This document shows, one piece after another, positions 1-64,000 of a stretch of DNA of 64,000 nucleotides. The notes below the pieces were generated by a model, which saw only the letters and a list, made by a program, of their open reading frames with translations, made no database searches and was not told the DNA's origin. Each line of letters starts with the position of its first letter. Within the stretch, counting starts at the first letter, position 1. The translations under genes and the position numbers were made by a program. This DNA comes from Collinsella aerofaciens (lineage in GTDB: Bacteria; Actinomycetota; Coriobacteriia; Coriobacteriales; Coriobacteriaceae): positions 1 to 64,000 of the forward strand of contig NZ_SPFO01000007.1 of NCBI RefSeq assembly GCF_005845035.1, in the 5' to 3' direction.

Positions 1-72
1 GTGGAAAAGATCAAGTCGTCCTCGCAGACGCTCAAGCAGGAATACCTCGATACATACGAGGGAGGTGAATGA
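1..72 (+). CDS. 3' end of an unknown gene (partial)
   Basis: An open frame runs in from the window edge and stops at the TGA at 70-72. The visible 23 residues are hydrophilic and end in YEGGE. Its last codons overlap the GGAGGTG ribosome site of the following small gene, which starts 2 bases after the stop, so the two are probably co-transcribed. Nothing in this tail identifies a family. Confidence 0.45.
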   Translation: MEKIKSSSQTLKQEYLDTYEGGE

Positions 73-73
73 C

Positions 74-418
74 ATGAAACTATTTGAACAGCTGAAGTCC
101 AATGCGTCGCGCATGGCTGTCTACGCCATCCTCGTGGCAACGGCTTTGTGCGGAATCTCGGCACCCGTCTATGCGCTCAACGGGGAGAAAGGCGATGTCG
201 AACCCGCGTACATGGCTTCGACGGTTAAGGACCGGTACAAAGCCTTCTCTGGAGACACGTTTTACGTAGCAGAGTACGACACGACCTACCGTTAGCTTCG
301 CTACAACAAGGGCTACGACTATCTAGGCGCAGGGGCAATCAGCTATACGTCGGGTTGGTACCGCTCCAACTATGGACACATAACCCAGTTCAAGTGTAAC
401 TACCGTGTGTACAACTAA
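74..418 (+). pseudogene. small secreted protein interrupted by in-frame TAG
   Basis: The ATG at 74 follows GGAGGTG with good spacing. The first 34 or so residues form a signal peptide: a Lys/Arg-containing start, a hydrophobic core AVYAILVATALCGIS, and an APVYA cleavage site. The frame meets TAG at 293-295 after 73 residues. Reading on in the same frame gives 40 more plausible residues rich in Tyr, Asn and Gly (RYNKGYDYLGAG, TSGWYRSNYGH) before TAA at 416-418, which sits just before a strong terminator. The natural gene is therefore probably 114 codons long, with a nonsense change such as CAG to TAG. A small secreted peptide or bacteriocin-like product is possible, but I do not recognise the family. 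Confidence 0.55.
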
Positions 419-433
419 AGCAACCGGCCGGGA

Positions 434-467
434 CGAGGGGTGACGCAAAAGCGTCGCCCCTCGTTTT
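434..467 (+). terminator. intrinsic terminator after the small secreted gene
   Basis: CGAGGGGTGACGC and GCGTCGCCCCTCG pair over 13 bp with one G-T pair around an AAAA loop. A run of T follows. It ends the transcript of the upstream small genes. Confidence 0.85.
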
Positions 468-672
468 TAACCATGTCAACTGAACCTAGTTCAGTTTGGT
501 TGATTTCCGATCTCAGCCGAACACATTGAGCGGAAAGGCCGTTCCCGCAGTCAGTCGAACGTCCCCGGGGCCCTTCTCAGGCCCCGGGGACGGCATTTTC
601 CCAGTTGAAGGAACGGTGGAGATGTGTTTCGATGGGTCAGATTCGTGTCGTTTCGAAAAGACCGTGAACCTT
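468..672. other. non-coding stretch with a GC-rich hairpin
   Basis: No convincing gene is seen here. The one clear structure is a perfect 12-bp hairpin at 561-591 (GTCCCCGGGGCC, 7-base loop, GGCCCCGGGGAC) followed by GGCATTTT. The weak T run makes it a poor terminator. It may be another intergenic palindrome of the kind common in this window. Confidence 0.5.
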
Positions 673-701
673 TTGTGGGACACGCGGCGCCGTGGTACCA
701 T
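673..701 (+). promoter_or_regulatory. sigma-70-type promoter of rpmE
   Basis: TTGTGG at 673-678 and TACCAT at 696-701 are separated by 17 bases. This would start transcription near 708 and give an approximately 78-base leader before rpmE. Confidence 0.5.
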
Positions 702-707
702 AGCCGA

Positions 708-785
708 GTTTGTTGTCTTGGTCGGAAACCAAGACGCCTTATGCGCTGATCGGTAACCAGCGCCTGACCAATAAGGAGTCCTACC
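708..785 (+). ncRNA. candidate L31 ribosomal-protein leader RNA
   Basis: Two hairpins stand one after the other before rpmE: GTCTTGGT/ACCAAGAC at 715-735, then GCGCTG/CAGCGC at 743-763. They are followed by the ribosome site AAGGAG. Structured leaders that let L31 control its own synthesis are known, and leader motifs have been described for L31 genes in Actinobacteria and Coriobacteria. The position and form fit such an element. Assignment to a named Rfam family is an inference. Confidence 0.5.
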
Positions 786-1211
786 ATGAAGCAGGGTATC
801 CATCCCCAGTATGTCGAGTGCACGGTGACGTGCTCCTGCGGCAACACCTTCAAGACGCACGCTACCGTGTCCGAGATGAAGGTTGAGCTTTGCAACGAGT
901 GCCACCCGTTCTACACCGGCCAGCAGAAGTTCGTCGACACCGGTGGACGCGTCCAGCGCTTCGCCGACAAGTTCGGTGGCGCCGCTGCCGCCCAGCTCAA
1001 GAAGGCCGAGGAGGCCAAGGCTGCCAAGGCCGCCAAGGCTGCTGAGGCCGAGGCTGCTCGCAAGGCCGCCGCTGAGGCTAAGGCTGCCGAGAAGGCTAAG
1101 CGTGCTGCTAAGTTTGCCGAGGAGGCTGCCAAGCAGGCCGCCGAGGCTCCCGCAGAGGCTCCCGTCGAGGAGGCCGCTGCCGAGGCCGAGACCACCGAGG
1201 CTGCTGAGTAA
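786..1211 (+). CDS. rpmE: 50S ribosomal protein L31 with long Ala/Lys/Glu tail
   Basis: Residues 1-70 are a classical zinc-binding (C+) L31: the start MKQGIHPQY, the Cys pair CSCG at 16-18, and [10 protein letters not shown] with the second Cys pair at about 37-40, then the GGRVQRF segment. L31 bridges the two ribosomal subunits. The usual length is about 70-80 residues, but here about 70 more follow, made almost entirely of Ala, Lys and Glu. This tail should form one long charged helix with a basic-to-acidic shift, ending in Glu/Thr-rich sequence. The gene stands alone between its own leader and a terminator. The start is fixed by AAGGAG and the family alignment. Confidence 0.95.
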
Positions 1212-1248
1212 ATAGCTCGCCGAGGACACACTCGCATTCATGGCATGA

Positions 1249-1285
1249 GGGCCGCGCATCCTTTTGGGTGCGTGGCCCTTTTCTT
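1249..1285 (+). terminator. terminator of rpmE
   Basis: GGGCCGCGCATCC and GGGTGCGTGGCCC pair with wobble pairs around TTTT, and TTTTCTT follows. Confidence 0.85.
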
Positions 1286-1302
1286 GTTGATACAAGCCAA
1301 CA

Positions 1303-1337
1303 ACCTGCCAAAACATACCTGTCCCTTTTTGGCAGGT
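1303..1337. repeat. palindromic repeat, ACCTGTCCC-loop family, copy 1
   Basis: ACCTGCCAAAA pairs with TTTTTGGCAGGT around a loop holding ATACCTGTCCC. Copies with the same loop word are found at 13430-13467 and, in another arrangement, at 36301-36347. It lies between the rpmE terminator and secA. Confidence 0.65.
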
Positions 1338-1467
1338 CGGTCGTAGTTATTACGTGGTTTGGGCTGTCGTCCGTATAGGCTGTGCGCCGTTTGGCTAAAG
1401 TAAACTCAACTGTGTTTAACTCGCCCTAAACCGCACGGCGCGGGCGATGGCCAAAAAGGAAAACCAT

Positions 1468-4275
1468 ATGGGATTCATGTCAAAGCTGCTGTCCTTTGGA
1501 TCCGATAAGGACCTCAAGCGCTACTACAAGATCGTTGACCAGATCAACGGTCTTGAGCCCCAGTTTGAGAAGATGACCGAGGAGGAGCTCCGCGGCCAGA
1601 CCGACAAGTTCCGCGAGCGTTACGCCAACGGCGAGTCGCTCGACGACATGCTCCCCGAGGCCTTTGCCACCGTGCGTGAGGCTTCCAAGCGCACCATGGG
1701 TATGCGCCACTTTGACGTGCAGCTCATTGGCGCCATGGCACTGCACGAGGGCCACATCGCCGAGATGAAGACCGGCGAGGGCAAGACGCTCGTCTCCACC
1801 TTGGCCGGCTACCTCAACGCTATCGCCGGCAAGGGCGTGCATGTCGTTACCGTCAACGATTACCTGGCAAAGCGCGACTCCGAGTGGATGGGCCGCATCT
1901 ACAAGTACCTGGGCATGACCGTCGGTCTGCTCCAGAACAACATGCCGCTCGAGCTCAAGCGCCCGGCCTACCAGGCAGACGTCACTTACGGCACCAACTC
2001 CGAGTTCGGTTTCGACTACCTGCGCGACAACATGGTCACCCGTCCCGAGCAGCGCGTGCAGCGCGGTCACAACTACGCCATCGTCGACGAGGTCGACTCC
2101 ATCCTGATCGATGAGGCCAGGACGCCGCTCATTATCTCGGGCGCCGGCACTAAGTCCGCCAGCACCTACAAGGACTTCGCGCGCGCCGTGCGCGGCCTGG
2201 AGCGCGGTGAGGACGTGTCGCACGACATGCTCACCGCCACCGAGGACGTTGAACCCACGGGCGACTACGTCATGGACGAGGCCAAGCACACCATCGCCGC
2301 CACCGAGCGCGGTCTTAAGAAGATCGAGCGCCGCCTGGGTATCGATGACATCTATGCCGATCTCTCCGGCCAGCTGGTCAACCACCTGCAGCAGGCGCTG
2401 AAGGCCCAGTACATGTTCCACCGTGATAAGCAGTACGTGGTCACCAACGGCGAGGTCAAGATCGTCGACGAGTTCACCGGCCGCATTATGGAAGGCCGCC
2501 GTTACTCCGAGGGCCTGCACCAGGCCATTGAGGCCAAAGAGGGCGTGCTCGTACGCGAGGAGAACCAGACCCTGGCCACCATCACCCTGCAGAACTACTT
2601 CCGTCTGTATGACAAGCTCTCCGGCATGACCGGCACGGCACTTACCGAGGATGCTGAGTTCCGCGAGATCTACAAGCTGCCCGTCGAGGTCATCCCCTCC
2701 AACAAGCCCGTGCAGCGCGTGGACCACGAGGACCTGGTGTACCGCACCATTCAGGCTAAATACAACGCCGTTGCCGACGACGTTGAGCGTCGTCACGCCA
2801 AGGGCCAACCGGTCCTGGTGGGCACCGTCTCCATCGAGAGCTCCGAGAAGCTGTCCGCCGCCCTTACCAAGCGCGGCATCGCGCACGAGGTCCTCAACGC
2901 CAAGCATCACGAGCGCGAGGCTCATATCGTTGCCCAGGCCGGACGCTACGGCGCCGTGACCATCGCTACTAACATGGCCGGTCGTGGTACCGACATCCTG
3001 CTGGGCGGCAACCCCGACGAGCTGGTGCGCGAGCGCTTGGAGTACGAGGGCCTGACCATGGAGGACGTGACGCCCGAGCAGCTCGAGCAGTTTAACGCCG
3101 AGGCCAAGGAGACCTGCAAGGCCGAGCGCGAGCGCGTGCTTGCCGCCGGCGGCCTGACCGTTATCGGAACCGAGCGCCACGAGTCCCGTCGTATCGACAA
3201 CCAGCTGCGCGGCCGCTCCGGTCGTCAGGGCGATCCGGGCGAGACCCAGTTCTACCTGTCGCTCGAGGACGACCTCATGCGCCTGTTCGGCGGCGACAAG
3301 ATGGACCGCGTCTCCAAGATGATGGTCACGGCCGACATGGGCGACGACATGCCCATCCAGCACAAGATCATCTCCAAGGCCGTCGAGAGCGCCCAGCACA
3401 AGGTCGAGAGCATCAACTTCTCCATGCGTAAGAGCGTCCTTGAGTACGACGACGTCATGAACAAGCAGCGCCAGGTCATCTACGCCGAGCGCAATAAGAT
3501 TCTGGACGGCAAGGACCTGACCGACCACATCACCGAGGTCATGCACGACACCGTGTACCGCTGCGTGCAGGAGTTCTGCACCAAGGACAGTCACGATGGC
3601 GAGCGCGACCTGGAGGGCCTGCGCAAGTGGGTTGTGGAGCTCACCGGCCACATCGATACGCCGAAGTTCCCCGACGAGGATTATGAGGCCCTGGCTGCCG
3701 ATGTCCTGGCTTACGTAGAGAAGTGCTACAACATGAAGGCCGAGCGCTTGGGCGAGGACCTGATGCGCGAGCTCAACACCCAGGTCATGCTGCGCGTCAT
3801 CGATACCCGCTGGATGAACTACCTGCAGGAGATGGACTACCTCAAGACCGGCATCGGCCTGCGCGGCTTTGGCCAGCGCGACCCGCTGGTTGAGTACAAG
3901 ACCGAGGCCTACGGCGCGTTCCAGATACTCGTCGATACCATGTATGAGGATTACCTGCGCACGGTTCTGCGCATCGAGATCAAGGCTGCCCCGCGTGCCG
4001 TGGAGCACAAGGAGGAGCCCGCGCTCGAGGGTGCGCACTTCTCCGGTCCTGCCGAGGTCGATGGTGACAACGGCGGCTCGGTGCTGCGCAAGCAGGCGCA
4101 GGTGCAGGCCCGCATGGCTGTCCAGGGTGGTCCGGCTGCCGTCAACAACGGTGGCAAGGTGACCACCTATCGCAAGTCCGAGAGCGACGATCCGTACGTC
4201 AACGTGGGCCGCAACGACCCGTGCCCCTGCGGTAGCGGCAAGAAGTTTAAGTACTGCCACGGCAGGAATCGTTAA
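1468..4275 (+). CDS. secA: preprotein translocase ATPase SecA
   Basis: This is the motor ATPase that drives secretory proteins through SecYEG. The product is 935 residues, full length for SecA. Visible features are the Walker A region (HIAEMKTGEGKTLV), the DEVD box (VDEVDSILIDEARTPL), the helicase-like ATP-binding segment (GRGTDILLGGN, RIDNQLRGRSGRQGDPG), and a C-terminal zinc motif CPCGSGKKFKYCHG that binds SecB or phospholipid in other bacteria. An in-frame ATG at 1447 has no ribosome site. The ATG at 1468 has AGGA seven bases upstream and gives the usual MGFMSKLL start, so I prefer it. The stop overlaps the prfB start by one base (TAATG), so translation is coupled. Confidence 0.97.
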   Translation: MGFMSKLLSFGSDKDLKRYYKIVDQINGLEPQFEKMTEEELRGQTDKFRERYANGESLDDMLPEAFATVREASKRTMGMRHFDVQLIGAMALHEGHIAEMKTGEGKTLVSTLAGYLNAIAGKGVHVVTVNDYLAKRDSEWMGRIYKYLGMTVGLLQNNMPLELKRPAYQADVTYGTNSEFGFDYLRDNMVTRPEQRVQRGHNYAIVDEVDSILIDEARTPLIISGAGTKSASTYKDFARAVRGLERGEDVSHDMLTATEDVEPTGDYVMDEAKHTIAATERGLKKIERRLGIDDIYADLSGQLVNHLQQALKAQYMFHRDKQYVVTNGEVKIVDEFTGRIMEGRRYSEGLHQAIEAKEGVLVREENQTLATITLQNYFRLYDKLSGMTGTALTEDAEFREIYKLPVEVIPSNKPVQRVDHEDLVYRTIQAKYNAVADDVERRHAKGQPVLVGTVSIESSEKLSAALTKRGIAHEVLNAKHHEREAHIVAQAGRYGAVTIATNMAGRGTDILLGGNPDELVRERLEYEGLTMEDVTPEQLEQFNAEAKETCKAERERVLAAGGLTVIGTERHESRRIDNQLRGRSGRQGDPGETQFYLSLEDDLMRLFGGDKMDRVSKMMVTADMGDDMPIQHKIISKAVESAQHKVESINFSMRKSVLEYDDVMNKQRQVIYAERNKILDGKDLTDHITEVMHDTVYRCVQEFCTKDSHDGERDLEGLRKWVVELTGHIDTPKFPDEDYEALAADVLAYVEKCYNMKAERLGEDLMRELNTQVMLRVIDTRWMNYLQEMDYLKTGIGLRGFGQRDPLVEYKTEAYGAFQILVDTMYEDYLRTVLRIEIKAAPRAVEHKEEPALEGAHFSGPAEVDGDNGGSVLRKQAQVQARMAVQGGPAAVNNGGKVTTYRKSESDDPYVNVGRNDPCPCGSGKKFKYCHGRNR

Positions 4276-5423
4276 TGGCTGAGGCTTTAGAGGTAACGCC
4301 CGCCGAGCTGGACGCGTTTGCGGACCGGCTCGGTGAGGTCGAGTCGTATCTCCACCTGGACGAGAAGCGTACCCGCGTGTTCGAGCTCGAGGCCAAAAGT
4401 GTTGCCCCTGGCTTTTGGGATGACGCCGACGCCGCCCGTGCCACCATGGAGGAGATCGCGCGCACCAAGGAAGATATCGCTGCCGTGGACACCGCGCGCG
4501 GCGAGCTTTCCGATGCCCGCGCCGCGCTGGAGCTTGCCGAGGAGATGGGGGATGACCCCGACGCCGCCGCCCTTCGCGAGGAGGCTGCAGCCACGGCTGA
4601 GCGCCTGGCCCGTGCCATCGATGAGCTTGAGCTTTCGAGCTGGTTTACCGGTGAGTTCGATCACGGCGATGCCATTGTGACCATCAAGCCCGGACAGGGT
4701 GGTCTGGAGGCTCAGGACTGGACCTTCATGCTCTTTAAGATGTACATGAAGTACTGCCAGCGTCGCGGCTGGAAGGTCACCATCAACGACTGTCCCGCGG
4801 CCGAGGTCATCGGCATCGACCGCGCGACATTTACCGTCGAGGGCAAGGACGCATTTGGCATGTTGCGCGCCGAGGCCGGCGTCCACCGCTTGGTGCGCAT
4901 TAGCCCTACCGACGACAAGAAGCGCCGCCAGACCACGTTTGCCGGCGTCGAGGTCATCCCCGTGCTGCCTGACGATATCGACATCGAGATCAGTCCCGAC
5001 GATATCCGCGTGGACGTGTATCACGCGAGTGGCCCGGGCGGCCAGGGCGTCAACACCACCGACTCCGCCGTACGCGTGACGCATTTTCCCAGCGGCATCG
5101 TTGTCACTTGCCAAAACGAGCGCAGCCAGATTCAGAACAAGGCCGCGTGCATGCAGATTCTCAAGGCCCGTCTGTACGAGATCGAGCTCGAGAAGCGTGC
5201 CGAGGCCCTGGATGAGATTCGCGGACCCAAGACCACGATTGGTTTTGGCAACCAGATTCGCAGCTACGTGCTCTACCCGTATCAGATGGTTAAGGACCTA
5301 CGCACGGGCGTTGAGACCAGCAACGTCGAGGCAGTTCTTGACGATGGTGACCTGGATCCGTTTGTGATCGGCTACCATCGTTGGGCAACCGGCAACGCCG
5401 ATGCGGAGACCCCGTCTGCTTAA
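4275..5423 (+). CDS. prfB: peptide chain release factor 2
   Basis: RF2 reads UGA and UAA stops and triggers peptide release. The 382-residue product has the coiled N-terminal domain, the catalytic GGQ in ASGPGGQGVNTTDSAVR, and the RF2-type ending with the IRSYV and VKDLRTG segments. The usual programmed frameshift near codon 25 is absent: where other genes have CTT TGA C, this one reads straight through as SYLHLDEK. The stop-recognition tripeptide is also odd. RF2 normally has SPF in HRLVRxSPFD, but here it is SPT (codons AGC CCT ACC near 4901-4910). It is translationally coupled to secA. Confidence 0.95.
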   Translation: MAEALEVTPAELDAFADRLGEVESYLHLDEKRTRVFELEAKSVAPGFWDDADAARATMEEIARTKEDIAAVDTARGELSDARAALELAEEMGDDPDAAALREEAAATAERLARAIDELELSSWFTGEFDHGDAIVTIKPGQGGLEAQDWTFMLFKMYMKYCQRRGWKVTINDCPAAEVIGIDRATFTVEGKDAFGMLRAEAGVHRLVRISPTDDKKRRQTTFAGVEVIPVLPDDIDIEISPDDIRVDVYHASGPGGQGVNTTDSAVRVTHFPSGIVVTCQNERSQIQNKAACMQILKARLYEIELEKRAEALDEIRGPKTTIGFGNQIRSYVLYPYQMVKDLRTGVETSNVEAVLDDGDLDPFVIGYHRWATGNADAETPSA

Positions 5424-5550
5424 ACCGCCCGGGTTTATGTGGAAATGGATTAAAACCCTCCGAGCGGTGTGGTTTTGTATCCAGAGCAAACCCTGCGCAG
5501 GGGTGGTTTTTGTCCGGCGAATCGGTAGAATCGAATACAAGAAGAAGTTC

Positions 5551-5579
5551 AAAGCGCATCCGATGGGGTGCGCTTTTTT
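5551..5579 (+). terminator. terminator after prfB, immediately before yitT-like gene
   Basis: AAAGCGCATCC pairs with GGGTGCGCTTT around GATG over 11 bp, then a run of T. It ends only 12 bases before the next start codon and runs into that gene's AGGGAGG ribosome site. It may act as an attenuator as well as a terminator. Confidence 0.85.
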
Positions 5580-5591
5580 GAGGGAGGCAGC

Positions 5592-6482
5592 ATGGCATAC
5601 CGTCTGGACATCAAGCGCATTCTTTCGATGAACTTCTTTCATGACCTGCCCCAGATTATGTTGGGGTGCGCTCTGGCCGCTATTGCGACCGACCTGTTTT
5701 TGATTCCCAACGGCCTTGCCGCCGGTGGCGTTACGGGCCTTGCCACCATTATCCAGGCGGTCGGTGCATCGCGCGGCCTATCGCTTCCCGTTGGTATTCA
5801 GACGATCGTGATGAACGCCTTGCTGTTGCTGGTCGTTATGCGCGAAGGTGGCATGTTCTACGTGGTGCAGACCGCGACGGGCTTTGTGCTGCTGGGCTTC
5901 TTTACCGATCTGTTCGCCCCGTTTGTAGCACCTCTGGCGGATGCGGACCTGATGCTTCCCGCCATGTGGGGCGGCATTATTACGGGCATCGGTTACGGCA
6001 TGGTGTTGCGCGCCGGCGCCAACACCGGCGGCTCGGACACGATTGGCCAAATCATCTCGCGTAATACCTCGCTGCCGGTGGGCTCGATCGTCATGGCAAT
6101 CGACGTTGCCGTGTGTGCGCTGTCGGCTCCGGTCTTTTCAATCGAAAACGCACTATATGCAGGCCTTTCGATGGTCATTAGCGGCTACGTGATCGATGCC
6201 GTGGTCGATGGTGGCAACAAACGCCGTATGGTACTCATCATCTCGGACAAGTTCCCTGATATCGCTGCCGATATCATGTATGGCCTGGGTCGTGGTTGTA
6301 CCAAGTTTAAGGCGACTGGCATGTATTCGGGTGCCGAGAAGCCGGTGATTATGGTCATCGTGAGCCGTCGAGAGCTCAATACCCTCAAGACGATTGTGCG
6401 CGAGCGCGATCCTCGCGCCATTGTGACGGTCGCTGACGTTACGGAAGCCTTCGGCGAGGGATTCAAGGACATTAGCGCGTAG
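5592..6482 (+). CDS. YitT family membrane protein (DUF161/DUF2179)
   Basis: The 296-residue product has about five or six hydrophobic segments in its first 200 residues, including the family-typical NGLAAGGVTGLATII and GANTGGSDTIGQII. A soluble C-terminal DUF2179 domain follows (YGLGRGCTKFKATGMYSG, then IVSRREL and DPRAIVTVADVTEAFGEGF). The function of YitT proteins is not established. The start at 5592 has AGGGAGG just upstream. It follows secA-prfB but is separated from them by a strong terminator. Confidence 0.9.
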   Translation: MAYRLDIKRILSMNFFHDLPQIMLGCALAAIATDLFLIPNGLAAGGVTGLATIIQAVGASRGLSLPVGIQTIVMNALLLLVVMREGGMFYVVQTATGFVLLGFFTDLFAPFVAPLADADLMLPAMWGGIITGIGYGMVLRAGANTGGSDTIGQIISRNTSLPVGSIVMAIDVAVCALSAPVFSIENALYAGLSMVISGYVIDAVVDGGNKRRMVLIISDKFPDIAADIMYGLGRGCTKFKATGMYSGAEKPVIMVIVSRRELNTLKTIVRERDPRAIVTVADVTEAFGEGFKDISA

Positions 6483-6690
6483 GGTCGATCGCGTTCCATC
6501 CAAAAGACGTTCACATTGATAAACCGTTTCATCAGCGGTTCTGCCTGCTAAATTGTTCAAATAATGATAAAAACTCTGGTAAAGCCATCAGTTTCCAGCA
6601 TAATGAATGACGTACGTGCATTGCGGCTGTGTTGGGATTACCTTTCCGTGCCGTGCGCATTTTGTCTAATGAGGATGAAAGGAAGGCACA

Positions 6691-7521
6691 ATGAGCGACG
6701 AAGAGCTCAAAAAGGTTGCCAACGAGGTAAGGAAGGGCATCGTCACCGGCGTGCACGCTGCCAAGTCCGGCCATCCGGGCGGTTCGCTCGGCGCTGCCGA
6801 CATCATGACCTATCTGTACTTTGAGGAAATGAACGTCGACCCGGCCGATCCCCGCAAGGCCGATCGCGACCGTTTTGTGCTCTCCAAGGGCCATTGCGCT
6901 CCGGGCCTGTACGCCGTGCTCGCCGAGCGTGGGTTCTTCCCCAAGGAGGATCTCGAGACGCTGCGCCATATCGGCAGCCACCTGCAAGGTCATCCCAACA
7001 TGAACGACACCCCGGGCGTCGATATGTCCACCGGCTCGCTCGGCCAGGGCATCTCCGCCGCCGTGGGCATGGCGGTTGCCGCCAAGCACTGGGGCGATAC
7101 TTACCGCACGTACGCCCTGCTGGGTGATGGCGAGAGCGAGGAGGGCCAGGTCTGGGAGGCAGCCATGTTTGCCGGCAACCAGCAGCTCGATAACCTCTGC
7201 GTGATCGTCGACCACAACGGCCTGCAGATCGACGGCCCCGTCGAGGAGGTCAACGACCCCATGCCGCTCGCCGACAAGTTCCGCGCCTTTAAGTTCCACG
7301 TGGTGGAGCTTGCCGACGGCAACGATTTCGATCAGATCCGCGCCGCCTTTGCCGAGGCCCGCGCCACCAAGGGTCAGCCGACCGCCATCATCGCCGAGAC
7401 CATGAAGGGCAAGGGCGTTTCCTTTATGGAGAACCAGGTTGGTTGGCACGGCAAGGCCCCCAACGATGAACAGTTTGAGCAGGCCATGGCAGAGCTCACG
7501 GCCGCCGGAGAGGAGCTCTAG
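6691..7521 (+). CDS. transketolase, N-terminal (ThDP-binding) subunit
   Basis: This is the first half of a split transketolase, 276 residues. It carries the thiamine diphosphate/metal motif GDGESEEGQ followed by IVDHNGLQ, the substrate-binding HxSGHPGGS-like segment AAKSGHPGGSLGAADI, and GHCAPGLYA. With its partner it moves two-carbon units in the non-oxidative pentose phosphate pathway. AAAGGAAGG precedes the ATG. The next gene starts one base after its stop, as expected for a heteromeric enzyme. Confidence 0.93.
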   Translation: MSDEELKKVANEVRKGIVTGVHAAKSGHPGGSLGAADIMTYLYFEEMNVDPADPRKADRDRFVLSKGHCAPGLYAVLAERGFFPKEDLETLRHIGSHLQGHPNMNDTPGVDMSTGSLGQGISAAVGMAVAAKHWGDTYRTYALLGDGESEEGQVWEAAMFAGNQQLDNLCVIVDHNGLQIDGPVEEVNDPMPLADKFRAFKFHVVELADGNDFDQIRAAFAEARATKGQPTAIIAETMKGKGVSFMENQVGWHGKAPNDEQFEQAMAELTAAGEEL

Positions 7522-7522
7522 G

Positions 7523-8464
7523 ATGGCAGACGTCAAAAAAATCGCCACGCGCGTAAGCTACGGCGAGGCCCTCGTCGAGCTCGCCAACGAGCACGATGAC
7601 TTTGTGGTTCTCGACGCCGACCTGGCCGCCGCCACGCAGACCGGCAAGTTCAAGGCCGCCTGCCCCGATCGTTTCTTCGATGTGGGCATTGCCGAGAGCA
7701 ACCTGATGGGCGTCGCCGCCGGTATCGCGACCACCGGCCGCGTTGCCTTCGCGAGCACCTTTGCCATGTTTGCCGCCGGCCGCGCCTTTGAGCAGGTCCG
7801 TAACTCCATCGGCTACCCGCATCTCAACGTTAAGATTGGCGCCACGCACGCCGGTATCTCGGTGGGCGAGGACGGCGCCACACACCAGTGCTGCGAGGAT
7901 ATCGCCCTGATGCGCGTCATCCCTGGCATGACTGTGATCGTTCCTGCCGACGACGTCGAGGCCCGCGCCGTGACGCGCGCCGCCTACGAGTGCGACGGTC
8001 CGGTGTACATGCGCTTCGCTCGTTTGGCCTCGCCGGTTATCAACGACCCCGAGACCTACAAGTTCGAGTTGGGTAAGGGCATTGTCATGCGCGAGGGCGC
8101 CGATGTGACCATCATTGCCTGCGGCCTGATGGTCGGCGAGGCTCTCGAGGCCGCCGAGCAGCTCGCTGCCGAGGGCATCGACGCCGAGGTCATCAACATG
8201 CACACCATCAAGCCCATCGATGCCGACCTGATCGTCAAGAGCGCCACCAAGACCGGTCACGTCGTGACCGTCGAGGAGCACTCTGTGATCGGTGGCCTGG
8301 GCAGCGCCGTTGCCGACGTCCTGTGCGAGCAGTGCCCGACGTCGCTCAAGAAGATCGGCGTCAACGACACCTTCGGTGAGTCTGGCCCGGGTGCCGAGCT
8401 CTTGCACAAGTATGGCCTGGACGCCGCCAACATCGTGGCGACCACCAAGGAGTTCTTGGCCTAG
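7523..8464 (+). CDS. transketolase, C-terminal subunit
   Basis: This is the second half of the split transketolase, 313 residues. It has the pyrimidine-binding domain with FFDVGIAESNLMGVAAG (catalytic Glu), the HAGISVGEDGATHQ segment and the C-terminal transketolase domain (VEEHSVIGGLGSAVAD). The ATG at 7523 follows GAGGAG within the end of the upstream gene. Many Firmicutes and Actinobacteria split the enzyme in this way. A terminator follows at 8512. Confidence 0.93.
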   Translation: MADVKKIATRVSYGEALVELANEHDDFVVLDADLAAATQTGKFKAACPDRFFDVGIAESNLMGVAAGIATTGRVAFASTFAMFAAGRAFEQVRNSIGYPHLNVKIGATHAGISVGEDGATHQCCEDIALMRVIPGMTVIVPADDVEARAVTRAAYECDGPVYMRFARLASPVINDPETYKFELGKGIVMREGADVTIIACGLMVGEALEAAEQLAAEGIDAEVINMHTIKPIDADLIVKSATKTGHVVTVEEHSVIGGLGSAVADVLCEQCPTSLKKIGVNDTFGESGPGAELLHKYGLDAANIVATTKEFLA

Positions 8465-8511
8465 GACAAGACGAGGCAAAGTATCGCCTCAACAACCACA
8501 TACAAGCCAGA

Positions 8512-8547
8512 ACAGGGGCGTCCCCAAAGAGGGCGCCCCTGTTTTTT
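8512..8547 (+). terminator. terminator of the transketolase operon
   Basis: CAGGGGCG and CGCCCCTG pair with an inner CCC/GGG step, followed by a run of six T. Confidence 0.88.
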
Positions 8548-8684
8548 CGGCAACAAACAAAACAGGCCCGCACCAAGCAAGGGCTTCCTCCGGGAAACGG
8601 GCCCATCCCAGCCAAGTGCAATTCAGCCCCCAAGCATAGCACTGCTGCACCCAAATAAAACGCAGCGACCCCTTAGTTACCGCA
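8548..8684. other. non-coding spacer
   Basis: No gene or clear signal is seen between the transketolase terminator and the large palindrome, apart from a weak CGGGCCC/GGGCCCG-like pairing near 8564-8604. Confidence 0.4.
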
Positions 8685-8807
8685 GGCCGGGTACAGGGTT
8701 ACTCTCCAAATCTTTCCGCAGGACGGAGGAGCCCCCGCCGCGCGAAGCGCGCAGCGGGGGCTCCGACATGTCCGAGGACGATTTGGAGAGTAACCCTGTA
8801 CCCGGCC
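8685..8807. repeat. large two-level palindrome (123 bp)
   Basis: Perfect 28-bp inverted arms lie at 8685-8712 and 8780-8807. Between them sits a second hairpin at 8728-8764 with 11-bp arms (GGAGCCCCCGC/GCGGGGGCTCC) and an inner CGCGC-GAA-GCGCG stem. The element is very GC-rich, contains no gene, and lies 104 bases before ftsE. It could be a non-autonomous mobile element, a protein-binding site, or a strong terminator. I see no second copy in this window. Confidence 0.85.
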
Positions 8808-8911
8808 GACGGGATCCCTAAGCACGCCATGCTTCTTATGTGCAGTAAAGCTAATGCTGCTAAAATACAAAGCGCTCATGTAGTTTAAACGCACGACGAT
8901 AAGGAGCACCA

Positions 8912-10132
8912 GTGGGTAACCACTTCCGTACCTCCGGTGCGGGCGATGATGCCCCCAAGACGCAGGCAGGCGTCCAGGGCAGTCGTTTCGCCACTCCGGA
9001 TTCAGAGGGCCAGCCTGTTGCTCAGGCCCCCGCTCAGCCGGCAGATCAGGCACAGCCGGCATCCGATCCCTTTGCCTACAATCCAACCAGCGATGTCGCG
9101 CTTTCCGGCACGGCGGGTTTTGAGCCCGTTCAGGCCGTGACCGCTCGCGTTGAGCAGCCTCAGGCTGGTGCCGCCACGCCGCAGCCTACCATGGCCGGCA
9201 TTCCCGACCCCTTGGCCCCTGCGACGCCGGCTCCTCAGCCTGCGCAGTCCGGTCTCTTTGCCGCTATTCCCGACCCCACGCAGCCTGCTGCCCCGGTGGT
9301 CGAGAGCGATCAGGCAGCCGAGGTCGCAAGCCTCGATAACGCGCTCAACAACCCCGATTTTACGTCGGTGTTTGCGCCCATCGATCCGCAGGCCAGCCGC
9401 AAGAAGATGGCCAAGCAGGCCGGTGTCGAGCCCGTCATCCTTATGGAGCATGTCACCAAGATCTATCCGGCACAGCCCAACAAGCCTGCACTCGACGACA
9501 TCAACATCGAGATCTATCCGGGCGAGTTCGTCTTCCTGGTCGGTCACTCCGGCTCGGGTAAGACCACGCTGCTGTCGACGCTCAACCGTGACGTCAAGCC
9601 GACGAGCGGCCGCATCCTGGTTGCCGGTCAGGACCTCATGAAGATCAAGAACCGCAAGGTTCCGTTCCTGCGCCGCCAGATTGGCGCCGTGTTCCAGGAC
9701 TTTAAGCTTCTGCCGCAAAAGACCGCCTACGAAAACGTGGCGTTTGCCCTGCAGTGCATCGGCAAGCCCAAGGGCGTCATTCGCAGCCAGGTGCCCGAGG
9801 TGCTGCGTCTGGTCGGCCTGGCCGATCAGATGGACTCGCTGCCCGACCAGCTTTCCGGTGGCGAGCAGCAGCGCGTTGCCGTCGCCCGCGCTATGGTCAA
9901 CCGTCCGCCGCTGCTGATCTGCGACGAGCCGACGGGCAACCTCGACCCGGCGATCTCGCTGGGCATCATGAAGCTGCTCGAGCGTATTAACCGCACCGGC
10001 ACCACCGTGATCGTCGCCACGCACGACCGCGAGATGGTCGATAGCATGCACCGTCGCGTGATCGCCCTCGAGGGCGGCCACGTTATTCGCGACCAGGAGA
10101 GGGGAGGTTACGGCAACTATGGCACCAACTAA
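8912..10132 (+). CDS. ftsE: cell-division ABC ATPase FtsE with long N-terminal extension
   Basis: The last 230 or so residues are a complete FtsE ATPase: Walker A GHSGSGKTT, Q-loop FQDFKLLPQKTAYENV, signature LSGGEQQR, Walker B LLICDEPTGNLDP and the switch His in VATHDRE. FtsE with FtsX controls peptidoglycan hydrolases at division. Normal FtsE is about 225 residues; this one is 406. The first 170 are low-complexity, rich in Pro, Ala and Gln. The GTG at 8912 has a perfect AAGGAG six bases upstream, so the extension is translated. It overlaps ftsX by 14 bases. Confidence 0.95.
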   Translation: MGNHFRTSGAGDDAPKTQAGVQGSRFATPDSEGQPVAQAPAQPADQAQPASDPFAYNPTSDVALSGTAGFEPVQAVTARVEQPQAGAATPQPTMAGIPDPLAPATPAPQPAQSGLFAAIPDPTQPAAPVVESDQAAEVASLDNALNNPDFTSVFAPIDPQASRKKMAKQAGVEPVILMEHVTKIYPAQPNKPALDDINIEIYPGEFVFLVGHSGSGKTTLLSTLNRDVKPTSGRILVAGQDLMKIKNRKVPFLRRQIGAVFQDFKLLPQKTAYENVAFALQCIGKPKGVIRSQVPEVLRLVGLADQMDSLPDQLSGGEQQRVAVARAMVNRPPLLICDEPTGNLDPAISLGIMKLLERINRTGTTVIVATHDREMVDSMHRRVIALEGGHVIRDQERGGYGNYGTN

Positions 10133-11039
10133 CGTGGGCTACTCCTTCAAAGAGGCAATCAGCCACTTCTTCCGTAACTGGACTACCTCGCTCGGCGCCG
10201 TCATCACGATCTTCCTTTCGCTGTTTATCATCGGCCTGTTCATTATGGGTTCCGCGATGCTGAACTCCGTGATCGGTACCGTCGAGGATCAGGTTGTCAT
10301 TAATGCCTTTATTAGCGATGACGCCGATCAGGCAGACATCCAGGCCTTTGAGGCCGAGCTCAAGACGTGGAGCAACGTCAAGTCCGTGACCTATAAGGAT
10401 AAGGACGACGCGCTGGCCGAGTACACGAGCAAGATGTCGGGTAACGCCGACGCCACCATGAGCGCGCTCGACGGCCAGAACCCGCTGCCCGCCTCGTTTG
10501 CGATTGAGATGGACGATCCGTCTCAGGTCGAGAGCACGGCCAAGAAGCTCAAGAAGGATGCCGATTTCCAGAAGATCGCGGATGACGGCGACGTCAACGC
10601 GAGCGTGCTGTACGGCCAGGAGGAAGTGAGCCGCCTGTTCCAGGTGACCAACTACATCCGCATCGCCGCCGTGGTGCTCGTTGGCCTTCTGACCTTTATC
10701 GCATTCATCTTCATCAACAACACGATTCGCCTGTCCATTACGGCGCGTCGTCGTGAGATTGCGATTATGCGTCTGGTCGGCGCCAGCAACGGCTTCATTC
10801 GTGGCCCGTTTATCACCGAGGGCGTACTGCAGGCCATTTTGGGCTCGCTGCTTTCCATCGGCGTTCTGGAGCTGCTGCGCAATCTGATGATTCCGCGTTT
10901 GCAGGAGAGCATCGGCTGGATGTCGTTTGCCCTGCCGATGCAGTACTACCTGGTGACCTATGCTGCGCTGATTCTGGTCGGCGTGATTATCGGCCTCTTT
11001 GGTTCTGCCATCGCCATGCGTCGCTACCTGCGCGTGTAG
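10119..11039 (+). CDS. ftsX: cell-division permease-like protein FtsX
   Basis: The 306-residue product has the FtsX pattern: a short cytoplasmic start, one membrane helix (ITIFLSLFIIGLFIMG), an extracellular domain of about 120 residues, then three helices (VVLVGLLTFIAFIFINN, the region around 220-250, and LILVGVIIGLFGSAIAM). SITARRREIAIMRLVGA is the conserved MacB/FtsX cytoplasmic loop. It pairs with FtsE and overlaps its 3' end. A terminator follows at 11064. Confidence 0.95.
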   Translation: MAPTNVGYSFKEAISHFFRNWTTSLGAVITIFLSLFIIGLFIMGSAMLNSVIGTVEDQVVINAFISDDADQADIQAFEAELKTWSNVKSVTYKDKDDALAEYTSKMSGNADATMSALDGQNPLPASFAIEMDDPSQVESTAKKLKKDADFQKIADDGDVNASVLYGQEEVSRLFQVTNYIRIAAVVLVGLLTFIAFIFINNTIRLSITARRREIAIMRLVGASNGFIRGPFITEGVLQAILGSLLSIGVLELLRNLMIPRLQESIGWMSFALPMQYYLVTYAALILVGVIIGLFGSAIAMRRYLRV

Positions 11040-11063
11040 GCATGCCTGGAATTCATCCCTTCC

Positions 11064-11097
11064 AACGGGTCGTCTCTTATGGGGCGGCCCGTTTTTT
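11064..11097 (+). terminator. terminator of ftsEX
   Basis: ACGGGTCG pairs with CGGCCCGT, including one G-T pair, and TTTTTT follows. Confidence 0.8.
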
Positions 11098-11174
11098 GAT
11101 CCCTAGGGGACGGCAGGAAAGCGAATCATTTGGGTAGACTCTTTGGAGTTCGCAATCGATAGTTAGGAGGCGCC

Positions 11175-13310
11175 ATGGGGCGCAATAACAAGCATAAGCG
11201 TGGAGCTCGCAATAAGCGCGGGCCGGTGCGCAGCGAACGCCGTCCGAGCCTGACCGGGCGCGTGCAGCTCCATGAGCACAGTGCCTATGTCATAACCGAG
11301 AATGGCGACTACAAGGTCATGGGTCGCGGCAAGCGTGAGATCATGGACGGCGATACCGTTGCCGTGAGCATTAAGAATAGCCCGCATGGCGAGCGTCGCG
11401 CCGTGATCGAGGGCGTAGTTGAGCGCGCAGCCATAAGCGTGGTGGGTACGTACCAGACCGCCGGTCCGCTCGGTGTGATCGAGCCGCTCGATTCGCGCTT
11501 GAAGGCCGACTTCTTCATTTTGCCCGAGGATACCTCGGCGGATCGTCTGGGTGTCCACCCGGGTGATGCCGTTGTCGCGCGCATTTTGACCTACCCGACG
11601 CGCCTGGAATCGGGCACCGTGACGATCGAACGCCGCATTGGCGGAGATGACGCGCCCGATTTGGGCGTTCAATATGTGATGGCGCGTTACGGCTATACCG
11701 ATAGCTATCCCGAGACCGCGCTAGACGAGGCCGAGGGGCTTTCGCTCGATGTGTCCGCGGCGCTTAAGGACCCGCTCCGCCGCGATCTGCGCGACCGCTT
11801 TGTCATCACGATCGACCCGGTCGACGCGCGCGACTTTGACGATGCCATTTCGCTGGAGCGCACGCCCGAGGGTGGCTACAAGCTGGGTGTGCATATCGCC
11901 GACGTTTCACACTATGTGGCTTGGGACGGGCATATCGATCTTGAGGCTCGCCATCGTACGACATCGGTGTATCTGGCCGATCGCGTGCTTCCCATGCTGC
12001 CCGAACGCCTGTCCTGTGACCTGTGCTCGCTTCGCCCTGACGAGGACCGTCTTGCGTTTACCGTCGATATCGAGCTCGATGCGCATGGTCGCGTGCGGCA
12101 TTACGATCCGTACCCCAGCGTGATTCGCTCGCGTGTGCGTATGGACTATGACGGCGCCGAGGCTCTGCTGGTGCGTGCCGGCGCGGTTGAGTATTCGGTG
12201 CTGGAGGGTGCAGCCGAGGATGTTGCGGCTGCCGAGACCTCGCGCGAGGAAGCGCTTGAGCGCGGTCTTGCGTGCGAGGAGGCCGCCCGCGGCTACAACG
12301 TCGACCTCGGCGATTTCCTTGTCGCCGCTAACGAACTCGCCGAACTCCGCCGTCGTATCCGTCGCGCCCGCGGCTCGGTCGATTTTGACACGGCCGAGAT
12401 TCGTGCTCTGTTGGATGAGGACGGAGTGCCCGTGCAGATTGTGGCGCGTGAGCGTTCGTGTGCCACGTCGCTTATCGAGGAAGCTATGCTGCTCGCCAAC
12501 GAGTGCGTTGCAGAGTGGCTGGCAGACCGTGATATCGAGGCCTGCTATCGCGTGCATGAGGATCCGAGCCCCGATAGCCTGCACGGTGCCGCCGTTGCGC
12601 TGGCGCAGCTAGGCATCATCGACGATCGCCGTGCTGCCGGTATTGCCCTGGGGAGCCCCGATGAGCTGCAGGCTGCAGTCGATGCTGCCGCCGGTACGGC
12701 CAACGCACCGCTCGTTAACACGCTGCTTCTGCGCAGCATGCAGCGCGCGCTGTACAAGCCGCGCAACGAGGGCCACTTTGCGCTCGCCGCGCCGTGCTAC
12801 TGTCACTTTACGAGTCCCATCCGTCGCTACCCCGATCTGGTGGTGCACCGCGTGCTCAAACTGCAGTTGGCCTATGAGCGGCTCGGCGGCAAGGACGCCT
12901 TGGTCCGTACGCCGCGGCTGATCGGCAAGGGGCGCGAGTCGCTGCCGCGCATTCTGCCGCAGATCTGCCGCGCATGCAGCGATGCCGAGCGCGCGGCAGA
13001 TGCCGCCAGCCATGCGACGCAAAAGATCAAGATTGCCCAGTACTATGAGGACCGTCTGGGCGAGCGCTATGCCGGAACCGTCTCGTGGGTTAGCAGCATG
13101 GGCCTTTTTGTGCGCTTGGACCTAACGCAGGTCGAAGGCTTGGTTTCGATCAAGAGTCTGGGCAACGAGTGGTTCGAGTTCGACGAGGACGCGCTCACGC
13201 TCACAGGTGCCGACACGGGCACCCGTTACGAGCTGGGGCAGCGCGTGATTATCGAGGTCTCGCGCGTCAATACCACGCGTGGGCACTTGGACTTTAAGCT
13301 TATCCATTAG
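11175..13310 (+). CDS. rnr: ribonuclease R (RNase II/RNB family exoribonuclease)
   Basis: This is a 3'-to-5' exoribonuclease for structured RNA, 711 residues. The N-terminal cold-shock domains are followed by the RNB domain with the four catalytic acidic residues in ITIDPVDARDFDDAIS, and by the LERDS-equivalent region FTSPIRRYPDLVVHR. A C-terminal S1 domain (ERYAGTVSWVSSMGLFVRL) ends the protein. The start has AGGAGG upstream. In many Gram-positive genomes rnr lies next to smpB. Here smpB is 8.6 kb further on, with the recombinase, MurNAc and tRNA genes in between. Confidence 0.95.
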   Translation: MGRNNKHKRGARNKRGPVRSERRPSLTGRVQLHEHSAYVITENGDYKVMGRGKREIMDGDTVAVSIKNSPHGERRAVIEGVVERAAISVVGTYQTAGPLGVIEPLDSRLKADFFILPEDTSADRLGVHPGDAVVARILTYPTRLESGTVTIERRIGGDDAPDLGVQYVMARYGYTDSYPETALDEAEGLSLDVSAALKDPLRRDLRDRFVITIDPVDARDFDDAISLERTPEGGYKLGVHIADVSHYVAWDGHIDLEARHRTTSVYLADRVLPMLPERLSCDLCSLRPDEDRLAFTVDIELDAHGRVRHYDPYPSVIRSRVRMDYDGAEALLVRAGAVEYSVLEGAAEDVAAAETSREEALERGLACEEAARGYNVDLGDFLVAANELAELRRRIRRARGSVDFDTAEIRALLDEDGVPVQIVARERSCATSLIEEAMLLANECVAEWLADRDIEACYRVHEDPSPDSLHGAAVALAQLGIIDDRRAAGIALGSPDELQAAVDAAAGTANAPLVNTLLLRSMQRALYKPRNEGHFALAAPCYCHFTSPIRRYPDLVVHRVLKLQLAYERLGGKDALVRTPRLIGKGRESLPRILPQICRACSDAERAADAASHATQKIKIAQYYEDRLGERYAGTVSWVSSMGLFVRLDLTQVEGLVSIKSLGNEWFEFDEDALTLTGADTGTRYELGQRVIIEVSRVNTTRGHLDFKLIH

Positions 13311-13338
13311 CCAAATCCCGACTCATGGTGGGGGAGCG

Positions 13339-13364
13339 GAGGGCGGCCTTTCGGGACCGCCCTT
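13339..13364 (+). terminator. likely terminator of rnr
   Basis: GAGGGCGG and CCGCCCTT pair around CCTTTCGGGA. Only a short T run follows, so it is less convincing than others here. Confidence 0.55.
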
Positions 13365-13403
13365 CGCATTTGAATCGTGGCTACCTTGCCGTCTGCTCGG
13401 CCG

Positions 13404-13480
13404 CCCGCTTTCCTGCTATTTGGGAGGTAAAACCTACCAAAATAAACCTGTCCCTTTTGGCAGGTTTACAAGAAAGCGGG
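13404..13480. repeat. nested palindrome before resolvase; ACCTGTCCC-loop family, copy 2
   Basis: An outer 9-bp pair CCCGCTTTC/GAAAGCGGG at 13404-13412 and 13472-13480 encloses an inner hairpin at 13430-13467: AAACCTACCAAAA and TTTTGGCAGGTTT around a loop ending in ACCTGTCCC. The same inner hairpin precedes secA at 1303. It ends six bases before the recombinase start and could be its recombination or regulatory site. Confidence 0.65.
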
Positions 13481-13486
13481 GATGAG

Positions 13487-14092
13487 ATGGCGACGGTGTA
13501 CGGGTATGCGCGGGTGAGTTCGCGCGATCAGAATCTGAATCGGCAGCTGGATGCGCTGGGCGCCTATGGCGTGGGCTCAGCGAATATTTATGCCGACCAT
13601 GCGAGCGGCAAGGACTTCGATCGACCGCATTATCGCGAGCTGCTGCACGTCCTGGGAGACGGGGACGTGCTGGTGGTGCTTTCTATCGACCGACTTGGTC
13701 GTAATTACTCCGAGATTCTTGAGGAATGGCGACGCATCACCAAGGAGCTCGGGGTTGCCATTGTGGTGTTGGACATGCCATTGCTTGACACGCGCGCTAG
13801 GGCCAGCGGCGCGCCGGATGTGACCAACACCCTGATTGCCGATATTGTGCTGCAACTGCTGAGCTACGTGGCGCAGGTGGAGCGCGAGAATATCCATCGG
13901 CGCCAGGCGGAGGGAATTGCAGCGGCGCGGGCGCGAGGGGTTCGTTTCGGTCGACCTCGCAAGCCGTGCCCTCCTCAGTTTGAGCTGGTGCGCGATAGCT
14001 ATGAGGCAGGCGATATTACCCGCAGCCAGGCAGCAAAGTGCCTGGGCGTGTGCGTGGGGACGTTCGATCGCTGGATGCGCGAGGCGGGGTAG
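13487..14092 (+). CDS. serine recombinase (resolvase/invertase family)
   Basis: The 201-residue product has the catalytic Ser in YGYARVSSRDQN, the DRLGRN motif of the resolvase active site, the long E helix (LLSYVAQVERENIHRRQAEGI), the RFGRPRK linker and a short C-terminal helix-turn-helix (ITRSQAAKCLGVCVGTFDRWM). Such enzymes resolve or invert DNA between short sites. The ATG at 13487 is preceded by GCGGGGATGAG, a weak ribosome site. No transposase accompanies it. The nested palindrome just upstream could be its target. Confidence 0.93.
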   Translation: MATVYGYARVSSRDQNLNRQLDALGAYGVGSANIYADHASGKDFDRPHYRELLHVLGDGDVLVVLSIDRLGRNYSEILEEWRRITKELGVAIVVLDMPLLDTRARASGAPDVTNTLIADIVLQLLSYVAQVERENIHRRQAEGIAAARARGVRFGRPRKPCPPQFELVRDSYEAGDITRSQAAKCLGVCVGTFDRWMREAG

Positions 14093-14196
14093 GGGTTTGC
14101 GTCGCTTTGTCGCTTCCTGTTGCGATTCAAATTTTGATACGGTGACGATGCCATTTGGGGCTACACTCGCTGATATTCAAAAAAGGAGGTTGGCCC

Positions 14197-14778
14197 TTGG
14201 CGCGCGTAAAACAAATAATCGGATGGACCGCGATCGTTCTGTTCGTTGCAACGCTGGCGGGCATCTGGGTGCTGACGGAGCAAAATGCGGTGGAGACGTC
14301 GTTGCTGAGCGAGTCCACCGCGCGTGTGGTGGAGGGTCAGGCTACGGGCGTTCAGGCTGCCGATGCCACGGGTGAAGCCCAGACAGAGAACGGAATGACC
14401 GGGGGCGCCGATTCGGCTGCCTCGAATGTCCGGTCTGGCCGACTTGCTTCCATTCGCATGTGGGTGGGCACAAACGTCCGTCGCGTTGCCCATACCGTAG
14501 AGTTTTTCTTCGTCGGATTGTTCGCCTCGGTGGTCGTGGTTTGCTTTTCCAGGCGTCCGTGGAGCGTATGCTCCCGTTGCGTGCCTGTATTGCTCTTTTG
14601 CGCCGCCTGCTCCGTTGGCGATCAGGTACATAAGATCTTTGTTCCCGGCAGGCATTTCGACGTTATCGATTTAGGATTCGATGCTGCGGGCTATGTCACC
14701 GCCATGCTGTTGGTATTGCTGGCGGCGGCGTTAGTGCGCCATGCGACTCGGCCGATCGGCGCCCATGCGAGGCGCTAG
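14197..14778 (+). CDS. VanZ-like membrane protein
   Basis: The TTG at 14197 has a perfect AAGGAGGT six bases upstream, giving (M)ARVKQIIGW. The 193-residue product has an N-terminal membrane helix, an exported linker of about 75 residues, then a VanZ-type core: HTVEFFFVGLFASVVVV, two more helices, and the hallmark DQVHKIFVPGRHFDVIDLGF followed by Asn/Ala-Gly. The molecular role of VanZ proteins is unclear; the original confers teicoplanin resistance. Nothing nearby suggests a resistance operon. Confidence 0.8.
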   Translation: MARVKQIIGWTAIVLFVATLAGIWVLTEQNAVETSLLSESTARVVEGQATGVQAADATGEAQTENGMTGGADSAASNVRSGRLASIRMWVGTNVRRVAHTVEFFFVGLFASVVVVCFSRRPWSVCSRCVPVLLFCAACSVGDQVHKIFVPGRHFDVIDLGFDAAGYVTAMLLVLLAAALVRHATRPIGAHARR

Positions 14779-14859
14779 CCGGTAACAAACCCGTTTCTGA
14801 TAATGCGACCTTGTTGAATTATTTTGTGTCGCGCGTATTTCCGAGCGGTCGGATTTGAG

Positions 14860-14886
14860 GGGCGAGCGGTAGAACGCTCGCCCTTT
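14860..14886 (+). terminator. terminator after the VanZ-like gene
   Basis: GGGCGAGCG and CGCTCGCCC pair perfectly around a 6-base loop, and TTTG follows. Confidence 0.75.
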
Positions 14887-14982
14887 GTGCGCCACGATGC
14901 GGCACAATGTACCGCAAAAGCTGTTTGTATCCGGTACGAATCGTTCGTTGGTCTTTAATTCTTCTCAACGGAGGTGTTTGAG

Positions 14983-15834
14983 ATGGCAAACGGATTGCTT
15001 TTGCGGCTTCGCGAGCGTGAGCTCAGCGCGAGCCCGGCGGAACGCAATGTCATCGCATATGTAAGCGCTCATCCGCACGAGGTGGTCGGGCTGTCCGTCC
15101 GCGGTCTTGCCGATGTCACGTTCTCCTCGCCCTCGAGCATTTTGCGCTTTTGCAAGCGTTTGGGTTTTGCGGGCTACAAGGAGTTCCAGCGCGAACTGAT
15201 TGCCGAGCTGGCGCTCTTAGGTGACAAGAAAGACATAGCCCTCGAGGACATCTCCATGGATGACAGCGTCGAACGTATCGTGGGGAAGGTGATGAAAAGC
15301 AACGTGCGCACAATCGAGGCGACGGCGCGAACGCTCGATTACACCGTCTTGGAGCGATGCGCGGCCCGTCTTAAGCGGGCACGCGCGGTCAATCTGTTCG
15401 GTATTGGTGCCTCTCGTTTGGTCGCGCACGACCTGGCGCAAAAGCTCATGCGTGTCGACAAAGAGTGCCATCTGTACGACGACTGGCATGATCAGCTCTT
15501 ATGTGCCAAGAACATGCATGAGGGCGATATGGCAATCGCCTTTAGCTACTCGGGCTTGACGCAAGAGGTGCTGGACTGCACCGCCGAGGCTCAACGTCAC
15601 AACTGTCCCGTTGTGGCCGTTACCAAAGTAGATGGATCATCCAAGCTTGCCACCATGGCCGATGCCGTGCTCGGCGTCGCTGCGAGTGAACCCTTGGTCC
15701 GCAGCGGTGCCATGGCTTCGCGTATGGCCCAGCTTATGGTTGTCGATGCCCTGTACGCTGCTTACGTTGCCAGCGACTACGAACGGGCGACGCATGTCAT
15801 AAAGCAAAACTACATCGAGAAACAGGAAAGATGA
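14983..15834 (+). CDS. murR: RpiR/MurR-family transcriptional regulator with SIS domain
   Basis: The 283-residue product has an N-terminal RpiR helix-turn-helix (SVRGLADVTFSSPSSILRFCKRLGFAGYKEFQREL) and a C-terminal SIS sugar-phosphate domain (VNLFGIGASRLVAHDLAQKL, IAFSYSGLTQEV). The SIS fold and the next genes point to MurNAc-6-phosphate sensing, as in MurR. I chose the ATG at 14983, seven bases after GGAGGTG; an upstream GTG lies inside that site. It is the first gene of the murR-murQ-murP set and overlaps the murQ ribosome site. Confidence 0.9.
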   Translation: MANGLLLRLRERELSASPAERNVIAYVSAHPHEVVGLSVRGLADVTFSSPSSILRFCKRLGFAGYKEFQRELIAELALLGDKKDIALEDISMDDSVERIVGKVMKSNVRTIEATARTLDYTVLERCAARLKRARAVNLFGIGASRLVAHDLAQKLMRVDKECHLYDDWHDQLLCAKNMHEGDMAIAFSYSGLTQEVLDCTAEAQRHNCPVVAVTKVDGSSKLATMADAVLGVAASEPLVRSGAMASRMAQLMVVDALYAAYVASDYERATHVIKQNYIEKQER

Positions 15835-15844
15835 GGTGAATGAA

Positions 15845-16768
<924 letters not shown>

Positions 16769-16825
16769 GTGCACGGCGTGAGCTGATATGACATCTAGAC
16801 GAGATACCCAATACAAGGAGGAGTT

Positions 16826-18256
16826 ATGACGAACAAAGAGCTGGCTCAAAAGCTGCTGGACCTTTTGGGCGGTAAAGACAACGTGCTCGCAAACGCGGCG
16901 TGCATGACGCGCCTGCGCGTGACCGTCAAAGACACGGGCAACGTCGACACGGAGGGTATTAAGGCGCTCGACGGCGTGATGGGCCTGGTCGAGGACGACA
17001 CGATGCAGATCGTGCTGGGTCCGGGCAAGGTGAATAAGGTGCTCGAGGAGTTCTCCAAGCTCACCGGCCTTGCGAAAGGCGTTGCCGACGAGAGCGTGGT
17101 TGACGCTGCGGCCACAAACAAGGCCGCGCAGAAAGCCAAGTACGAGTCCAAGCCGGTTCAGGCCTTCCTCAAGAAGATTTCCAATGTCTTCGTCGCCCTG
17201 CTTCCCGGCATCATTGCGGCTGGCCTCATCAACGGTATCTGTAACGTCATTAACGTCTCGACGGCAGGCGCGCTTGCAGGCGAGTGGTGGTACCAGGGCA
17301 TTCGTTCCATGGGCTGGGCTCTGTTTGCCTATCTGCCCATCTTGGTGGGCTATAACGCGGCACGTGAGTTTGGTGGCTCCGCTGCGCTGGGCGGCATCGC
17401 CGGCATGATGTGTATCGCCAACAGTGCCATGCCCCTGCTTGCGCCTGGCGCGGCTGATCCTGCCACTGCCATTCTGCTGCCGCTCACCAGTGCGCAGTAC
17501 AACCCCGCGGCGGGTGGCATGATCGCGGCTCTCATCGCTGGTGCATTTTTTGCCTGGATGGAGCGTCAGATTCGCAAGGTTATGCCCAACGCACTCGACA
17601 CGTTCTTGTCCCCGCTGCTGGTGCTCATCATCGGCGCCTTTGCTCTGATGCTCGTCATCCAGCCGGTTGGCGCATGGCTGACGACTGCCATCTTTAGCGT
17701 TTTGACCTTTATCTTCGAGAAACTGGGCGTCCTGGGCGGCTATATCCTGTCGGCAGGCTTCTTGCCGCTGGTGTCCGTCGGCCTGCATCAGGCGCTCACG
17801 CCGATCCACGCTATGCTCAACGATCCCGACGGCGCTACCAAGGGTATCAATTACCTGCTTCCCATCCTTATGATGGCTGGCGGCGGCCAGGTCGGTGCCG
17901 GTTTGGCGCTGTACTTTAAGACCAAGAACGCCAAGCTCAAGAAGTACGTCGCAGAGTCCATTCCCGTTGGAATCCTGGGTGTGGGCGAGCCTCTGATGTA
18001 TGCTGTTACGCTGCCGCTCGTTCGTCCGTTTGTGACGGCCTGCCTGGGTGCCGGATTTGGCGGCGCGCTCGCGGCGCTGCTTCACATCGGCACGGTTTCT
18101 CAGGGCGTTTCCGGTCTGTTTGGCCTACTGATCGTTGTTCCTGGCCAGCAGCTCGGCTACGTTGCCGCTATGCTGCTTGCCTATGCCGCCGGCTTTGTCC
18201 TGACGTGGTTCTTTGGCGTCGACGAGCAGAAGATCAACGAGTTCTTTGGCGAGTAG
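16826..18256 (+). CDS. murP: PTS EIIBC transporter, MurNAc type
   Basis: The 476-residue product starts with an EIIB domain carrying the phosphorylated Cys at residue 26 (AACMTRLRV). A 10-helix EIIC follows, with GAFFAWMERQIRK, the substrate loop LHQALTPIHAML and the conserved GVGEPLMYAVTLPL. There is no EIIA domain, as in E. coli MurP, so it must borrow one; a free glucose-type EIIA is encoded at 47490. The order after murR and murQ fixes MurNAc or a MurNAc disaccharide as the likely substrate. AAGGAGGAG precedes the ATG. Confidence 0.92.
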   Translation: MTNKELAQKLLDLLGGKDNVLANAACMTRLRVTVKDTGNVDTEGIKALDGVMGLVEDDTMQIVLGPGKVNKVLEEFSKLTGLAKGVADESVVDAAATNKAAQKAKYESKPVQAFLKKISNVFVALLPGIIAAGLINGICNVINVSTAGALAGEWWYQGIRSMGWALFAYLPILVGYNAAREFGGSAALGGIAGMMCIANSAMPLLAPGAADPATAILLPLTSAQYNPAAGGMIAALIAGAFFAWMERQIRKVMPNALDTFLSPLLVLIIGAFALMLVIQPVGAWLTTAIFSVLTFIFEKLGVLGGYILSAGFLPLVSVGLHQALTPIHAMLNDPDGATKGINYLLPILMMAGGGQVGAGLALYFKTKNAKLKKYVAESIPVGILGVGEPLMYAVTLPLVRPFVTACLGAGFGGALAALLHIGTVSQGVSGLFGLLIVVPGQQLGYVAAMLLAYAAGFVLTWFFGVDEQKINEFFGE

Positions 18257-18264
18257 TTTGATAT

Positions 18265-18291
18265 CGCGAGCCGTGTTGCTCGGGGCTCGCG
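18265..18291 (+). terminator. hairpin after murP
   Basis: CGCGAGCC and GGCTCGCG pair across an 11-base loop. No T run follows, so it may be a 3'-stabilising hairpin rather than a terminator. Confidence 0.45.
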
Positions 18292-18323
18292 GTGCGCGGC
18301 AGATTTCTTGATGCTATGGTTGT

Positions 18324-18357
18324 GCCGGCGGGGCTAACTGCTCCGCCGGCCTTTTTT
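18324..18357 (+). terminator. terminator between murP and mupG
   Basis: GCCGGCGGGG pairs with CTCCGCCGGC and a run of six T follows. It lies 17 bases before the mupG start and overlaps the region of that gene's ribosome site, so it may give partial readthrough into mupG. Confidence 0.85.
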
Positions 18358-18373
18358 AAAGGAGCGTTGAAGC

Positions 18374-19426
18374 GTGAAAACGGGTATTTCGATTTATCTT
18401 TCCAGCCCTCTGCAGGATATTGAGCGGACGATTGAGCGTGGTGCCGCGGCGGGTGCGCGCTATGCGTTCACCTCGCTGCATATTCCCGAGGATGGGGGAG
18501 CGGCGTATGCCGATAAGGTCCGTCATGTGCTGTCGCTGCTTTCCGCCCGCGGCATTGCGCTCATTGCCGATGTGGGGCCTCGCACGTGCGATTTGCTCGG
18601 GCTTGAGCGCATCGAGGACTTGCGCGATCTGGGGTTGGAATACCTTCGTTTGGACTATGGCTTTAGCGCCCAGCGGGTCGCGGAGCTGTCCGGTGTATTT
18701 CGCATTGTGGTCAATGCATCGACAGTGAGTTCTGATGAAATCGCATCGTGGCGTGAGGCCGGTGCCGATGTGACTCGTTTTGCCGCCTGCCACAATTTTT
18801 ACCCCAAGCCTTATACCGGTTTAGCTCTGGAGGACATTGCTCGGGTGAATCTTCGTCTTGCGGCGCTTGGATTCGAAATCATGGCTTTTGTGCCGGGTGA
18901 TGCTAACGTTCGCGGGCCGGTATTCGAGGGACTGCCGACGGTCGAGGCGCAGCGCGGTCGCGCGTCAAAGGTTGCCCTCAATATGCTTGAGCTTGCACAT
19001 GGCGCCGATTGCGACATTGTGTTGGTCGGCGACCCCGATCTTTCCGATGCGGGCTGGGCGCAGTTTGCTCAAGTTTCCGCCGGATACGTGGACCTGCAAT
19101 GCGAGCTTGAGCTCAGTTATGCCTATGTGCGCGGGCAGATTCATCACGACCGACCCGACTCGAGCGTCCTCATCTTTAGGTCTCAGGAGTCACGTACGAC
19201 GCTTAAGCCGGATTCCGTGCCGACGGATGCCGGAGCCGGCCTGCCGCGAAAGGCGGGGTCGATCGCTGTGAGCAATAGCGGATATGGGCGCTACGAAGGC
19301 GAGCTTGAGATTGCGCGGGTCGATCTTCCCGGTGACGAGCGCATGAACGTTGCGGGCCATATCACGCCCGAGGCAATGGAACTGCTGCCGTTCATCAAAC
19401 GCGGATTCGGGGTACGGTTCGTTTAA
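18374..19426 (+). CDS. mupG: DUF871 family, 6-phospho-N-acetylmuramidase (MupG-like)
   Basis: The 350-residue product matches the DUF871 form: an N-terminal TIM-barrel (MKTGISIYLS, RYAFTSLHIPED, ADVGPRT, LRLDYGF, NASTVS, ACHNFYPKPYTGL, FVPGD) and a C-terminal cyclophilin-like domain (SVPTDAGAGLPRKAGSIAVSNSGYGRYEGELEI). In Staphylococcus, MupG splits MurNAc-6-P-GlcNAc after PTS uptake and sits with murQ, murP and murR. The same four functions are together here. The GTG at 18374 has AAGGAG nine bases upstream. Confidence 0.88.
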   Translation: MKTGISIYLSSPLQDIERTIERGAAAGARYAFTSLHIPEDGGAAYADKVRHVLSLLSARGIALIADVGPRTCDLLGLERIEDLRDLGLEYLRLDYGFSAQRVAELSGVFRIVVNASTVSSDEIASWREAGADVTRFAACHNFYPKPYTGLALEDIARVNLRLAALGFEIMAFVPGDANVRGPVFEGLPTVEAQRGRASKVALNMLELAHGADCDIVLVGDPDLSDAGWAQFAQVSAGYVDLQCELELSYAYVRGQIHHDRPDSSVLIFRSQESRTTLKPDSVPTDAGAGLPRKAGSIAVSNSGYGRYEGELEIARVDLPGDERMNVAGHITPEAMELLPFIKRGFGVRFV

Positions 19427-19518
19427 CGTGTGACCCGCGGGCTACAATTGGCCCATCATACGAAGGCGCCTCGTGTGGCGTGTGCCTGCGTTGGCCGATC
19501 TATATTCGGAGGATTCCC

Positions 19519-19878
19519 ATGACCGTACTGTTTGTTGAATATTCCAAGTGCTCGACCTGTAAGAAGGCCAAGGCATGGCTGGACGAACATGGGGTAGAGT
19601 ACATCGACCGCGATATCGTTTTGGACAATCCCACGGCTGATGAGCTTGCGACCTGGATTGCTCGTTCGGGGCTGCCGGTGCGGCGCTTCTTTAATTCGTC
19701 GGGCATGAAATATCGAGAGCTGGGCCTGAAGGCGCGTCTGGATGCGGGCATGACGGATCGGGAGTGCTACGAGCTGCTGGCGACCGACGGCATGCTGGTC
19801 AAGCGTCCGCTGCTGGTGGGCGACGACTTTGTGATTCCAGGCTTTAGGGAATCGGCTTGGGCCGAGGCGTTGCTGTAG
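19519..19878 (+). CDS. ArsC/Spx-family thioredoxin-fold protein
   Basis: The 119-residue product has the N-terminal CxxC motif (VEYSKCSTCKKAKAWL), the middle LVKRPLLVGDD with the conserved Arg-Pro, and VRRFFNSSGMKYRELGL. This is the ArsC-like (YffB/Spx) fold. It lacks the features that would prove arsenate reductase activity, and no ars genes are near, so a general thiol-redox role is as likely. CGGAGG precedes the ATG. Three tandem palindromes start 5 bases after its stop. Confidence 0.85.
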   Translation: MTVLFVEYSKCSTCKKAKAWLDEHGVEYIDRDIVLDNPTADELATWIARSGLPVRRFFNSSGMKYRELGLKARLDAGMTDRECYELLATDGMLVKRPLLVGDDFVIPGFRESAWAEALL

Positions 19879-19883
19879 CGGCT

Positions 19884-20057
19884 GCGGAAAGTGCGACCCG
19901 GAATTCGCTTCCAGAATGGGATGCGCTTTCCCAAAGTGGCCGGTTGCGGAAAGCACGTCCCATTCTGAGCTTCGATTGTGGGACACGGTTTCCGGTTGAG
20001 GGCTCGACGGGAAAGTGGGGACCAGTTTGAGCTTGAAATCTGGGACGCACTTTCCGC
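19884..20057. repeat. three tandem hairpin repeats, GCGGAAAG...CTTTCCGC family
   Basis: Units lie at 19884-19932, 19946-19994 and 20008-20057, a period of 62 bp. Each has inverted arms based on GCGGAAAGTGCGTCCC and GGGACGCACTTTCCGC around an interior with words like TGAGCTT. Arm mismatches differ between units. No gene is present. They lie between two convergent genes and may act as a two-way terminator or as a repeat family of unknown role. Confidence 0.75.
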
Positions 20058-20074
20058 CGGCGGGCCTGCCCCAG

Positions 20075-20485
20075 TCAGTCCGCCAGCTGTGCCCATTCGT
20101 GCGGATCGTAGACCTTTACGTGTTTGTTGGGCTTGCCGCTCCAGTACTCCTCGTCCATAAAGGGCAGATATGCCTGAACGCCGGGGCAGATAAAGGGAAT
20201 CCGCTGCTGTTGCAGTCGCTCGCGCTGGCGCTGCTCCAGGTGCGTCTCGGATATGACGGTCGGCATACCGGACAACTCGACGAGGCTTGCCTGGATTCGC
20301 TTAAGGTCGGGGAGTCCCGCGTGCCATGACATCCGCATGATCAAAAAGGATGCACGGCGGTATTTTGCCTGCACCACAGTAATGGCGGGGCGCAGTGTGG
20401 GATGGATTTTGTCCCGTTCGGGCCAAAGGTCGGCAGTGATCTCGAGGCCCAGGGTCTCCCATAGGTAATCAAGCTCTTCGTCCAT
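20075..20485 (-). CDS. hypothetical protein, possibly a truncated MarR-like regulator
   Basis: This 136-residue frame is read on the minus strand. Its central and C-terminal part (RRASFLIMRMSWHAGLPDLKRIQ, RERLQQQRIPFICPGVQAYLPFMDEEYW) resembles the N-terminal half of some MarR-like regulators in which a vPFIxPGxQxYLP segment precedes a helix-turn-helix. The expected DNA-binding half is not seen, so it may be a remnant or a small stand-alone protein. A start ATG near 20485 lacks a strong ribosome site. Confidence 0.5.
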   Translation of the reverse strand: MDEELDYLWETLGLEITADLWPERDKIHPTLRPAITVVQAKYRRASFLIMRMSWHAGLPDLKRIQASLVELSGMPTVISETHLEQRQRERLQQQRIPFICPGVQAYLPFMDEEYWSGKPNKHVKVYDPHEWAQLAD

Positions 20486-20688
20486 GGCGCCTCGATATCT
20501 ACGTGATCATTGATACTTCGATTGTGTTGCCTGGTGCTATCGTTTTCGCGGTAGAATCTGCCAACGGTTGACGGCTACCGCTCGCGGCGTTTTGCCCTTC
20601 GTGTACAGCGGTTGGCTTCACAGGTCCTTCACGGGTTGGACTAAATTAGGCCAATTTGACTGAATTTCAAAAAAGTCAAAATTGGGGC
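20486..20688. other. non-coding region before the tRNA genes
   Basis: No gene is seen between the hypothetical minus-strand gene and the tRNA promoter. A possible secondary promoter core, TTGACT at 20656, has only a poor -10 partner. Confidence 0.4.
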
Positions 20689-20717
20689 TTGCGTCACGGC
20701 GAGACTTCCCGTATATT
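20689..20717 (+). promoter_or_regulatory. promoter of the tRNA genes
   Basis: TTGCGT at 20689-20694 and TATATT at 20712-20717 are 17 bases apart, placed 45 bases before tRNA-Gln. Confidence 0.6.
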
Positions 20718-20761
20718 TCTTTCTTGCGCAAAGGCACAGCCGAGCGCAGCGATGCAGTCAT

Positions 20762-20835
20762 TGGGATGTCGTCTAATGGCAGGACAGCGGATTCTGGTTC
20801 CGTCAATGGGGGTTCGACTCCCTCCATCCCAGCCA
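20762..20835 (+). tRNA. tRNA-Gln (anticodon CTG)
   Basis: The acceptor stem TGGGATG pairs with CATCCCA, including the U1-A72 pair usual for tRNA-Gln. The anticodon arm GCGGA-TTCTGGT-TCCGT places CTG at 34-36. The T arm has GGTTCGACTCC, and CCA is encoded. Confidence 0.95.
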
Positions 20836-20852
20836 TTGCATTTGCTACATAT

Positions 20853-20929
20853 GGCCCGTTCGTCTAGCGGTTTAGGACGCCGCCCTCTCAAGGCGGAGAT
20901 CACCAGTTCGAATCTGGTACGGGCTACCA
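20853..20929 (+). tRNA. tRNA-Glu (anticodon CTC)
   Basis: The acceptor GGCCCGT pairs with ACGGGCT (position 1 pairs G-T). The anticodon arm CCGCC-CTCTCAA-GGCGG places CTC at 34-36. The T arm has AGTTCGAATCT, and CCA is encoded. It is transcribed with tRNA-Gln, 17 bases downstream of it. Confidence 0.95.
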
Positions 20930-20939
20930 AAATTGAACG

Positions 20940-20967
20940 CCCGGGCCTCGTAAGAGACCCGGGTTTT
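20940..20967 (+). terminator. terminator of the tRNA transcript
   Basis: CCCGGGCCTC pairs with GAGACCCGGG around GTAA, and TTTTG follows. Confidence 0.85.
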
Positions 20968-21023
20968 GTGTATTAACCGTATATACGGCGCCTGCCGTGT
21001 TTCGCTCAGATCGAGGAGTAGCC

Positions 21024-21941
21024 ATGGATCTGCCCATCAGCTTGCAAGACATCACGTATGCCGAGAACTATCTGGCGCAGGGCGACCTGGCTACGGCGAC
21101 GCCGCTGCTGGAGCGTCTGGTGGAGCTCGCCGAGGAGTATATCGACGCTGAGTGCAAGACGGAGGAGAAGCGTCAATACTTTAGCTTCGATAGCAAGTTT
21201 GAGCGCTTGGCCTATCGCCGCGTGGAGAAGGATCCGCGCGAGCTCGTGCAGGTCGAGGTGCCGTTTGACCGCCTGTACTCTGACATGGCGTTTGCCTACA
21301 TTCGCCAGCAGGATTATGTGAGTGCTCGCAACGCCTTGATGCAGGCCGTGCGCTGGGACCCCATGAACTGCAACTGCCGCCTGGATCTGGCCGAGCTGTT
21401 CCGCGCTCTCGAGGACAAGCAGGAATGGGCATCGCTCTCGTTCTCGGTGCTGGAGCGTGCAAGCGATGGCAAGTGCGCCGCCCGCGCTTACGCCAATCTA
21501 GGTCAGTACTTCTTGGAGCCCGAGACCGAGAACGTTTCGGCTGCCGTGGGCTGCGCGCGTCTGGCGCTGCGCCTGGCGCCCAACGATGCGCATACGACGC
21601 GCCTGCTCAACAAGATCCATACCACCTATCCGGATGCCGCCGATGAGAGCGACGACCACGTGATGGGTGAACTGGCCCTGCAAGGCGTGCCGACCTCGCC
21701 TTCGGCCGAGATTGCCATCTGCCTGATTATGTGCGCGACCGATGCTGCAAGCGACGGCGACAAGCAGGAGGCGACGCGCCTGACGGTACGTGCTCGCGAC
21801 TTGGTGGGCGAGGAGGCCTGCGCGGCGATTATCAAACTGGTGCGCGAGAGCGATGCCGAGCTCAATGCCGAGCGCAAGGCAAAGCGCGAGGCTGCGGGCT
21901 CAAACGCCGATGGCGCCAAGGAGGCCGGCGATGCCCAGTAA
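21024..21941 (+). CDS. TPR-like repeat protein, unknown function
   Basis: The 305-residue product is helical and rich in Ala, Glu and Leu. Paired-helix segments resemble tetratricopeptide repeats (AENYLAQGDLATATPLLERLVELAEEY, AYIRQQDYVSARNALMQAVRWDPMN, AYANLGQYFLEPE...AVGCARLALRLAPND). The C-terminal 40 residues are charged and probably disordered. The ATG at 21024 follows GAGGAG. It overlaps smpB by 11 bases and so is translated together with it. The family appears to be a conserved hypothetical one. Confidence 0.75.
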   Translation: MDLPISLQDITYAENYLAQGDLATATPLLERLVELAEEYIDAECKTEEKRQYFSFDSKFERLAYRRVEKDPRELVQVEVPFDRLYSDMAFAYIRQQDYVSARNALMQAVRWDPMNCNCRLDLAELFRALEDKQEWASLSFSVLERASDGKCAARAYANLGQYFLEPETENVSAAVGCARLALRLAPNDAHTTRLLNKIHTTYPDAADESDDHVMGELALQGVPTSPSAEIAICLIMCATDAASDGDKQEATRLTVRARDLVGEEACAAIIKLVRESDAELNAERKAKREAAGSNADGAKEAGDAQ

Positions 21942-22401
21942 GCGCGAGCGCAAACTCATTTCCAAGAATCGCTCGGCACATCACGAGTACTTTATCGATG
22001 AGACGTTTGAGTGCGGTATTGAGCTGAGTGGCACCGAGGTCAAGTCGATTCGCGAGCGCGCCTGCCAGATCACCGATACCTTCGCGCTGATCCGCGGCGG
22101 GGAGTGCTGGCTCGTCGGCCTGCATATCCACCCTTATAGCCATGGTGGCGTGTGGAATCGCGATCCTGACCGTCGGCGTCGTCTGCTGCTGCACCGCAAG
22201 GAGATCGACTTTCTTGACGGCAAACTTCGCAACCGTGGTTATGCGCTGGTTCCGTTGGAGCTCTACTTTAATACCGACGGCCGCGTAAAGCTGCTGCTGG
22301 GTCTGGGTCGCGGCAAGAAGCTCTACGACAAGCGCGAGGACATGGCCAAGCGTGATGTCCAACGCGAGATCGACCGCGCCCTTAAGGAACGCAACCGCTA
22401 G
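21931..22401 (+). CDS. smpB: SsrA-binding protein SmpB
   Basis: SmpB brings tmRNA to stalled ribosomes. The 156-residue product shows the family landmarks: ISKNRSAHHEYFIDETFECGIELSGTEVKSIR near the start, AYCTDSYA-equivalent QITDTFALIRGGECWLVGLHI, the RRRRLLLHRKEI loop, KLLLGLGRGKKLYDKRED, and a basic C-terminal tail. The start overlaps the end of the upstream gene. No tmRNA gene is visible in the window. Confidence 0.96.
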   Translation: MPSKRERKLISKNRSAHHEYFIDETFECGIELSGTEVKSIRERACQITDTFALIRGGECWLVGLHIHPYSHGGVWNRDPDRRRRLLLHRKEIDFLDGKLRNRGYALVPLELYFNTDGRVKLLLGLGRGKKLYDKREDMAKRDVQREIDRALKERNR

Positions 22402-22413
22402 GCACTCTGTATA

Positions 22414-22479
22414 AGTTGCGGTGGAATACGGACTGTTTTCCTGTTTGAGGGGCTATTCAGTCCCTATTTCACCGCAACT
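22414..22479. repeat. palindromic repeat, GTTGCGGTGAAATACGG family, copy 1
   Basis: AGTTGCGGTGGAATACGGAC and its inverse (GTCC, TATTTCACCGCAACT) flank a central spacer of about 20 bases. A nearly identical palindrome is at 36709-36775. It sits 12 bases after the smpB stop. Confidence 0.75.
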
Positions 22480-22521
22480 GCGGGCGTCTCATCTTTCTTA
22501 CTGTTCTGACACATATGTCTC

Positions 22522-22556
22522 AAAGGCGGCGTCCGTTATGGGTGCCGCCTTTTTTG
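22522..22556 (+). terminator. terminator after smpB
   Basis: AAAGGCGGC pairs with GCCGCCTTT, with further pairs TCC/GGG inside, and a run of T follows. Confidence 0.8.
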
Positions 22557-22606
22557 TGGGTACATACATTCATGAGGTTCCAACCCGAGCTAGGGGAGTG
22601 ATCGTT

Positions 22607-23110
22607 ATGGACAAAACTGCGTTCTTTACCATGCCGAGCGGTCTGTACGTGGTGAGCGCTGCGGCAGACGGGCTGCGCGCCGGCTGCGTCATCAATACTG
22701 CGGTGCAGGTGACGTCCATGCCGCCGCGTATTTCGGTTGCCGTGAACAAGGACAATGTCACCTCGGGCGTCATCGCATCGGCCAAAGCGTTCGCGCTGAC
22801 CGTGATCGGTCAGACCGCCGACATGCTCTACATCGGTAACTTTGGGTTCCGCACCAGCAGCGATTATGACAAGTTTGCCAAATACGAGACCCGCGAGACG
22901 GCTCTGGGCATGCCCTATGTGCCCGAGCACGCGGCGGCCCTGTTTAGCTGCCGTTTGATCGACACTGTGGATGTGGGAACGCATCTGCTGTTTATTGGCG
23001 AGGTCGAGGATGCCGAGCGCCTGAGCGACGAGACGCCGCTGACGTACGACTACTATCACAAGGTGCTAAAGGGCAAGACGCCGCCCAAAGCCTCGTCGTA
23101 TCAAGGCTAG
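22607..23110 (+). CDS. flavin reductase-like FMN-binding protein
   Basis: The 167-residue product is a split-barrel flavin reductase-like domain. Typical parts are FFTMPSGLYVVSA, the central VAVNKDNVTSGVIASAKAFALTVIGQ with the usual NxxT-type flavin contacts, and the terminal YDYYHKVLKGKTPPKA found in rubredoxin-linked members. The ATG at 22607 has GGGGAG eight bases upstream. Longer starts would run through the terminator at 22522. A rubredoxin gene with its own promoter follows, which suggests an electron-transfer pair. Confidence 0.85.
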   Translation: MDKTAFFTMPSGLYVVSAAADGLRAGCVINTAVQVTSMPPRISVAVNKDNVTSGVIASAKAFALTVIGQTADMLYIGNFGFRTSSDYDKFAKYETRETALGMPYVPEHAAALFSCRLIDTVDVGTHLLFIGEVEDAERLSDETPLTYDYYHKVLKGKTPPKASSYQG

Positions 23111-23127
23111 AAATGTTCTAAAAATAC

Positions 23128-23155
23128 TTGCATTATACTATTGAGAATATATACT
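23128..23155 (+). promoter_or_regulatory. promoter of the rubredoxin gene
   Basis: TTGCAT at 23128 and TATACT at 23150 are 16 bases apart in an AT-rich stretch that contrasts with the GC-rich surroundings. Confidence 0.6.
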
Positions 23156-23198
23156 AATAAGTAAGTACACCAGCAGTCACGTTCGAGAGGAGAACATC

Positions 23199-23342
23199 AT
23201 GGCTGAGGAGAAGAAGACGTATAAGTTTGTGTGCACCGTTTGCGGTTACGAGGTTGAGGTCGACACGCCCGAGCTGCCCGAGGATTACGTGTGCCCGGTG
23301 TGCGGCGTCGGCCCCGATGAGTTTGAGCTCGTCGAGGAGTAA
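23199..23342 (+). CDS. rubredoxin-type protein
   Basis: This is a 47-residue protein with two CxxC knuckles, CTVCGY and CPVCGV, in the rubredoxin arrangement ([13 protein letters not shown]...[20 protein letters not shown]). It should bind one iron atom and pass single electrons. GAGAGGAG precedes the ATG. The middle is shorter than in free rubredoxins (about 52-54 residues), as in rubredoxin domains of rubrerythrins and flavoproteins. The likely partner is the flavin reductase upstream. Confidence 0.93.
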
Positions 23343-23382
23343 CTCGTAGACACACGGCGATTAGCCATACAGAGCTCTGTCC

Positions 23383-23419
23383 AAGGGTCCCGGCTGGATA
23401 TTCCGGCTGGGACCCTTTT
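23383..23419 (+). terminator. terminator after rubredoxin
   Basis: AAGGGTCCC pairs with GGGACCCTT across a loop containing a second CCGG pair, followed by TTTT. Confidence 0.8.
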
Positions 23420-23450
23420 GATTTATCTGACGGTTTAAAACGGCCTTACG

Positions 23451-23469
23451 TGTTACAGATTGAGACGTT
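23451..23469. repeat. degenerate copy of the 57-bp palindromic element
   Basis: Only the right arm (TGTTACAGATTGAGACG) is intact. A decayed left arm (ATCTGACG) can be seen near 23425. It lies between convergent rubredoxin and mntH genes. Confidence 0.6.
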
Positions 23470-23495
23470 ATATCTGGACAGCCACGCTATCCCAA

Positions 23496-24752
23496 TTACA
23501 TCCCCGTTAGCAGCACGATGTCGAGAATCGTCACGATGACGCCGATCCCTACGAGCAGCGCGTTGAGCGGGCGCGAGTTGGCGTATTTGCCCATAACGCG
23601 GGGCGAACTGGTGAGTCGTATGAGCACAAAGACCGTAATCGGCAACTGAAGCGACAACAATGCCTGACTCCAGATGAGACCCTCAAAAGGATTCGGGACG
23701 ATCAGGCACGCCGCCACTGCGCCGACGAAACAGACCGCCACTCCAATCGATGAGTGCCGGTCGTGGATGTCGTATTCCTCGTCGAACATGCCCGCGGTGA
23801 TGGTTCCCGCCGCCATGCCCGCTGTCACGCTGCTCGATAGTCCCGCGAACAGCAGCGCTACCGCAAAGATGGTCGAGCTCGCCGGGCCCAAGATGGGGGA
23901 GAGCGTGGCCGCTGCGACGGCGAGGTCGTCTACGACAATGCCGTGCGCAAAGAAGGTCGTTGCGGCCAGGATGACCATGGCCGAGTTGATCGCCCAGCCC
24001 ACGCCCATCGAAAAGAGCGTGTCGAAGAGCTCATAGCGCAGACGCTCTTCGATAACCTGCTCGCCTTGGCCTTCGAAGTGCATGGATTGGATGACCTCGG
24101 AGTGCAGGAAGAGGTTGTGGGGCATAACGACCGCGCCTAGGACACTTACGATAATCGCGGCCGAGCCGGTGGGCATACGGGGTGTGATCCAGCTTGTGGC
24201 GGCTTGCGGCCAGTCGACGTTGACTAGTGCAAGCTCGGCCAAAAACGAAAGTCCTACCACGCCCACGAAGGCGATGATCCATCGCTCGGCGCGTTTGTAG
24301 GAGCTTGTCATGAGCATGGCAATCGATGCCGCCGCGACGATGACGCAGCCGGCGCGTACGGGCAGGCCAAAGAGCATTTGAAGCGCGATCGCACCGCCCA
24401 GGACTTCGGCCATGGCGGTGGCGATGGTCGCGAGGTAGGCGCTGGCGAGCACCGTGCGCCCAACGAAGCGGGGGAGAAAGCGGGTCGTGGCCTCGGCAAG
24501 GCAGGCGCCCGTGGCGATGCCCAGGTGCGCCGCGTTGTGCTGCAAGACGATCAGCATAATCGTGGACAGCGTGACGATCCACAGCAGCGCGTAGCCAAAC
24601 TGCGAGCCCGCGGCCATATTGGAGGCCCAGTTGCCCGGGTCGATAAAGCCGACGGTCACGAGCAATCCGGGGCCGATATGCCGTGCGATGTCGAGTCCTC
24701 CGTGACCGCCGGTGCGTCGGGAGCCAAAATGATGTTTGAGATGGTTGATCAT
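23496..24752 (-). CDS. mntH: Nramp-family divalent metal (Mn/Fe) transporter
   Basis: The 418-residue product has eleven or so membrane helices. The two metal-binding motifs of the family are intact: DPGN in TM1 (GFIDPGNWASNMAAG) and MPHN in TM6 (VVMPHNLFLHS). It should import Mn(II) or Fe(II) with protons. The ATG at 24752 follows AGGAGCG on the minus strand. It is transcribed divergently from gltB. A possible operator lies 61 bases upstream. Confidence 0.93.
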   Translation of the reverse strand: MINHLKHHFGSRRTGGHGGLDIARHIGPGLLVTVGFIDPGNWASNMAAGSQFGYALLWIVTLSTIMLIVLQHNAAHLGIATGACLAEATTRFLPRFVGRTVLASAYLATIATAMAEVLGGAIALQMLFGLPVRAGCVIVAAASIAMLMTSSYKRAERWIIAFVGVVGLSFLAELALVNVDWPQAATSWITPRMPTGSAAIIVSVLGAVVMPHNLFLHSEVIQSMHFEGQGEQVIEERLRYELFDTLFSMGVGWAINSAMVILAATTFFAHGIVVDDLAVAAATLSPILGPASSTIFAVALLFAGLSSSVTAGMAAGTITAGMFDEEYDIHDRHSSIGVAVCFVGAVAACLIVPNPFEGLIWSQALLSLQLPITVFVLIRLTSSPRVMGKYANSRPLNALLVGIGVIVTILDIVLLTGM

Positions 24753-24812
24753 GGTGCGCTCCTGCGTGCCGTTTGCTTGACGCCGGAAAGGATACCCGTT
24801 TTAGGCTCAAAA

Positions 24813-24828
24813 GTTAATCAAGACTAAC
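24813..24828. promoter_or_regulatory. possible metal-regulator operator before mntH
   Basis: GTTAATCAAGACTAAC is a 4+4 dyad (GTTA/TAAC) with partial symmetry inside, set in A/T-rich flanks. MntR/DtxR-type operators have a similar TTAG...CTAA character. The position upstream of mntH fits, but the match is loose. Confidence 0.35.
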
Positions 24829-24873
24829 AAAATTGCTGTATTTGAATAGGATGGTGAAAGGGGGCTGCGAAAT

Positions 24874-24930
24874 GTCTTGATCTGTAACAACTAGGGATGG
24901 AAATTGGGTCTTACTGTTACAGATTGAGAT
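24874..24930. repeat. 57-bp palindromic element, single copy between mntH and gltB
   Basis: Left arm GTCTTGATCTGTAACA and right arm TGTTACAGATTGAGAT enclose a 25-base core. Total length is exactly 57 bp. It belongs to the family in the arrays at 32410-32705 and 33844-34141. Confidence 0.85.
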
Positions 24931-25113
24931 GTTTGAAGCGGTGAGCTTACAGGTCGAACTTGGGGCCCTTGTTGCCGTCCTTGAGGTCGGCGGTGTCCAC
25001 TCGTAGGGTGTGCGTTACGCGATTGTTTCGAAACGGGCGGGAAACACAACGGGCCGGCGGTGCTCCTAGTATGCCTATTCAACTGACTGTCTAATATCTA
25101 GGGGAGGATCGCG
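24931..25113. other. non-coding spacer with a possible decayed gene end
   Basis: On the minus strand, 25000 to 24947 reads VDTADLKDGNKGPKFDL and stop, which looks like a protein C-terminus. The frame upstream of it is not gene-like, so this may be the remnant of a lost gene. Nothing else is seen before gltB. Confidence 0.3.
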
Positions 25114-28100
25114 ATGCAGGCAGATTCCGCTCAGCAGCAGGGCCTTTATCGCCCCGAATTCGACCACGATGCATGCGGCATCGGCGCGCTTGCCGATATC
25201 AACGGTGAGCGCCATCACCAGATTCTGGACGATGCACTGTCCATTCTGGTCAACTTGGAGCACCGCGGTGGCACCGGACTCGAGAAGAACACCGGCGACG
25301 GCGCTGGTATCCTGTTCCAGGTTCCGCATCACTTTTTCCGTAAAGAGGCTCAAAAGTGTGGCCAGATTCTGCCGGCAGAGGGCGACTATGGCGTGGCCAT
25401 GCTGTTCTTCCCGCAGGACGAGAAGGGCGTAGAGGATGCCCGCCGCGTGTTTGAGGAGGGCTGCGCCGAGGCCGGCGTGCCGCTGCTCTTTTGGCGCGAG
25501 GTGCCGGTTGACCCGCACGACCTGGGCGAGACGGCCCGCGCCTGTATGCCCACTATCCTGCAGGCCTTCCTGGGCCGTCCGGACGACACGCCCGCCGGCG
25601 ATGCCTTCGAGCGCCGCCTGTACGTGTGCCGCCGCACCATCGAGAAGAAGGCCGACGCTGAGTTTGCCCTGCGCGACAAAATCTTCTATGTATGCTCCAT
25701 GAGCTCGCGCACCATCGTGTACAAGGGCATGCTGGTCGCCACGCAGATGCGCCGCTTCTTCATCGATCTCAACGACGCCGCCGTCAAGACGGCCGTGGCG
25801 CTCGTCCACTCGCGCTACTCCACCAACACCACGCCCAGCTGGGAACGCGCGCACCCCAACCGCTTTATCATCCACAACGGCGAGATCAACACCCTCAAGG
25901 GCAACGTCAACTGGATTCGCGCCCGCGAACCCAACCTGTACAGCCCCGTGCTGCAGCACGATCTTGAGCGCGTGATGCCCATCATCAACCGCGAGGGCTC
26001 CGACTCCGCGATTCTGGACAATGTGCTTGAGTTTTTGGTCATGAACGGCCGTCCGCTCACGCGTGCCGCGTCCATGCTGCTGCCCGAGCCGTGGGACCAC
26101 AACGACAGCCTGAGCGAGGAGCGCCGCGCCTACGACGCCTACCAGTCCATGCTCATGGAGCCCTGGGACGGCCCGGCCGCCATCGCCTTTACCGACGGCC
26201 GTACCCTGGGTGCTGCCCTCGACCGCAACGGCCTGCGTCCCGCCCGCTACTATGTGACGCGCGACGGTCGCTTTATGCTGGCAAGCGAGGTGGGCACCAT
26301 CGAGGTGAGCCCCGAGAACATCCTGACGAGCGGCTGTCTGGGGCCGGGCCAGATGCTCGAGGTCGACTTTGCCCGCGGTCGCGTCATCTACAACGACGAG
26401 CTGCGTGCCCGTTACGCCAAGGAAAAGCCCTACCGTGATTGGATTGCCGAGGAGACGCTGACCGTCGACGCGCTCGATGAGCCCGTTGCGGCAACACCCG
26501 CCGAGGACGACGAGGTGCCTACCGCCGTGCGTATGGCCAAGCTCGGCTATCACTGGGATGATGTTGACGAGGTCGTGCGCCCCATGGCCCAGCAGGGCAA
26601 GGCACCGCTCGCTTCGATGGGTATCGATGCGCCGCTAGCCTGCCTGTCCAAGAAGACGCGTTCGTTCTTCGATTACTTCTATCAGCTGTTCGCCCAGGTC
26701 ACGAATCCGCCGATCGATGCCCTGCGCGAGCATATGGTAACCTCGACCACGCTCTACCTGGGCAACCACGGTAACCTGCTCGAGGACTCCCGCACGGCCT
26801 GCCAGCTGGTGCGCCTGGAGCGCCCGTTGCTCAACGAGGAGGAGTTCGACCGCATCTGCGCCATCGACCGCGTGGGCTTTAAGATCCGTCGCTTCCGTGC
26901 CGTCTACCGCCGCGACGCCGGCGAGGGCGCGCTGCAGGCTGCGCTTAAGCAGCTTGCCGAGGACGTTGAGGCTGCGGTCCGCGACGGTGTGAACATCGTG
27001 GTGCTGAGCGATCGTGCCGCTGCGGGCGAGGTGCCCGTGCCGTCGCTGCTCGCTGTGGGCTGCGTGCACACCCACCTGATCCGCGCCGGCGTGCGTACCT
27101 TTGCCGACATCGTGGTGGAGTGCGGCGACGCCGTGTCTCCGCACGACTTTGCGGCACTGGTGGGCTACTCCGCGAGTGGCATCTATCCGTACAACGCACA
27201 TGCGTGCATCCGCGATCTGGCGGCGCGCGGCGACCTGGACGTGACGGCCGAGCAGGGCATCGACAACTACAATAAGGCCGCGACGGCGGGTATCGTCTCC
27301 ATCATGTCCAAGATGGGCATCTCCACGGTGCAGAGCTACCATTCGGCGCAGATCTTCGAGGCCGTGGGCTTTACGCCCGAGTTCGTCAACGCGTACTTTG
27401 CCGGCACGGTGAGCCGTGTGGGCGGTATGGGTGTCGAGGACGTCGAGCGCGAGCAGAACGAACGCTACGACGCCGCGCTCGCCATCCTTAAGAGCCCGGC
27501 TCCCGATCAGCTGCCCACACTGGGTCTGACTAAGTGGCGCCCGCTCGGCGGCGAGGATCACCTCATCGATCCGCAGACTGTCTACTTGCTGCAGACCGCC
27601 TGCCGTGAGGACAGCTACGACACCTTTAAGGAGTACAGCGCCCGCCTGCACCGCACCGGCCGTGCCGTGCGCCTGCGCGACCTGCTCGACTTTGATGCCA
27701 GCGGCCGCACCCCGGTTTCGCTCGACGAGGTGGAACCTGCGCTCAATATCGTCCGCCGCTTTAACACCGGCGCCATGTCGTATGGCTCCATCAGCAAAGA
27801 GGCGCACGAGTGCATGGCCATCGCCATGAACCGCCTGCACGGCCGTTCCAATTCCGGCGAGGGCGGCGAGGATCCGCGTCGCGAGACCCCACTGGCTAAC
27901 GGTGACTCCAAGAACTCCGCGATCAAGCAGGTAGCAAGTGCGCGATTTGGCGTGACGAGCCGCTACCTGTGCAGCGCCTTCGAGATTCAGATCAAGATGG
28001 CCCAGGGCGCCAAGCCCGGCGAGGGCGGTCACCTGCCCGGCAGGAAGGTCTACCCCTGGATTGCCGAGGTCCGTCAGTCCACGCCCGGCATCGGCCTGAT

Positions 28101-29820
28101 CTCGCCTCCGCCGCACCACGACATCTACTCCATCGAGGACCTGGCAGAGCTGATCTTTGACCTTAAGAACGCCAACCCCGGCGCGCGCGTGTCGGTCAAG
28201 CTGGTCAGCGAGGCCGGCGTCGGCACCATCGCCACCGGCGTGGCCAAGGGCGCTGCCGACAAGATTTTGATCAGCGGCCACAATGGCGGCTCGGGTGCCG
28301 CTGCGCGCGACTCTATCTGGCACGCGGGTCTGCCGCTGGAGCTTGGCCTTGCCGAGGCCCAGCAGACGCTGCTGCAAAACGGTTTGCGCTCACGCGTGGT
28401 GCTCGAGGCCGATGGCAAGCTCATGGACGGCACCGACGTCGCCGTCGCCTGCCTGCTGGGTGCCGAGGAGTTTGGCTTTGCGACCATGCCGCTCATCTCG
28501 ATGGGCTGCCTCATGCAGCGCGACTGCCAGCAGGATACCTGCCCCGCCGGCATCGCTACGCAAAACTGCCGCCTGCGTCGCGGCTTCCGCGGCAAGCCCG
28601 AGCACGTTGAGCACTTTATGCTCTTTGTTGCCGAGCAGCTGCGCGAGGTCATGGCGAGCCTGGGCTTCCGCACCGTCGACGAGATGGTCGGCCATCCCGA
28701 GTGCTTGCGCCAGATTGAGGTCCCGGGCAACCGCAAGGCTAACCTGCTGGATCTGTCGCCTGTGCTGGCGAGCGCGACCTGTGAGTTTGGTGCCCACATC
28801 CCGGGTGCCGACGGCCGTCACTTCCTGCCCCAGATGGCTGCGGACAGCGAGCTCGACAAGACGCTCGACTCCACGTTGTTTGTGCCCTATACGGCCGATG
28901 CCCGTGCGCACCTGCGCCCGATTCGCTTCCGCGCCGATATCGCCAACGTCAACCGCTGCGTGGGCACCATCTTGGGCAACGCGGTGACCAAGGCGCATCC
29001 CGAGGGCCTGCCCGCCGGCTCCATCACCATCGATTGCGATGGTTCGGCCGGTCAGAGCTTTGGCGCCTTCCTGCCGCGCGGCATTACGCTCAACGTGTGC
29101 GGCGACGCCAACGACTACTTTGGCAAGGGCCTTTCGGGCGGCGAGGTGTCGGTGCGCCCCAACCCGCATGCGACCTACAAGTTCGATGAGAACATCATCG
29201 TGGGCAACGTTGCGTTCTTTGGCGCCACGAGCGGCCGCGGCTTCATTAACGGCCTGGCAGGCCAGCGCTTTGGCGTACGCAACTCCGGTGCCACGGTGGT
29301 GGTCGAGGGCTGCGGCAACCATGGCTGCGAGTACATGACGGGTGGTCTGGCGCTCATCCTGGGCGAGGTCGGGCAGAACTTCGCCGCCGGCATGACGGGT
29401 GGCGTGGCCTATGTCTTTGACCAGTACGGCACGCTCGATGCCCGTGTGAACCACGAGAGCGTGGAGCTCAAGGCCCCGACGGCCGACGAGCTGGCGCAGA
29501 TTCGTGCGCTCATCCAGGAGCACGTGGACGCGACACAGAGCCCGCGCGGCATTAAGCTGCTCTACAGCTTTGAGACGATGAGCAAGCACTTTGTGAAGGT
29601 CATTCCGATCGAGTACGAGCGCGTGCTGGCGATTGTCGCTGCGGCCGAGGCCGTCGGCAAGACGCATGCGCAGGCCGAGGAGTTGGCGTTTGACATCGTG
29701 ACCGGTCGCGCGAGCGCCGCGGATGTCGCTCGCTTTGATGTCGCGGGCGGTGCTGCGGGCGCGGGTGTTACGCCTGTGGCCGCTACCGATTCTGTTGCTT
29801 CGACCAAGAAGGAGGCGTAA
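25114..29820 (+). CDS. gltB: glutamate synthase, large subunit
   Basis: GltB transfers the amide of glutamine to 2-oxoglutarate. At 1568 residues it is full length. The N-terminal glutaminase nucleophile is Cys22 in DHDACGIGALADI, so about 21 residues are removed on maturation. EHRGGTG, GDGAGIL and HSRYSTNTTPSW are typical of the amidotransferase domain. The FMN domain has MSYGSISKEAHE and GEGGEDP, and the [3Fe-4S] cysteines are in MGCLMQRDCQQDTCPAGIATQ read as separated Cys. A GXGXG C-terminal domain follows. GGGGAGG precedes the ATG. gltD starts five bases after the stop. Confidence 0.97.
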   Translation: MQADSAQQQGLYRPEFDHDACGIGALADINGERHHQILDDALSILVNLEHRGGTGLEKNTGDGAGILFQVPHHFFRKEAQKCGQILPAEGDYGVAMLFFPQDEKGVEDARRVFEEGCAEAGVPLLFWREVPVDPHDLGETARACMPTILQAFLGRPDDTPAGDAFERRLYVCRRTIEKKADAEFALRDKIFYVCSMSSRTIVYKGMLVATQMRRFFIDLNDAAVKTAVALVHSRYSTNTTPSWERAHPNRFIIHNGEINTLKGNVNWIRAREPNLYSPVLQHDLERVMPIINREGSDSAILDNVLEFLVMNGRPLTRAASMLLPEPWDHNDSLSEERRAYDAYQSMLMEPWDGPAAIAFTDGRTLGAALDRNGLRPARYYVTRDGRFMLASEVGTIEVSPENILTSGCLGPGQMLEVDFARGRVIYNDELRARYAKEKPYRDWIAEETLTVDALDEPVAATPAEDDEVPTAVRMAKLGYHWDDVDEVVRPMAQQGKAPLASMGIDAPLACLSKKTRSFFDYFYQLFAQVTNPPIDALREHMVTSTTLYLGNHGNLLEDSRTACQLVRLERPLLNEEEFDRICAIDRVGFKIRRFRAVYRRDAGEGALQAALKQLAEDVEAAVRDGVNIVVLSDRAAAGEVPVPSLLAVGCVHTHLIRAGVRTFADIVVECGDAVSPHDFAALVGYSASGIYPYNAHACIRDLAARGDLDVTAEQGIDNYNKAATAGIVSIMSKMGISTVQSYHSAQIFEAVGFTPEFVNAYFAGTVSRVGGMGVEDVEREQNERYDAALAILKSPAPDQLPTLGLTKWRPLGGEDHLIDPQTVYLLQTACREDSYDTFKEYSARLHRTGRAVRLRDLLDFDASGRTPVSLDEVEPALNIVRRFNTGAMSYGSISKEAHECMAIAMNRLHGRSNSGEGGEDPRRETPLANGDSKNSAIKQVASARFGVTSRYLCSAFEIQIKMAQGAKPGEGGHLPGRKVYPWIAEVRQSTPGIGLISPPPHHDIYSIEDLAELIFDLKNANPGARVSVKLVSEAGVGTIATGVAKGAADKILISGHNGGSGAAARDSIWHAGLPLELGLAEAQQTLLQNGLRSRVVLEADGKLMDGTDVAVACLLGAEEFGFATMPLISMGCLMQRDCQQDTCPAGIATQNCRLRRGFRGKPEHVEHFMLFVAEQLREVMASLGFRTVDEMVGHPECLRQIEVPGNRKANLLDLSPVLASATCEFGAHIPGADGRHFLPQMAADSELDKTLDSTLFVPYTADARAHLRPIRFRADIANVNRCVGTILGNAVTKAHPEGLPAGSITIDCDGSAGQSFGAFLPRGITLNVCGDANDYFGKGLSGGEVSVRPNPHATYKFDENIIVGNVAFFGATSGRGFINGLAGQRFGVRNSGATVVVEGCGNHGCEYMTGGLALILGEVGQNFAAGMTGGVAYVFDQYGTLDARVNHESVELKAPTADELAQIRALIQEHVDATQSPRGIKLLYSFETMSKHFVKVIPIEYERVLAIVAAAEAVGKTHAQAEELAFDIVTGRASAADVARFDVAGGAAGAGVTPVAATDSVASTKKEA

Positions 29821-29825
29821 GTGCC

Positions 29826-31307
<1,482 letters not shown>

Positions 31308-31324
31308 AGTAGTCATTTAAGAAC

Positions 31325-31365
31325 GTCCCCAATGACTAGTCATTTTTTGTCTAGTCGTTGGGGAC
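31325..31365. repeat. GTCCCCAAYRACTAG palindrome after gltD
   Basis: GTCCCCAATGACTAG (31325-31339) and CTAGTCGTTGGGGAC (31351-31365) form a 15-bp stem with one wobble, and the loop holds a T run. A shorter alternative hairpin, AATGA-CTAG-TCATT followed by T, would form a normal terminator, so the two folds exclude each other. The same core is found twice at 58697-58738. Confidence 0.8.
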
Positions 31366-31660
31366 ACTCTTTGCGATCGATTTGCTCGTTTGCCGACGTA
31401 CGGGTGTTCATTTGTCGACTTCTTGGGCCGTGGTCACCTGTTGTTTCTGTGGCGGCTGCGGGCATATGGCTCAAAAGGGCGGGTTGGCTGTCTATGTCTA
31501 CCTGCGGTTTCTTTGCGGTGCGCTCATTCGGTCAAGCTTTTCGTCAAGTGTTTGGTCAGCATCTGGTTTGCAGCCGGAGGCCTATTTTGCCCGCGCTGGT
31601 CGTGGCCGACCACCCTCCTCGTAAGCTCAAATTGAGGTCTATCAGTTTGAGGAGGATGCC
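31366..31660. other. about 300 bp without a supported gene
   Basis: Several open frames of 80-110 codons cross this stretch in overlapping frames, but none has a ribosome site, a family resemblance or normal codon use. I regard it as non-coding, possibly decayed sequence. Confidence 0.4.
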
Positions 31661-32368
31661 ATGACTGACCACGCTTTAGACCGAGCGCAGCTAGCCGAAG
31701 CCGTCGGCAACGATATTGCCGACATGGCCCATTTTTGGATGCTGCGGAAGTTCCAGTTTTTGGAGCCGGCGCGCGAACAGTTCGAGATTATTGTCGACCC
31801 GTGGCTCAGCTATTGCACCGAGCCTTCGCAAAACGAAATCATGGCCTACAACATGGCATTTACCGATTGGCTGCTCTTCGAGCGCCCCTATCGCCATGGC
31901 AAGACGCTGCTCGAGCTGTATGTTGACGAGCCGCCGGCATCGCTTTTGCCTGCCTCGCTCAAGCGGCTCGAGCAGGTACGCGACACGCAGTATTTCTCGC
32001 GCTTTGGCATTTTGGACAAGGATCCTGCGACTGGTATGGTCGCGCTGAAGGATACGCGCACCGACCATCGCTTTGATGTCTACGACCCGCATATCGTGCA
32101 AAAGGAGCATTGGAGCGACGGCGCGATTGCGGTGCGCCTCGCGTGTGTCGACGATGTCTGGCTGACGGCGGGACAGCTCTATCTGTACGACATCGCGCGC
32201 CTGAGTGACACGGCAGTCGATGGGCCGGGTGCGGTGCATCCGGAGGACCTGCAGGATGGCTTTGACACCTCGTGCATCAGTTTCTTCTTGCGTCTGGTCC
32301 GCGACATCATGGGCGCCCAGGGGCGGTACGTAAAGTCGCTCAACATCTACGAGCAGGAGCGGGAGTAG
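31661..32368 (+). CDS. conserved-looking hypothetical protein
   Basis: The 235-residue soluble protein is preceded by GAGGAGG. It is rich in aromatic residues and acidic overall (DMAHFWMLRKFQFLEPAREQ, FTDWLLFERPYRHGKTLLELYVDEPP, TDHRFDVYDPHIVQKEHWSDG). No signal peptide or membrane helix is seen, and I do not recognise the family. Codon use and start context are those of a real gene. Four tandem 57-bp palindromes begin 41 bases after its stop. Confidence 0.75.
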   Translation: MTDHALDRAQLAEAVGNDIADMAHFWMLRKFQFLEPAREQFEIIVDPWLSYCTEPSQNEIMAYNMAFTDWLLFERPYRHGKTLLELYVDEPPASLLPASLKRLEQVRDTQYFSRFGILDKDPATGMVALKDTRTDHRFDVYDPHIVQKEHWSDGAIAVRLACVDDVWLTAGQLYLYDIARLSDTAVDGPGAVHPEDLQDGFDTSCISFFLRLVRDIMGAQGRYVKSLNIYEQERE

Positions 32369-32409
32369 GGGACGGGCAGTTGTCGCCTGCCTTGCCTTCT
32401 GCCTTTTAT

Positions 32410-32705
32410 GTCTCGATCTGTAACGTTTAGGGACAAAAAACCGGTCTTCCTGTTACAGATCGAGACGAATGCTTGGGCGCCGCTGGTTTGTCTAAATCTG
32501 TAACGTTTAGGGCCCTGGAGAACGTCTAACTGTTACAGATCGAGACGTTTGGCACCTGGCTGGGGGAATGTCTCAATCTGTAACATCTACAGGCCCAAAT
32601 TCGACCTACCTGTTACAGATTGAGACAAAGGTTGGCGGCTGCTGAAAGATCTTGTTCTGTAACAACTAGAGGCTCAAAGACTGTCTTCCTGTTACAGATC
32701 AAGAC
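32410..32705. repeat. array of four 57-bp palindromic elements (upstream array)
   Basis: Units lie at 32410-32466, 32490-32546, 32570-32626 and 32649-32705. Each has 16-bp inverted ends of the form GTCTYRATCTGTAACR and YGTTACAGATYRAGAC around a 25-base core. The start-to-start distance is 80, 80 and 79 bases, with 22-23 base spacers. Paired bases change together in places (CTCAATC with GATTGAG, CTCGATC with GATCGAG), so the stem itself is kept. The spacers are related to those of the downstream array. Confidence 0.92.
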
Positions 32706-32731
32706 ATTTGCCAGCGGGGGCAACAGCGGCG

Positions 32732-33802
32732 ATGGTCCATTTGTCTGACGTGGTGGTGATGAAAGTGTCTAATACCGTTTTTAAACACAAGCATGCAACA
32801 CGTAACACCTTGGCGCGGAATAGGATGCTTGCCAGGCTCACGGAGGCGGCTGAACAAGGCGTGCTGCTTGTAACGCACGACAATGCCGAGCTCATGTGGC
32901 TGCGGCGCCATGTGGGCACAGACGATATTGCGGAGCCCGAGCCGTACCTGTTCTGCTTCCAACATGATTGGGATTTGTTGACGACGTCGGAGCGGGCATT
33001 GCGGACCATCAAGGGGCTTGCGGAGTTTCATCCCGATTGGGCGTTTTGGGGCTATGACGCGGCGCTTTTGTGGGGTCTGGAGGTGCCGAATGATCTGCTC
33101 GGGCCGCGTTTTCTTGTTAAGACAGGTTGTTCGGTGACGTTGAGCAGCGGGTGCAGGTTGTCGCGTCCGCAGATGGCGGGTGCGCTCGAGCGTGTTGATG
33201 GCGTGCGGGTGACGTCGTTTTGGCGCACGGTGGAGGATTGCTTGCTGCGTGCGCCGTTTTCGTACGGGTTGGCGATTGCCGATTCTGCACTGCGGGCGAA
33301 AGGCGTATCACGTTGGGATTTGTGCGAGCGCCTCCGCGCCGATTGCGAGGGCAGGCGAGGGTATCGCAGGGCACAGGTGATTGCGTCGTATGCGGACGGG
33401 CTGTCCGAAAACGGCGGCGAGTCTCGGTTCCGAGCGTTCTTTATTGCATACGGCTTTCCGGTTCCGGAGTTGCAGGTGGAGTTTCGCGATCCGCTCGATT
33501 CGAGCCAGGTGTTTCGGGTTGATTATTTCTGGAGGCTCGAGGACGGGACATGTGTCATCGGCGAGCTTGACGGGAAGGGAAAGTATACCCTGCAGGATGG
33601 TAGGGATCGGGAGTCGGTCGATCCATTCGTGGCAGAGCGTCAGCGGGAATCTCATCTGACAATGCTCGGGCACAAGGTGCTTCGGTTTACGTTTGATGAA
33701 CTCAAGAACCCGGGGAAGCTGGCTGAAAAGATGAGACTGGCGGGAATTCAACAGCGGGCCGATCTGGCTGAGGAATGGAGACGCCAGTGGTATGGGCGCT
33801 GA
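32732..33802 (+). CDS. DUF559-like nuclease-fold protein between two repeat arrays
   Basis: The 356-residue protein has the plan of actinobacterial AbiEi/DUF559-type proteins. An N-terminal and middle region with a VRVTSFWRTVEDCLLRAP (rT..D) segment and a DSALRAKGVSRWDL segment is followed by a restriction-endonuclease-like C-terminal domain. That domain has VDYFWRL (Asp), CVIGELDGKGKY (E...K) and RESHLTMLGHKVLRFT, matching a PD-(D/E)xK core. The start is uncertain: TTG 32708, ATG 32732 and ATG 32759 all lack a good ribosome site. It begins just 26 bases after one four-unit palindrome array and ends 42 bases before another. Whether it cuts DNA, RNA or the repeats is unknown. Confidence 0.75.
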   Translation: MVHLSDVVVMKVSNTVFKHKHATRNTLARNRMLARLTEAAEQGVLLVTHDNAELMWLRRHVGTDDIAEPEPYLFCFQHDWDLLTTSERALRTIKGLAEFHPDWAFWGYDAALLWGLEVPNDLLGPRFLVKTGCSVTLSSGCRLSRPQMAGALERVDGVRVTSFWRTVEDCLLRAPFSYGLAIADSALRAKGVSRWDLCERLRADCEGRRGYRRAQVIASYADGLSENGGESRFRAFFIAYGFPVPELQVEFRDPLDSSQVFRVDYFWRLEDGTCVIGELDGKGKYTLQDGRDRESVDPFVAERQRESHLTMLGHKVLRFTFDELKNPGKLAEKMRLAGIQQRADLAEEWRRQWYGR

Positions 33803-33843
33803 GGGGTGCAACTGACGCGGATGTGGTTGTTCCTGCCGAGTTG

Positions 33844-34141
33844 GTCTCGATCTGTAACAACAGGGGGCCGTCTGGCCTCGTAACTGTTACGGATCGAGAC
33901 AGAAGGTTGGCGCCTGGCGAAAGATCTCAATCTGTAACATCTAGAGGCCGAAAACCTGTCTACTTGTTACAGATTTAGACGTTTGACGACAGGGCTGGAG
34001 AATATCTCGATCTGTAACATCTAACGGCCAAAAACCGGTCTACATGTTACAGATTGAGACAAAGGTTGGACGCACGACCGAAAGATCTCGATCTGTAACA
34101 CTTGGAAGGTTAAAGACGGTCTACCTGTTACAGATTGAGAC
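33844..34141. repeat. array of four 57-bp palindromic elements (downstream array)
   Basis: Units lie at 33844-33900, 33924-33980, 34004-34060 and 34085-34141, with an 80-81 base period. The spacers between units 2-3 and 3-4 resemble those between units 2-3 and 3-4 of the upstream array (TTTGRC...GGGCTGG; AAAGGTTGG...GAAAG). This indicates that the two arrays are copies of one block flanking the nuclease-like gene. Confidence 0.92.
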
Positions 34142-34293
34142 GTTTTGCTGGAACGGCCGGAGCATTGCCGTGCTGTCTCCGTTTGCCCTCACATCTCTCT
34201 CGTCCCTCCGTTAACCGATATGTCCGCAGCAATCCCGCCGCACTGGGTAATAATGGACAAATGTTCAAGTTAATCGTGAGGGAGGAGCTCGAT

Positions 34294-35664
34294 ATGGCGA
34301 CTGCCGATCGTCCCACGTTGTTTATCAATGCGACCGTTCTGGATGGCTCGGAGCATATGGAGCCGCAGCCCGATATGGCCGTGGCCGTCGAGCGTGGCAT
34401 CATCACCTGGATGGGACCGAGCGCCGTGGCCCAAGCTCCAGCGGGGGCCGAGGTCATTGACCTGGGCGGTGCGTATCTCATGCCGGGTCTCATCAATATG
34501 CACGTGCATCTGTGCGGTTCGGGCAAACCGGTCTCGGCGGGAGATGCCGGCGCGCTGATGAAGAAGCTCGACAATCCCGTGGGCCGCACCATCGTCCGCC
34601 ATATCCTCAAAGGCAGCGCCCAGCAACAGCTGGCAAGCGGCGTGACCACGGTGCGCGGTGCAGGCGACCCGCTGTTTGCCGATCTGGCCGTGCGCAACGC
34701 CATCGACGCCGGCAAGTATCAGGGTCCGCGTCTGGTAGCACCGGGAACGGGCGTCACGGTGCCGGGTGGCCACGGTGCGGGCCTCTTTGCGCAGGTGGCC
34801 AATACTCCCGACGAGGCGGCCGAACAGGTGCGTGATTTGTATGCGCGCGGTGCCGACGTCATCAAGCTGTTCGTGACGGGTGGCGTGTTCGATGCGACCG
34901 AAGTAGGCGAGCCGGGCGTGCTGCGCATGCCGGTCGAGGTTGCCGCTGCGGCGTGCAAGGCAGCGCACGAGGTCGGCCTTCCGGTCATGGCCCATGTCGA
35001 GAGCACCGAAGGCGTGAAGGCCGCGCTTCAGGCCGGCGTCGATACGATCGAGCACGGCGCTCCGTTGACGCCTGAGATCCTGGAGCTGTACCGCGGCGCC
35101 GCGGGAACACAGCTCGAGGGACGCGTGCCGAGCGTGACCTGCACGATCAGTCCGGCGCTGCCGTTTGTGTTGCTCGACCCGGAGAAGACTCATTCGACCG
35201 ACACGCAAAAGAAGAACGGCGACATCGTGTGCTCGGGCATTATCGAGAGTGCTCGTGCGGCGCTGGAAGCCGGCGTTAAGGTGGGCTTGGGCACGGATTC
35301 GAGCTGCCCGTTCGTGACCCAGTACGACATGTGGCGCGAGGTGGCCTATTTTGCCAAGTACGTGGGCGTGAGCAATGCGTTTGCACTGCACACGGCCACG
35401 CAGGTCAATGCTGAGCTGCTGGAGCTGGGCGGCGAGACCGGTACGATCGAGTGCGGCAAGGCGGCCGACATTTTGGTGACGCGCGAGAGCCCTCTGGATG
35501 ACCTGTGCGCTCTGCGTGAGCCAATGCACGTGATGTGCCGCGGTGACCTGGTGCGCAAGCTGAAGGTCAAACGCATCCCCGAGGTTGACACCGAGCTCGA
35601 CGCGATTATGGCCATGCCGGTAGAAGCCCTGGCAGAGGAGCTTGCCCGCGATGGCGTAGCTTAG
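34294..35664 (+). CDS. amidohydrolase-family metal-dependent hydrolase
   Basis: The 456-residue product has the imidazolonepropionase-like amidohydrolase plan. An N-terminal beta-sandwich is followed by the metal motif MPGLINMHVHL, ASGVTTVRGAGD, the conserved Lys in DVIKLFVTGG, metal-binding His in PVMAHVESTEG and DTIEHGAPLT, and the catalytic Asp in VGLGTDSSCPF. It ends with the second sandwich part (GTIECGKAADILV). The substrate could be a dipeptide, cyclic imide or similar; sequence alone does not say. The ATG at 34294 has GGAGG eight bases upstream. Confidence 0.88.
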   Translation: MATADRPTLFINATVLDGSEHMEPQPDMAVAVERGIITWMGPSAVAQAPAGAEVIDLGGAYLMPGLINMHVHLCGSGKPVSAGDAGALMKKLDNPVGRTIVRHILKGSAQQQLASGVTTVRGAGDPLFADLAVRNAIDAGKYQGPRLVAPGTGVTVPGGHGAGLFAQVANTPDEAAEQVRDLYARGADVIKLFVTGGVFDATEVGEPGVLRMPVEVAAAACKAAHEVGLPVMAHVESTEGVKAALQAGVDTIEHGAPLTPEILELYRGAAGTQLEGRVPSVTCTISPALPFVLLDPEKTHSTDTQKKNGDIVCSGIIESARAALEAGVKVGLGTDSSCPFVTQYDMWREVAYFAKYVGVSNAFALHTATQVNAELLELGGETGTIECGKAADILVTRESPLDDLCALREPMHVMCRGDLVRKLKVKRIPEVDTELDAIMAMPVEALAEELARDGVA

Positions 35665-35677
35665 GCGCTGGCGCGAC

Positions 35678-35709
35678 GGGGCGACAGCTTCATCGAATGA
35701 TGTCGCCCC
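35678..35709 (+). terminator. hairpin after the amidohydrolase
   Basis: GGGGCGACA and TGTCGCCCC pair over a 14-base loop. It is directly followed by the stronger terminator at 35714. Confidence 0.5.
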
Positions 35710-35713
35710 ATGC

Positions 35714-35750
35714 AAAAAGCCGAGGTCTCAACACGAGGCCTCGGCTTTTA
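35714..35750. terminator. bidirectional terminator
   Basis: AAAAGCCGAGG and CCTCGGCTTTT pair perfectly. A and T runs on both sides let it serve the plus-strand amidohydrolase and the minus-strand zinc-ribbon gene that ends just beyond. Confidence 0.88.
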
Positions 35751-35771
35751 ATTTGTCCTATGGTGTAGCGG

Positions 35772-36245
35772 CTAGGAGCGCGTTTCCATCTTGGCGTGGC
35801 ACTTGGGGCAGGTGACGCGGATCTTGCCTTTGCCCTTGGGAACGGAGAGCATCTGGCCGCAGTTGGGGCACTTAAGATAGGCCGTGGTCTTGCGGCCCTT
35901 CCACATCTTCTTGGCTGTGCGCTTGGCACGTTCAAAGTCTTCCTTGCTAGTACCGGCTGCGCGCGAGGCGTTGGCCGCTGCAGCTCCGCCGCCCAAGCTA
36001 GCTACAAACTTGCCCAAGCCGGGTACGTTTGCAGTCGCGGCGACAAAGGCCTCGTTCTCCTTGTGACGTGCGTCGATATTTTTGGACAGGCCGCGCAGCA
36101 CGCCAATCACGATTACGGCGATGGCAATCCAGCTGAGCCACTGGATGCGGGCTATCGATCCGATCATCGCGATGACGATGCCGGCAAAACCCATCACGAT
36201 GGTGAGTTCATCGGCACCATTGCGACCCTTCATAAAGTCATTCAT
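35772..36245 (-). CDS. small membrane protein with C-terminal zinc ribbon
   Basis: The 157-residue product has two adjacent membrane helices (ELTIVMGFAGIVIAMIGSIA, WLSWIAIAVIVIGVLRGL), a linker with an Ala-rich part and a Lys/Arg-rich segment (ERAKRTAKKMWKGRKTT), and a four-Cys zinc ribbon (CPNCGQMLSVPKGKGKIRV then CPKC). The ATG at 36245 has AAAGG eight bases upstream. Function unknown; the layout suggests a membrane-anchored protein with a cytoplasmic metal-binding or nucleic-acid-binding end. Confidence 0.8.
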   Translation of the reverse strand: MNDFMKGRNGADELTIVMGFAGIVIAMIGSIARIQWLSWIAIAVIVIGVLRGLSKNIDARHKENEAFVAATANVPGLGKFVASLGGGAAAANASRAAGTSKEDFERAKRTAKKMWKGRKTTAYLKCPNCGQMLSVPKGKGKIRVTCPKCHAKMETRS

Positions 36246-36300
36246 GCAAATTGCCTTTCGTTCGATATGCTGCACGCCTTTATACCCGATTTAGAGCAAG

Positions 36301-36347
36301 GGGGACAGGTTAATCTGCACCAATGTGGTGCAAACATACCTGTCCCC
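36301..36347. repeat. ACCTGTCCC palindrome, copy 3 with extra half-copy
   Basis: GGGGACAGGT and ACCTGTCCCC enclose an inner GCACCA-ATG-TGGTGC hairpin. A further GGTGCAAACGTACCTGTCCCC half-unit follows at 36361-36381 (read as GGTGCAAACG then TACCTGTCCC). The words CAAACATACCTGTCCC link it to the hairpins at 1303 and 13430. Confidence 0.7.
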
Positions 36348-36391
36348 GGAATACCAAGACGGTGCAAACGTACCTGTCCCCAATGCCCCAA

Positions 36392-36664
36392 TTACTTGGA
36401 GAGTTTGTCGACGACGCGTTCGATTTCGGCGAGTTTGGCGGCTTTGAGGTCTTCGTCGCCCGATTCGATTGCCGAAGTCACGCAGCCCTCGATATGCGCC
36501 TTGAGCACGTCGGCGTTAATGCGCGCGAGGAGCGCCTGTATGGCCATGAGCTGCGTGGAGATATCGACGCAGTAGCGGTCCTCCTCGACCATCCGCAGGA
36601 TGCCGTCGATCTGACCGCGTGCCGTCTTGAGCATGCGGGTCACCGATTTATGGTCTGCCATCAT
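36392..36664 (-). CDS. csoR: CsoR-family copper-sensing repressor
   Basis: The 90-residue all-helical product has the CsoR Cys-His-Cys copper site: Cys in RYCVDISTQ, His and Cys in AHIEGCV. The N-terminal RMLKTARGQIDGILRMVEED helix is typical. Apo-CsoR represses and Cu(I) releases it. It is last in a minus-strand order copA, copZ, csoR, and a matching palindromic operator lies before copA at 39566. Two adjacent ATGs exist; the first (36664) follows GAGGA. Confidence 0.92.
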   Translation of the reverse strand: MMADHKSVTRMLKTARGQIDGILRMVEEDRYCVDISTQLMAIQALLARINADVLKAHIEGCVTSAIESGDEDLKAAKLAEIERVVDKLSK

Positions 36665-36708
36665 GGCGGGTCCTCGTTTCTGGTCGATCTTCCGGATGCC
36701 CCCCTGTC

Positions 36709-36775
36709 AGTTGCGGTGAAATACGGACTGTTTAAGGGCCTAGGGCGGCTCAACAGTCCGTATTTCACCGCAACT
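36709..36775. repeat. palindromic repeat, GTTGCGGTGAAATACGG family, copy 2
   Basis: The arms AGTTGCGGTGAAATACGGAC and GTCCGTATTTCACCGCAACT, extended by TGTT/AACA, give about 24 paired bases around an approximately 19-base centre. It is the better preserved partner of 22414-22479. It lies between copZ and csoR. Confidence 0.85.
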
Positions 36776-36798
36776 TCTGAGGGGGCAGGTGGCGCCTG

Positions 36799-37020
36799 CT
36801 ACGCGGCGGTTACGGACAGGGCATGGAATTTCTCGCCGGCGCCCTCGACGGCGGCGGCGAGCTGCTCGGCGGTCACGGTGTCGGCGCACTCCACCTGGAC
36901 GGTCTGGGTCTCGTGATCGGCGTCGGCGTCGGTCACGCCGGCCACGTTGAGCAACGCCGTCTCGACGGTGGCATCGCAGTGGCCGCACATAAGGCCGGAA
37001 GTCTTAATTGTGAAACGCAT
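36799..37020 (-). CDS. copZ: copper chaperone, heavy-metal-associated domain
   Basis: This 73-residue HMA-domain protein has the metal motif GLMCGHC (MxCxxC) in the first loop and ends in GEKFHALSV. It would carry Cu(I) to CopA. AGAGGAAT precedes the ATG at 37020; a longer frame upstream has no ribosome site. It lies 147 bases after copA, and that gap holds a long hairpin. Confidence 0.92.
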   Translation of the reverse strand: MRFTIKTSGLMCGHCDATVETALLNVAGVTDADADHETQTVQVECADTVTAEQLAAAVEGAGEKFHALSVTAA

Positions 37021-37045
37021 GGGTATTCCTCTCTGTTGTGTCGGC

Positions 37046-37138
37046 TTTCCCAGGCACCCGACCTTGACCTTCAAGCCGTCGCTCGCGTACCAGAGTACGC
37101 GTCGCTCCTCTTTCAGGTCAATCTCGGGCACCTGGAAA
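37046..37138 (-). repeat. long imperfect hairpin between copA and copZ
   Basis: Outer arms TTTCCCAGGCACCCGA...TTGACCT and AGGTCAA...TCGGGCACCTGGAAA are almost complementary. An inner GCGTAC-CAGA-GTACGC stem lies within. It may stop or process the copA-copZ transcript. No T run is present on the minus strand. Confidence 0.65.
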
Positions 37139-37167
37139 ACCCGTTCTAAATGGACTTAATGGTGATC

Positions 37168-39507
37168 CTATTTTGCCACTTTGGGCTTAAAGGATTTTAG
37201 GCGCAGAGCGTTGCTTACGACACATACGCTCGACAGGCTCATGGCCGCGGCGCCAAACATCGGCGAAAGCTGCCATCCGGTGAGCGGGAAGAACACGCCC
37301 GCCGCCAGCGGAATGCCGATGCCGTTGTAGAACAGTGCCCAGAACAGGTCCTGCTTGATGTTGCGGATCGTGGCGCGCGAAAGCTCGATGGCGCGGGCGA
37401 CGTCCATGAGGTCGCTGCGCATGAGCACCACATCTGCCCCTTCTTTGGCGATGTCGGCGCCGGTGCCGATGGCAAGGCCCACGTCGGCGCGCGCCAGGGC
37501 GGGGGAGTCGTTGATGCCGTCGCCCACCATGGCGACCTTACTGCCCGCATCCTGCAGCTCGCGCACGTGGCGCTCCTTGTCGGCGGGAAGCACGTCGGCG
37601 ATGACCTGCTCGCTGGTCAGTCCCACGCGTCGGGCGATGGCCTCGGCCGTCACGCGGTTGTCGCCGGTGAGCATGCGTACATCGACGCCAAGTGAGCGCA
37701 GTGCGGCGATGGCCCCGGCGCTCGTCTCCTTGACCTCGTCAGCCACGGCAATGGTGCCAGCAAGCTCGCCGTTCTTGGCAAAGAACAGCGGCGTCTTGCC
37801 CTCGGCGGCAAATTGTTCGGCAAGACCCGCGGGCACGGTAACGCCCAGCTCGTCCATCAGGCGTACGTTGCCGGCTGCAATGGCGTTTTGCCCTTCGCGC
37901 GCCGTAACGCCTCGCCCGGGCACGGCAGTAAAGTCCTCGACCATGCGCGCGACGATCCCGCGTGTCTCGCACTCGGCCATAATCGCCTCGGCCAGCGGGT
38001 GCTCGCTCGAGCGCTCCAACGCGGCGGCCAACTTGAGCAGTGCCTTTTCGCTCATGGCGGGCGAGCCGTCAGCGCGCGTGGCTACCACGATATCGGTCAC
38101 GGCAGGCTTGCCGCGGGTGACCGTGCCCGTCTTATCGAGCACCACGGTGCCCACGCTGCGCAGGTTCTCCAACGCCTCGGCGCTCTTGAACAGAATGCCC
38201 ATCTCGGCGCCCTTGCCGGTGCCGACCATAATGGCGACGGGCGTGGCCAGGCCCAGCGCGCACGGGCAGCTGATCACCAGTACGGCGACGGCGGAGGTGA
38301 GCGCTTCGTTGACGCTTCCGGTCAGCACCATCCACGCCACAAAAGTTACGGCAGAGATTGCAAACACCACGGGCACGAACACGCCGGCGACCTTGTCGGC
38401 CATGCGGGCGATGGGCGCCTTGGTGGCGTTGGCGTCCTCGACGAGCTGGATAATCTTGGCGAGCGACGTGTCGGCACCCACACGCGTGGCGCGGAAGGTA
38501 AACGAGCCCGTGCGGTTGACCGTGGCCGCGTTGACAGTGTCGCCGGCGGTCTTCTCCACGGGAATAGATTCGCCGGTCATCGCACTTTCGTCCACGGCCG
38601 AGCTGCCCTTGAGCACCACGCCATCGACGGGGATGGACTCGCCGGGGCGCACACGCAGCACCTGGCCGGGCAGAATAGCATCGACGTCGACGGTGGCCTC
38701 GGTACCGTCCTCGGCCACGACGGTCGCGGTCTTTGGCGCCAGGTCAATGAGCGCCTCGATGGCGCCGCCGGTTTTGGACTTGCTGCGCGTCTCGAGGTAT
38801 TTGCCCACGGTGACGAGCGACAAGATCGTGCCGGCGCTTTCAAAATACAGATTGTCCATGCTCGTCATCATGGCCTCGTGGACCTGACCCGCGGCTAGTT
38901 GGTCGGCCATGATGAACATGGCGTAGAGCGACCAGGCGATGGAGGCGGTGGCGCCCACGGCAATAAGGGCGTCCATGGTGGGTGCGCCGTGCGCGAGCGA
39001 TTTAAACCCGTTGATAAAGTACGCGTCGTTGATGTAGACGATGGGGATGAGCAGGGCGAGCTCGGTGAGAGCGAGCGTCATGCTGTGGGTGTGGTCGGTG
39101 AAGATGCCGGGCAGCGGCCAGCCGAGCATGTGCCCCATGCCTATGTAGAACAGTGGGATGAGGAATACAATCGAGACGATGAGACGAGTGCGCATGGCGG
39201 AGGCGGCGGCCTCCAACTTTTTGGTTGGCGACTCCATATGGGCGGCGCCGGACCTGGCTTGCGTGCTGCCGCTTTGGACAGCGTCGGTGCCCGTGCTGAT
39301 GGGCGAGGCCGAGTAGCCCGCGCGGTCGACAGCGGTGCAGATGTCGTCGGGGGAGACCTGCGCAGGGTCGTAGTCCACCAGCATAGAGCCGGCGAGCAGA
39401 TTGACCGCGACGCTTTGGACGCCGTCGAGTTTGCTCACGGCACGGTCCACGTGCGCCTGGCAGGCGGCGCACGTCATGCCGCCCACATCGAATTTATCTT
39501 GAGCCAT
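37168..39507 (-). CDS. copA: copper-exporting P1B-type ATPase
   Basis: The 779-residue product has one N-terminal metal-binding domain (GMTCAAC), eight membrane helices, the intramembrane copper motif [11 protein letters not shown], the phosphorylated Asp in [11 protein letters not shown], the [11 protein letters not shown]-binding motif and [16 protein letters not shown]. It pumps Cu(I) out of the cell. It is first in the copper operon with copZ and csoR. The short ATG-proximal region follows a GGAGAAG ribosome site. Confidence 0.96.
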
Positions 39508-39554
39508 GGCTTCTCCTTTCTGTGGTTCGGTATTGGAATTGTTAACCTGCCGAT

Positions 39555-39586
39555 ACTATACACCCATACCCCCTGGGGGTGTCTAG
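39555..39586 (-). promoter_or_regulatory. copA promoter with CsoR-type operator
   Basis: On the minus strand, TAGACA (39585-39580) and TATAGT (39560-39555) form a promoter with a long 19-base gap. Within the gap lies ACCCCCTGGGGGT (39568-39580), a perfect dyad in the context ATACCCCC-T-GGGGGTGTC. Known CsoR operators are G-tract/C-tract palindromes of this kind. A repressor here would cover the promoter core. Confidence 0.75.
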
Positions 39587-39658
39587 TAGTAGTTGGAATG
39601 TATGACTTTTCATTACAGATGAGGGTGGCTGCTCAATCGGCGGTCGTCTTTGCCAAAC

Positions 39659-39796
39659 ATCTCAATCTGTAACGTCTGGACCGGTTTTTGAACCATAGCT
39701 GTTACAGATTTAGACAAACATTTCGGCCGAAAACTAACGTCTCGATCTGTAACATCTAGACCGGTTTTTTGGGTTCTAACTGTTACAGATCGAGAC
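39659..39796. repeat. two 57-bp palindromic elements, minus orientation
   Basis: Units lie at 39659-39715 (57 bp) and 39739-39796 (58 bp), 80 bases apart. Their cores (GGACCGGTTTTT, AGACCGGTTTTTT) are the reverse complement of the AAAACCGGTCT core in the plus-oriented arrays. The neighbouring genes (copA, kinase) are on the minus strand. A lone partial arm (ATTACAGAT) is seen at 39612. Confidence 0.9.
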
Positions 39797-39838
39797 AATT
39801 GCCGGGGAGGGGTCCCGTTGCGGCAAGACGCCCGCTCC

Positions 39839-41923
39839 CTAGATGCAGAATCCGGGGATCACGCAGGTTCGCTTGTTTGGCTTTTCCGCAGGCGTTGCGT
39901 ACGTAAAGACGTCGCCGTCGTGTCCCACGCGGTTCATATAGAGTGTGCCTTCGCTCTCCGATGTGTCAGGACTCGCCGTTCGTTCCCACCAACAGGTGTC
40001 CTTGCCTTTCCACTGGCGAACCAACGTCTCGTTCGTGGTATACGGACTTACCTTGAGCTCGCGGAAGAGCTGATACTCCTTGCCCTCGCCGTTGTAGATG
40101 TCGGCCAGGTAGTGAAAGCCCTCGGCAAATGACTCGGGCGGTTGCGTACCGCACAGCTCGACCATGGCGGGCAGCCAAAGGGTTGCGGGCAACTCGCTCA
40201 GGCACGATGCGCTTCTGGCGGCGCCAACGTTATTCGAGATCTTTTTGACAGATTTGATGAGTGCGCGCAGCTCGTTGGGCAGCAGCTTAAGGCCGTCGTT
40301 ATCGAGCCATTCCCGCAGCTCGCAATCTGCCCAGCCGGCGCTCAACGGTTGGGCCGCGGCGTCGCGCTCGGCAACGCCGGCATCGAACATAAACGTCAGT
40401 CCGGCCTTGCCCGTACCGTCCAGAAGCTCGTCGTGACGGATGCCCACGAGCTGCGCGCCAACCTGCAGCCCGTTGGTGAGCGTGACGCGCTTGGTGCATG
40501 GATAGGGGATATGCCCGTTGTCATCGAGCAGATGATAGCGCTTGGCAATCTCGCGTGCCTCGCTACGGGTCTCGGCAGCCTTAATCTTGAGCGAAATCTC
40601 CTGCAGCTGATCCCAGGTGTAGTCGTCAAGTGAACCGCGGATGCCGTCCAGGTAGTCGGGGATGCCAAAGCCATGGGTCGCCGCGCCAATGACGCCGAGC
40701 CCCGCAACGACTGCAACGACGCCGCCGATAATAAAGCGGCGGCGGGTCATGGCGTCGTGCCGGGCCTGCTCCAGGATCTCTCGCGCTCGCTCGCCGGCGA
40801 CGTCGACCTTAAGGTGCGTGCCAGAATCGATATCAATTGCGGCCTCGTCTCCTGCGCCTTCGCGGCCTTCGGATTCGGCATCGGTGAGGTATGCCGAGAG
40901 CACCTCGAGCATCTGCTGCTCGGTGGGACGATCGCACTGCTCGACTGAGATGCCTTTCATGATGATCTGGACGAGTGCCTCGTCGTCATCGCATCGCGGC
41001 TCGAGCGGTGCCGGCTTGGTCTTGGTCTTTATGAGGTAGAACGAGCCGGTTGCCGCGGCGCCCGTCGACTCAACATCGAACGGTTTGCGACCGCTGTAGA
41101 GCTGGTACAGAATGCTCGAAAGCGCATAGACGTCGACCGCGGGCGAGCGGCGAAGGGCCGCGATGCCTTCGATATCCTGCGTGAGCATCTCGGGCGCGGC
41201 GTATGCAGGCGTGGCAAAACGCCAGATGTCGGCGCGCCGGGTGATCGTGTCGTCGCCGAGGGCCATGGTCGCGGAGCCCATGTCGATGAGGCAGGGGTCA
41301 AAGGAGCAATCGGCAATCTGCTGCTCGAGCGTTCGGCTGGTGGTGCGGAACATGATATTGGCAGGCGACAGGTCGCGATGGACGACCGGATTCACGAGGC
41401 CTTGGGTCATCAAGAGCGCACGAAGCACGGCGTTTCCAACGGCGGCCACCATCTGGGTGGTTAGCCCGCCCGAGGTGTCGTGCGGAAGCAAGGGCAGCGC
41501 CTGCTTGAGCGAGGTGCCCTCGACCCACTCCATGAGGATGAGCGGGTCGTCCTCGCACGATCCATAGCCATAGACGCGCGGAAATCCGCGCAGGTGCGAG
41601 ACAGTGCACAGATGACGGTACTCCTCGAACAGCGCGGCGGTGTTGGCCAGGTGCGCAGCCGCTTGCTCGGCGGAGCGGTCGGGGGCTTGGCCGGAAAGGA
41701 TGGCGTTGTCTTTGAGTAGCTTGACGGCAAAGACCTCGCCGCTTGTGTTGGTCGCGCGCAGCACGTGCCCGATGTTGCCGTTGTCGCGGTGGGTCGTCTG
41801 GAGAATAAGCGTCATAAACCGACGCTTGGCGTCGTCCTCTGCGCTGGGGTCGACCGCCACGGCGGTGTCGAACGTGTCAAGACGGATGAGTTTGTCGCCA
41901 TAGGCGTTGTTGGTAGTATCCAT
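39839..41923 (-). CDS. membrane-anchored Ser/Thr protein kinase with C-terminal DUF6273-like domain
   Basis: The 694-residue product begins with a protein kinase domain: ATP-binding Lys in VFAVKLLKD, hinge LILMEWVEGTS, catalytic loop VVHRDLSPANIMF, metal-binding LIDMGSA (DMG instead of DFG), APEML and a DVYALSSILYQL helix. A basic segment and one membrane helix (RRRFIIGGVVAVVAGLGVIGAA) follow at about 395. The outer 270 residues include GTGKAGLTFMFDAG and a WWERTASPDTSE segment, resembling DUF6273. An FHA-domain gene lies directly upstream, suggesting a phospho-signalling pair. 57-bp palindromes lie on both sides of the pair. Confidence 0.88.
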   Translation of the reverse strand: MDTTNNAYGDKLIRLDTFDTAVAVDPSAEDDAKRRFMTLILQTTHRDNGNIGHVLRATNTSGEVFAVKLLKDNAILSGQAPDRSAEQAAAHLANTAALFEEYRHLCTVSHLRGFPRVYGYGSCEDDPLILMEWVEGTSLKQALPLLPHDTSGGLTTQMVAAVGNAVLRALLMTQGLVNPVVHRDLSPANIMFRTTSRTLEQQIADCSFDPCLIDMGSATMALGDDTITRRADIWRFATPAYAAPEMLTQDIEGIAALRRSPAVDVYALSSILYQLYSGRKPFDVESTGAAATGSFYLIKTKTKPAPLEPRCDDDEALVQIIMKGISVEQCDRPTEQQMLEVLSAYLTDAESEGREGAGDEAAIDIDSGTHLKVDVAGERAREILEQARHDAMTRRRFIIGGVVAVVAGLGVIGAATHGFGIPDYLDGIRGSLDDYTWDQLQEISLKIKAAETRSEAREIAKRYHLLDDNGHIPYPCTKRVTLTNGLQVGAQLVGIRHDELLDGTGKAGLTFMFDAGVAERDAAAQPLSAGWADCELREWLDNDGLKLLPNELRALIKSVKKISNNVGAARSASCLSELPATLWLPAMVELCGTQPPESFAEGFHYLADIYNGEGKEYQLFRELKVSPYTTNETLVRQWKGKDTCWWERTASPDTSESEGTLYMNRVGHDGDVFTYATPAEKPNKRTCVIPGFCI

Positions 41924-41959
41924 GGCGTTCCTTTGTCTGGCATGGGTTGTCGCACGTGT

Positions 41960-42012
41960 ACGTGAACAGTGCGGTTATCGGTAAAGTACCATAATAGCCG
42001 CACTGCTCACGT
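41960..42012. promoter_or_regulatory. long inverted repeat before the kinase gene
   Basis: ACGTGAACAGTGCGG and CCGCACTGCTCACGT are inverted with one mismatch, extended inward by TTAT/ATAA. The centre carries an AT-rich TACCATAATA likely to include the kinase promoter on the minus strand. It could be an operator or a transcript hairpin. Confidence 0.6.
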
Positions 42013-42054
42013 ATGCCGCTGAGCATTGTCGTTTACGACGTAGAAGGTGGCAGA

Positions 42055-42081
42055 CGAAAGACGGGCGATGACCGTCTTTCG
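42055..42081 (-). terminator. hairpin after the FHA gene
   Basis: CGAAAGACGG and CCGTCTTTCG pair perfectly around seven bases. No T run follows, so termination is uncertain. Confidence 0.5.
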
Positions 42082-42094
42082 ATCGCCGTCCGCG

Positions 42095-43057
42095 CTAGTC
42101 CACAATGACAAGGAATGTCGTGTAGAGACCCAGATGGAGCCTGTCGCTGTTAGCGATTTCCACGGGGGGATAGACTTTGCCTGGCTCGCGTTGGTCGCGC
42201 GGCGGCTCAATCACAATATCGCCGTCGCCCGCGCCCGATTCGAGCACTGTGCCGTTGGTCGATCCAAGGCCCTGGGCGTACCAGTGCTTACCCTCGAGCC
42301 AAATGCGAAGATGCTCGCGCGAGGCGTCGGCGCCCACATCGGTGATGCTGGGCGAGGTTTTGGGCAAAGAACCAATCACGGTGCCGCGCGGATTGCGTGT
42401 GAGGGGATGGATTTGCATGTCGGCGCAGTTGTCGGCATGGGTTCTGAGCAGACCGAGGTTGGGGGCGACGGTGCGCGGCTGCTCCAGGCTGCTCATAAAG
42501 CCACGTCCGACGGTAGTTTCGGTGGTGCCAAAGTGCCCGCCCGTCTTGCTGTCGCAAAAGCGCTCGACGTTGGCCACGCCCTGAACGGGATCGGCGAGCG
42601 CCCCCGTTGCCACAAAGAGCATAAGGTAAAGCGTGCTTTTCTCGCGCACGGCATTGCCGTCAAAGTTGTCGATGCGATTGAGGGCATTTGCATATAGGCG
42701 GCTGTCCAGTTTGTAGCTGGCGAGAGCCGACATCATTTCGTTGGCGGCCGGACCGCGATAGTGCTCGGCGATTGCCCGATAGGCGGACTCGCCGCCGCCG
42801 AGCTTGCTGCAGATTGCCGCGGAAAGGTTGAGCGTGGTGACGATAAAGTCGCTGTAGATGGCGGGCGCGCACTGGTCAGGCTTGCGATGGACGATGTAAC
42901 GGGTGAGATACGAGCGGTTGGAAGAGCATTTCTCGAGCAGGGTACTGCCGAGATAAGAGTTTCCATTGATGAGCATTCGGGCGATCTCGAGATGTTTAAG
43001 ACCGCCGAACGAGCGAATATCGTTATAGAGGACCGAGCAAGGCGTCTCTGCTGCCAC
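42095..43057 (-). CDS. FHA-domain protein
   Basis: The 320-residue product starts at a GTG (43057) placed five bases after AAGGGAGGT. The C-terminal 110 residues are an FHA phosphothreonine-binding domain (ITDVGADASREHLRIWLEG, GLGSTNGTVL, LGLYTTFLVIVD). The N-terminal 200 residues form a helical region of unknown type with Cys and Tyr-rich stretches. The Ser/Thr kinase gene downstream, 171 bases away on the same strand, is the obvious functional partner. Confidence 0.85.
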   Translation of the reverse strand: MAAETPCSVLYNDIRSFGGLKHLEIARMLINGNSYLGSTLLEKCSSNRSYLTRYIVHRKPDQCAPAIYSDFIVTTLNLSAAICSKLGGGESAYRAIAEHYRGPAANEMMSALASYKLDSRLYANALNRIDNFDGNAVREKSTLYLMLFVATGALADPVQGVANVERFCDSKTGGHFGTTETTVGRGFMSSLEQPRTVAPNLGLLRTHADNCADMQIHPLTRNPRGTVIGSLPKTSPSITDVGADASREHLRIWLEGKHWYAQGLGSTNGTVLESGAGDGDIVIEPPRDQREPGKVYPPVEIANSDRLHLGLYTTFLVIVD

Positions 43058-43236
43058 GGATACCTCCCTTGATTGCTTCCTAGCCAATATGGCGATAGGA
43101 ATTAATGGCCCCCGGTGGGCGACGTATTAAATGGCTGCGCAATATATAGCGTAACCAAAGCAACATTATAGGCCACATGTTCGAAATTGCAGGAAGACTG
43201 AGAGATTTGGTTTGGACTGGACGGAAATCCCCCTCT

Positions 43237-43293
43237 GTCTTGATCTATAACAATTAGGACCGATTTTACTCGGTAATTGTTACAGATTGAGAC
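43237..43293. repeat. 57-bp palindromic element, minus orientation, single copy
   Basis: GTCTTGATCTATAACA and TGTTACAGATTGAGAC enclose a 25-base core (ATTAGGACCGATTTTACTC...) in the same direction as the copies at 39659-39796. It lies between the minus-strand FHA gene and the plus-strand helicase gene. Confidence 0.85.
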
Positions 43294-43353
43294 AATCGGC
43301 CAGGCCCACCTCGTCCGCCTCGTCATCTGTGGTTTACGTGGGGGCATGCGAAG

Positions 43354-43373
43354 CGCGGGTATACTAACCCGCG
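43354..43373. promoter_or_regulatory. palindrome over a possible -10 box before the DEAD-box gene
   Basis: CGCGGGT and ACCCGCG are exact inverted repeats around ATACTA, so a TATACT box (43360-43365) lies inside the dyad. No good -35 box is seen. Transcription from here would give a leader of about 190 bases before the helicase, which is common for cold-induced DEAD-box genes. Confidence 0.4.
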
Positions 43374-43564
43374 GCGAATCTGCTCCATCGCTTAGAGCTG
43401 CTGCGTCTGGACGGCGCGTGATAGGGCTGCCAAAGCGATCGCCAGCGTGCTGAGCAACGTCCTCTCTGTGCGCACCCGTTTTTGTATGTATTAGCGCACT
43501 ACCAAGCACGCCCGCGCGGCCGCATGCCGTGCCCATCGCGCGTGCAGATAAGGAACAACAACAT

Positions 43565-45826
43565 ATGCGTAATTCTGTATCCGACGTCACGGACGCCGAG
43601 ATCCTGGACGAGGCCCGCGAGGCCATGACCCAGGCTGCCTTCGATGCCGCCGATGAGGCCAATGCCGCCCAGGCCGTCGAGTCCGCCACCGAGAGCCTGC
43701 CTGCCTTTGACGAGCTGGGGCTTTCCGACGAGATGCTTCGTGCTATCGAGAACCTGGGCTACACGGCGCCGACGCCTGTTCAGGCCGGCTCCATCCCCGT
43801 GGTGCTCGAGGGCCGCGACCTGCTTGCCGCCGCTCAGACCGGCACCGGCAAGACGGCTGCCTTCTTGCTGCCGACCATGAACAACTTGGAGCACATCGCT
43901 CCGCCCAAGCCCGTGCGCGAGCGTGGCGGTCGCAACCGCCGTCGCGGCGCCAAGAAGCCCGAGGGCAACGGCCGCGGCCCCGTGATGCTCGTCATCACCC
44001 CTACGCGCGAACTTGCCCAGCAAATCGACGAGGTCGCAAGCAAAATCGCCGACGTCACCGGCCATGTCGCCGTGACTGTCGTGGGCGGCGTGAGCTACAA
44101 GCCGCAGACCGCTGCCCTCAAGTACGGCTGCGACATCCTGGTCGCAACGCCGGGCCGTCTGGTCGATCTGATCGAGCAGGGTGCCTGCCATCTGGACGAG
44201 GTTAAGGTCCTGGTGCTCGACGAGGCCGATCGTATGCTCGACATGGGCTTTTTGCCCGCCGTCCGCCGCATTGTGCGCGAGACGCCGGCCGAGCGTCAGA
44301 CACTGCTGTTCTCGGCGACCCTCGACGAGGAGGCCGTGGGCGAGATCACCGACCTGGTGAGCGATCCGGCTCGCGTGGAGATCGCACCCGCCACGTCGAC
44401 CGCCGATACCGTCGATCAGTTTGTGTTCCCGGTGTCCATCGAGGCCAAGAATAACCTGTTGCCCGAGTTCCTCAAGAAGGAGGGCCCGGAGCGCACCATC
44501 GTCTTTATGCGCACCAAGCATCGCGCCGACAGCTGCTGCCGTCGTCTGGAGCGTAAGGGCATCAAGGCCGCCGCGATTCACGGCAACCGTAGCCAGGCCC
44601 AGCGCGAGCGCGCGCTTTCTGCCTTCCGCGACGGCACCGTCGACGTGCTGGTGGCAACCGATGTTCTCGCCCGCGGCATCGACATTAGCGACGTGCGCTA
44701 CGTCGTGAACTTTGACGTGCCGGCCGAGCCAACCGACTACATCCACCGCATCGGCCGCACGGGCCGCGCCGGCGAGCTGGGCTGGGCCATCACGTTTGTG
44801 ACCGAGCAGGATGTCGACGAGTTTTACGAGATCGAGAAGCTCATGGACAAGACCGCCGACATCTACGAGGCCGGCGACCTGCATGTGGGTCCCAACCCGC
44901 CTGCGGTTGATCCCGAGCGCGACCCTGCGGCCTTTAAGGTGAAGAAGAAGACCAAGCGCGGCAAGTCCAAGAGCAAGAAGAAGCTCGAGCAGGCGCGTCG
45001 CGACGGCAAGCGCAACGGCGATGATTACGGCGATGTTGCCGGTCGTTCCAACCGCGGTCGCGACGAGCGCCGTGGCGATGGCGAGCGTCCGAGCCGTCCC
45101 AAGCGCGGTGGCAAGACCCGCGTGCGCGAGGGCGTTCAGGCTCGCGTGGACGAGGCTGTGGAGAGCGTGGCCCGCGAGGTGGCTGCCGAGGAGCGCGCTG
45201 GTGCTGGTGCCGCTGAGCAGCCTGCGCGCGGCAACCGTGCCGAGCGTCGTGCCAAGCAGTTCCAGGGCGAGGCACACCGCCGTCGTCGTGAGGACGAGGA
45301 CCGTGGCGGCCGTCGTCGTGTCGAGTGCGAGGACGAGGGCCGCGGTTCGCGCGGTGGCAAGCGTGGTGGCAAGCGCGGTGCGGGCGACCGCCGTCGTTCC
45401 GGTCGTGATGACGAGCGCAGTGGCCGTGATGAGCGTCGCGGCGGCGAGGGTCGCGGTGAGCGAGGTGCCCGTGGCGGTGAGTCCCGTGGCGGCAAGCGCT
45501 TTGAAGAGCGCGTTAGCCGCGGCGGCGAGCGTCGCGAGGGCGCTCGCGGCAATGGCGGCCGCGGCGGCGCTGGCCGTTCTAACGAGTCGCGCGATCGTCG
45601 TGACCCGCGTGCCAGCCGCGATCGTCGCGATGACTGGCGCAACTACGACGATACCCGCGAGGAGCGTCGTGGCGGCTATCGTGGCGGGCGTGGCGGCAAC
45701 CAGGCCGGCTCCCGTGGCGGCCGTGCCGGCGGTCGCGATAACCGTGGCAGCTACGGCAACAGCCGTGGCGGCAAGCGCGGTGGCAGCTCCCGTCGCCCCG
45801 GCGACGGCGGCGGCAAGCGCAAGTAA
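43565..45826 (+). CDS. DEAD-box RNA helicase with long Arg/Gly-rich tail
   Basis: The 753-residue product has all the helicase motifs: Q motif TPVQAGSIP, motif I AAQTGTGKTAAF, PTRELAQQ, DEAD in VLVLDEADRML, SATLDEE, and HRIGRTGRAG. Between motif I and Ia there is an inserted Arg-rich loop (RERGGRNRRRGAKK). After residue about 440 comes roughly 310 residues of Lys, Arg, Gly, Asp and Glu repeats with many RGG and RRG steps, expected to be disordered and RNA-binding. AAGGA precedes the ATG at 43565. A terminator follows. Confidence 0.95.
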   Translation: MRNSVSDVTDAEILDEAREAMTQAAFDAADEANAAQAVESATESLPAFDELGLSDEMLRAIENLGYTAPTPVQAGSIPVVLEGRDLLAAAQTGTGKTAAFLLPTMNNLEHIAPPKPVRERGGRNRRRGAKKPEGNGRGPVMLVITPTRELAQQIDEVASKIADVTGHVAVTVVGGVSYKPQTAALKYGCDILVATPGRLVDLIEQGACHLDEVKVLVLDEADRMLDMGFLPAVRRIVRETPAERQTLLFSATLDEEAVGEITDLVSDPARVEIAPATSTADTVDQFVFPVSIEAKNNLLPEFLKKEGPERTIVFMRTKHRADSCCRRLERKGIKAAAIHGNRSQAQRERALSAFRDGTVDVLVATDVLARGIDISDVRYVVNFDVPAEPTDYIHRIGRTGRAGELGWAITFVTEQDVDEFYEIEKLMDKTADIYEAGDLHVGPNPPAVDPERDPAAFKVKKKTKRGKSKSKKKLEQARRDGKRNGDDYGDVAGRSNRGRDERRGDGERPSRPKRGGKTRVREGVQARVDEAVESVAREVAAEERAGAGAAEQPARGNRAERRAKQFQGEAHRRRREDEDRGGRRRVECEDEGRGSRGGKRGGKRGAGDRRRSGRDDERSGRDERRGGEGRGERGARGGESRGGKRFEERVSRGGERREGARGNGGRGGAGRSNESRDRRDPRASRDRRDDWRNYDDTREERRGGYRGGRGGNQAGSRGGRAGGRDNRGSYGNSRGGKRGGSSRRPGDGGGKRK

Positions 45827-45858
45827 GATGCGCATCGCGCGCTAGCGTGAGACAAGCT

Positions 45859-45893
45859 AAGGGCCCGAGCAAACAACGCTCGGGCCCTTTTGT
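45859..45893 (+). terminator. terminator of the DEAD-box gene
   Basis: AAGGGCCCGAGC and GCTCGGGCCCTT pair perfectly around AAACAAC, and TTTTG follows. Confidence 0.9.
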
Positions 45894-46447
45894 TTGCCGT
45901 GTCCATCGCTAATTCAAACGTGATTTTCTCGGGAATGCATCTGGGGGATGCTGAGGACCTATTTTCTGCCATGCAGCAATGGGTCCTATGGGGCGCGCCG
46001 TGCATTTTTTGGAGTATTCTGCAGTTCGAGTTGTCTGCATATGATTCGACGTCGCCAACGGTGGCCTTCGGATATCCCTAGCGAGCGTTCCGAGTCAGAT
46101 TTCGCCGTTTTCCGGAGCAGGGGCGCGTCATTCTCGCCATGTCGGGACTTAGAATGATACGGTGCCCTACAGTTTTGCCCACCCGCGGCGGTGCTGGCGC
46201 GGTCACGTTGCAGAATACTCCGTTTTTTTCACGGGCCAGGATGGGGTACCTCAGGAGAACGCGGCGGTATCCCGTAAATATATACAATCTGTACCGTAAT
46301 TTATACAAATGAAGAGACAGACAGCGTAGGGTGGGTGCATTGGGGTGCCTGGCGCACCAAAACGGGGAGCTCTCCCATGCGCCGTATACTCTGTCTGAAT
46401 GTGAAAACAGCTTGACGCGTTGCCAGGCGTAGGGGGAGGGTGCCTCG
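45894..46447. other. 554 bp without a supported gene
   Basis: Short overlapping frames are present but lack ribosome sites. A 13-bp inverted repeat stands out: GGAGTATTCTGCA at 46011-46023, with TGCAGAATACTCC at 46209-46221, each next to a run of T or A. Near the 3' end, GGGAGCTCTCCC (46365-46376) is a short dyad placed just before a possible TATACT box (46385-46390) for the next gene. Confidence 0.45.
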
Positions 46448-47209
46448 ATGAGCGTATTCGAAATTGTGTTTAGTCCGACGGGCGGAACGCGGAAGGTGTC
46501 TGGCCTTGTGGCCGGGGCACTGGACAAGAATACCGTTACCGTCGATTTGACCGATAGCGGGCTAGATTTCAGCGCTGTCTCGATGACTGAGGACGACGTG
46601 GCCGTAATCTCTGTGCCGGCGTATGCCGGTAGAATCCCGGCTGTGGTGGCTGACCGGTTGGGCATGGTGCGCGGCAACGGGGCTCGGACTGTTTTGGTTT
46701 GTGTATACGGAAACCGCGCGTTTGAGGACACGCTCGTAGAGCTGGAGGACGTTGCGAAGCGCGCCGGATTTAGGGTGGTTGCAGCGGTTTCTGCTATTGC
46801 TGAGCATTCCGTTGCTCGTCAGTTTGCTGCTGGGCGACCGGATGCGCAGGATGCGGCGCAGCTCGCAGAGTTTGCGCAGCAAATTCAGCAAAAGCTGTTG
46901 GCTGAGGATGCGTCCGAGCCTTCTATTCCCGGCAATCGTCCTTATAAACAAGCTGGAAGTCACCGTATGGCACCCGAGGCAACAGAGGATTGCGTCTCCT
47001 GCGGTGCATGCGCCGCGGCGTGCCCCGTTTGTGCTATCGAAAAGGGCGACCCCAAGCGAACAGCTGGCGAGGCGTGCATCTCCTGCATGCGCTGCATCGC
47101 CGTATGTCCGCGAGGCGCTCGCAAGCTTGATCCCAACAAGCTATCCGCTGTTTCCCAGATGCTGAGCAAGGTTTGCGTCGTGCGGAAGGAATGCGAGCTC
47201 TTCATCTAG
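46448..47209 (+). CDS. flavodoxin-ferredoxin fusion (EFR1-type)
   Basis: The 253-residue product has an N-terminal flavodoxin-like domain with the FMN phosphate loop FSPTGGTRKVSG and ISVPAYAGRIPAVVADRL. A C-terminal pair of [4Fe-4S] motifs follows (CVSCGACAAACPVCAI and CISCMRCIAVCPRGA). Proteins of this plan are called EFR1-family ferrodoxins; they pass low-potential electrons, but the partner is unknown. GGGGGAGGG precedes the ATG. Confidence 0.88.
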   Translation: MSVFEIVFSPTGGTRKVSGLVAGALDKNTVTVDLTDSGLDFSAVSMTEDDVAVISVPAYAGRIPAVVADRLGMVRGNGARTVLVCVYGNRAFEDTLVELEDVAKRAGFRVVAAVSAIAEHSVARQFAAGRPDAQDAAQLAEFAQQIQQKLLAEDASEPSIPGNRPYKQAGSHRMAPEATEDCVSCGACAAACPVCAIEKGDPKRTAGEACISCMRCIAVCPRGARKLDPNKLSAVSQMLSKVCVVRKECELFI

Positions 47210-47280
47210 CGCATACGAAATTGCTGCAAGGAGTGCCCCTGGGTGCCGGCGGGAAAGGAACGTCCCTAAGTGCCGCCTAA
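47210..47280. other. short spacer before PTS operon control region
   Basis: No gene or clear signal; it links the flavodoxin-ferredoxin gene to the direct repeats before the PTS operon. Confidence 0.3.
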
Positions 47281-47322
47281 ATACCGTTTATCGAAGAAAA
47301 AATACCGTTCATCGGTCATAAT
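47281..47322 (+). promoter_or_regulatory. two 13-bp direct repeats upstream of the alpha-glucoside PTS operon
   Basis: ATACCGTTTATCG (47281-47293) and ATACCGTTCATCG (47302-47314) differ by one base and are 21 bases apart, two helical turns. A possible -10 box CATAAT lies at 47317-47322. No -35 box is present at the right distance. This is the layout of an activator-dependent promoter. Confidence 0.5.
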
Positions 47323-47377
47323 GATTGTTCCGGCTTTGGGCTTGTCTACAATGTGCCCCGTAAAAAGAAATGCGGAA

Positions 47378-47409
47378 GGTTACCGAGTCCCTCGGACGTG
47401 GGCCTAACC
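47378..47409 (+). promoter_or_regulatory. candidate antiterminator (RAT-like) hairpin
   Basis: GGTTA-CCGAG-TCC-CTCGG-(9-base bulge)-TAACC is a two-part stem with an asymmetric inner loop, the general shape of the RNA targets of BglG/LicT proteins. Such a protein is encoded downstream at 48009. I do not see the overlapping terminator expected for the mechanism, so confidence is low. Confidence 0.3.
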
Positions 47410-47489
47410 AAAGTCTTTGATCGGATGTGTCTCTATGGATGCATTCGGTTGATTTTGGTTGGGCTATATTTATGAAGGGACATGCCACC

Positions 47490-48002
47490 ATGGGTTTCTT
47501 CTCTCGCCTTATGGGTGGCTCGGACAAGCAGGCGACTGCGACTTCCGAGTTCGAGATTCTCGCCCCTGTTTCCGGCGAGCTTGTTAATCTAGAAAATACC
47601 AATGACCCCGCTTTTAGCAGTCGTGCAGTGGGCGATGGCGTTGCCGTGGTTCCCCAAGAGGGAACGGTGTGCGCTCCTGTTTCCGGTACCGTTGCGGCGC
47701 TGTTTCCGACTGAGCACGCGCTGGGCATCATGTCCGACGACAGCTCTGCTCAGGTGATGCTGCACATCGGAATCGACACTGTTAAGCTTGAGGGCAAGGG
47801 CTTCCATGCGCTTGTTGCCCAGGGTGACCATGTCGACGCGGGCCAGCCCCTCGTCGAGGTCGATTTCGACGCGGTTCGCGCTGCCGGCTTCGATCCCACG
47901 GTCTTCGTTATCGTGTGCGAGCGTTCGGAGAACTCGACTCTTCGTGAGCATGCTTCCGGCCCTGTTGCTGTTAAAGAGCCTGTCGTCTGGCTTTCCGAGT
48001 AA
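47490..48002 (+). CDS. PTS glucose-type EIIA protein
   Basis: The 170-residue product is a stand-alone EIIA(Glc) domain. The phosphorylated His is in VMLHIGIDTVKLEGKGF, and the earlier PVSGTVAALFPTEHALGI carries the second active-site His. It should pass phosphate from HPr to EIIB domains. The ATG at 47490 has AAGGGAC nine bases upstream; a second ATG at 47472 is possible. It begins the alpha-glucoside PTS operon and might also serve the MurP-type permease at 16826, which lacks an EIIA. Confidence 0.9.
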   Translation: MGFFSRLMGGSDKQATATSEFEILAPVSGELVNLENTNDPAFSSRAVGDGVAVVPQEGTVCAPVSGTVAALFPTEHALGIMSDDSSAQVMLHIGIDTVKLEGKGFHALVAQGDHVDAGQPLVEVDFDAVRAAGFDPTVFVIVCERSENSTLREHASGPVAVKEPVVWLSE

Positions 48003-48008
48003 ATTCTT

Positions 48009-48875
48009 GTGGTGGGTACCGTGGTTATCAAGCGAGTTTTTAACAACAACGTCGCAATGGTCACTTCGGACGATGGCTCCGAGCTCATCGTCATCGGTCG
48101 AGGCCTCTGCTTTGGTCGCCATGCCGGCGATGCCATCGATGAGACGTCGGTCGAAAAGACCTACGCGTTGCAGGAGGGAACTTCTCAGGATTCGCGTACG
48201 ATTGACCGCTTGGCACATCTTTTGGAGTCCATCCCCACCGTCAACCTCGTGATTTCCGAGGACATCGTTCAGATGCTTCGTCGAGAGCTCAATGTCGATA
48301 TCAATGACAAGATTCTTATCGCTCTCGCAGACCATATCAGCCTCGCCCTCGATCGCGAGCGCAAGGGCGTTCCCTGCGAGAACCCGCTGCTGCTCGAGAT
48401 CCAGCAGTTCTATCGCAAGGAGTATGCGCTTGCGGGCCGTGCGCTGCAGATTATCAAGGAGTATATGGGCATTGAGATGAGCGAGGAGGAGCAGGGTTTC
48501 ATTACCTTGCATATCGTCAACGCCACCATGCCGCAACGCTCTGACCGTCTGATTGTTTCGGTCCAGCTTGTTCGCGACGTGCTTGCGATTGTTTCCGAGC
48601 GCTATGCCACGACCCTCGACGACACCTCGCTGCCTTACGAACGTTTCGTTCGTCACCTGCAATTTTTCGCACAGCGAGCGCTCGATCCTACGGCCGGGCA
48701 AATCAACGGAGACGCGCTGTTCCGAATCGATGAAACGGCGTATCCGCGTGCATTCTCGTGCGCGGACGCCATAGCCGCCCACTTGTCGTCTACCTATAAC
48801 GTTGTCGTTACCAATGCCGAGAAGAGTTATCTCGCATATCACATTGTTAACCTGCTTGGAGAACCTGGTCTCTAG
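48009..48875 (+). CDS. BglG/LicT-family transcriptional antiterminator
   Basis: The 288-residue product has the N-terminal RNA-binding CAT domain (VIKRVFNNNVAMVTSDDG...IVIGRGLCFGRHAGD) and two PRD domains with regulatory His residues (LADHISLAL, ITLHIVNAT, YERFVRHLQFF, YLAYHIVNLL). It would bind an RNA hairpin to allow operon transcription and be phosphorylated by the PTS. The start is uncertain: GTG at 48009 has no ribosome site, while GTG at 48021 matches the family start better and has GGTGGG just upstream. Confidence 0.92.
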   Translation: MVGTVVIKRVFNNNVAMVTSDDGSELIVIGRGLCFGRHAGDAIDETSVEKTYALQEGTSQDSRTIDRLAHLLESIPTVNLVISEDIVQMLRRELNVDINDKILIALADHISLALDRERKGVPCENPLLLEIQQFYRKEYALAGRALQIIKEYMGIEMSEEEQGFITLHIVNATMPQRSDRLIVSVQLVRDVLAIVSERYATTLDDTSLPYERFVRHLQFFAQRALDPTAGQINGDALFRIDETAYPRAFSCADAIAAHLSSTYNVVVTNAEKSYLAYHIVNLLGEPGL

Positions 48876-48974
48876 GCATAACGTGCCCACACATCGATTG
48901 ATATAAGGCAGGGCTTACGGTCTTGCCCAGGGCACATCTGTCTTAATTTGCGGAAAAGGAAGGGGAGTACCGTT

Positions 48975-50591
48975 ATGACCGCAAAAAAGAAGTTCAATTT
49001 CAAAGCGCCGTTGGAGGTGTTCGCGAAGTCAATCGTCCAGCCGATGATGTATCTCTCGGTTGCCGGCATCCTGCTCATCGTGGGCATCATTCTGACCAAC
49101 AAGACCATCTGCGCTTTGGTCCCCGTACTGGGCTCCGGTCCGTTCCAGCTTGTGGGCGCCGTTGTCTATCAGTCGCTGATGTTTATCATCAACAACCTCT
49201 CGATTCTGTTCTGCGTGGGCATCGCCGGCGCCATGGCAAAGAAGAACAAGGGCCATGCTTCGCTGATCGCCCTGATGTCGTTCTTCCTGTTCCTGCAGGC
49301 TAACAACATCGTGCTCAACGCCATCGGCTCTCTTGCCGATGCGAGTGGTATGCTCGGCCTTACCGGAACCGGCCAGGCCACCGTTATGGGCATTCAGGTG
49401 CTCGATACCGGCGTGTTTGGCGGCATCATCCTTGGTTGCATCACCGGTGCCGTGTTCAACAAGTACTCGAACAAGCAGTTCCCCATTGCCCTTTCGATGT
49501 TCTCGGGCGTTCGCTTTCCGTTCCTGATCATGATCATCATTTCCTGGATCATGGGCGCTGGCTTCTGCATCGTTTGGCCTCCGGTTCAGGGTGCCATCTC
49601 CTCCGTTGCCGGCATCATTAAGGAGTCGGGCAACATCGGCCTCTTTATCTACGGCATGCTCAACAAGCTGCTCGTTCCCACCGGTCTGCACCACCTCATC
49701 TACACCCCGTTCCAGTTCTCCGATGTGGGCGGCACCCTTACGCTGGGTGATCAGGTTATCGCCGGCGCCTATCCCATCCGTGTTGCCGAGATGGCAATGA
49801 CGGGCCAGCCCTTCTCCGATAGCACCTACTTCAACAGCTACACCTTCAACAACCTGTGGCCCTACATCGGTATCGGTCTCGCCTTTATCTTCACTGCTTA
49901 CAAGGGGAACAAGGACAAGACCAAGGCTGTCATTATCCCGCTGATCATCACCGCCGTGCTCTCCTGCGTGACCGAGCCCATGGACTTCCTCTTTGTCTTT
50001 GCCGCTCCCGTGCTCTTTGTCGTTCACTCGGTTCTTTCCGGCATCTTCCTGGTCCTGCTTAAGGTTCTCTCCGTGCCCGCTTCGACTGCAGGCGGCATCA
50101 TCAACATCGTGGTTTCCAACCTGGTTCTTGGTGTCGACAAGACCAACTGGCCGGTTATGCTGGTGCTTGGAGTCGTCAACGCCGCTCTGTACTTCTTCCT
50201 CTTCACCTTCCTTATTAAGAAGCTCAACCTCCACACGCCTGGTCGCGAGGAGGAGTCCGAGCTCGCCGAGTCCGTTGCCGAGGGCGAGGCCGCCGCGTCT
50301 GTCGCGGTGAAGCAGGGCGCTGTTGCCGCGGCTCCCGCAGAGGGCGTCGATGCGGGCGTTGCCGACCTGGTTGCAGGTCTTGGTGGAAAGGACAACATCG
50401 AGGAGCTCGAGAACTGCTTTACGCGTCTCCGCGTGAACGTTAAGAACCCGGACCTCATCAATGAGGACCTCATCAACCACGTGCCCAACAGCGGCATCAA
50501 CCGCAACGGCAACAATATCCAGATCATCTTTGGCATGAAGGTCGCCGAGATGCGCGACAAGGTCGAAAACGCAATTGAGAAGGAGCAGTAA
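48975..50591 (+). CDS. PTS alpha-glucoside EIICB transporter
   Basis: The 538-residue product has an EIIC domain of about ten membrane helices with the substrate loop LVPTGLHHLIYTPFQF and the conserved TEPMDFLFVFAAP. A linker rich in Ala and Glu is followed by a C-terminal EIIB domain with its phosphorylated Cys in LENCFTRLRVNV. The plan is that of GlvC/MalP-type carriers for maltose and related alpha-glucosides. The next gene encodes the matching phospho-glucosidase. AAGGGGAG precedes the ATG. Confidence 0.92.
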   Translation: MTAKKKFNFKAPLEVFAKSIVQPMMYLSVAGILLIVGIILTNKTICALVPVLGSGPFQLVGAVVYQSLMFIINNLSILFCVGIAGAMAKKNKGHASLIALMSFFLFLQANNIVLNAIGSLADASGMLGLTGTGQATVMGIQVLDTGVFGGIILGCITGAVFNKYSNKQFPIALSMFSGVRFPFLIMIIISWIMGAGFCIVWPPVQGAISSVAGIIKESGNIGLFIYGMLNKLLVPTGLHHLIYTPFQFSDVGGTLTLGDQVIAGAYPIRVAEMAMTGQPFSDSTYFNSYTFNNLWPYIGIGLAFIFTAYKGNKDKTKAVIIPLIITAVLSCVTEPMDFLFVFAAPVLFVVHSVLSGIFLVLLKVLSVPASTAGGIINIVVSNLVLGVDKTNWPVMLVLGVVNAALYFFLFTFLIKKLNLHTPGREEESELAESVAEGEAAASVAVKQGAVAAAPAEGVDAGVADLVAGLGGKDNIEELENCFTRLRVNVKNPDLINEDLINHVPNSGINRNGNNIQIIFGMKVAEMRDKVENAIEKEQ

Positions 50592-50594
50592 ACA

Positions 50595-51977
50595 ATGATC
50601 ATTACTCTGTGTGGTGGCGGATCCACCTTTACCCCCGGCATCGTCAAGTCCATCGCCCTGCGCAAGGACGAGCTCGATGTTGACGAGATTCGTCTGTACG
50701 ACATCAACGAGGAGCGCCAGCGCAAGATCGGCGTGCTCGTGGACTGGATTTTGCACGAGGACCTCGGCCTGGACATCAAGCTCACGGTGACCACCGACAA
50801 GGAGACTGCCTTTACGGATGCCAGCTTCGTGTTTGCCCAGATGCGCGTGGGCGGCTATGCCATGCGCGAGCAGGACGAGAAGATTCCGCTGCGTCACGGC
50901 TGCGTGGGTCAGGAGACTTGCGGTTGCGGCGGCCTTGCCTACGGCATGCGCACCATCTTCCCCATGGTCGAGCTGATCGATGACGTTGAGAAGTACGCCA
51001 AGAAGGACTACTGGATTCTCAACTACTCCAACCCTGCCGCCATCGTCTCCGAGGGCTGCCGTGTGCTGCGTCCCAACGCTCGCATCATCAACATCTGCGA
51101 CATGCCGATCGCGATCATCGACGTGGTTTGCGCCGCGCTCGATATCGACAAGAAGGATGTCGAGTACGATTACTTTGGCCTCAACCACTTTGGTTGGTTC
51201 ACCTCGATCCGCCACAAGGGCGAGGAGGTGCTCCCGCAGCTGCGCGAGTACATCAAGGAGCACCAGATCCTGCTGCCCGACTCCTACCTCAAGGGCATGG
51301 GCTCGCTCATGGCAAAGAAGCCCGAGGAGGCCACTGACGAGCACCCCGAGCAGAACCGCCACACCAAGGGCAGCTGGTACTACGTCTGGAAGGGCGAGTA
51401 CGAGATCATGGAGTGCTTCCCGGAGTACCTGCCTAACACGTATCTGAACTACTACCTGCAGCAGAAGGAGTTCGTCGAGCATTCCAACCCCGAGCGCACC
51501 CGTGCGAATGAGGTTGAGGAGACGCGCGAGAAGAACCTCTTCGACGGCATCGACCACTACGAGAAGACGGGCGAGATCGACGAGAGCACGTTCTATGCGG
51601 GCAGCCACGGCGACTGGATTGCCGACCTGGCTATCGCTCTGAAGAACGACACCAAGCAGCGCTTCCTGGTCATTTGCGAGAACAAGGGCGCTATCCCCAA
51701 CATGCCCTACGACGCTATGGTCGAGCTGCCTGCCTATATTGGCAAGAACGGCCCCGAGGTCATCAGCCGTGACAACATTCCTCTGTTCCAGCAGGGCCTC
51801 ATGATGCAGCAGCTGAACTCCGAGAAGCTCGTGGTCGAGGCTACGATCGAGGGTTCGTACGAGAAGGCGCTCAAGGCCTTTACGCTGAACAAGACCGTGC
51901 CGTCGATGAAGGTCGCCAAGGAGGTTCTCGACGACATGATCGAGGCCAACAAGGGCTACTGGCCCGAGCTTAAGTAA
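50595..51977 (+). CDS. GH4 6-phospho-alpha-glucosidase
   Basis: The 460-residue product is close in plan to GlvA/MalH: the NAD-binding start CGGGSTFTPGIVKSI, FAQMRVGGYAMREQDEKIPL, HGCVGQETCGCGG (catalytic-region Cys), LNYSNPAAIV, NICDMPIAII, GLNHFGW (metal-binding His), and HSNPERTRANEVE. Family 4 enzymes need NAD and Mn(II). It splits alpha-glucoside phosphates such as maltose-6'-phosphate delivered by the upstream EIICB. It begins three bases after that gene's stop. Confidence 0.94.
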   Translation: MIITLCGGGSTFTPGIVKSIALRKDELDVDEIRLYDINEERQRKIGVLVDWILHEDLGLDIKLTVTTDKETAFTDASFVFAQMRVGGYAMREQDEKIPLRHGCVGQETCGCGGLAYGMRTIFPMVELIDDVEKYAKKDYWILNYSNPAAIVSEGCRVLRPNARIINICDMPIAIIDVVCAALDIDKKDVEYDYFGLNHFGWFTSIRHKGEEVLPQLREYIKEHQILLPDSYLKGMGSLMAKKPEEATDEHPEQNRHTKGSWYYVWKGEYEIMECFPEYLPNTYLNYYLQQKEFVEHSNPERTRANEVEETREKNLFDGIDHYEKTGEIDESTFYAGSHGDWIADLAIALKNDTKQRFLVICENKGAIPNMPYDAMVELPAYIGKNGPEVISRDNIPLFQQGLMMQQLNSEKLVVEATIEGSYEKALKAFTLNKTVPSMKVAKEVLDDMIEANKGYWPELK

Positions 51978-52009
51978 AAGCAACAGGGTCGCTGACCGCA
52001 TGCCTGGAG

Positions 52010-52053
52010 CAATGCCCCGTCCACGTGATTGCGTGGGCGGGGCATTGTCATTT
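52010..52053 (+). terminator. terminator of the alpha-glucoside operon
   Basis: CAATGCCCCG(T)CCACG and CGTGG(G)CGGGGCATTG pair over about 16 bp. TCATTT follows. Confidence 0.75.
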
Positions 52054-52233
52054 GGTAACGCGTTTTATCAAATATGGCATTTATCTGCGGTAATGTTCTA
52101 TTTCACCGCCGAGGGTGACTTTTCATACCGCCTGCCGAACTGCGTGGAGACCTAACAACTTTTTAGGTCAGTGTTGTGCGTGAAGCATTTTTGCCCGGCC
52201 TCGCCTCCGGGCTGCCATGTGAGAGGGGATCTT
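52054..52233. other. leader region of the hydrogenase operon
   Basis: Two hairpins are seen: GACCT...AGGTC at 52149-52169 with a T-rich loop, and GCCCGG...CCGGGC at 52193-52212. The second lies just before the ribosome site and could affect translation. Confidence 0.4.
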
Positions 52234-54066
52234 ATGGCACGACTGCACGTAATGGAACGCAGCCACGCTCAGGCCGTCATGGACGATCTGCACGATGCGC
52301 TTGGACGCCGTCTGGCGGTGAGTTCGCTCGCCCCGTGTCCCGTTGAGTTTACGGCAGCGCTCGTCAACCTGTGCTCCACCCAGAGCTGCGGCAAGTGCAC
52401 GCCCTGCCGTGTGGGCCTGAGCGCGCTGAGCGATCTGCTCACCGATGTGCTCGAGGGCCGCGCCGACGAGTCCACACTCAACTTGATCGAGCGCACCGCC
52501 CGCACCATCTATCTTTCGAGCGACTGCGCCATCGGTTACGAGGCCGGCGCTATGGCGCTTACAGCTATCCGCGGTTTCCGCGACGATTTTGAGCACCACA
52601 TCCGCGAGCACTCCTGTGGCTTTGACCGCGAGGCCCGCGTCCCGTGCGTCTCGGGCTGCCCGGCGCACGTCGACATTCCCGGGTACATTTCGCTCGTCGA
52701 GGCCGGCCGCTATGCCGACGCCGTCAAGGTCATCCGCAAGAACAACCCGCTGCCGCTCGTCTGCGGCCTGGTGTGCGAGCATCCCTGCGAGATGCACTGC
52801 CGCCGCGGCATGGTCGATGACCCCATGAACATTCTCGCCCTCAAGCGTTTTGCCGTTGAGCACAGTGACCTCAACGACCACAAGCCGCATGTAGTGGACA
52901 ACACCGGTAAGCGCGTCGCCGTGATCGGCGGCGGCCCGGCCGGCCTTTCCTGTGCCTACTACCTAGCCGTGATGGGCCACAAGGTGACCATCTTTGAGCA
53001 GCGTCACCACTTGGGCGGCATGCTGCGCTACGGCATCCCCAGCTACCGCCTGCCGCGCGAGCGCCTGCAGGCCGAGATCGACTGGATCTTGAGCGCCGGC
53101 ATCGACGTGGAGCTCGACCACTCCGTGAGCGGCGAGGAGCTCGCCCGCCTGCGCGACGAGTTCGATGCCGTCTACCTGGCCATCGGTGCCCACAGTGACA
53201 AGAAGCTCGGCCTTCCGGGCGAAGAGGCGCCCGGCGTGGAGTCGGCCGTCAAGATGCTGCGCGCCATCGGCGATGACGAACTGCCCGACCTGAGCGGCCA
53301 GCGCGTGTGCGTCATCGGCGGCGGCAACGTGGCCATGGACGTGGCGCGCTCCGCCGTGCGCTGCGGTGCCGAAAAGGTGAGCATCGTCTACCGCCGTCGC
53401 ATCTGCGATATGACGGCCCAGGATGCCGAGATTGCCGGTGCCCAGGCCGAGGGCTGCGAGGTGCTGGAGTTGACGGCCCCGCTCGCCATCGAGACGGGCG
53501 AGGATGGTCGCGTGAGCGGCCTGCGCGTGCAGCCGCAGATTATCGGCGAACCCCGTCGCGGGCGTCCGGCCCCGCGTGCCGCCGCCACGCCCGAGCGCGT
53601 CATCCCCTGTGAGCGCGTGTTTGTGGCCATTGGTCAGGACATCGATTCCAAGCCCTTTGAGGATATGGGCATCGCCTGCAAGTGGGGCTGCGTGGTCACC
53701 GATTCGGACGGTGCCGTGCCCAACTTCGACGGTCTCTTTAGCGGCGGCGACTGCCAGACTGGCCCCGCCACCGTCATCCGCGCCATCAACGCCGGCCGCG
53801 TTGCTTCGGCAAATATCGACCGCTACCTGGGCTTCGACCACAAGATCAAGCTCGATGTGGAGCTGCCGACCGTGCAGTTTAAGGGCAAGCACGAGTGCGG
53901 CCGCTGCGAGCTGGGCGAGCGCGAGGCCGGCGAGCGCATTCACGATTGGAACCTGGTCGAGCAAGGTCTTACCGAGGAGGAGGCACGCCAGGAGGCAAGC
54001 CGCTGCCTGCGTTGCGACCACTTTGGCTTTGGCGCGTTCCGCGGAGGGAGGAACCTGGAATGGTAG
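52234..54066 (+). CDS. NuoF-C-terminal/GltD-like NAD(P)H flavoprotein, hydrogenase partner
   Basis: The 610-residue product is a fusion. Residues 1-130 resemble the end of NuoF with its [4Fe-4S] set (LCSTQSCGKCTPCRVGLSAL). The remainder is GltD-like: the Cys motifs CVSGCPAHVDIPG and CGLVCEHPCEMHCRR, FAD-binding VAVIGGGPAGLSCAYYLA, NAD(P)-binding VCVIGGGNVAMDVARSAVR, and a late Cys pair in GKHECGRCELG and CLRCDHFGFGAF. It should move electrons between NAD(P)H and the hydrogenase encoded next, as proposed for group A2 [FeFe]-hydrogenases. GAGAGGGG precedes the ATG at 52234. It overlaps hydA. Confidence 0.88.
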   Translation: MARLHVMERSHAQAVMDDLHDALGRRLAVSSLAPCPVEFTAALVNLCSTQSCGKCTPCRVGLSALSDLLTDVLEGRADESTLNLIERTARTIYLSSDCAIGYEAGAMALTAIRGFRDDFEHHIREHSCGFDREARVPCVSGCPAHVDIPGYISLVEAGRYADAVKVIRKNNPLPLVCGLVCEHPCEMHCRRGMVDDPMNILALKRFAVEHSDLNDHKPHVVDNTGKRVAVIGGGPAGLSCAYYLAVMGHKVTIFEQRHHLGGMLRYGIPSYRLPRERLQAEIDWILSAGIDVELDHSVSGEELARLRDEFDAVYLAIGAHSDKKLGLPGEEAPGVESAVKMLRAIGDDELPDLSGQRVCVIGGGNVAMDVARSAVRCGAEKVSIVYRRRICDMTAQDAEIAGAQAEGCEVLELTAPLAIETGEDGRVSGLRVQPQIIGEPRRGRPAPRAAATPERVIPCERVFVAIGQDIDSKPFEDMGIACKWGCVVTDSDGAVPNFDGLFSGGDCQTGPATVIRAINAGRVASANIDRYLGFDHKIKLDVELPTVQFKGKHECGRCELGEREAGERIHDWNLVEQGLTEEEARQEASRCLRCDHFGFGAFRGGRNLEW

Positions 54067-55856
54067 AGCTCAACAACCCCACTGTCAGCGACAACACCGA
54101 AAGCGGAGCACTCAACATGGTCAAGCTCACGATCGATAATTGCGAAGTCGTGGTACCCGAGCACACCACGATCCTGGACGCGGCTAAGTCTGCCGGCATC
54201 CAGATTCCCACCCTGTGCTACCTGCGCGACCTGAACGAGATCGGCGGCTGCCGCGTGTGCGTGGTCGAGGTTGAGGGCTGCGACCAGCTGGTTGCCGCCT
54301 GCAACAACTACGTGCTCGACGGCATGGTGGTCCACACCAACAGCCCCAAGGCCCGCGAGGCGCGCCGCACCAACGTGCAGCTGCTGCTGTCGCAGCACGA
54401 TTCGCGCTGCACGAGCTGTGTGCGCAGCGGCAACTGCAACCTGCAGACCATTGCCAACGACCTGGGCATCTTCTATCTGCCGTACAAGCAGCATCTGGCG
54501 CGCGAGGGCTGGGACTTCGATTTCCCCATCATCCGCGACAACGACAAGTGCATCAAGTGCATGCGCTGCATCAAGGTGTGCGAAAGCGTGCAGGGACTCG
54601 GTATTTGGGACCTGACCAACCGCGCCACGCATACCGCCGTGGGCACCCGCGGGCGCGCGCCGATCGGCAAGACCGATTGCGTGGCGTGCGGTCAGTGCAT
54701 CACGCATTGCCCGACGGGCGCGCTGCGCGAGCGCGACGATACCGAGACCGTGTTTGACGCCATCGCCGATTCCGACAAGATCGTTCTGGTGCAGATCGCG
54801 CCGGCCGTGCGCAGCGCCTGGGGCGAGGAGCTCGGCATTTCGCGCGAGGAAGCTACCGTCGAGCGCCTTGCCTGCGCACTGCGTCGTGTGGGCTTTGAGT
54901 ACGTGTTCGACACCGACTTCTCGGCCGACCTCACCATTATGGAGGAGGGCTCCGAGCTGATCGAGCGCCTGGGCAAGGGCGACAGCCGCGGCTGGCCCAT
55001 GTTCACGAGCTGCTGCCCGGGTTGGGTGCGCTTTGTGAAGGCGCGTTACCCCGAGTTTGTCGACAGCCTGTCCACGTCCAAGTCGCCGCAGCAGATGTTC
55101 GGCGCTATTGCCAAGACGTACTACGCCAAGGTGCTGGGTGTGGAGCCCGAGCGCCTGTTCGTGGTGTCCGTGATGCCGTGCACGGCCAAGAAGGCCGAGT
55201 GCGCGCTGCCGAGTATGGTGGGCGAGGGCGGCGTGCCCGACGTAGACGTTGCGCTGACGGTGCGCGAGATGGTGCGTATGATCCGCGCGAGCCACGTGAG
55301 CGTGGACACGCTTACCGAGGAGCCGCTCGATACGCCGCTGGGCTTCGGCACGGGCGCGGGTGTGATCTTTGGCGCCACGGGCGGCGTGATGGAGGCCGCC
55401 GTGCGCTCGGCATATTACCTGGTGACGGGTAAGAACCCGGATGCCGATTTCTTTACCGACGTGCGTGGCCTGGACGGCTGGAAGGAAACCGTCGCCGATA
55501 TCGATGGCACCAAGGTGCGCGTCGCCGTGGCGCACGGGCTGGGCAACGCCGCCCGCCTGCTCGACGCGATTCGCGACGGCCGTGTGAGCTATGACTTCGT
55601 CGAGGTCATGGCTTGCCCGGGCGGCTGCGTCGGTGGCGGCGGTCAGCCCATCCACGACGGCTGCGAGCTGGCGGCCGAGCGCGGCCAGGTGCTGTGGGGC
55701 CTGGATGCGAAGGCGGACATTCGGTTCTCGCACGAGAACCCCGATGTCCAGGCTTGCTACCGCGAGTTCTTGGGTGCGCCGCTCTCGCCGCTGGCCGAGG
55801 AGCTGCTGCATACCGACCATCACGCATGGACGATGCCCAACGAAAGGACGTGCTAG
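54060..55856 (+). CDS. hydA: [FeFe]-hydrogenase catalytic subunit
   Basis: The 598-residue product has the N-terminal [2Fe-2S] domain (TLCYLRDLNEIGGCRVC), the His-containing FeS region (HDSRCTSCVRSGNCNLQ), two [4Fe-4S] motifs (CIKCMRCIKVCESVQG, CVACGQCITHCPTGAL), and all three H-cluster signatures: TSCCPGW, MPCTAKKAE and EVMACPGGCVGGGGQP. It evolves or uptakes H2. The ATG at 54060 overlaps the upstream stop and has GGAGGGAGG upstream. A second ATG at 54117 (MVKLTIDN) also has a ribosome site and matches the usual family start. Confidence 0.96.
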   Translation: MVELNNPTVSDNTESGALNMVKLTIDNCEVVVPEHTTILDAAKSAGIQIPTLCYLRDLNEIGGCRVCVVEVEGCDQLVAACNNYVLDGMVVHTNSPKAREARRTNVQLLLSQHDSRCTSCVRSGNCNLQTIANDLGIFYLPYKQHLAREGWDFDFPIIRDNDKCIKCMRCIKVCESVQGLGIWDLTNRATHTAVGTRGRAPIGKTDCVACGQCITHCPTGALRERDDTETVFDAIADSDKIVLVQIAPAVRSAWGEELGISREEATVERLACALRRVGFEYVFDTDFSADLTIMEEGSELIERLGKGDSRGWPMFTSCCPGWVRFVKARYPEFVDSLSTSKSPQQMFGAIAKTYYAKVLGVEPERLFVVSVMPCTAKKAECALPSMVGEGGVPDVDVALTVREMVRMIRASHVSVDTLTEEPLDTPLGFGTGAGVIFGATGGVMEAAVRSAYYLVTGKNPDADFFTDVRGLDGWKETVADIDGTKVRVAVAHGLGNAARLLDAIRDGRVSYDFVEVMACPGGCVGGGGQPIHDGCELAAERGQVLWGLDAKADIRFSHENPDVQACYREFLGAPLSPLAEELLHTDHHAWTMPNERTC

Positions 55857-55858
55857 CG

Positions 55859-56914
55859 ATGCGCGCATTTGATGTTGAGATGTCGCGCCGGGGGTTTGCC
55901 TCGGCGCTCGCCGCGGGCGCGTTGTCGCTCGCACTGGCTGGCTGTGGCGACGGAGCTGCCGGTGCCGGGTCCGCCGCGGGCTCGGCTGCCACGGACGGCG
56001 CCGGTGCTGCTGCGGAGCCGGTCGAGGTGCACGTCGCCTCGCTCAAGGGCCCGACATCGATCGGTCTGGTGCAGTTTATGGACCAGGCGGCCGAAGGTGC
56101 CACGGACAACGAGTTCGACTTTGCGATCAGCGCCGCTGCCGACGAGATCGTGCCCAAGGTGATTCAGGGCGATATCGATATCGCCCTGGTGCCCGCCAAC
56201 GTGGCGAGCGTGCTCTACAACAAGACCGAGGGCGCGGTGCAGGTCATCGACATCAACACGCTGGGTGTGCTGAACGTTGTGACGGGCGACGCGAATGTGG
56301 CCTCGTTTGGCGATCTGGCGGGTCGCACCGTCTACATGACGGGCAAGGGCACCACGCCAGAGTACGTCATGAACTTCCTGCTGGAGCGCGCGGGCCTGAC
56401 CGGCCAGGTGACGCTCGAGTTTAAGAGCGAGCCCACCGAGGTGCTGTCGGCCCTGCTTGCCGACCCGACTGCCGTGGGCGTGCTACCCGAGCCGTTCAAG
56501 ACCGCTGCCATCGCCAAGAGCGAAGGCAAGCTGTCAGCGCCGGTAAGTCTGACCGATGTGTGGGACGAGCTGGCGGGTGACACGGGTTCGCGCCTGCTGA
56601 CGGGCGTGACCGTGGTGCGCCGCGCGTTTGCCGAGGAACATCCCGAGGCCGTGGCGGAGTTCTTGAGCTGCCATGCGGCGAGCGTGAAGGCCGTCAATGC
56701 GGCGCCGGCGGACTGGGCTCAGGCCGTGGTCGATGCAGGCATCGTGGATAACGCCACGATTGCCGAAAAGGCGATTCCCGGGTGCATGCTCGTGTGTCAG
56801 ACGGGGAAGGATATGAAGGCCGCGCTCGGTGGGTACCTGCAGGTGCTGGCCGATGCGGACCCGAGCGCCGTGGGCGGCAAGCTCCCGGCTAACGATTTCT
56901 ACTACATGGAGTAG
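55859..56914 (+). CDS. ABC transporter substrate-binding lipoprotein (SsuA/ThiY type)
   Basis: The 351-residue product has a twin-arginine-like start (SRRGFASALAAGALSLALAGC) ending in a lipobox Cys, a Gly/Ala linker, and a periplasmic-binding fold typical of nitrate/sulfonate/thiamine-precursor binding proteins (VHVASLKGPTSIGLVQFMDQA, IVPKVIQGDIDIALVPANVA, VYMTGKGTTPEYVMNFLLERAGL). It starts two bases after the hydA stop. The ligand is not evident. Confidence 0.85.
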   Translation: MRAFDVEMSRRGFASALAAGALSLALAGCGDGAAGAGSAAGSAATDGAGAAAEPVEVHVASLKGPTSIGLVQFMDQAAEGATDNEFDFAISAAADEIVPKVIQGDIDIALVPANVASVLYNKTEGAVQVIDINTLGVLNVVTGDANVASFGDLAGRTVYMTGKGTTPEYVMNFLLERAGLTGQVTLEFKSEPTEVLSALLADPTAVGVLPEPFKTAAIAKSEGKLSAPVSLTDVWDELAGDTGSRLLTGVTVVRRAFAEEHPEAVAEFLSCHAASVKAVNAAPADWAQAVVDAGIVDNATIAEKAIPGCMLVCQTGKDMKAALGGYLQVLADADPSAVGGKLPANDFYYME

Positions 56915-56917
56915 CCC

Positions 56918-58297
56918 GTGCGTGCGTTTGCTCGACAAATGATAGAGCGTATGAAGGCGGTGGCGGCAGCAGGTGCCGTTGCCGCCTTTTGGCTTGCCGC
57001 GTGGGTCTTCGCGGCGGCGCTGGTGGCGCAGCCGCTGATCTTGCCGGGGCCGGGTGCTGTTGCCTTGGCGCTGCTGCGCCTGGTGTGCGATGGCGGTACC
57101 TGGGCGATTTTGGTGGGCTCGGGCGCGCGGATACTGGGCGGGCTGGCGCTTGCCGCGGTGTGTGGTGGCGCGCTTGCCGGGATTTCATCACGGTCGCGGG
57201 CGTTCGCGCACCTGGTGGCTCCGGTGCTGTCGTTTGTAAAGGCGACACCGGTCGCCTGCGTGGTGGTCCTGCTGCTCATTTGGCTGGGATCGGAGCGCGT
57301 GAGCATCGCGGCGGTCTTTTTGATGGCGCTGCCGGGCGTATATTTCTCGCTGTTCGAGGGCTTGGCACAAGTGGATAAGCCGCTGGAGCAGATGTTCCGT
57401 CTGCATGGCGTGCGCGGCTGGCGACTGTTTTGCGCCCATACCTGGCGCGAGGTGCTGCCGTTTGTGCTTTCGTGTGCCCGGGCCGTGATCGGCATGAGCT
57501 GGAAGGCCGGCGTGGCAGCCGAGCTGATCGGCATGGCGGTGGGCACCGTGGGTGAGCGCATCTATCAGGCAAAGCTTTTGATTGAGACGGCTGATTTGCT
57601 GGCGTGGACCGTGCTGGTCGTTGCCGCCTCGTGGGCGTGTGAGCGCGTGCTGGTGTGGCTGCTGCGGGTTTCAGGACCCGTGGCGTGGCGCGCGGCCGTG
57701 CGGGCGCATGGACGCGGCTTGCGCGGGCGTGCGAGCGGTTCTGCTGGCGGCGGGGTTGCGGCGGAGCTTGCGCTTGCCGTGGGCGATCGCGCGCCCTGGG
57801 CGCCGGCGCTGGATGGTCTGGTGCTCAACGTGCCTGCGGGTGGGCGTATCTGTGTGATGGGCACCTCGGGCGTGGGCAAGTCGACGCTGCTTGCGCTGGC
57901 GGCGGGGGAGTGCGCGCCGTGCTCCATGGTGTTTCAGGATGTGCGCCTGGTAGAGGGCGCCTCGGCTTTGGATAACGTGCTGGTGTGCGCCGACGCGCGC
58001 GTGGACGCCTCGAGTGCCGCGGCCCTGTTGCGCCTGCTGGTGCCGGGGGTCGATGTGCATGCCCGCGTGGCCGAGCTCTCGGGTGGGCAGCGCCGTCGCG
58101 TCGAGATTGCCCGAGCCCTGCTGTGTCCGGGCGGCGCAGTGATTCTGGACGAGCCCTTTACCGGCCTGGATGCCGCCGCGCGCGATGCGACGGCCGAGGT
58201 CGTGCTCGACTTGCTCGACGGTCGTATGCTGTTGCTTGCCACGCACGATGTCGCCGACGCTCAGGCCCTTAATATCTCGGACATCATCACGCTCTAA
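56918..58297 (+). CDS. ABC transporter permease fused to ATPase
   Basis: The 459-residue product joins two parts normally made separately. Residues 1-255 are a SsuC/TauC-type permease of about six helices with the EAA-like loop EQMFRLHGVRGWRLFCAHTWREVLP. Residues 290-459 are a compact ATPase: Walker A MGTSGVGKSTLL, LSGGQRRRVEIARAL, ILDEPFTGLD and LLATHDVADA. The ATPase is short (about 170 residues), with a reduced helical region. It follows the binding lipoprotein by three bases. GTG start with GGAG upstream. Confidence 0.88.
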   Translation: MRAFARQMIERMKAVAAAGAVAAFWLAAWVFAAALVAQPLILPGPGAVALALLRLVCDGGTWAILVGSGARILGGLALAAVCGGALAGISSRSRAFAHLVAPVLSFVKATPVACVVVLLLIWLGSERVSIAAVFLMALPGVYFSLFEGLAQVDKPLEQMFRLHGVRGWRLFCAHTWREVLPFVLSCARAVIGMSWKAGVAAELIGMAVGTVGERIYQAKLLIETADLLAWTVLVVAASWACERVLVWLLRVSGPVAWRAAVRAHGRGLRGRASGSAGGGVAAELALAVGDRAPWAPALDGLVLNVPAGGRICVMGTSGVGKSTLLALAAGECAPCSMVFQDVRLVEGASALDNVLVCADARVDASSAAALLRLLVPGVDVHARVAELSGGQRRRVEIARALLCPGGAVILDEPFTGLDAAARDATAEVVLDLLDGRMLLLATHDVADAQALNISDIITL

Positions 58298-58369
58298 ATA
58301 CTTACTCAGCAACAAAATGATCCGTTTTTTCTCCGTCCCCATGGGGCGGGTGTGGTATTCTATCTGCGG

Positions 58370-58398
58370 GGTAATACTTAAGAATACTAAGTAATACC
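58370..58398. promoter_or_regulatory. palindromic operator before the RelB/DinJ-like gene
   Basis: GGTAATACTTA and TAAGTAATACC form a dyad (10 of 11 bases) around AGAATAC. A further half-site GGTATTC lies at 58354. RelB/DinJ antitoxins repress their own promoters through such palindromes. Confidence 0.55.
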
Positions 58399-58512
58399 AA
58401 CGCCGTAAAAACAAACTCCAGATGCGGGCCAATCGGGTTGCCTTCACAGCCCGTCGCCCAGCCGCGTGGCCCGCATCTATCCGCACCACCGTCGTTTCAA
58501 AAAGGAAGCGCC

Positions 58513-58734
58513 ATGGCAGAACACATGACCCCGGTTGTCGCGAAGGTCTTGCCCGAGGAAAAGGCGGCCTTCACGGCGGCGACCCAACTCGTAGGCACCA
58601 CGCCGTCCAACGCCATCCGCATGTTCATCGCCGCCTTCAATCGCTGCGGCACCTTTCCGTTCGACATTTCGCCCAACGGGGCCTTTGGTAAAGACTGTCC
58701 CCAACAACTAGTCGTTAAAGAACGTCCCCAATGA
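58513..58734 (+). CDS. RelB/DinJ-family antitoxin, toxin gene absent
   Basis: The 73-residue product has the ribbon-helix-helix and following helix typical of DinJ/RelB (VVAKVLPEEKAAFTAATQLVGTTPSNAIRMFIAAFNRCGTFPFDI). AAAGGAAG precedes the ATG. No YafQ/RelE-type toxin follows; the next gene is a CPBP protease. The last 14 or so codons (KDCPQQLVVKERPQ) are made from a copy of the GTCCCCAAYRACTAG repeat, which suggests that the repeat replaced the natural end and perhaps the toxin gene. Confidence 0.85.
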   Translation: MAEHMTPVVAKVLPEEKAAFTAATQLVGTTPSNAIRMFIAAFNRCGTFPFDISPNGAFGKDCPQQLVVKERPQ

Positions 58735-58740
58735 CTAGTC
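58697..58740. repeat. two GTCCCCAAYRACTAG direct repeats inside coding sequence
   Basis: GTCCCCAACAACTAG (58697-58711) and GTCCCCAATGACTAG (58724-58738) are 27 bases apart, with GTCGTTAAAGAAC between them. The second carries the antitoxin stop codon. The same core occurs as an inverted pair after gltD at 31325-31365. Confidence 0.8.
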
Positions 58741-58757
58741 GTCGGGATAGGGCCGGC

Positions 58758-59669
58758 ATGCTCAATGCGATAGCGTGGGCGCTTGCCTGTTTTGGCGTTG
58801 TCGCTGCCGATATAGCCCTGAGCGTGGTTCTGTTTTCTGTTCTCGATGCCGTGTCGGCGCTGACGGGCTATCCGATCGACAATCTCGATATCCAATGGTT
58901 TCAGGCTGCCGCTCAGACGGCTTCATTTTTGATGGCGCTGCTGTGGTGGCGTTATCTGTGGTCCCGCTCCTTCATGGCGCGCCGGCAAGGCGAGCGCCCG
59001 CTCGGTGGGGGAGCAAGCGCGGCATGGAAGCGCATCGCCTGCGTTGTCGTGATCGGTCTATCCATGCAGGTGGTAATTAGCTACCTATGCGACGCCGTGC
59101 TGTCGCTGCTGCCCGAGGCGGCGGCCGACTACAGCGAGCTTGTCGAGGAAACAGGCATGGGCGACACCAGCTATCTCGCCGTCCTGACTACGGTGCTCGG
59201 CGCTCCGTTTTGCGAGGAGCTGCTGGTGCGCGGCATCATTTTTGAGTTTTCGCTCCGAGCGTTTAACCCGCAGTGCCGCCCACTTTGGAAGCGCCGACGT
59301 CTCGTGCGACCGCAAGACAGCGCCATAGTGCCCTGGGCGGCCCCGAGTACCTGGGGCGTCGCCGCGGCAATCGTACTGCAGGCGGCGGTCTTCGGCTTTA
59401 TGCACATGAACTGGGTGCAGGGCTGCTATGCGGGCGCTGCCGGCCTCATTTTTGGCTGGCTGCTCGTGACGACCGGAAAGCTCCGCTACACGATCCTGTT
59501 GCACTTTGCCTTTAATGCCGGCTCGTACCTCATGGGCCTGCTATGGTTTGTGAACACGCCGCTCGACGCGGTAGTCACGGTCGCTATTGCCGGCGTTATC
59601 CTCGTTGAGGCAATGCGCTCGCTGCGCCACGCGTGTGGGATGGACGCAGCGAGCGCACCACTGCACTAG
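58758..59669 (+). CDS. CPBP-family intramembrane metalloprotease
   Basis: The 303-residue membrane protein has the CPBP (CAAX protease/Abi) motifs: APFCEELLVRGIIFEF (Glu-Glu and Arg), FGFMHMNWVQG (first His) and LHFAFNAGSYL (second His/Asn). About seven helices are present. The ATG at 58758 has AGGG five bases upstream. A longer start at 58731 would lie inside the repeat and overlap the antitoxin stop (ATGA), so translational coupling is possible. It converges with ygiQ, and the two stop codons overlap in CTAG. Confidence 0.88.
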   Translation: MLNAIAWALACFGVVAADIALSVVLFSVLDAVSALTGYPIDNLDIQWFQAAAQTASFLMALLWWRYLWSRSFMARRQGERPLGGGASAAWKRIACVVVIGLSMQVVISYLCDAVLSLLPEAAADYSELVEETGMGDTSYLAVLTTVLGAPFCEELLVRGIIFEFSLRAFNPQCRPLWKRRRLVRPQDSAIVPWAAPSTWGVAAAIVLQAAVFGFMHMNWVQGCYAGAAGLIFGWLLVTTGKLRYTILLHFAFNAGSYLMGLLWFVNTPLDAVVTVAIAGVILVEAMRSLRHACGMDAASAPLH

Positions 59670-61807
59670 TTGCGACGCCCGCCTCCGTTGGCACCCTGAC
59701 GCCCCTGAGCTGCACGATTGCGCCCGGCGGTGTTTTGCGCACGCGACATGCCGCTGTGCCCCTTGCTGCCCTTAGGCCCCTTGCCGGCCCCGCCAGCGCC
59801 GCCATGCGGTTTGCCGCCCTTCTTGCCGGTGCCATGTCCACCGCCGGCAGATGTCTCGCCCGGGCGCGGCGGCACGGGGCGAATCAGGCAATGCTTGGTG
59901 TAGCCGATCAGATCGCGGCGGCCGGCCTTCTCCAGCGCCTCGCGCACCAGCTTGTAGTTCTCGGGCTTGCGATACTGGATGAGCGCGCGCTGCATGGCCT
60001 TTTCGTGCGGGTCGCGCGCCACGTAGATCGGCTGCATAGTGCGCGGGTCCACGCCGGTGTAGTACATGCAGGTCGACATGGTGGACGGCGTGGGGTAGAA
60101 GTCCTGCACCTGCTCGGGCATGTAGCCCATGTCGCGCACGGCTTCGGCAAGGTCCACGGCTTCCTTCATGGTTGAGCCGGGGTGGCTCGAGATCAGATAC
60201 GGCACCACATACTGCTTGAGTCCGTATTCGCGGTTCAAGCGCTCAAATTTGCGACAGAACGCATCGTAGACGGCGCGGCTCGGCTTGCCCATCACGGACA
60301 GCACCGCGTCGCTCACGTGCTCGGGCGCCACGCGCAGTTGGCCCGAGACATGGTGTTCCAGCAGCTCGCGCAAAAACTCGTCCGAGGCATCGGCCATGGT
60401 GTAGTCAAAACGGATGCCGCTGCGGACAAAGACCTTCTTGACGCCCGGCAGCTGGCGCAGGTCGCGCAGCAGCTGCGTGTAGCCGCTCTCGTCGACCACC
60501 ATGTTCTTGCACACGCTCGGCCACAGGCAACGCTTGTTCTTGCACACGCCGTGCTTGAGCTGCTTGTCGCAGGCCGGGCGGCTAAAGTTAGCCGTCGGTC
60601 CGCCCACGTCGTTGATGTAGCCCTTAAACTCGGGATCGCGCGTGAGCAGCTCGGCCTCGCGCATGATCGAGTCGTGACTGCGCATCTGCAGCACGCGACC
60701 CTGGTGGAAGGTGAGCGCGCAAAACGAGCACTCGCCAAAACAGCCGCGGTTGGAGCTAATGGAAAACTTGATCTCGGCAAAGGCCGGCACGCCGCCCGCC
60801 GCGTCGTAGTCGGGATGCCAATCGCGCGCGTAGGGGAGTTCGGCTACCTCGTCCATCTCGTCGGTCGTCAACGTCGCCGACGGCGGGTTCTGCACCACAT
60901 ATACGCTGTTGGGGTAGGGCTCTACCAGGCGGTGTCCGGTGATGGGGTCCATGTTTTGCTGCTGAACGTTAAAGCTGCGCGCGTAGTTGAGCTTATCGGC
61001 GGCAAGGTCGTCCCAGCTGGGCAGCAGGTCGTAGTCGTAGACCTCGTCGAGCGAGCTGGTGCGGTAAACGGTGCCGTTGATATAGGTGATCTGGTCGACG
61101 GGCAGTCCCGCGTCGAGCGCGTCGGCGATCTCGACGATCGCGTGCTCGCCCATGCCGTAGATGAGGATGTCGGCGCCCGAGTCGAGCAGCACCGAGCGCT
61201 TGAGCTTGTCCTGCCAGTAGTCGTAGTGGGCCAGACGGCGCAAGCTCGCCTCGATGCCGCCGATGATGATGGGAGCATCCTTGAACGTCTGGCGGATGAG
61301 GTTGCCGTAGACCGTGACGGCACGATTGGGGCGGTGCCCCTCCTCGCCACCGGGAGTATAGGCGTCGGTGTGGCGGCGGTGCTTGGTCACCGAATAGTGG
61401 TTGACCATGGAGTCCATGTTGCCGGCGCTGACGAGAAAGCCCAGGCGCGGCTCGCCGAGCACCGTGATGCTGGCGGGGTCGGTCCAGTCGGGCTGGCAGA
61501 TGATGCCCACTTTGTAGCCGTGCGCGTCGAGTACGCGGCTGATGATGGCCATACCAAAGCTGGGGTGGTCCACGTAGGCGTCGCCGCAGATGTAGACGAA
61601 GTCACACTGGTCCCAACCGCGCGCGTCCATATCGGCGCGGCTGACGGGGAGGAACTTATCGCGGCCCGGGCGCCAGGGACGGGCGGGCGCTGCCGGGGTA
61701 TGAGCGGCGTGGCCGCCCTGGGCCTTGCCGCCGCGCTTTTGCTGCTGGCCCTGTTTGCCCTGCTGACTGCGCTGGTTATTCTGAGCGTGCTGAGGCTTTT
61801 TTGCCAC
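59666..61807 (-). CDS. YgiQ-family radical SAM protein
   Basis: The 713-residue product is a full-length YgiQ protein. An N-terminal basic Gln/Lys-rich stretch precedes DKFLPVSRADMDARGWDQCDFVYICGDAYVDHPSFG. The radical SAM motif is SNRGCFGECSFCALTFHQGR (CxxxCxxC). The DUF3362 C-terminal part (VQDFYPTPSTMSTCMYYTG) follows. The last 55 residues are Gly/Lys-rich. I prefer the GTG at 61807 because GGGAGGG lies just upstream (short spacing). The enzyme's reaction is not known. Confidence 0.92.
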   Translation of the reverse strand: MAKKPQHAQNNQRSQQGKQGQQQKRGGKAQGGHAAHTPAAPARPWRPGRDKFLPVSRADMDARGWDQCDFVYICGDAYVDHPSFGMAIISRVLDAHGYKVGIICQPDWTDPASITVLGEPRLGFLVSAGNMDSMVNHYSVTKHRRHTDAYTPGGEEGHRPNRAVTVYGNLIRQTFKDAPIIIGGIEASLRRLAHYDYWQDKLKRSVLLDSGADILIYGMGEHAIVEIADALDAGLPVDQITYINGTVYRTSSLDEVYDYDLLPSWDDLAADKLNYARSFNVQQQNMDPITGHRLVEPYPNSVYVVQNPPSATLTTDEMDEVAELPYARDWHPDYDAAGGVPAFAEIKFSISSNRGCFGECSFCALTFHQGRVLQMRSHDSIMREAELLTRDPEFKGYINDVGGPTANFSRPACDKQLKHGVCKNKRCLWPSVCKNMVVDESGYTQLLRDLRQLPGVKKVFVRSGIRFDYTMADASDEFLRELLEHHVSGQLRVAPEHVSDAVLSVMGKPSRAVYDAFCRKFERLNREYGLKQYVVPYLISSHPGSTMKEAVDLAEAVRDMGYMPEQVQDFYPTPSTMSTCMYYTGVDPRTMQPIYVARDPHEKAMQRALIQYRKPENYKLVREALEKAGRRDLIGYTKHCLIRPVPPRPGETSAGGGHGTGKKGGKPHGGAGGAGKGPKGSKGHSGMSRAQNTAGRNRAAQGRQGANGGGRRN

Positions 61808-61844
61808 GATCCCTCCCGGTGTTTGTATGCTGCACGTAATTGTA

Positions 61845-61879
61845 ACCAGTCTTTTTGGGACGGGGCTAAAAAGACTGGT
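61845..61879. other. hairpin between divergent ygiQ and DUF1275 genes
   Basis: ACCAGTCTTTTT and AAAAAGACTGGT are exact 12-bp inverted repeats around 11 bases. It lies in the shared upstream region and could be an operator or part of the ygiQ leader. No other signal is clear in the 250-base gap. Confidence 0.55.
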
Positions 61880-62060
61880 GGAGTACATGGGCTGGCGGAT
61901 CGGCGTGTCGATGCGGGTGCCGTTTGTTTCCAGACTGTGTATCCCCGTGTCGAAGGAGCCGTCTCGCGCGCACGCCATGTTGTCAATGGGTTACAGTATG
62001 AACGGCGGCTATGTTTCCGCCAACGCACGAGAGGGTCGTCAACAAGGAGGATGCACGACG

Positions 62061-62777
62061 ATGCAGCGTGCCAAACAGATATCGGAGTCCATCGAACTGG
62101 GCATTATCCTGGCGCTCGCCGGCGGCTTTATGGATGTGTATTCGTACATTGGGCGCGACCATGTTTTCGCTAACGCGCAGACGGGCAACATCTTGCTGGT
62201 GGGCGTGAGCATCTCGGAGGGCAATTGGGCACTTGCGGGGCGCTACTTCTTCCCTGTGGTGTCGTTTGCCGTGGGCATTATGCTTGCCGATCTGGTACAC
62301 GAGCGGTTTGGCAGCGTGATCCACTGGCGTCAGGTGACGGTGTTCTTTGAAGCCGTCATCTTGCTGGGCGTGAGCTTTATCCCCGGTGGCGGTTACAACC
62401 TGCTCGCCAACTGCCTCACTTCGTTTGCCTGCGGCATGCAGGTCGAGAGCTTCCGCAAGATCCACGGTCACGGCATCGCTACGACCATGTGCATCGGCAA
62501 CTTGCGCAACGCGCTGCAAAACGTGGACGATTACATCATCACCCACAGGCGCGGCTTTTTGGAAAACGGCCTGCTGTACTTTGGCGTGATCTTTACCTTT
62601 GTGTTTGGCGCCGTGTTGGGCAACTGGTGTATTGAGCGCATGGGCCTGCACGCCATCGTCGTGGCGAGCTTGCTGCTGTTTGTCGCGTTTGCCATCATGT
62701 TCATCGACCGCGAGCGCGACTTGCGCTTACGCTGGAAGGTTGCGGCCGAGGCTTGGAAAGAGGGCTGCCGAAAGTAA
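62061..62777 (+). CDS. DUF1275 (YoaK-family) membrane protein
   Basis: The 238-residue product has about six helices and the DUF1275 pattern: ALAGGFMDVYSYIGRDHVFANAQTGNILLVG near the start, SFACGMQVESFRK, and the GHGIATTMCIGNLRNAL segment. The function of the family is unknown. The ATG at 62061 follows AAGGAGG by ten bases; a nearer ATG is out of frame. A strong terminator follows. Confidence 0.9.
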   Translation: MQRAKQISESIELGIILALAGGFMDVYSYIGRDHVFANAQTGNILLVGVSISEGNWALAGRYFFPVVSFAVGIMLADLVHERFGSVIHWRQVTVFFEAVILLGVSFIPGGGYNLLANCLTSFACGMQVESFRKIHGHGIATTMCIGNLRNALQNVDDYIITHRRGFLENGLLYFGVIFTFVFGAVLGNWCIERMGLHAIVVASLLLFVAFAIMFIDRERDLRLRWKVAAEAWKEGCRK

Positions 62778-62783
62778 CCGAAT

Positions 62784-62818
62784 GCGGCAAAGGGGCTGTC
62801 CCTTTGCCGCTTTATTTT
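62784..62818 (+). terminator. terminator after the DUF1275 gene
   Basis: GCGGCAAAGGG and CCCTTTGCCGC pair perfectly around GCTGT, and TTTATTTTT follows. Confidence 0.88.
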
Positions 62819-62829
62819 TCATCATCTGT

Positions 62830-62900
62830 TGAAACGCTTTAACAATTTTGACGTTCTCACGTGCTTTTCGTTTCAAAAGCGTTAGGATGGGACTTATAGC
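62830..62900 (+). promoter_or_regulatory. promoter region of the alcohol dehydrogenase gene with paired operator-like sites
   Basis: TTCAAA (62872) and TATAGC (62895) form a promoter with a 17-base gap. AACGCTTT (62833-62840) and AAAGCGTT (62876-62883) are inverted and 43 bases apart, set in TTGAAACGCTTTAACA and GTTTCAAAAGCGTTA. The first resembles a LacI/CcpA-type site. Confidence 0.45.
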
Positions 62901-62942
62901 GTGGGGCGTAATGGGCGCCCCGCACACGATGGGAGGCTATCA

Positions 62943-64000
62943 ATGGCTAATCGTTTCGTTCTCAATACCATCTCTTATCATGGTTCCGGCGCCATCAAGG
63001 AGATTCCCGGCGAGCTCCAGCGTCGCGGCTACAAGAAGATCTTCGTCTGCTCCGACCCCGATCTGGTCAAGTTTGGCGTTACCGCTAAGGTGACCGACGA
63101 GCTCGACGCCGCCGGCATCGCTTGGAGCCTCTACTCCGAGATTAAGCCCAACCCCACCATCCAGAACGTCAAGGACGGCGTCGAGGCCTTCAAGGCCGCC
63201 GAGGCTGACGCTATCGTGACCATCGGTGGCGGTTCCTCCATGGACACCGCCAAGGCTATCGGCATCATCATCAACAACCCCGAGTTCGCCGATGTCCGCA
63301 GCCTCGAGGGCGTTGCTCCCACTAAGAACCACGCCGTGTTCACCATCGCCGTGCCGACGACCGCCGGTACCGCTGCCGAGGTGACCATCAACTACGTCAT
63401 CACCGACCCCGAGAAGGTCCGTAAGTTCGTGTGCGTCGACACCAACGACGCCCCCGAGGTCGCCGTCGTCGATCCTGACATGATGGCTTCCATGCCCGCC
63501 GGCCTGACCGCCTCCACCGGCATGGACGCTCTGACCCACGCCATCGAGGGCTATACCACCAAGGGCGCTTGGGAGCTCTCCGACATGTTCCACTTTGAGG
63601 CTATTAAGCTGATCAGCGAGAACCTGCGCGACTCTGTCGCCGAGGCCAAGTCCGGTCAGCCCGGCTCCGGCCGTGAGGGCATGGCCCTTGGCCAGTATGT
63701 CGCCGGCATGGGCTTCTCCAATGTCGGCCTGGGTATCGACCACGCCATGGCTCACACCCTGTCCGCTCACTACGACACCCCGCACGGCGTCGCCTGCGCC
63801 ATGCTGCTGCCGATTGCCATGGAGTTCAACAAGCCGGTTTGCGCCGAGCGTCTGGCCAAGGTTGCCGTCGCCATGGGTGTTGACACCACGGGCATGAGCA
63901 CCGACGAGGCTGCCGACGCCGCTATCGCCGCCGTCAAGCAGCTTTCCGCCGACGTGAATATCCCGCACGTCTGCGAGGCCATGAAGGCTGACGAGATCGA
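62943..64000 (+). CDS. fucO: iron-containing alcohol dehydrogenase, FucO-like (partial, runs off the window)
   Basis: The visible 352 residues cover nearly all of a group III (Fe-dependent) alcohol dehydrogenase. The NAD-binding GGGSSMDTAKAIG, the PTTAGTAAEVT segment, the metal ligands in STGMDALTHAIEGY and GLGIDHAMAHTLSAHYDTPHG are all present. The sequence TTKGAWELSDMFHFEAIKLI is like lactaldehyde reductase FucO, which makes 1,2-propanediol from L-lactaldehyde; ethanol or another alcohol is also possible. GGGAGG precedes the ATG by six bases. Confidence 0.9.
   Translation, partial: MANRFVLNTISYHGSGAIKEIPGELQRRGYKKIFVCSDPDLVKFGVTAKVTDELDAAGIAWSLYSEIKPNPTIQNVKDGVEAFKAAEADAIVTIGGGSSMDTAKAIGIIINNPEFADVRSLEGVAPTKNHAVFTIAVPTTAGTAAEVTINYVITDPEKVRKFVCVDTNDAPEVAVVDPDMMASMPAGLTASTGMDALTHAIEGYTTKGAWELSDMFHFEAIKLISENLRDSVAEAKSGQPGSGREGMALGQYVAGMGFSNVGLGIDHAMAHTLSAHYDTPHGVACAMLLPIAMEFNKPVCAERLAKVAVAMGVDTTGMSTDEAADAAIAAVKQLSADVNIPHVCEAMKADEI

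What the first reader, a model, noticed from the sequence alone, without database searches (positions are those of the whole stretch)
8685..8807. 123-bp two-level palindrome with perfect 28-bp arms before ftsE
Perfect 28-bp arms around a second GC-rich hairpin are far beyond chance and beyond the needs of a terminator. The transketolase terminator is already present 138 bases upstream. The structure might be a mobile element end-pair, a replication-pausing site or a large regulatory RNA.
Basis: seen in the sequence. Interest (0 to 1): 0.6.

Follow-up and report, generated by a model that had tools for sequence, protein, structure and literature searches.

The report
Nested REP-like palindromes in Collinsella
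The 123-bp palindrome is one of about 14 copies per genome of a hairpin family found in the gut bacterium Collinsella aerofaciens and its nearest relatives; the two arms change together as if one is copied from the other during DNA synthesis, and a transposon inserts into one exact spot of the hairpin.

Summary
The palindrome is real: perfect 28-bp arms, 67 bp between them, the longest perfect inverted repeat found in the window. It is not an assembly artefact. It belongs to a dispersed family with 14 copies in this genome and about 10-15 in each of some 24 relatives of the Collinsella aerofaciens complex. Other genomes of the class gave almost none. All copies share the same internal loops (left TCC-GCA-GG, right CC-GA-GGAC, an AT bulge) and a C-GNA-G tip. 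The arms differ between sites but stay complementary. Within a site both arms usually change together. G·T mismatches are not significantly commoner than A·C, which fits copying of one arm from the other in DNA (template switching) better than selection on an RNA helix. At 15 of 17 sites the element lies just behind a gene's stop codon, in one orientation. At 10 of 17 sites the far flank is a decayed inverted copy of the near flank. An IS110-family transposon sits in the GCA loop of copies: 15 of its 16 right ends abut an element. The window copy, upstream of ftsE, is one of two positional exceptions. I call it a new, large, nested variant of REP-like elements; spread and cellular role remain open.

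The parts
8685..8712 (+). left outer arm (level 1), sequence specific to this site
8713..8724 (+). conserved left loop block TT-TCC-GCA-GGAC; the GCA is the IS110 target point in other copies
8728..8764 (+). inner GC-rich hairpin; tip C-GAA-G at 8743-8747; exchangeable inner module
8768..8779 (+). conserved right loop block AT-GTCC-GA-GGA-C
8780..8807 (+). right outer arm (level 1)
8633..8664 (+). decayed inverted copy of the right flank (level 0)
   Evidence: site 0: score 27, above all 272 cross-site comparisons (max 24); scored on the ortholog L077
8830..8858 (+). right flank, apparent source of the level-0 copy; stretch upstream of ftsE that is nearly invariant among element-bearing relatives
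8511..8543 (+). separate intrinsic terminator of tkt (context)
8912..10132 (+). ftsE, ABC ATPase gene (context)

Best explanation
The element is a member of a clade-restricted family of large, nested, REP-like extragenic palindromes. Each copy has a constant set of asymmetric loops and a tip, an exchangeable inner hairpin, and outer arms specific to its site. SHOWN by sequence: copies at orthologous sites; conserved loops; arms that change on both sides in concert; no significant excess of G-T over A-C mismatches; a fixed orientation behind gene ends at 15 of 17 sites; inverted copies of the neighbouring sequence on the far side at 10 of 17 sites; use as target of an IS110-family transposon. 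INFERRED: the arms are kept complementary mainly at DNA level. During synthesis the nascent strand folds back at the hairpin, copies its own arm (template switch, quasi-palindrome correction), and now and then runs on into the flank, copying the gene end or upstream stretch into the opposite side. INFERRED and weaker: the conserved loops are kept because something binds them or because copies derive recently from one another, and some copies may act as mRNA 3'-end structures. How the core reaches new sites is unknown.
For: Family: 14 copies in own genome; 28 of 60 related genomes hit, all in one genus; 26 of 298 genomes of the class, 3 of 125 genera. Concerted arms: 33 of 50 pairs changed on both sides in 8 own copies, no one-sided wobble; by site, 121 two-sided Watson-Crick alternatives against 65 one-sided states (27 G-T, 19 A-C, 19 other; G-T vs A-C p = 0.30); 109 distinct copies: 2556 WC, 23 G-T, 19 A-C, 18 other. 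One copy (L085) shows the AT bulge copied into the other arm, the expected trace of template switching (PMC8794818, PMC7202029). Flank copying: 10 of 17 sites exceed every one of 272 cross-site scores, one over about 50 nt that lies in a gene end. Position: 14 sites plus the split-pfl site. IS110: NF033542 above cut-off; 15 of 16 right ends abut an element, as known for REPs (PMC1525189, PMC11208160).
Against: Template switching alone should erase the asymmetric loops, yet they are nearly invariant, so something else preserves them. The fixed orientation to genes suggests a role in transcripts, which template switching does not predict. Sequences within a site are related, so counts of states are not independent events. 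Some two-sided differences may be whole alleles exchanged by recombination (site 14 and the inner-module swaps). No clean empty site was found, so insertion was not seen directly. G-T is somewhat, though not significantly, commoner than A-C.
Confidence: 0.62

Rival explanations
1. A structured RNA element (mRNA 3' region or small RNA) under selection for base pairing; covariation is ordinary compensatory evolution and the loops bind a protein.
For: Strong covariation, invariant loops, fixed orientation behind stop codons at 15 of 17 sites, four-base inner stem covarying as GGAC/GTCC, GACC/GGTC, GCGC/GCGC, GCAC/GTGC, GATC/GATC.
Against: No significant excess of G-U over A-C in the arms; level-0 arms include coding sequence copied into the far side; no Rfam family at threshold; window copy is upstream of ftsE, not in a 3' region.
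Confidence: 0.2
2. A non-autonomous mobile element moved as a single-stranded hairpin by an unidentified enzyme (as REPs are thought to be by RAYT).
For: Dispersed copies with a common core; sites variably occupied between species; purine loops GCA/GA and GNA tips would suit folded single-stranded DNA.
Against: No clean empty site; Y1/RAYT genes occur in 39 of 45 genomes of the genus, also in ones without the element, and those inspected carry other hairpins; no gene inside; copies mostly at shared sites.
Confidence: 0.15
3. A transcription terminator: the inner hairpin is a former intrinsic terminator that acquired long arms.
For: At one site relatives carry either the element or an ordinary terminator with a like hairpin, and one genome is a hybrid (L563); several copies have a U-rich tail in gene sense such as CCTTTTTGC.
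Against: Many copies, the window's among them, have no U-tract; tkt already has its own terminator.
Confidence: 0.1
4. Assembly or sequencing artefact.
For: Palindromes break contigs, and runs of G or C appear at some copies (L093, L273, L279).
Against: Same element at the same site in many independent assemblies, including a single-contig one.
Confidence: 0.01

Closest known systems
REP elements / REPINs (with RAYT transposases)
   Same: Dispersed extragenic palindromes, often near stop codons, used as targets by IS110-family transposons
   Different: 123 bp and more instead of about 14-40 nt; nested; arms not conserved in sequence between copies; about 14 copies, not hundreds; no linked RAYT found
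Quasi-palindromes corrected by template switching (E. coli QP hotspots; PMC8794818, PMC7202029)
   Same: Arms made identical by fold-back copying; bulges copied across; extension into flank
   Different: Here a whole family with conserved asymmetric loops that are not erased, tracked over about 17 sites and some 24 genomes
IS621/IS110 target sites in REP (PMC11208160)
   Same: RNA-guided IS110 transposase inserted at a dinucleotide core within a palindrome
   Different: Core CA inside the GCA loop; target family is new; bridge RNA not examined
Intrinsic terminators of Collinsella
   Same: Similar GC hairpin at gene ends; one hybrid allele
   Different: Long outer arms; U-tract often absent

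Membership tests
REP element | extragenic | tested here: met
   15 of 17 sites lie 38-62 bp behind a stop codon, counted from the core; the window copy lies between tkt and ftsE
REP element | palindromic, repeated in the genome | tested here: met
   14 copies
REP element | short (about 14-40 nt) with a common sequence | tested here: not met
   123 bp; only loops and tip are common, arms differ (definition in PMC12306157)
REP element | associated RAYT gene | tested here: inconclusive
   PF01797 in 39 of 45 genomes irrespective of the element; flanks of those inspected carry other hairpins
IS110 target site | IS110-family element inserted at one fixed core | tested here: met
   15 of 16 right ends abut the element
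intrinsic terminator | GC hairpin followed by a U-tract | tested here: not met
   window copy, either strand; some other copies are U-rich
structured ncRNA | covariation that tolerates G-U | tested here: not met
   covariation present, no significant G-U preference
MITE | terminal repeats with target duplication and empty sites | tested here: not met
   no clean empty site at two sites examined
Rfam families | gathering score | tested here: not met

The most novel reading that the evidence does not exclude
The conserved asymmetric loops are recognised by a host or mobile enzyme that nicks or processes the hairpin on one side, so that self-primed synthesis repeatedly renews one arm from the other and copies neighbouring gene ends: a directed arm-renewing palindrome, a new kind of repetitive element.
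Probability: 0.13. Interest if true: 0.85.

Novelty: new variant of a known kind. Interest (0 to 1): 0.56.

Why it matters
It gives a natural data set (about 17 sites in some 24 genomes) for fold-back template switching in bacteria, with arms that covary like an RNA but apparently for a DNA reason. That is a warning for covariation-based discovery of non-coding RNAs. It also adds a REP-like target family for IS110 (bridge-RNA) transposons in a common gut genus.

Tried and rejected
Rfam: only sub-threshold hits that reflect a long hairpin. RAYT as mobiliser: no link. Phage records: no match; plasmid records: a 899,693-bp C. aerofaciens record whose length equals that of contig C6 of relative G007, and a weak Streptomyces hit. 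Intrinsic terminator for the window copy: no U-tract. Orientation set by replication: rejected, since copies a few kb apart point opposite ways. DNA folding energy of the two strands: nearly equal (-62.9 and -64.0 kcal/mol), no help. Empty sites: two sites examined; element-free alleles also differ downstream, so no clean pair. Papers: none found that describes this family.

Full report
OBSERVATION. The arms 8685-8712 and 8780-8807 are perfect 28-bp inverted repeats around 67 bp that hold a second hairpin, 8728-8764. The fold is far more stable than shuffles (z -13.3), and the repeat is the longest perfect one found in the window. The tkt terminator lies upstream as described.

A FAMILY. A search of the own genome finds related palindromes. 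A covariance model of eight copies finds 14 copies in the genome and about 10-15 in each of roughly 24 relatives, all in one genus. Record titles of matching contigs name Collinsella aerofaciens and close Collinsella. Outside the genus a class-wide search gave only two genomes with one or two weak matches. A pattern of the loops alone gives 10-18 matches in element-rich genomes against about 0-4 for the reversed control.

ANATOMY. From outside in: outer arm of about 27 bp; [AT][TC]-TCC-GCA on the left against GA-GGA-C on the right; a 4-bp stem that covaries between copies (GGAC/GTCC, GACC/GGTC, GCGC, GCAC/GTGC, GATC); a right-hand AT bulge; an inner stem; a tip of the form C-GNA-G in nearly all copies. 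The loop bases are nearly invariant in 127 copies. The inner module is exchangeable: at the tkt-ftsE site and at the P-type-ATPase site relatives keep the outer arms but carry a different inner hairpin.

ARMS CHANGE TOGETHER. In eight own copies 33 of 50 pairs changed on both sides and none showed a one-sided wobble. Over 109 distinct copies the 24 innermost arm pairs are 2556 Watson-Crick, 23 G-T, 19 A-C and 18 other. Counted per site there are 121 two-sided alternatives and 65 one-sided states, of which 27 are G-T and 19 A-C (p = 0.30). A helix kept by selection in RNA should tolerate G-U on one strand much more than A-C; this is not seen. Sequences within a site are related, so these are counts of states and not of independent events. 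L085 carries the AT bulge on both sides, as if copied across. Such changes are what fold-back template switching produces (PMC8794818; PMC7202029, abstract seen).

POSITION. Flank clustering gives 17 sites. At 14 of them a gene on the element's minus strand ends 38-62 bp from the core, and the split-pfl site makes 15. The two exceptions, the window site and a site before a tRNA-Leu gene, have the upstream stretch of a plus-strand gene on the right. At 10 of 17 sites the left flank is an imperfect inverted copy of the right flank, beyond all 272 cross-site comparisons. Since the right flank is coding or a conserved upstream stretch, the left is read as the copy (inference).

IS110. In the own genome one copy is split at TCCCG-CA / CA-GGAC by an IS110-family transposase gene. 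Of 16 right ends of this transposon in the genus, 15 abut an element. REPs are known IS110 targets (PMC1525189; PMC11208160).

TERMINATORS. At a site whose gene lies at the window's right end, relatives have either the element or an ordinary terminator with a similar hairpin; one genome is a hybrid. The element-free and element-bearing alleles differ downstream too, so this is not a clean empty site. U-rich tails occur in some copies only and not in the window copy.

VERDICT. A new, large, nested variant of REP-like elements, with arms most likely maintained by template switching. What keeps the loops, how the core spreads, and whether cells use it are open.

Noticed in passing
window 32410-32627, 33925-34141, 39739-39796: Another dispersed palindrome family, GTCTCGATCTGTAAC...GTTACAGATCGAGAC, several copies in clusters
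   Followed up: no
window 36709-36775: 24-bp perfect palindrome GTTGCGGTGAAATACGGACTGTT; near-copies sit in the tkt-ftsE spacer of relatives
   Followed up: no
L074:1421-2996 (G000:C47): IS110-family transposon inserted in the GCA loop of one copy; gene 1705-2994
   Followed up: partly
L027, L125: Extra CT (or C) after GCA in the left loop of one site, possibly an excision footprint of the IS110
   Followed up: no
L074 and L143: Formate acetyltransferase gene of about 671-683 aa followed by a separate small reading frame that looks like its glycyl-radical domain
   Followed up: no
window 63627-64000: Gene whose 3' end carries the palindrome in many relatives but an ordinary terminator in this genome
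   Followed up: partly
L093, L273, L279: Runs of G or C at the palindrome in three assemblies, likely sequencing failure at the hairpin
   Followed up: no
L081, L090: In two relatives the tkt-ftsE spacer ends in an unrelated insertion next to the site, in L081 with transposase-like sequence
   Followed up: no
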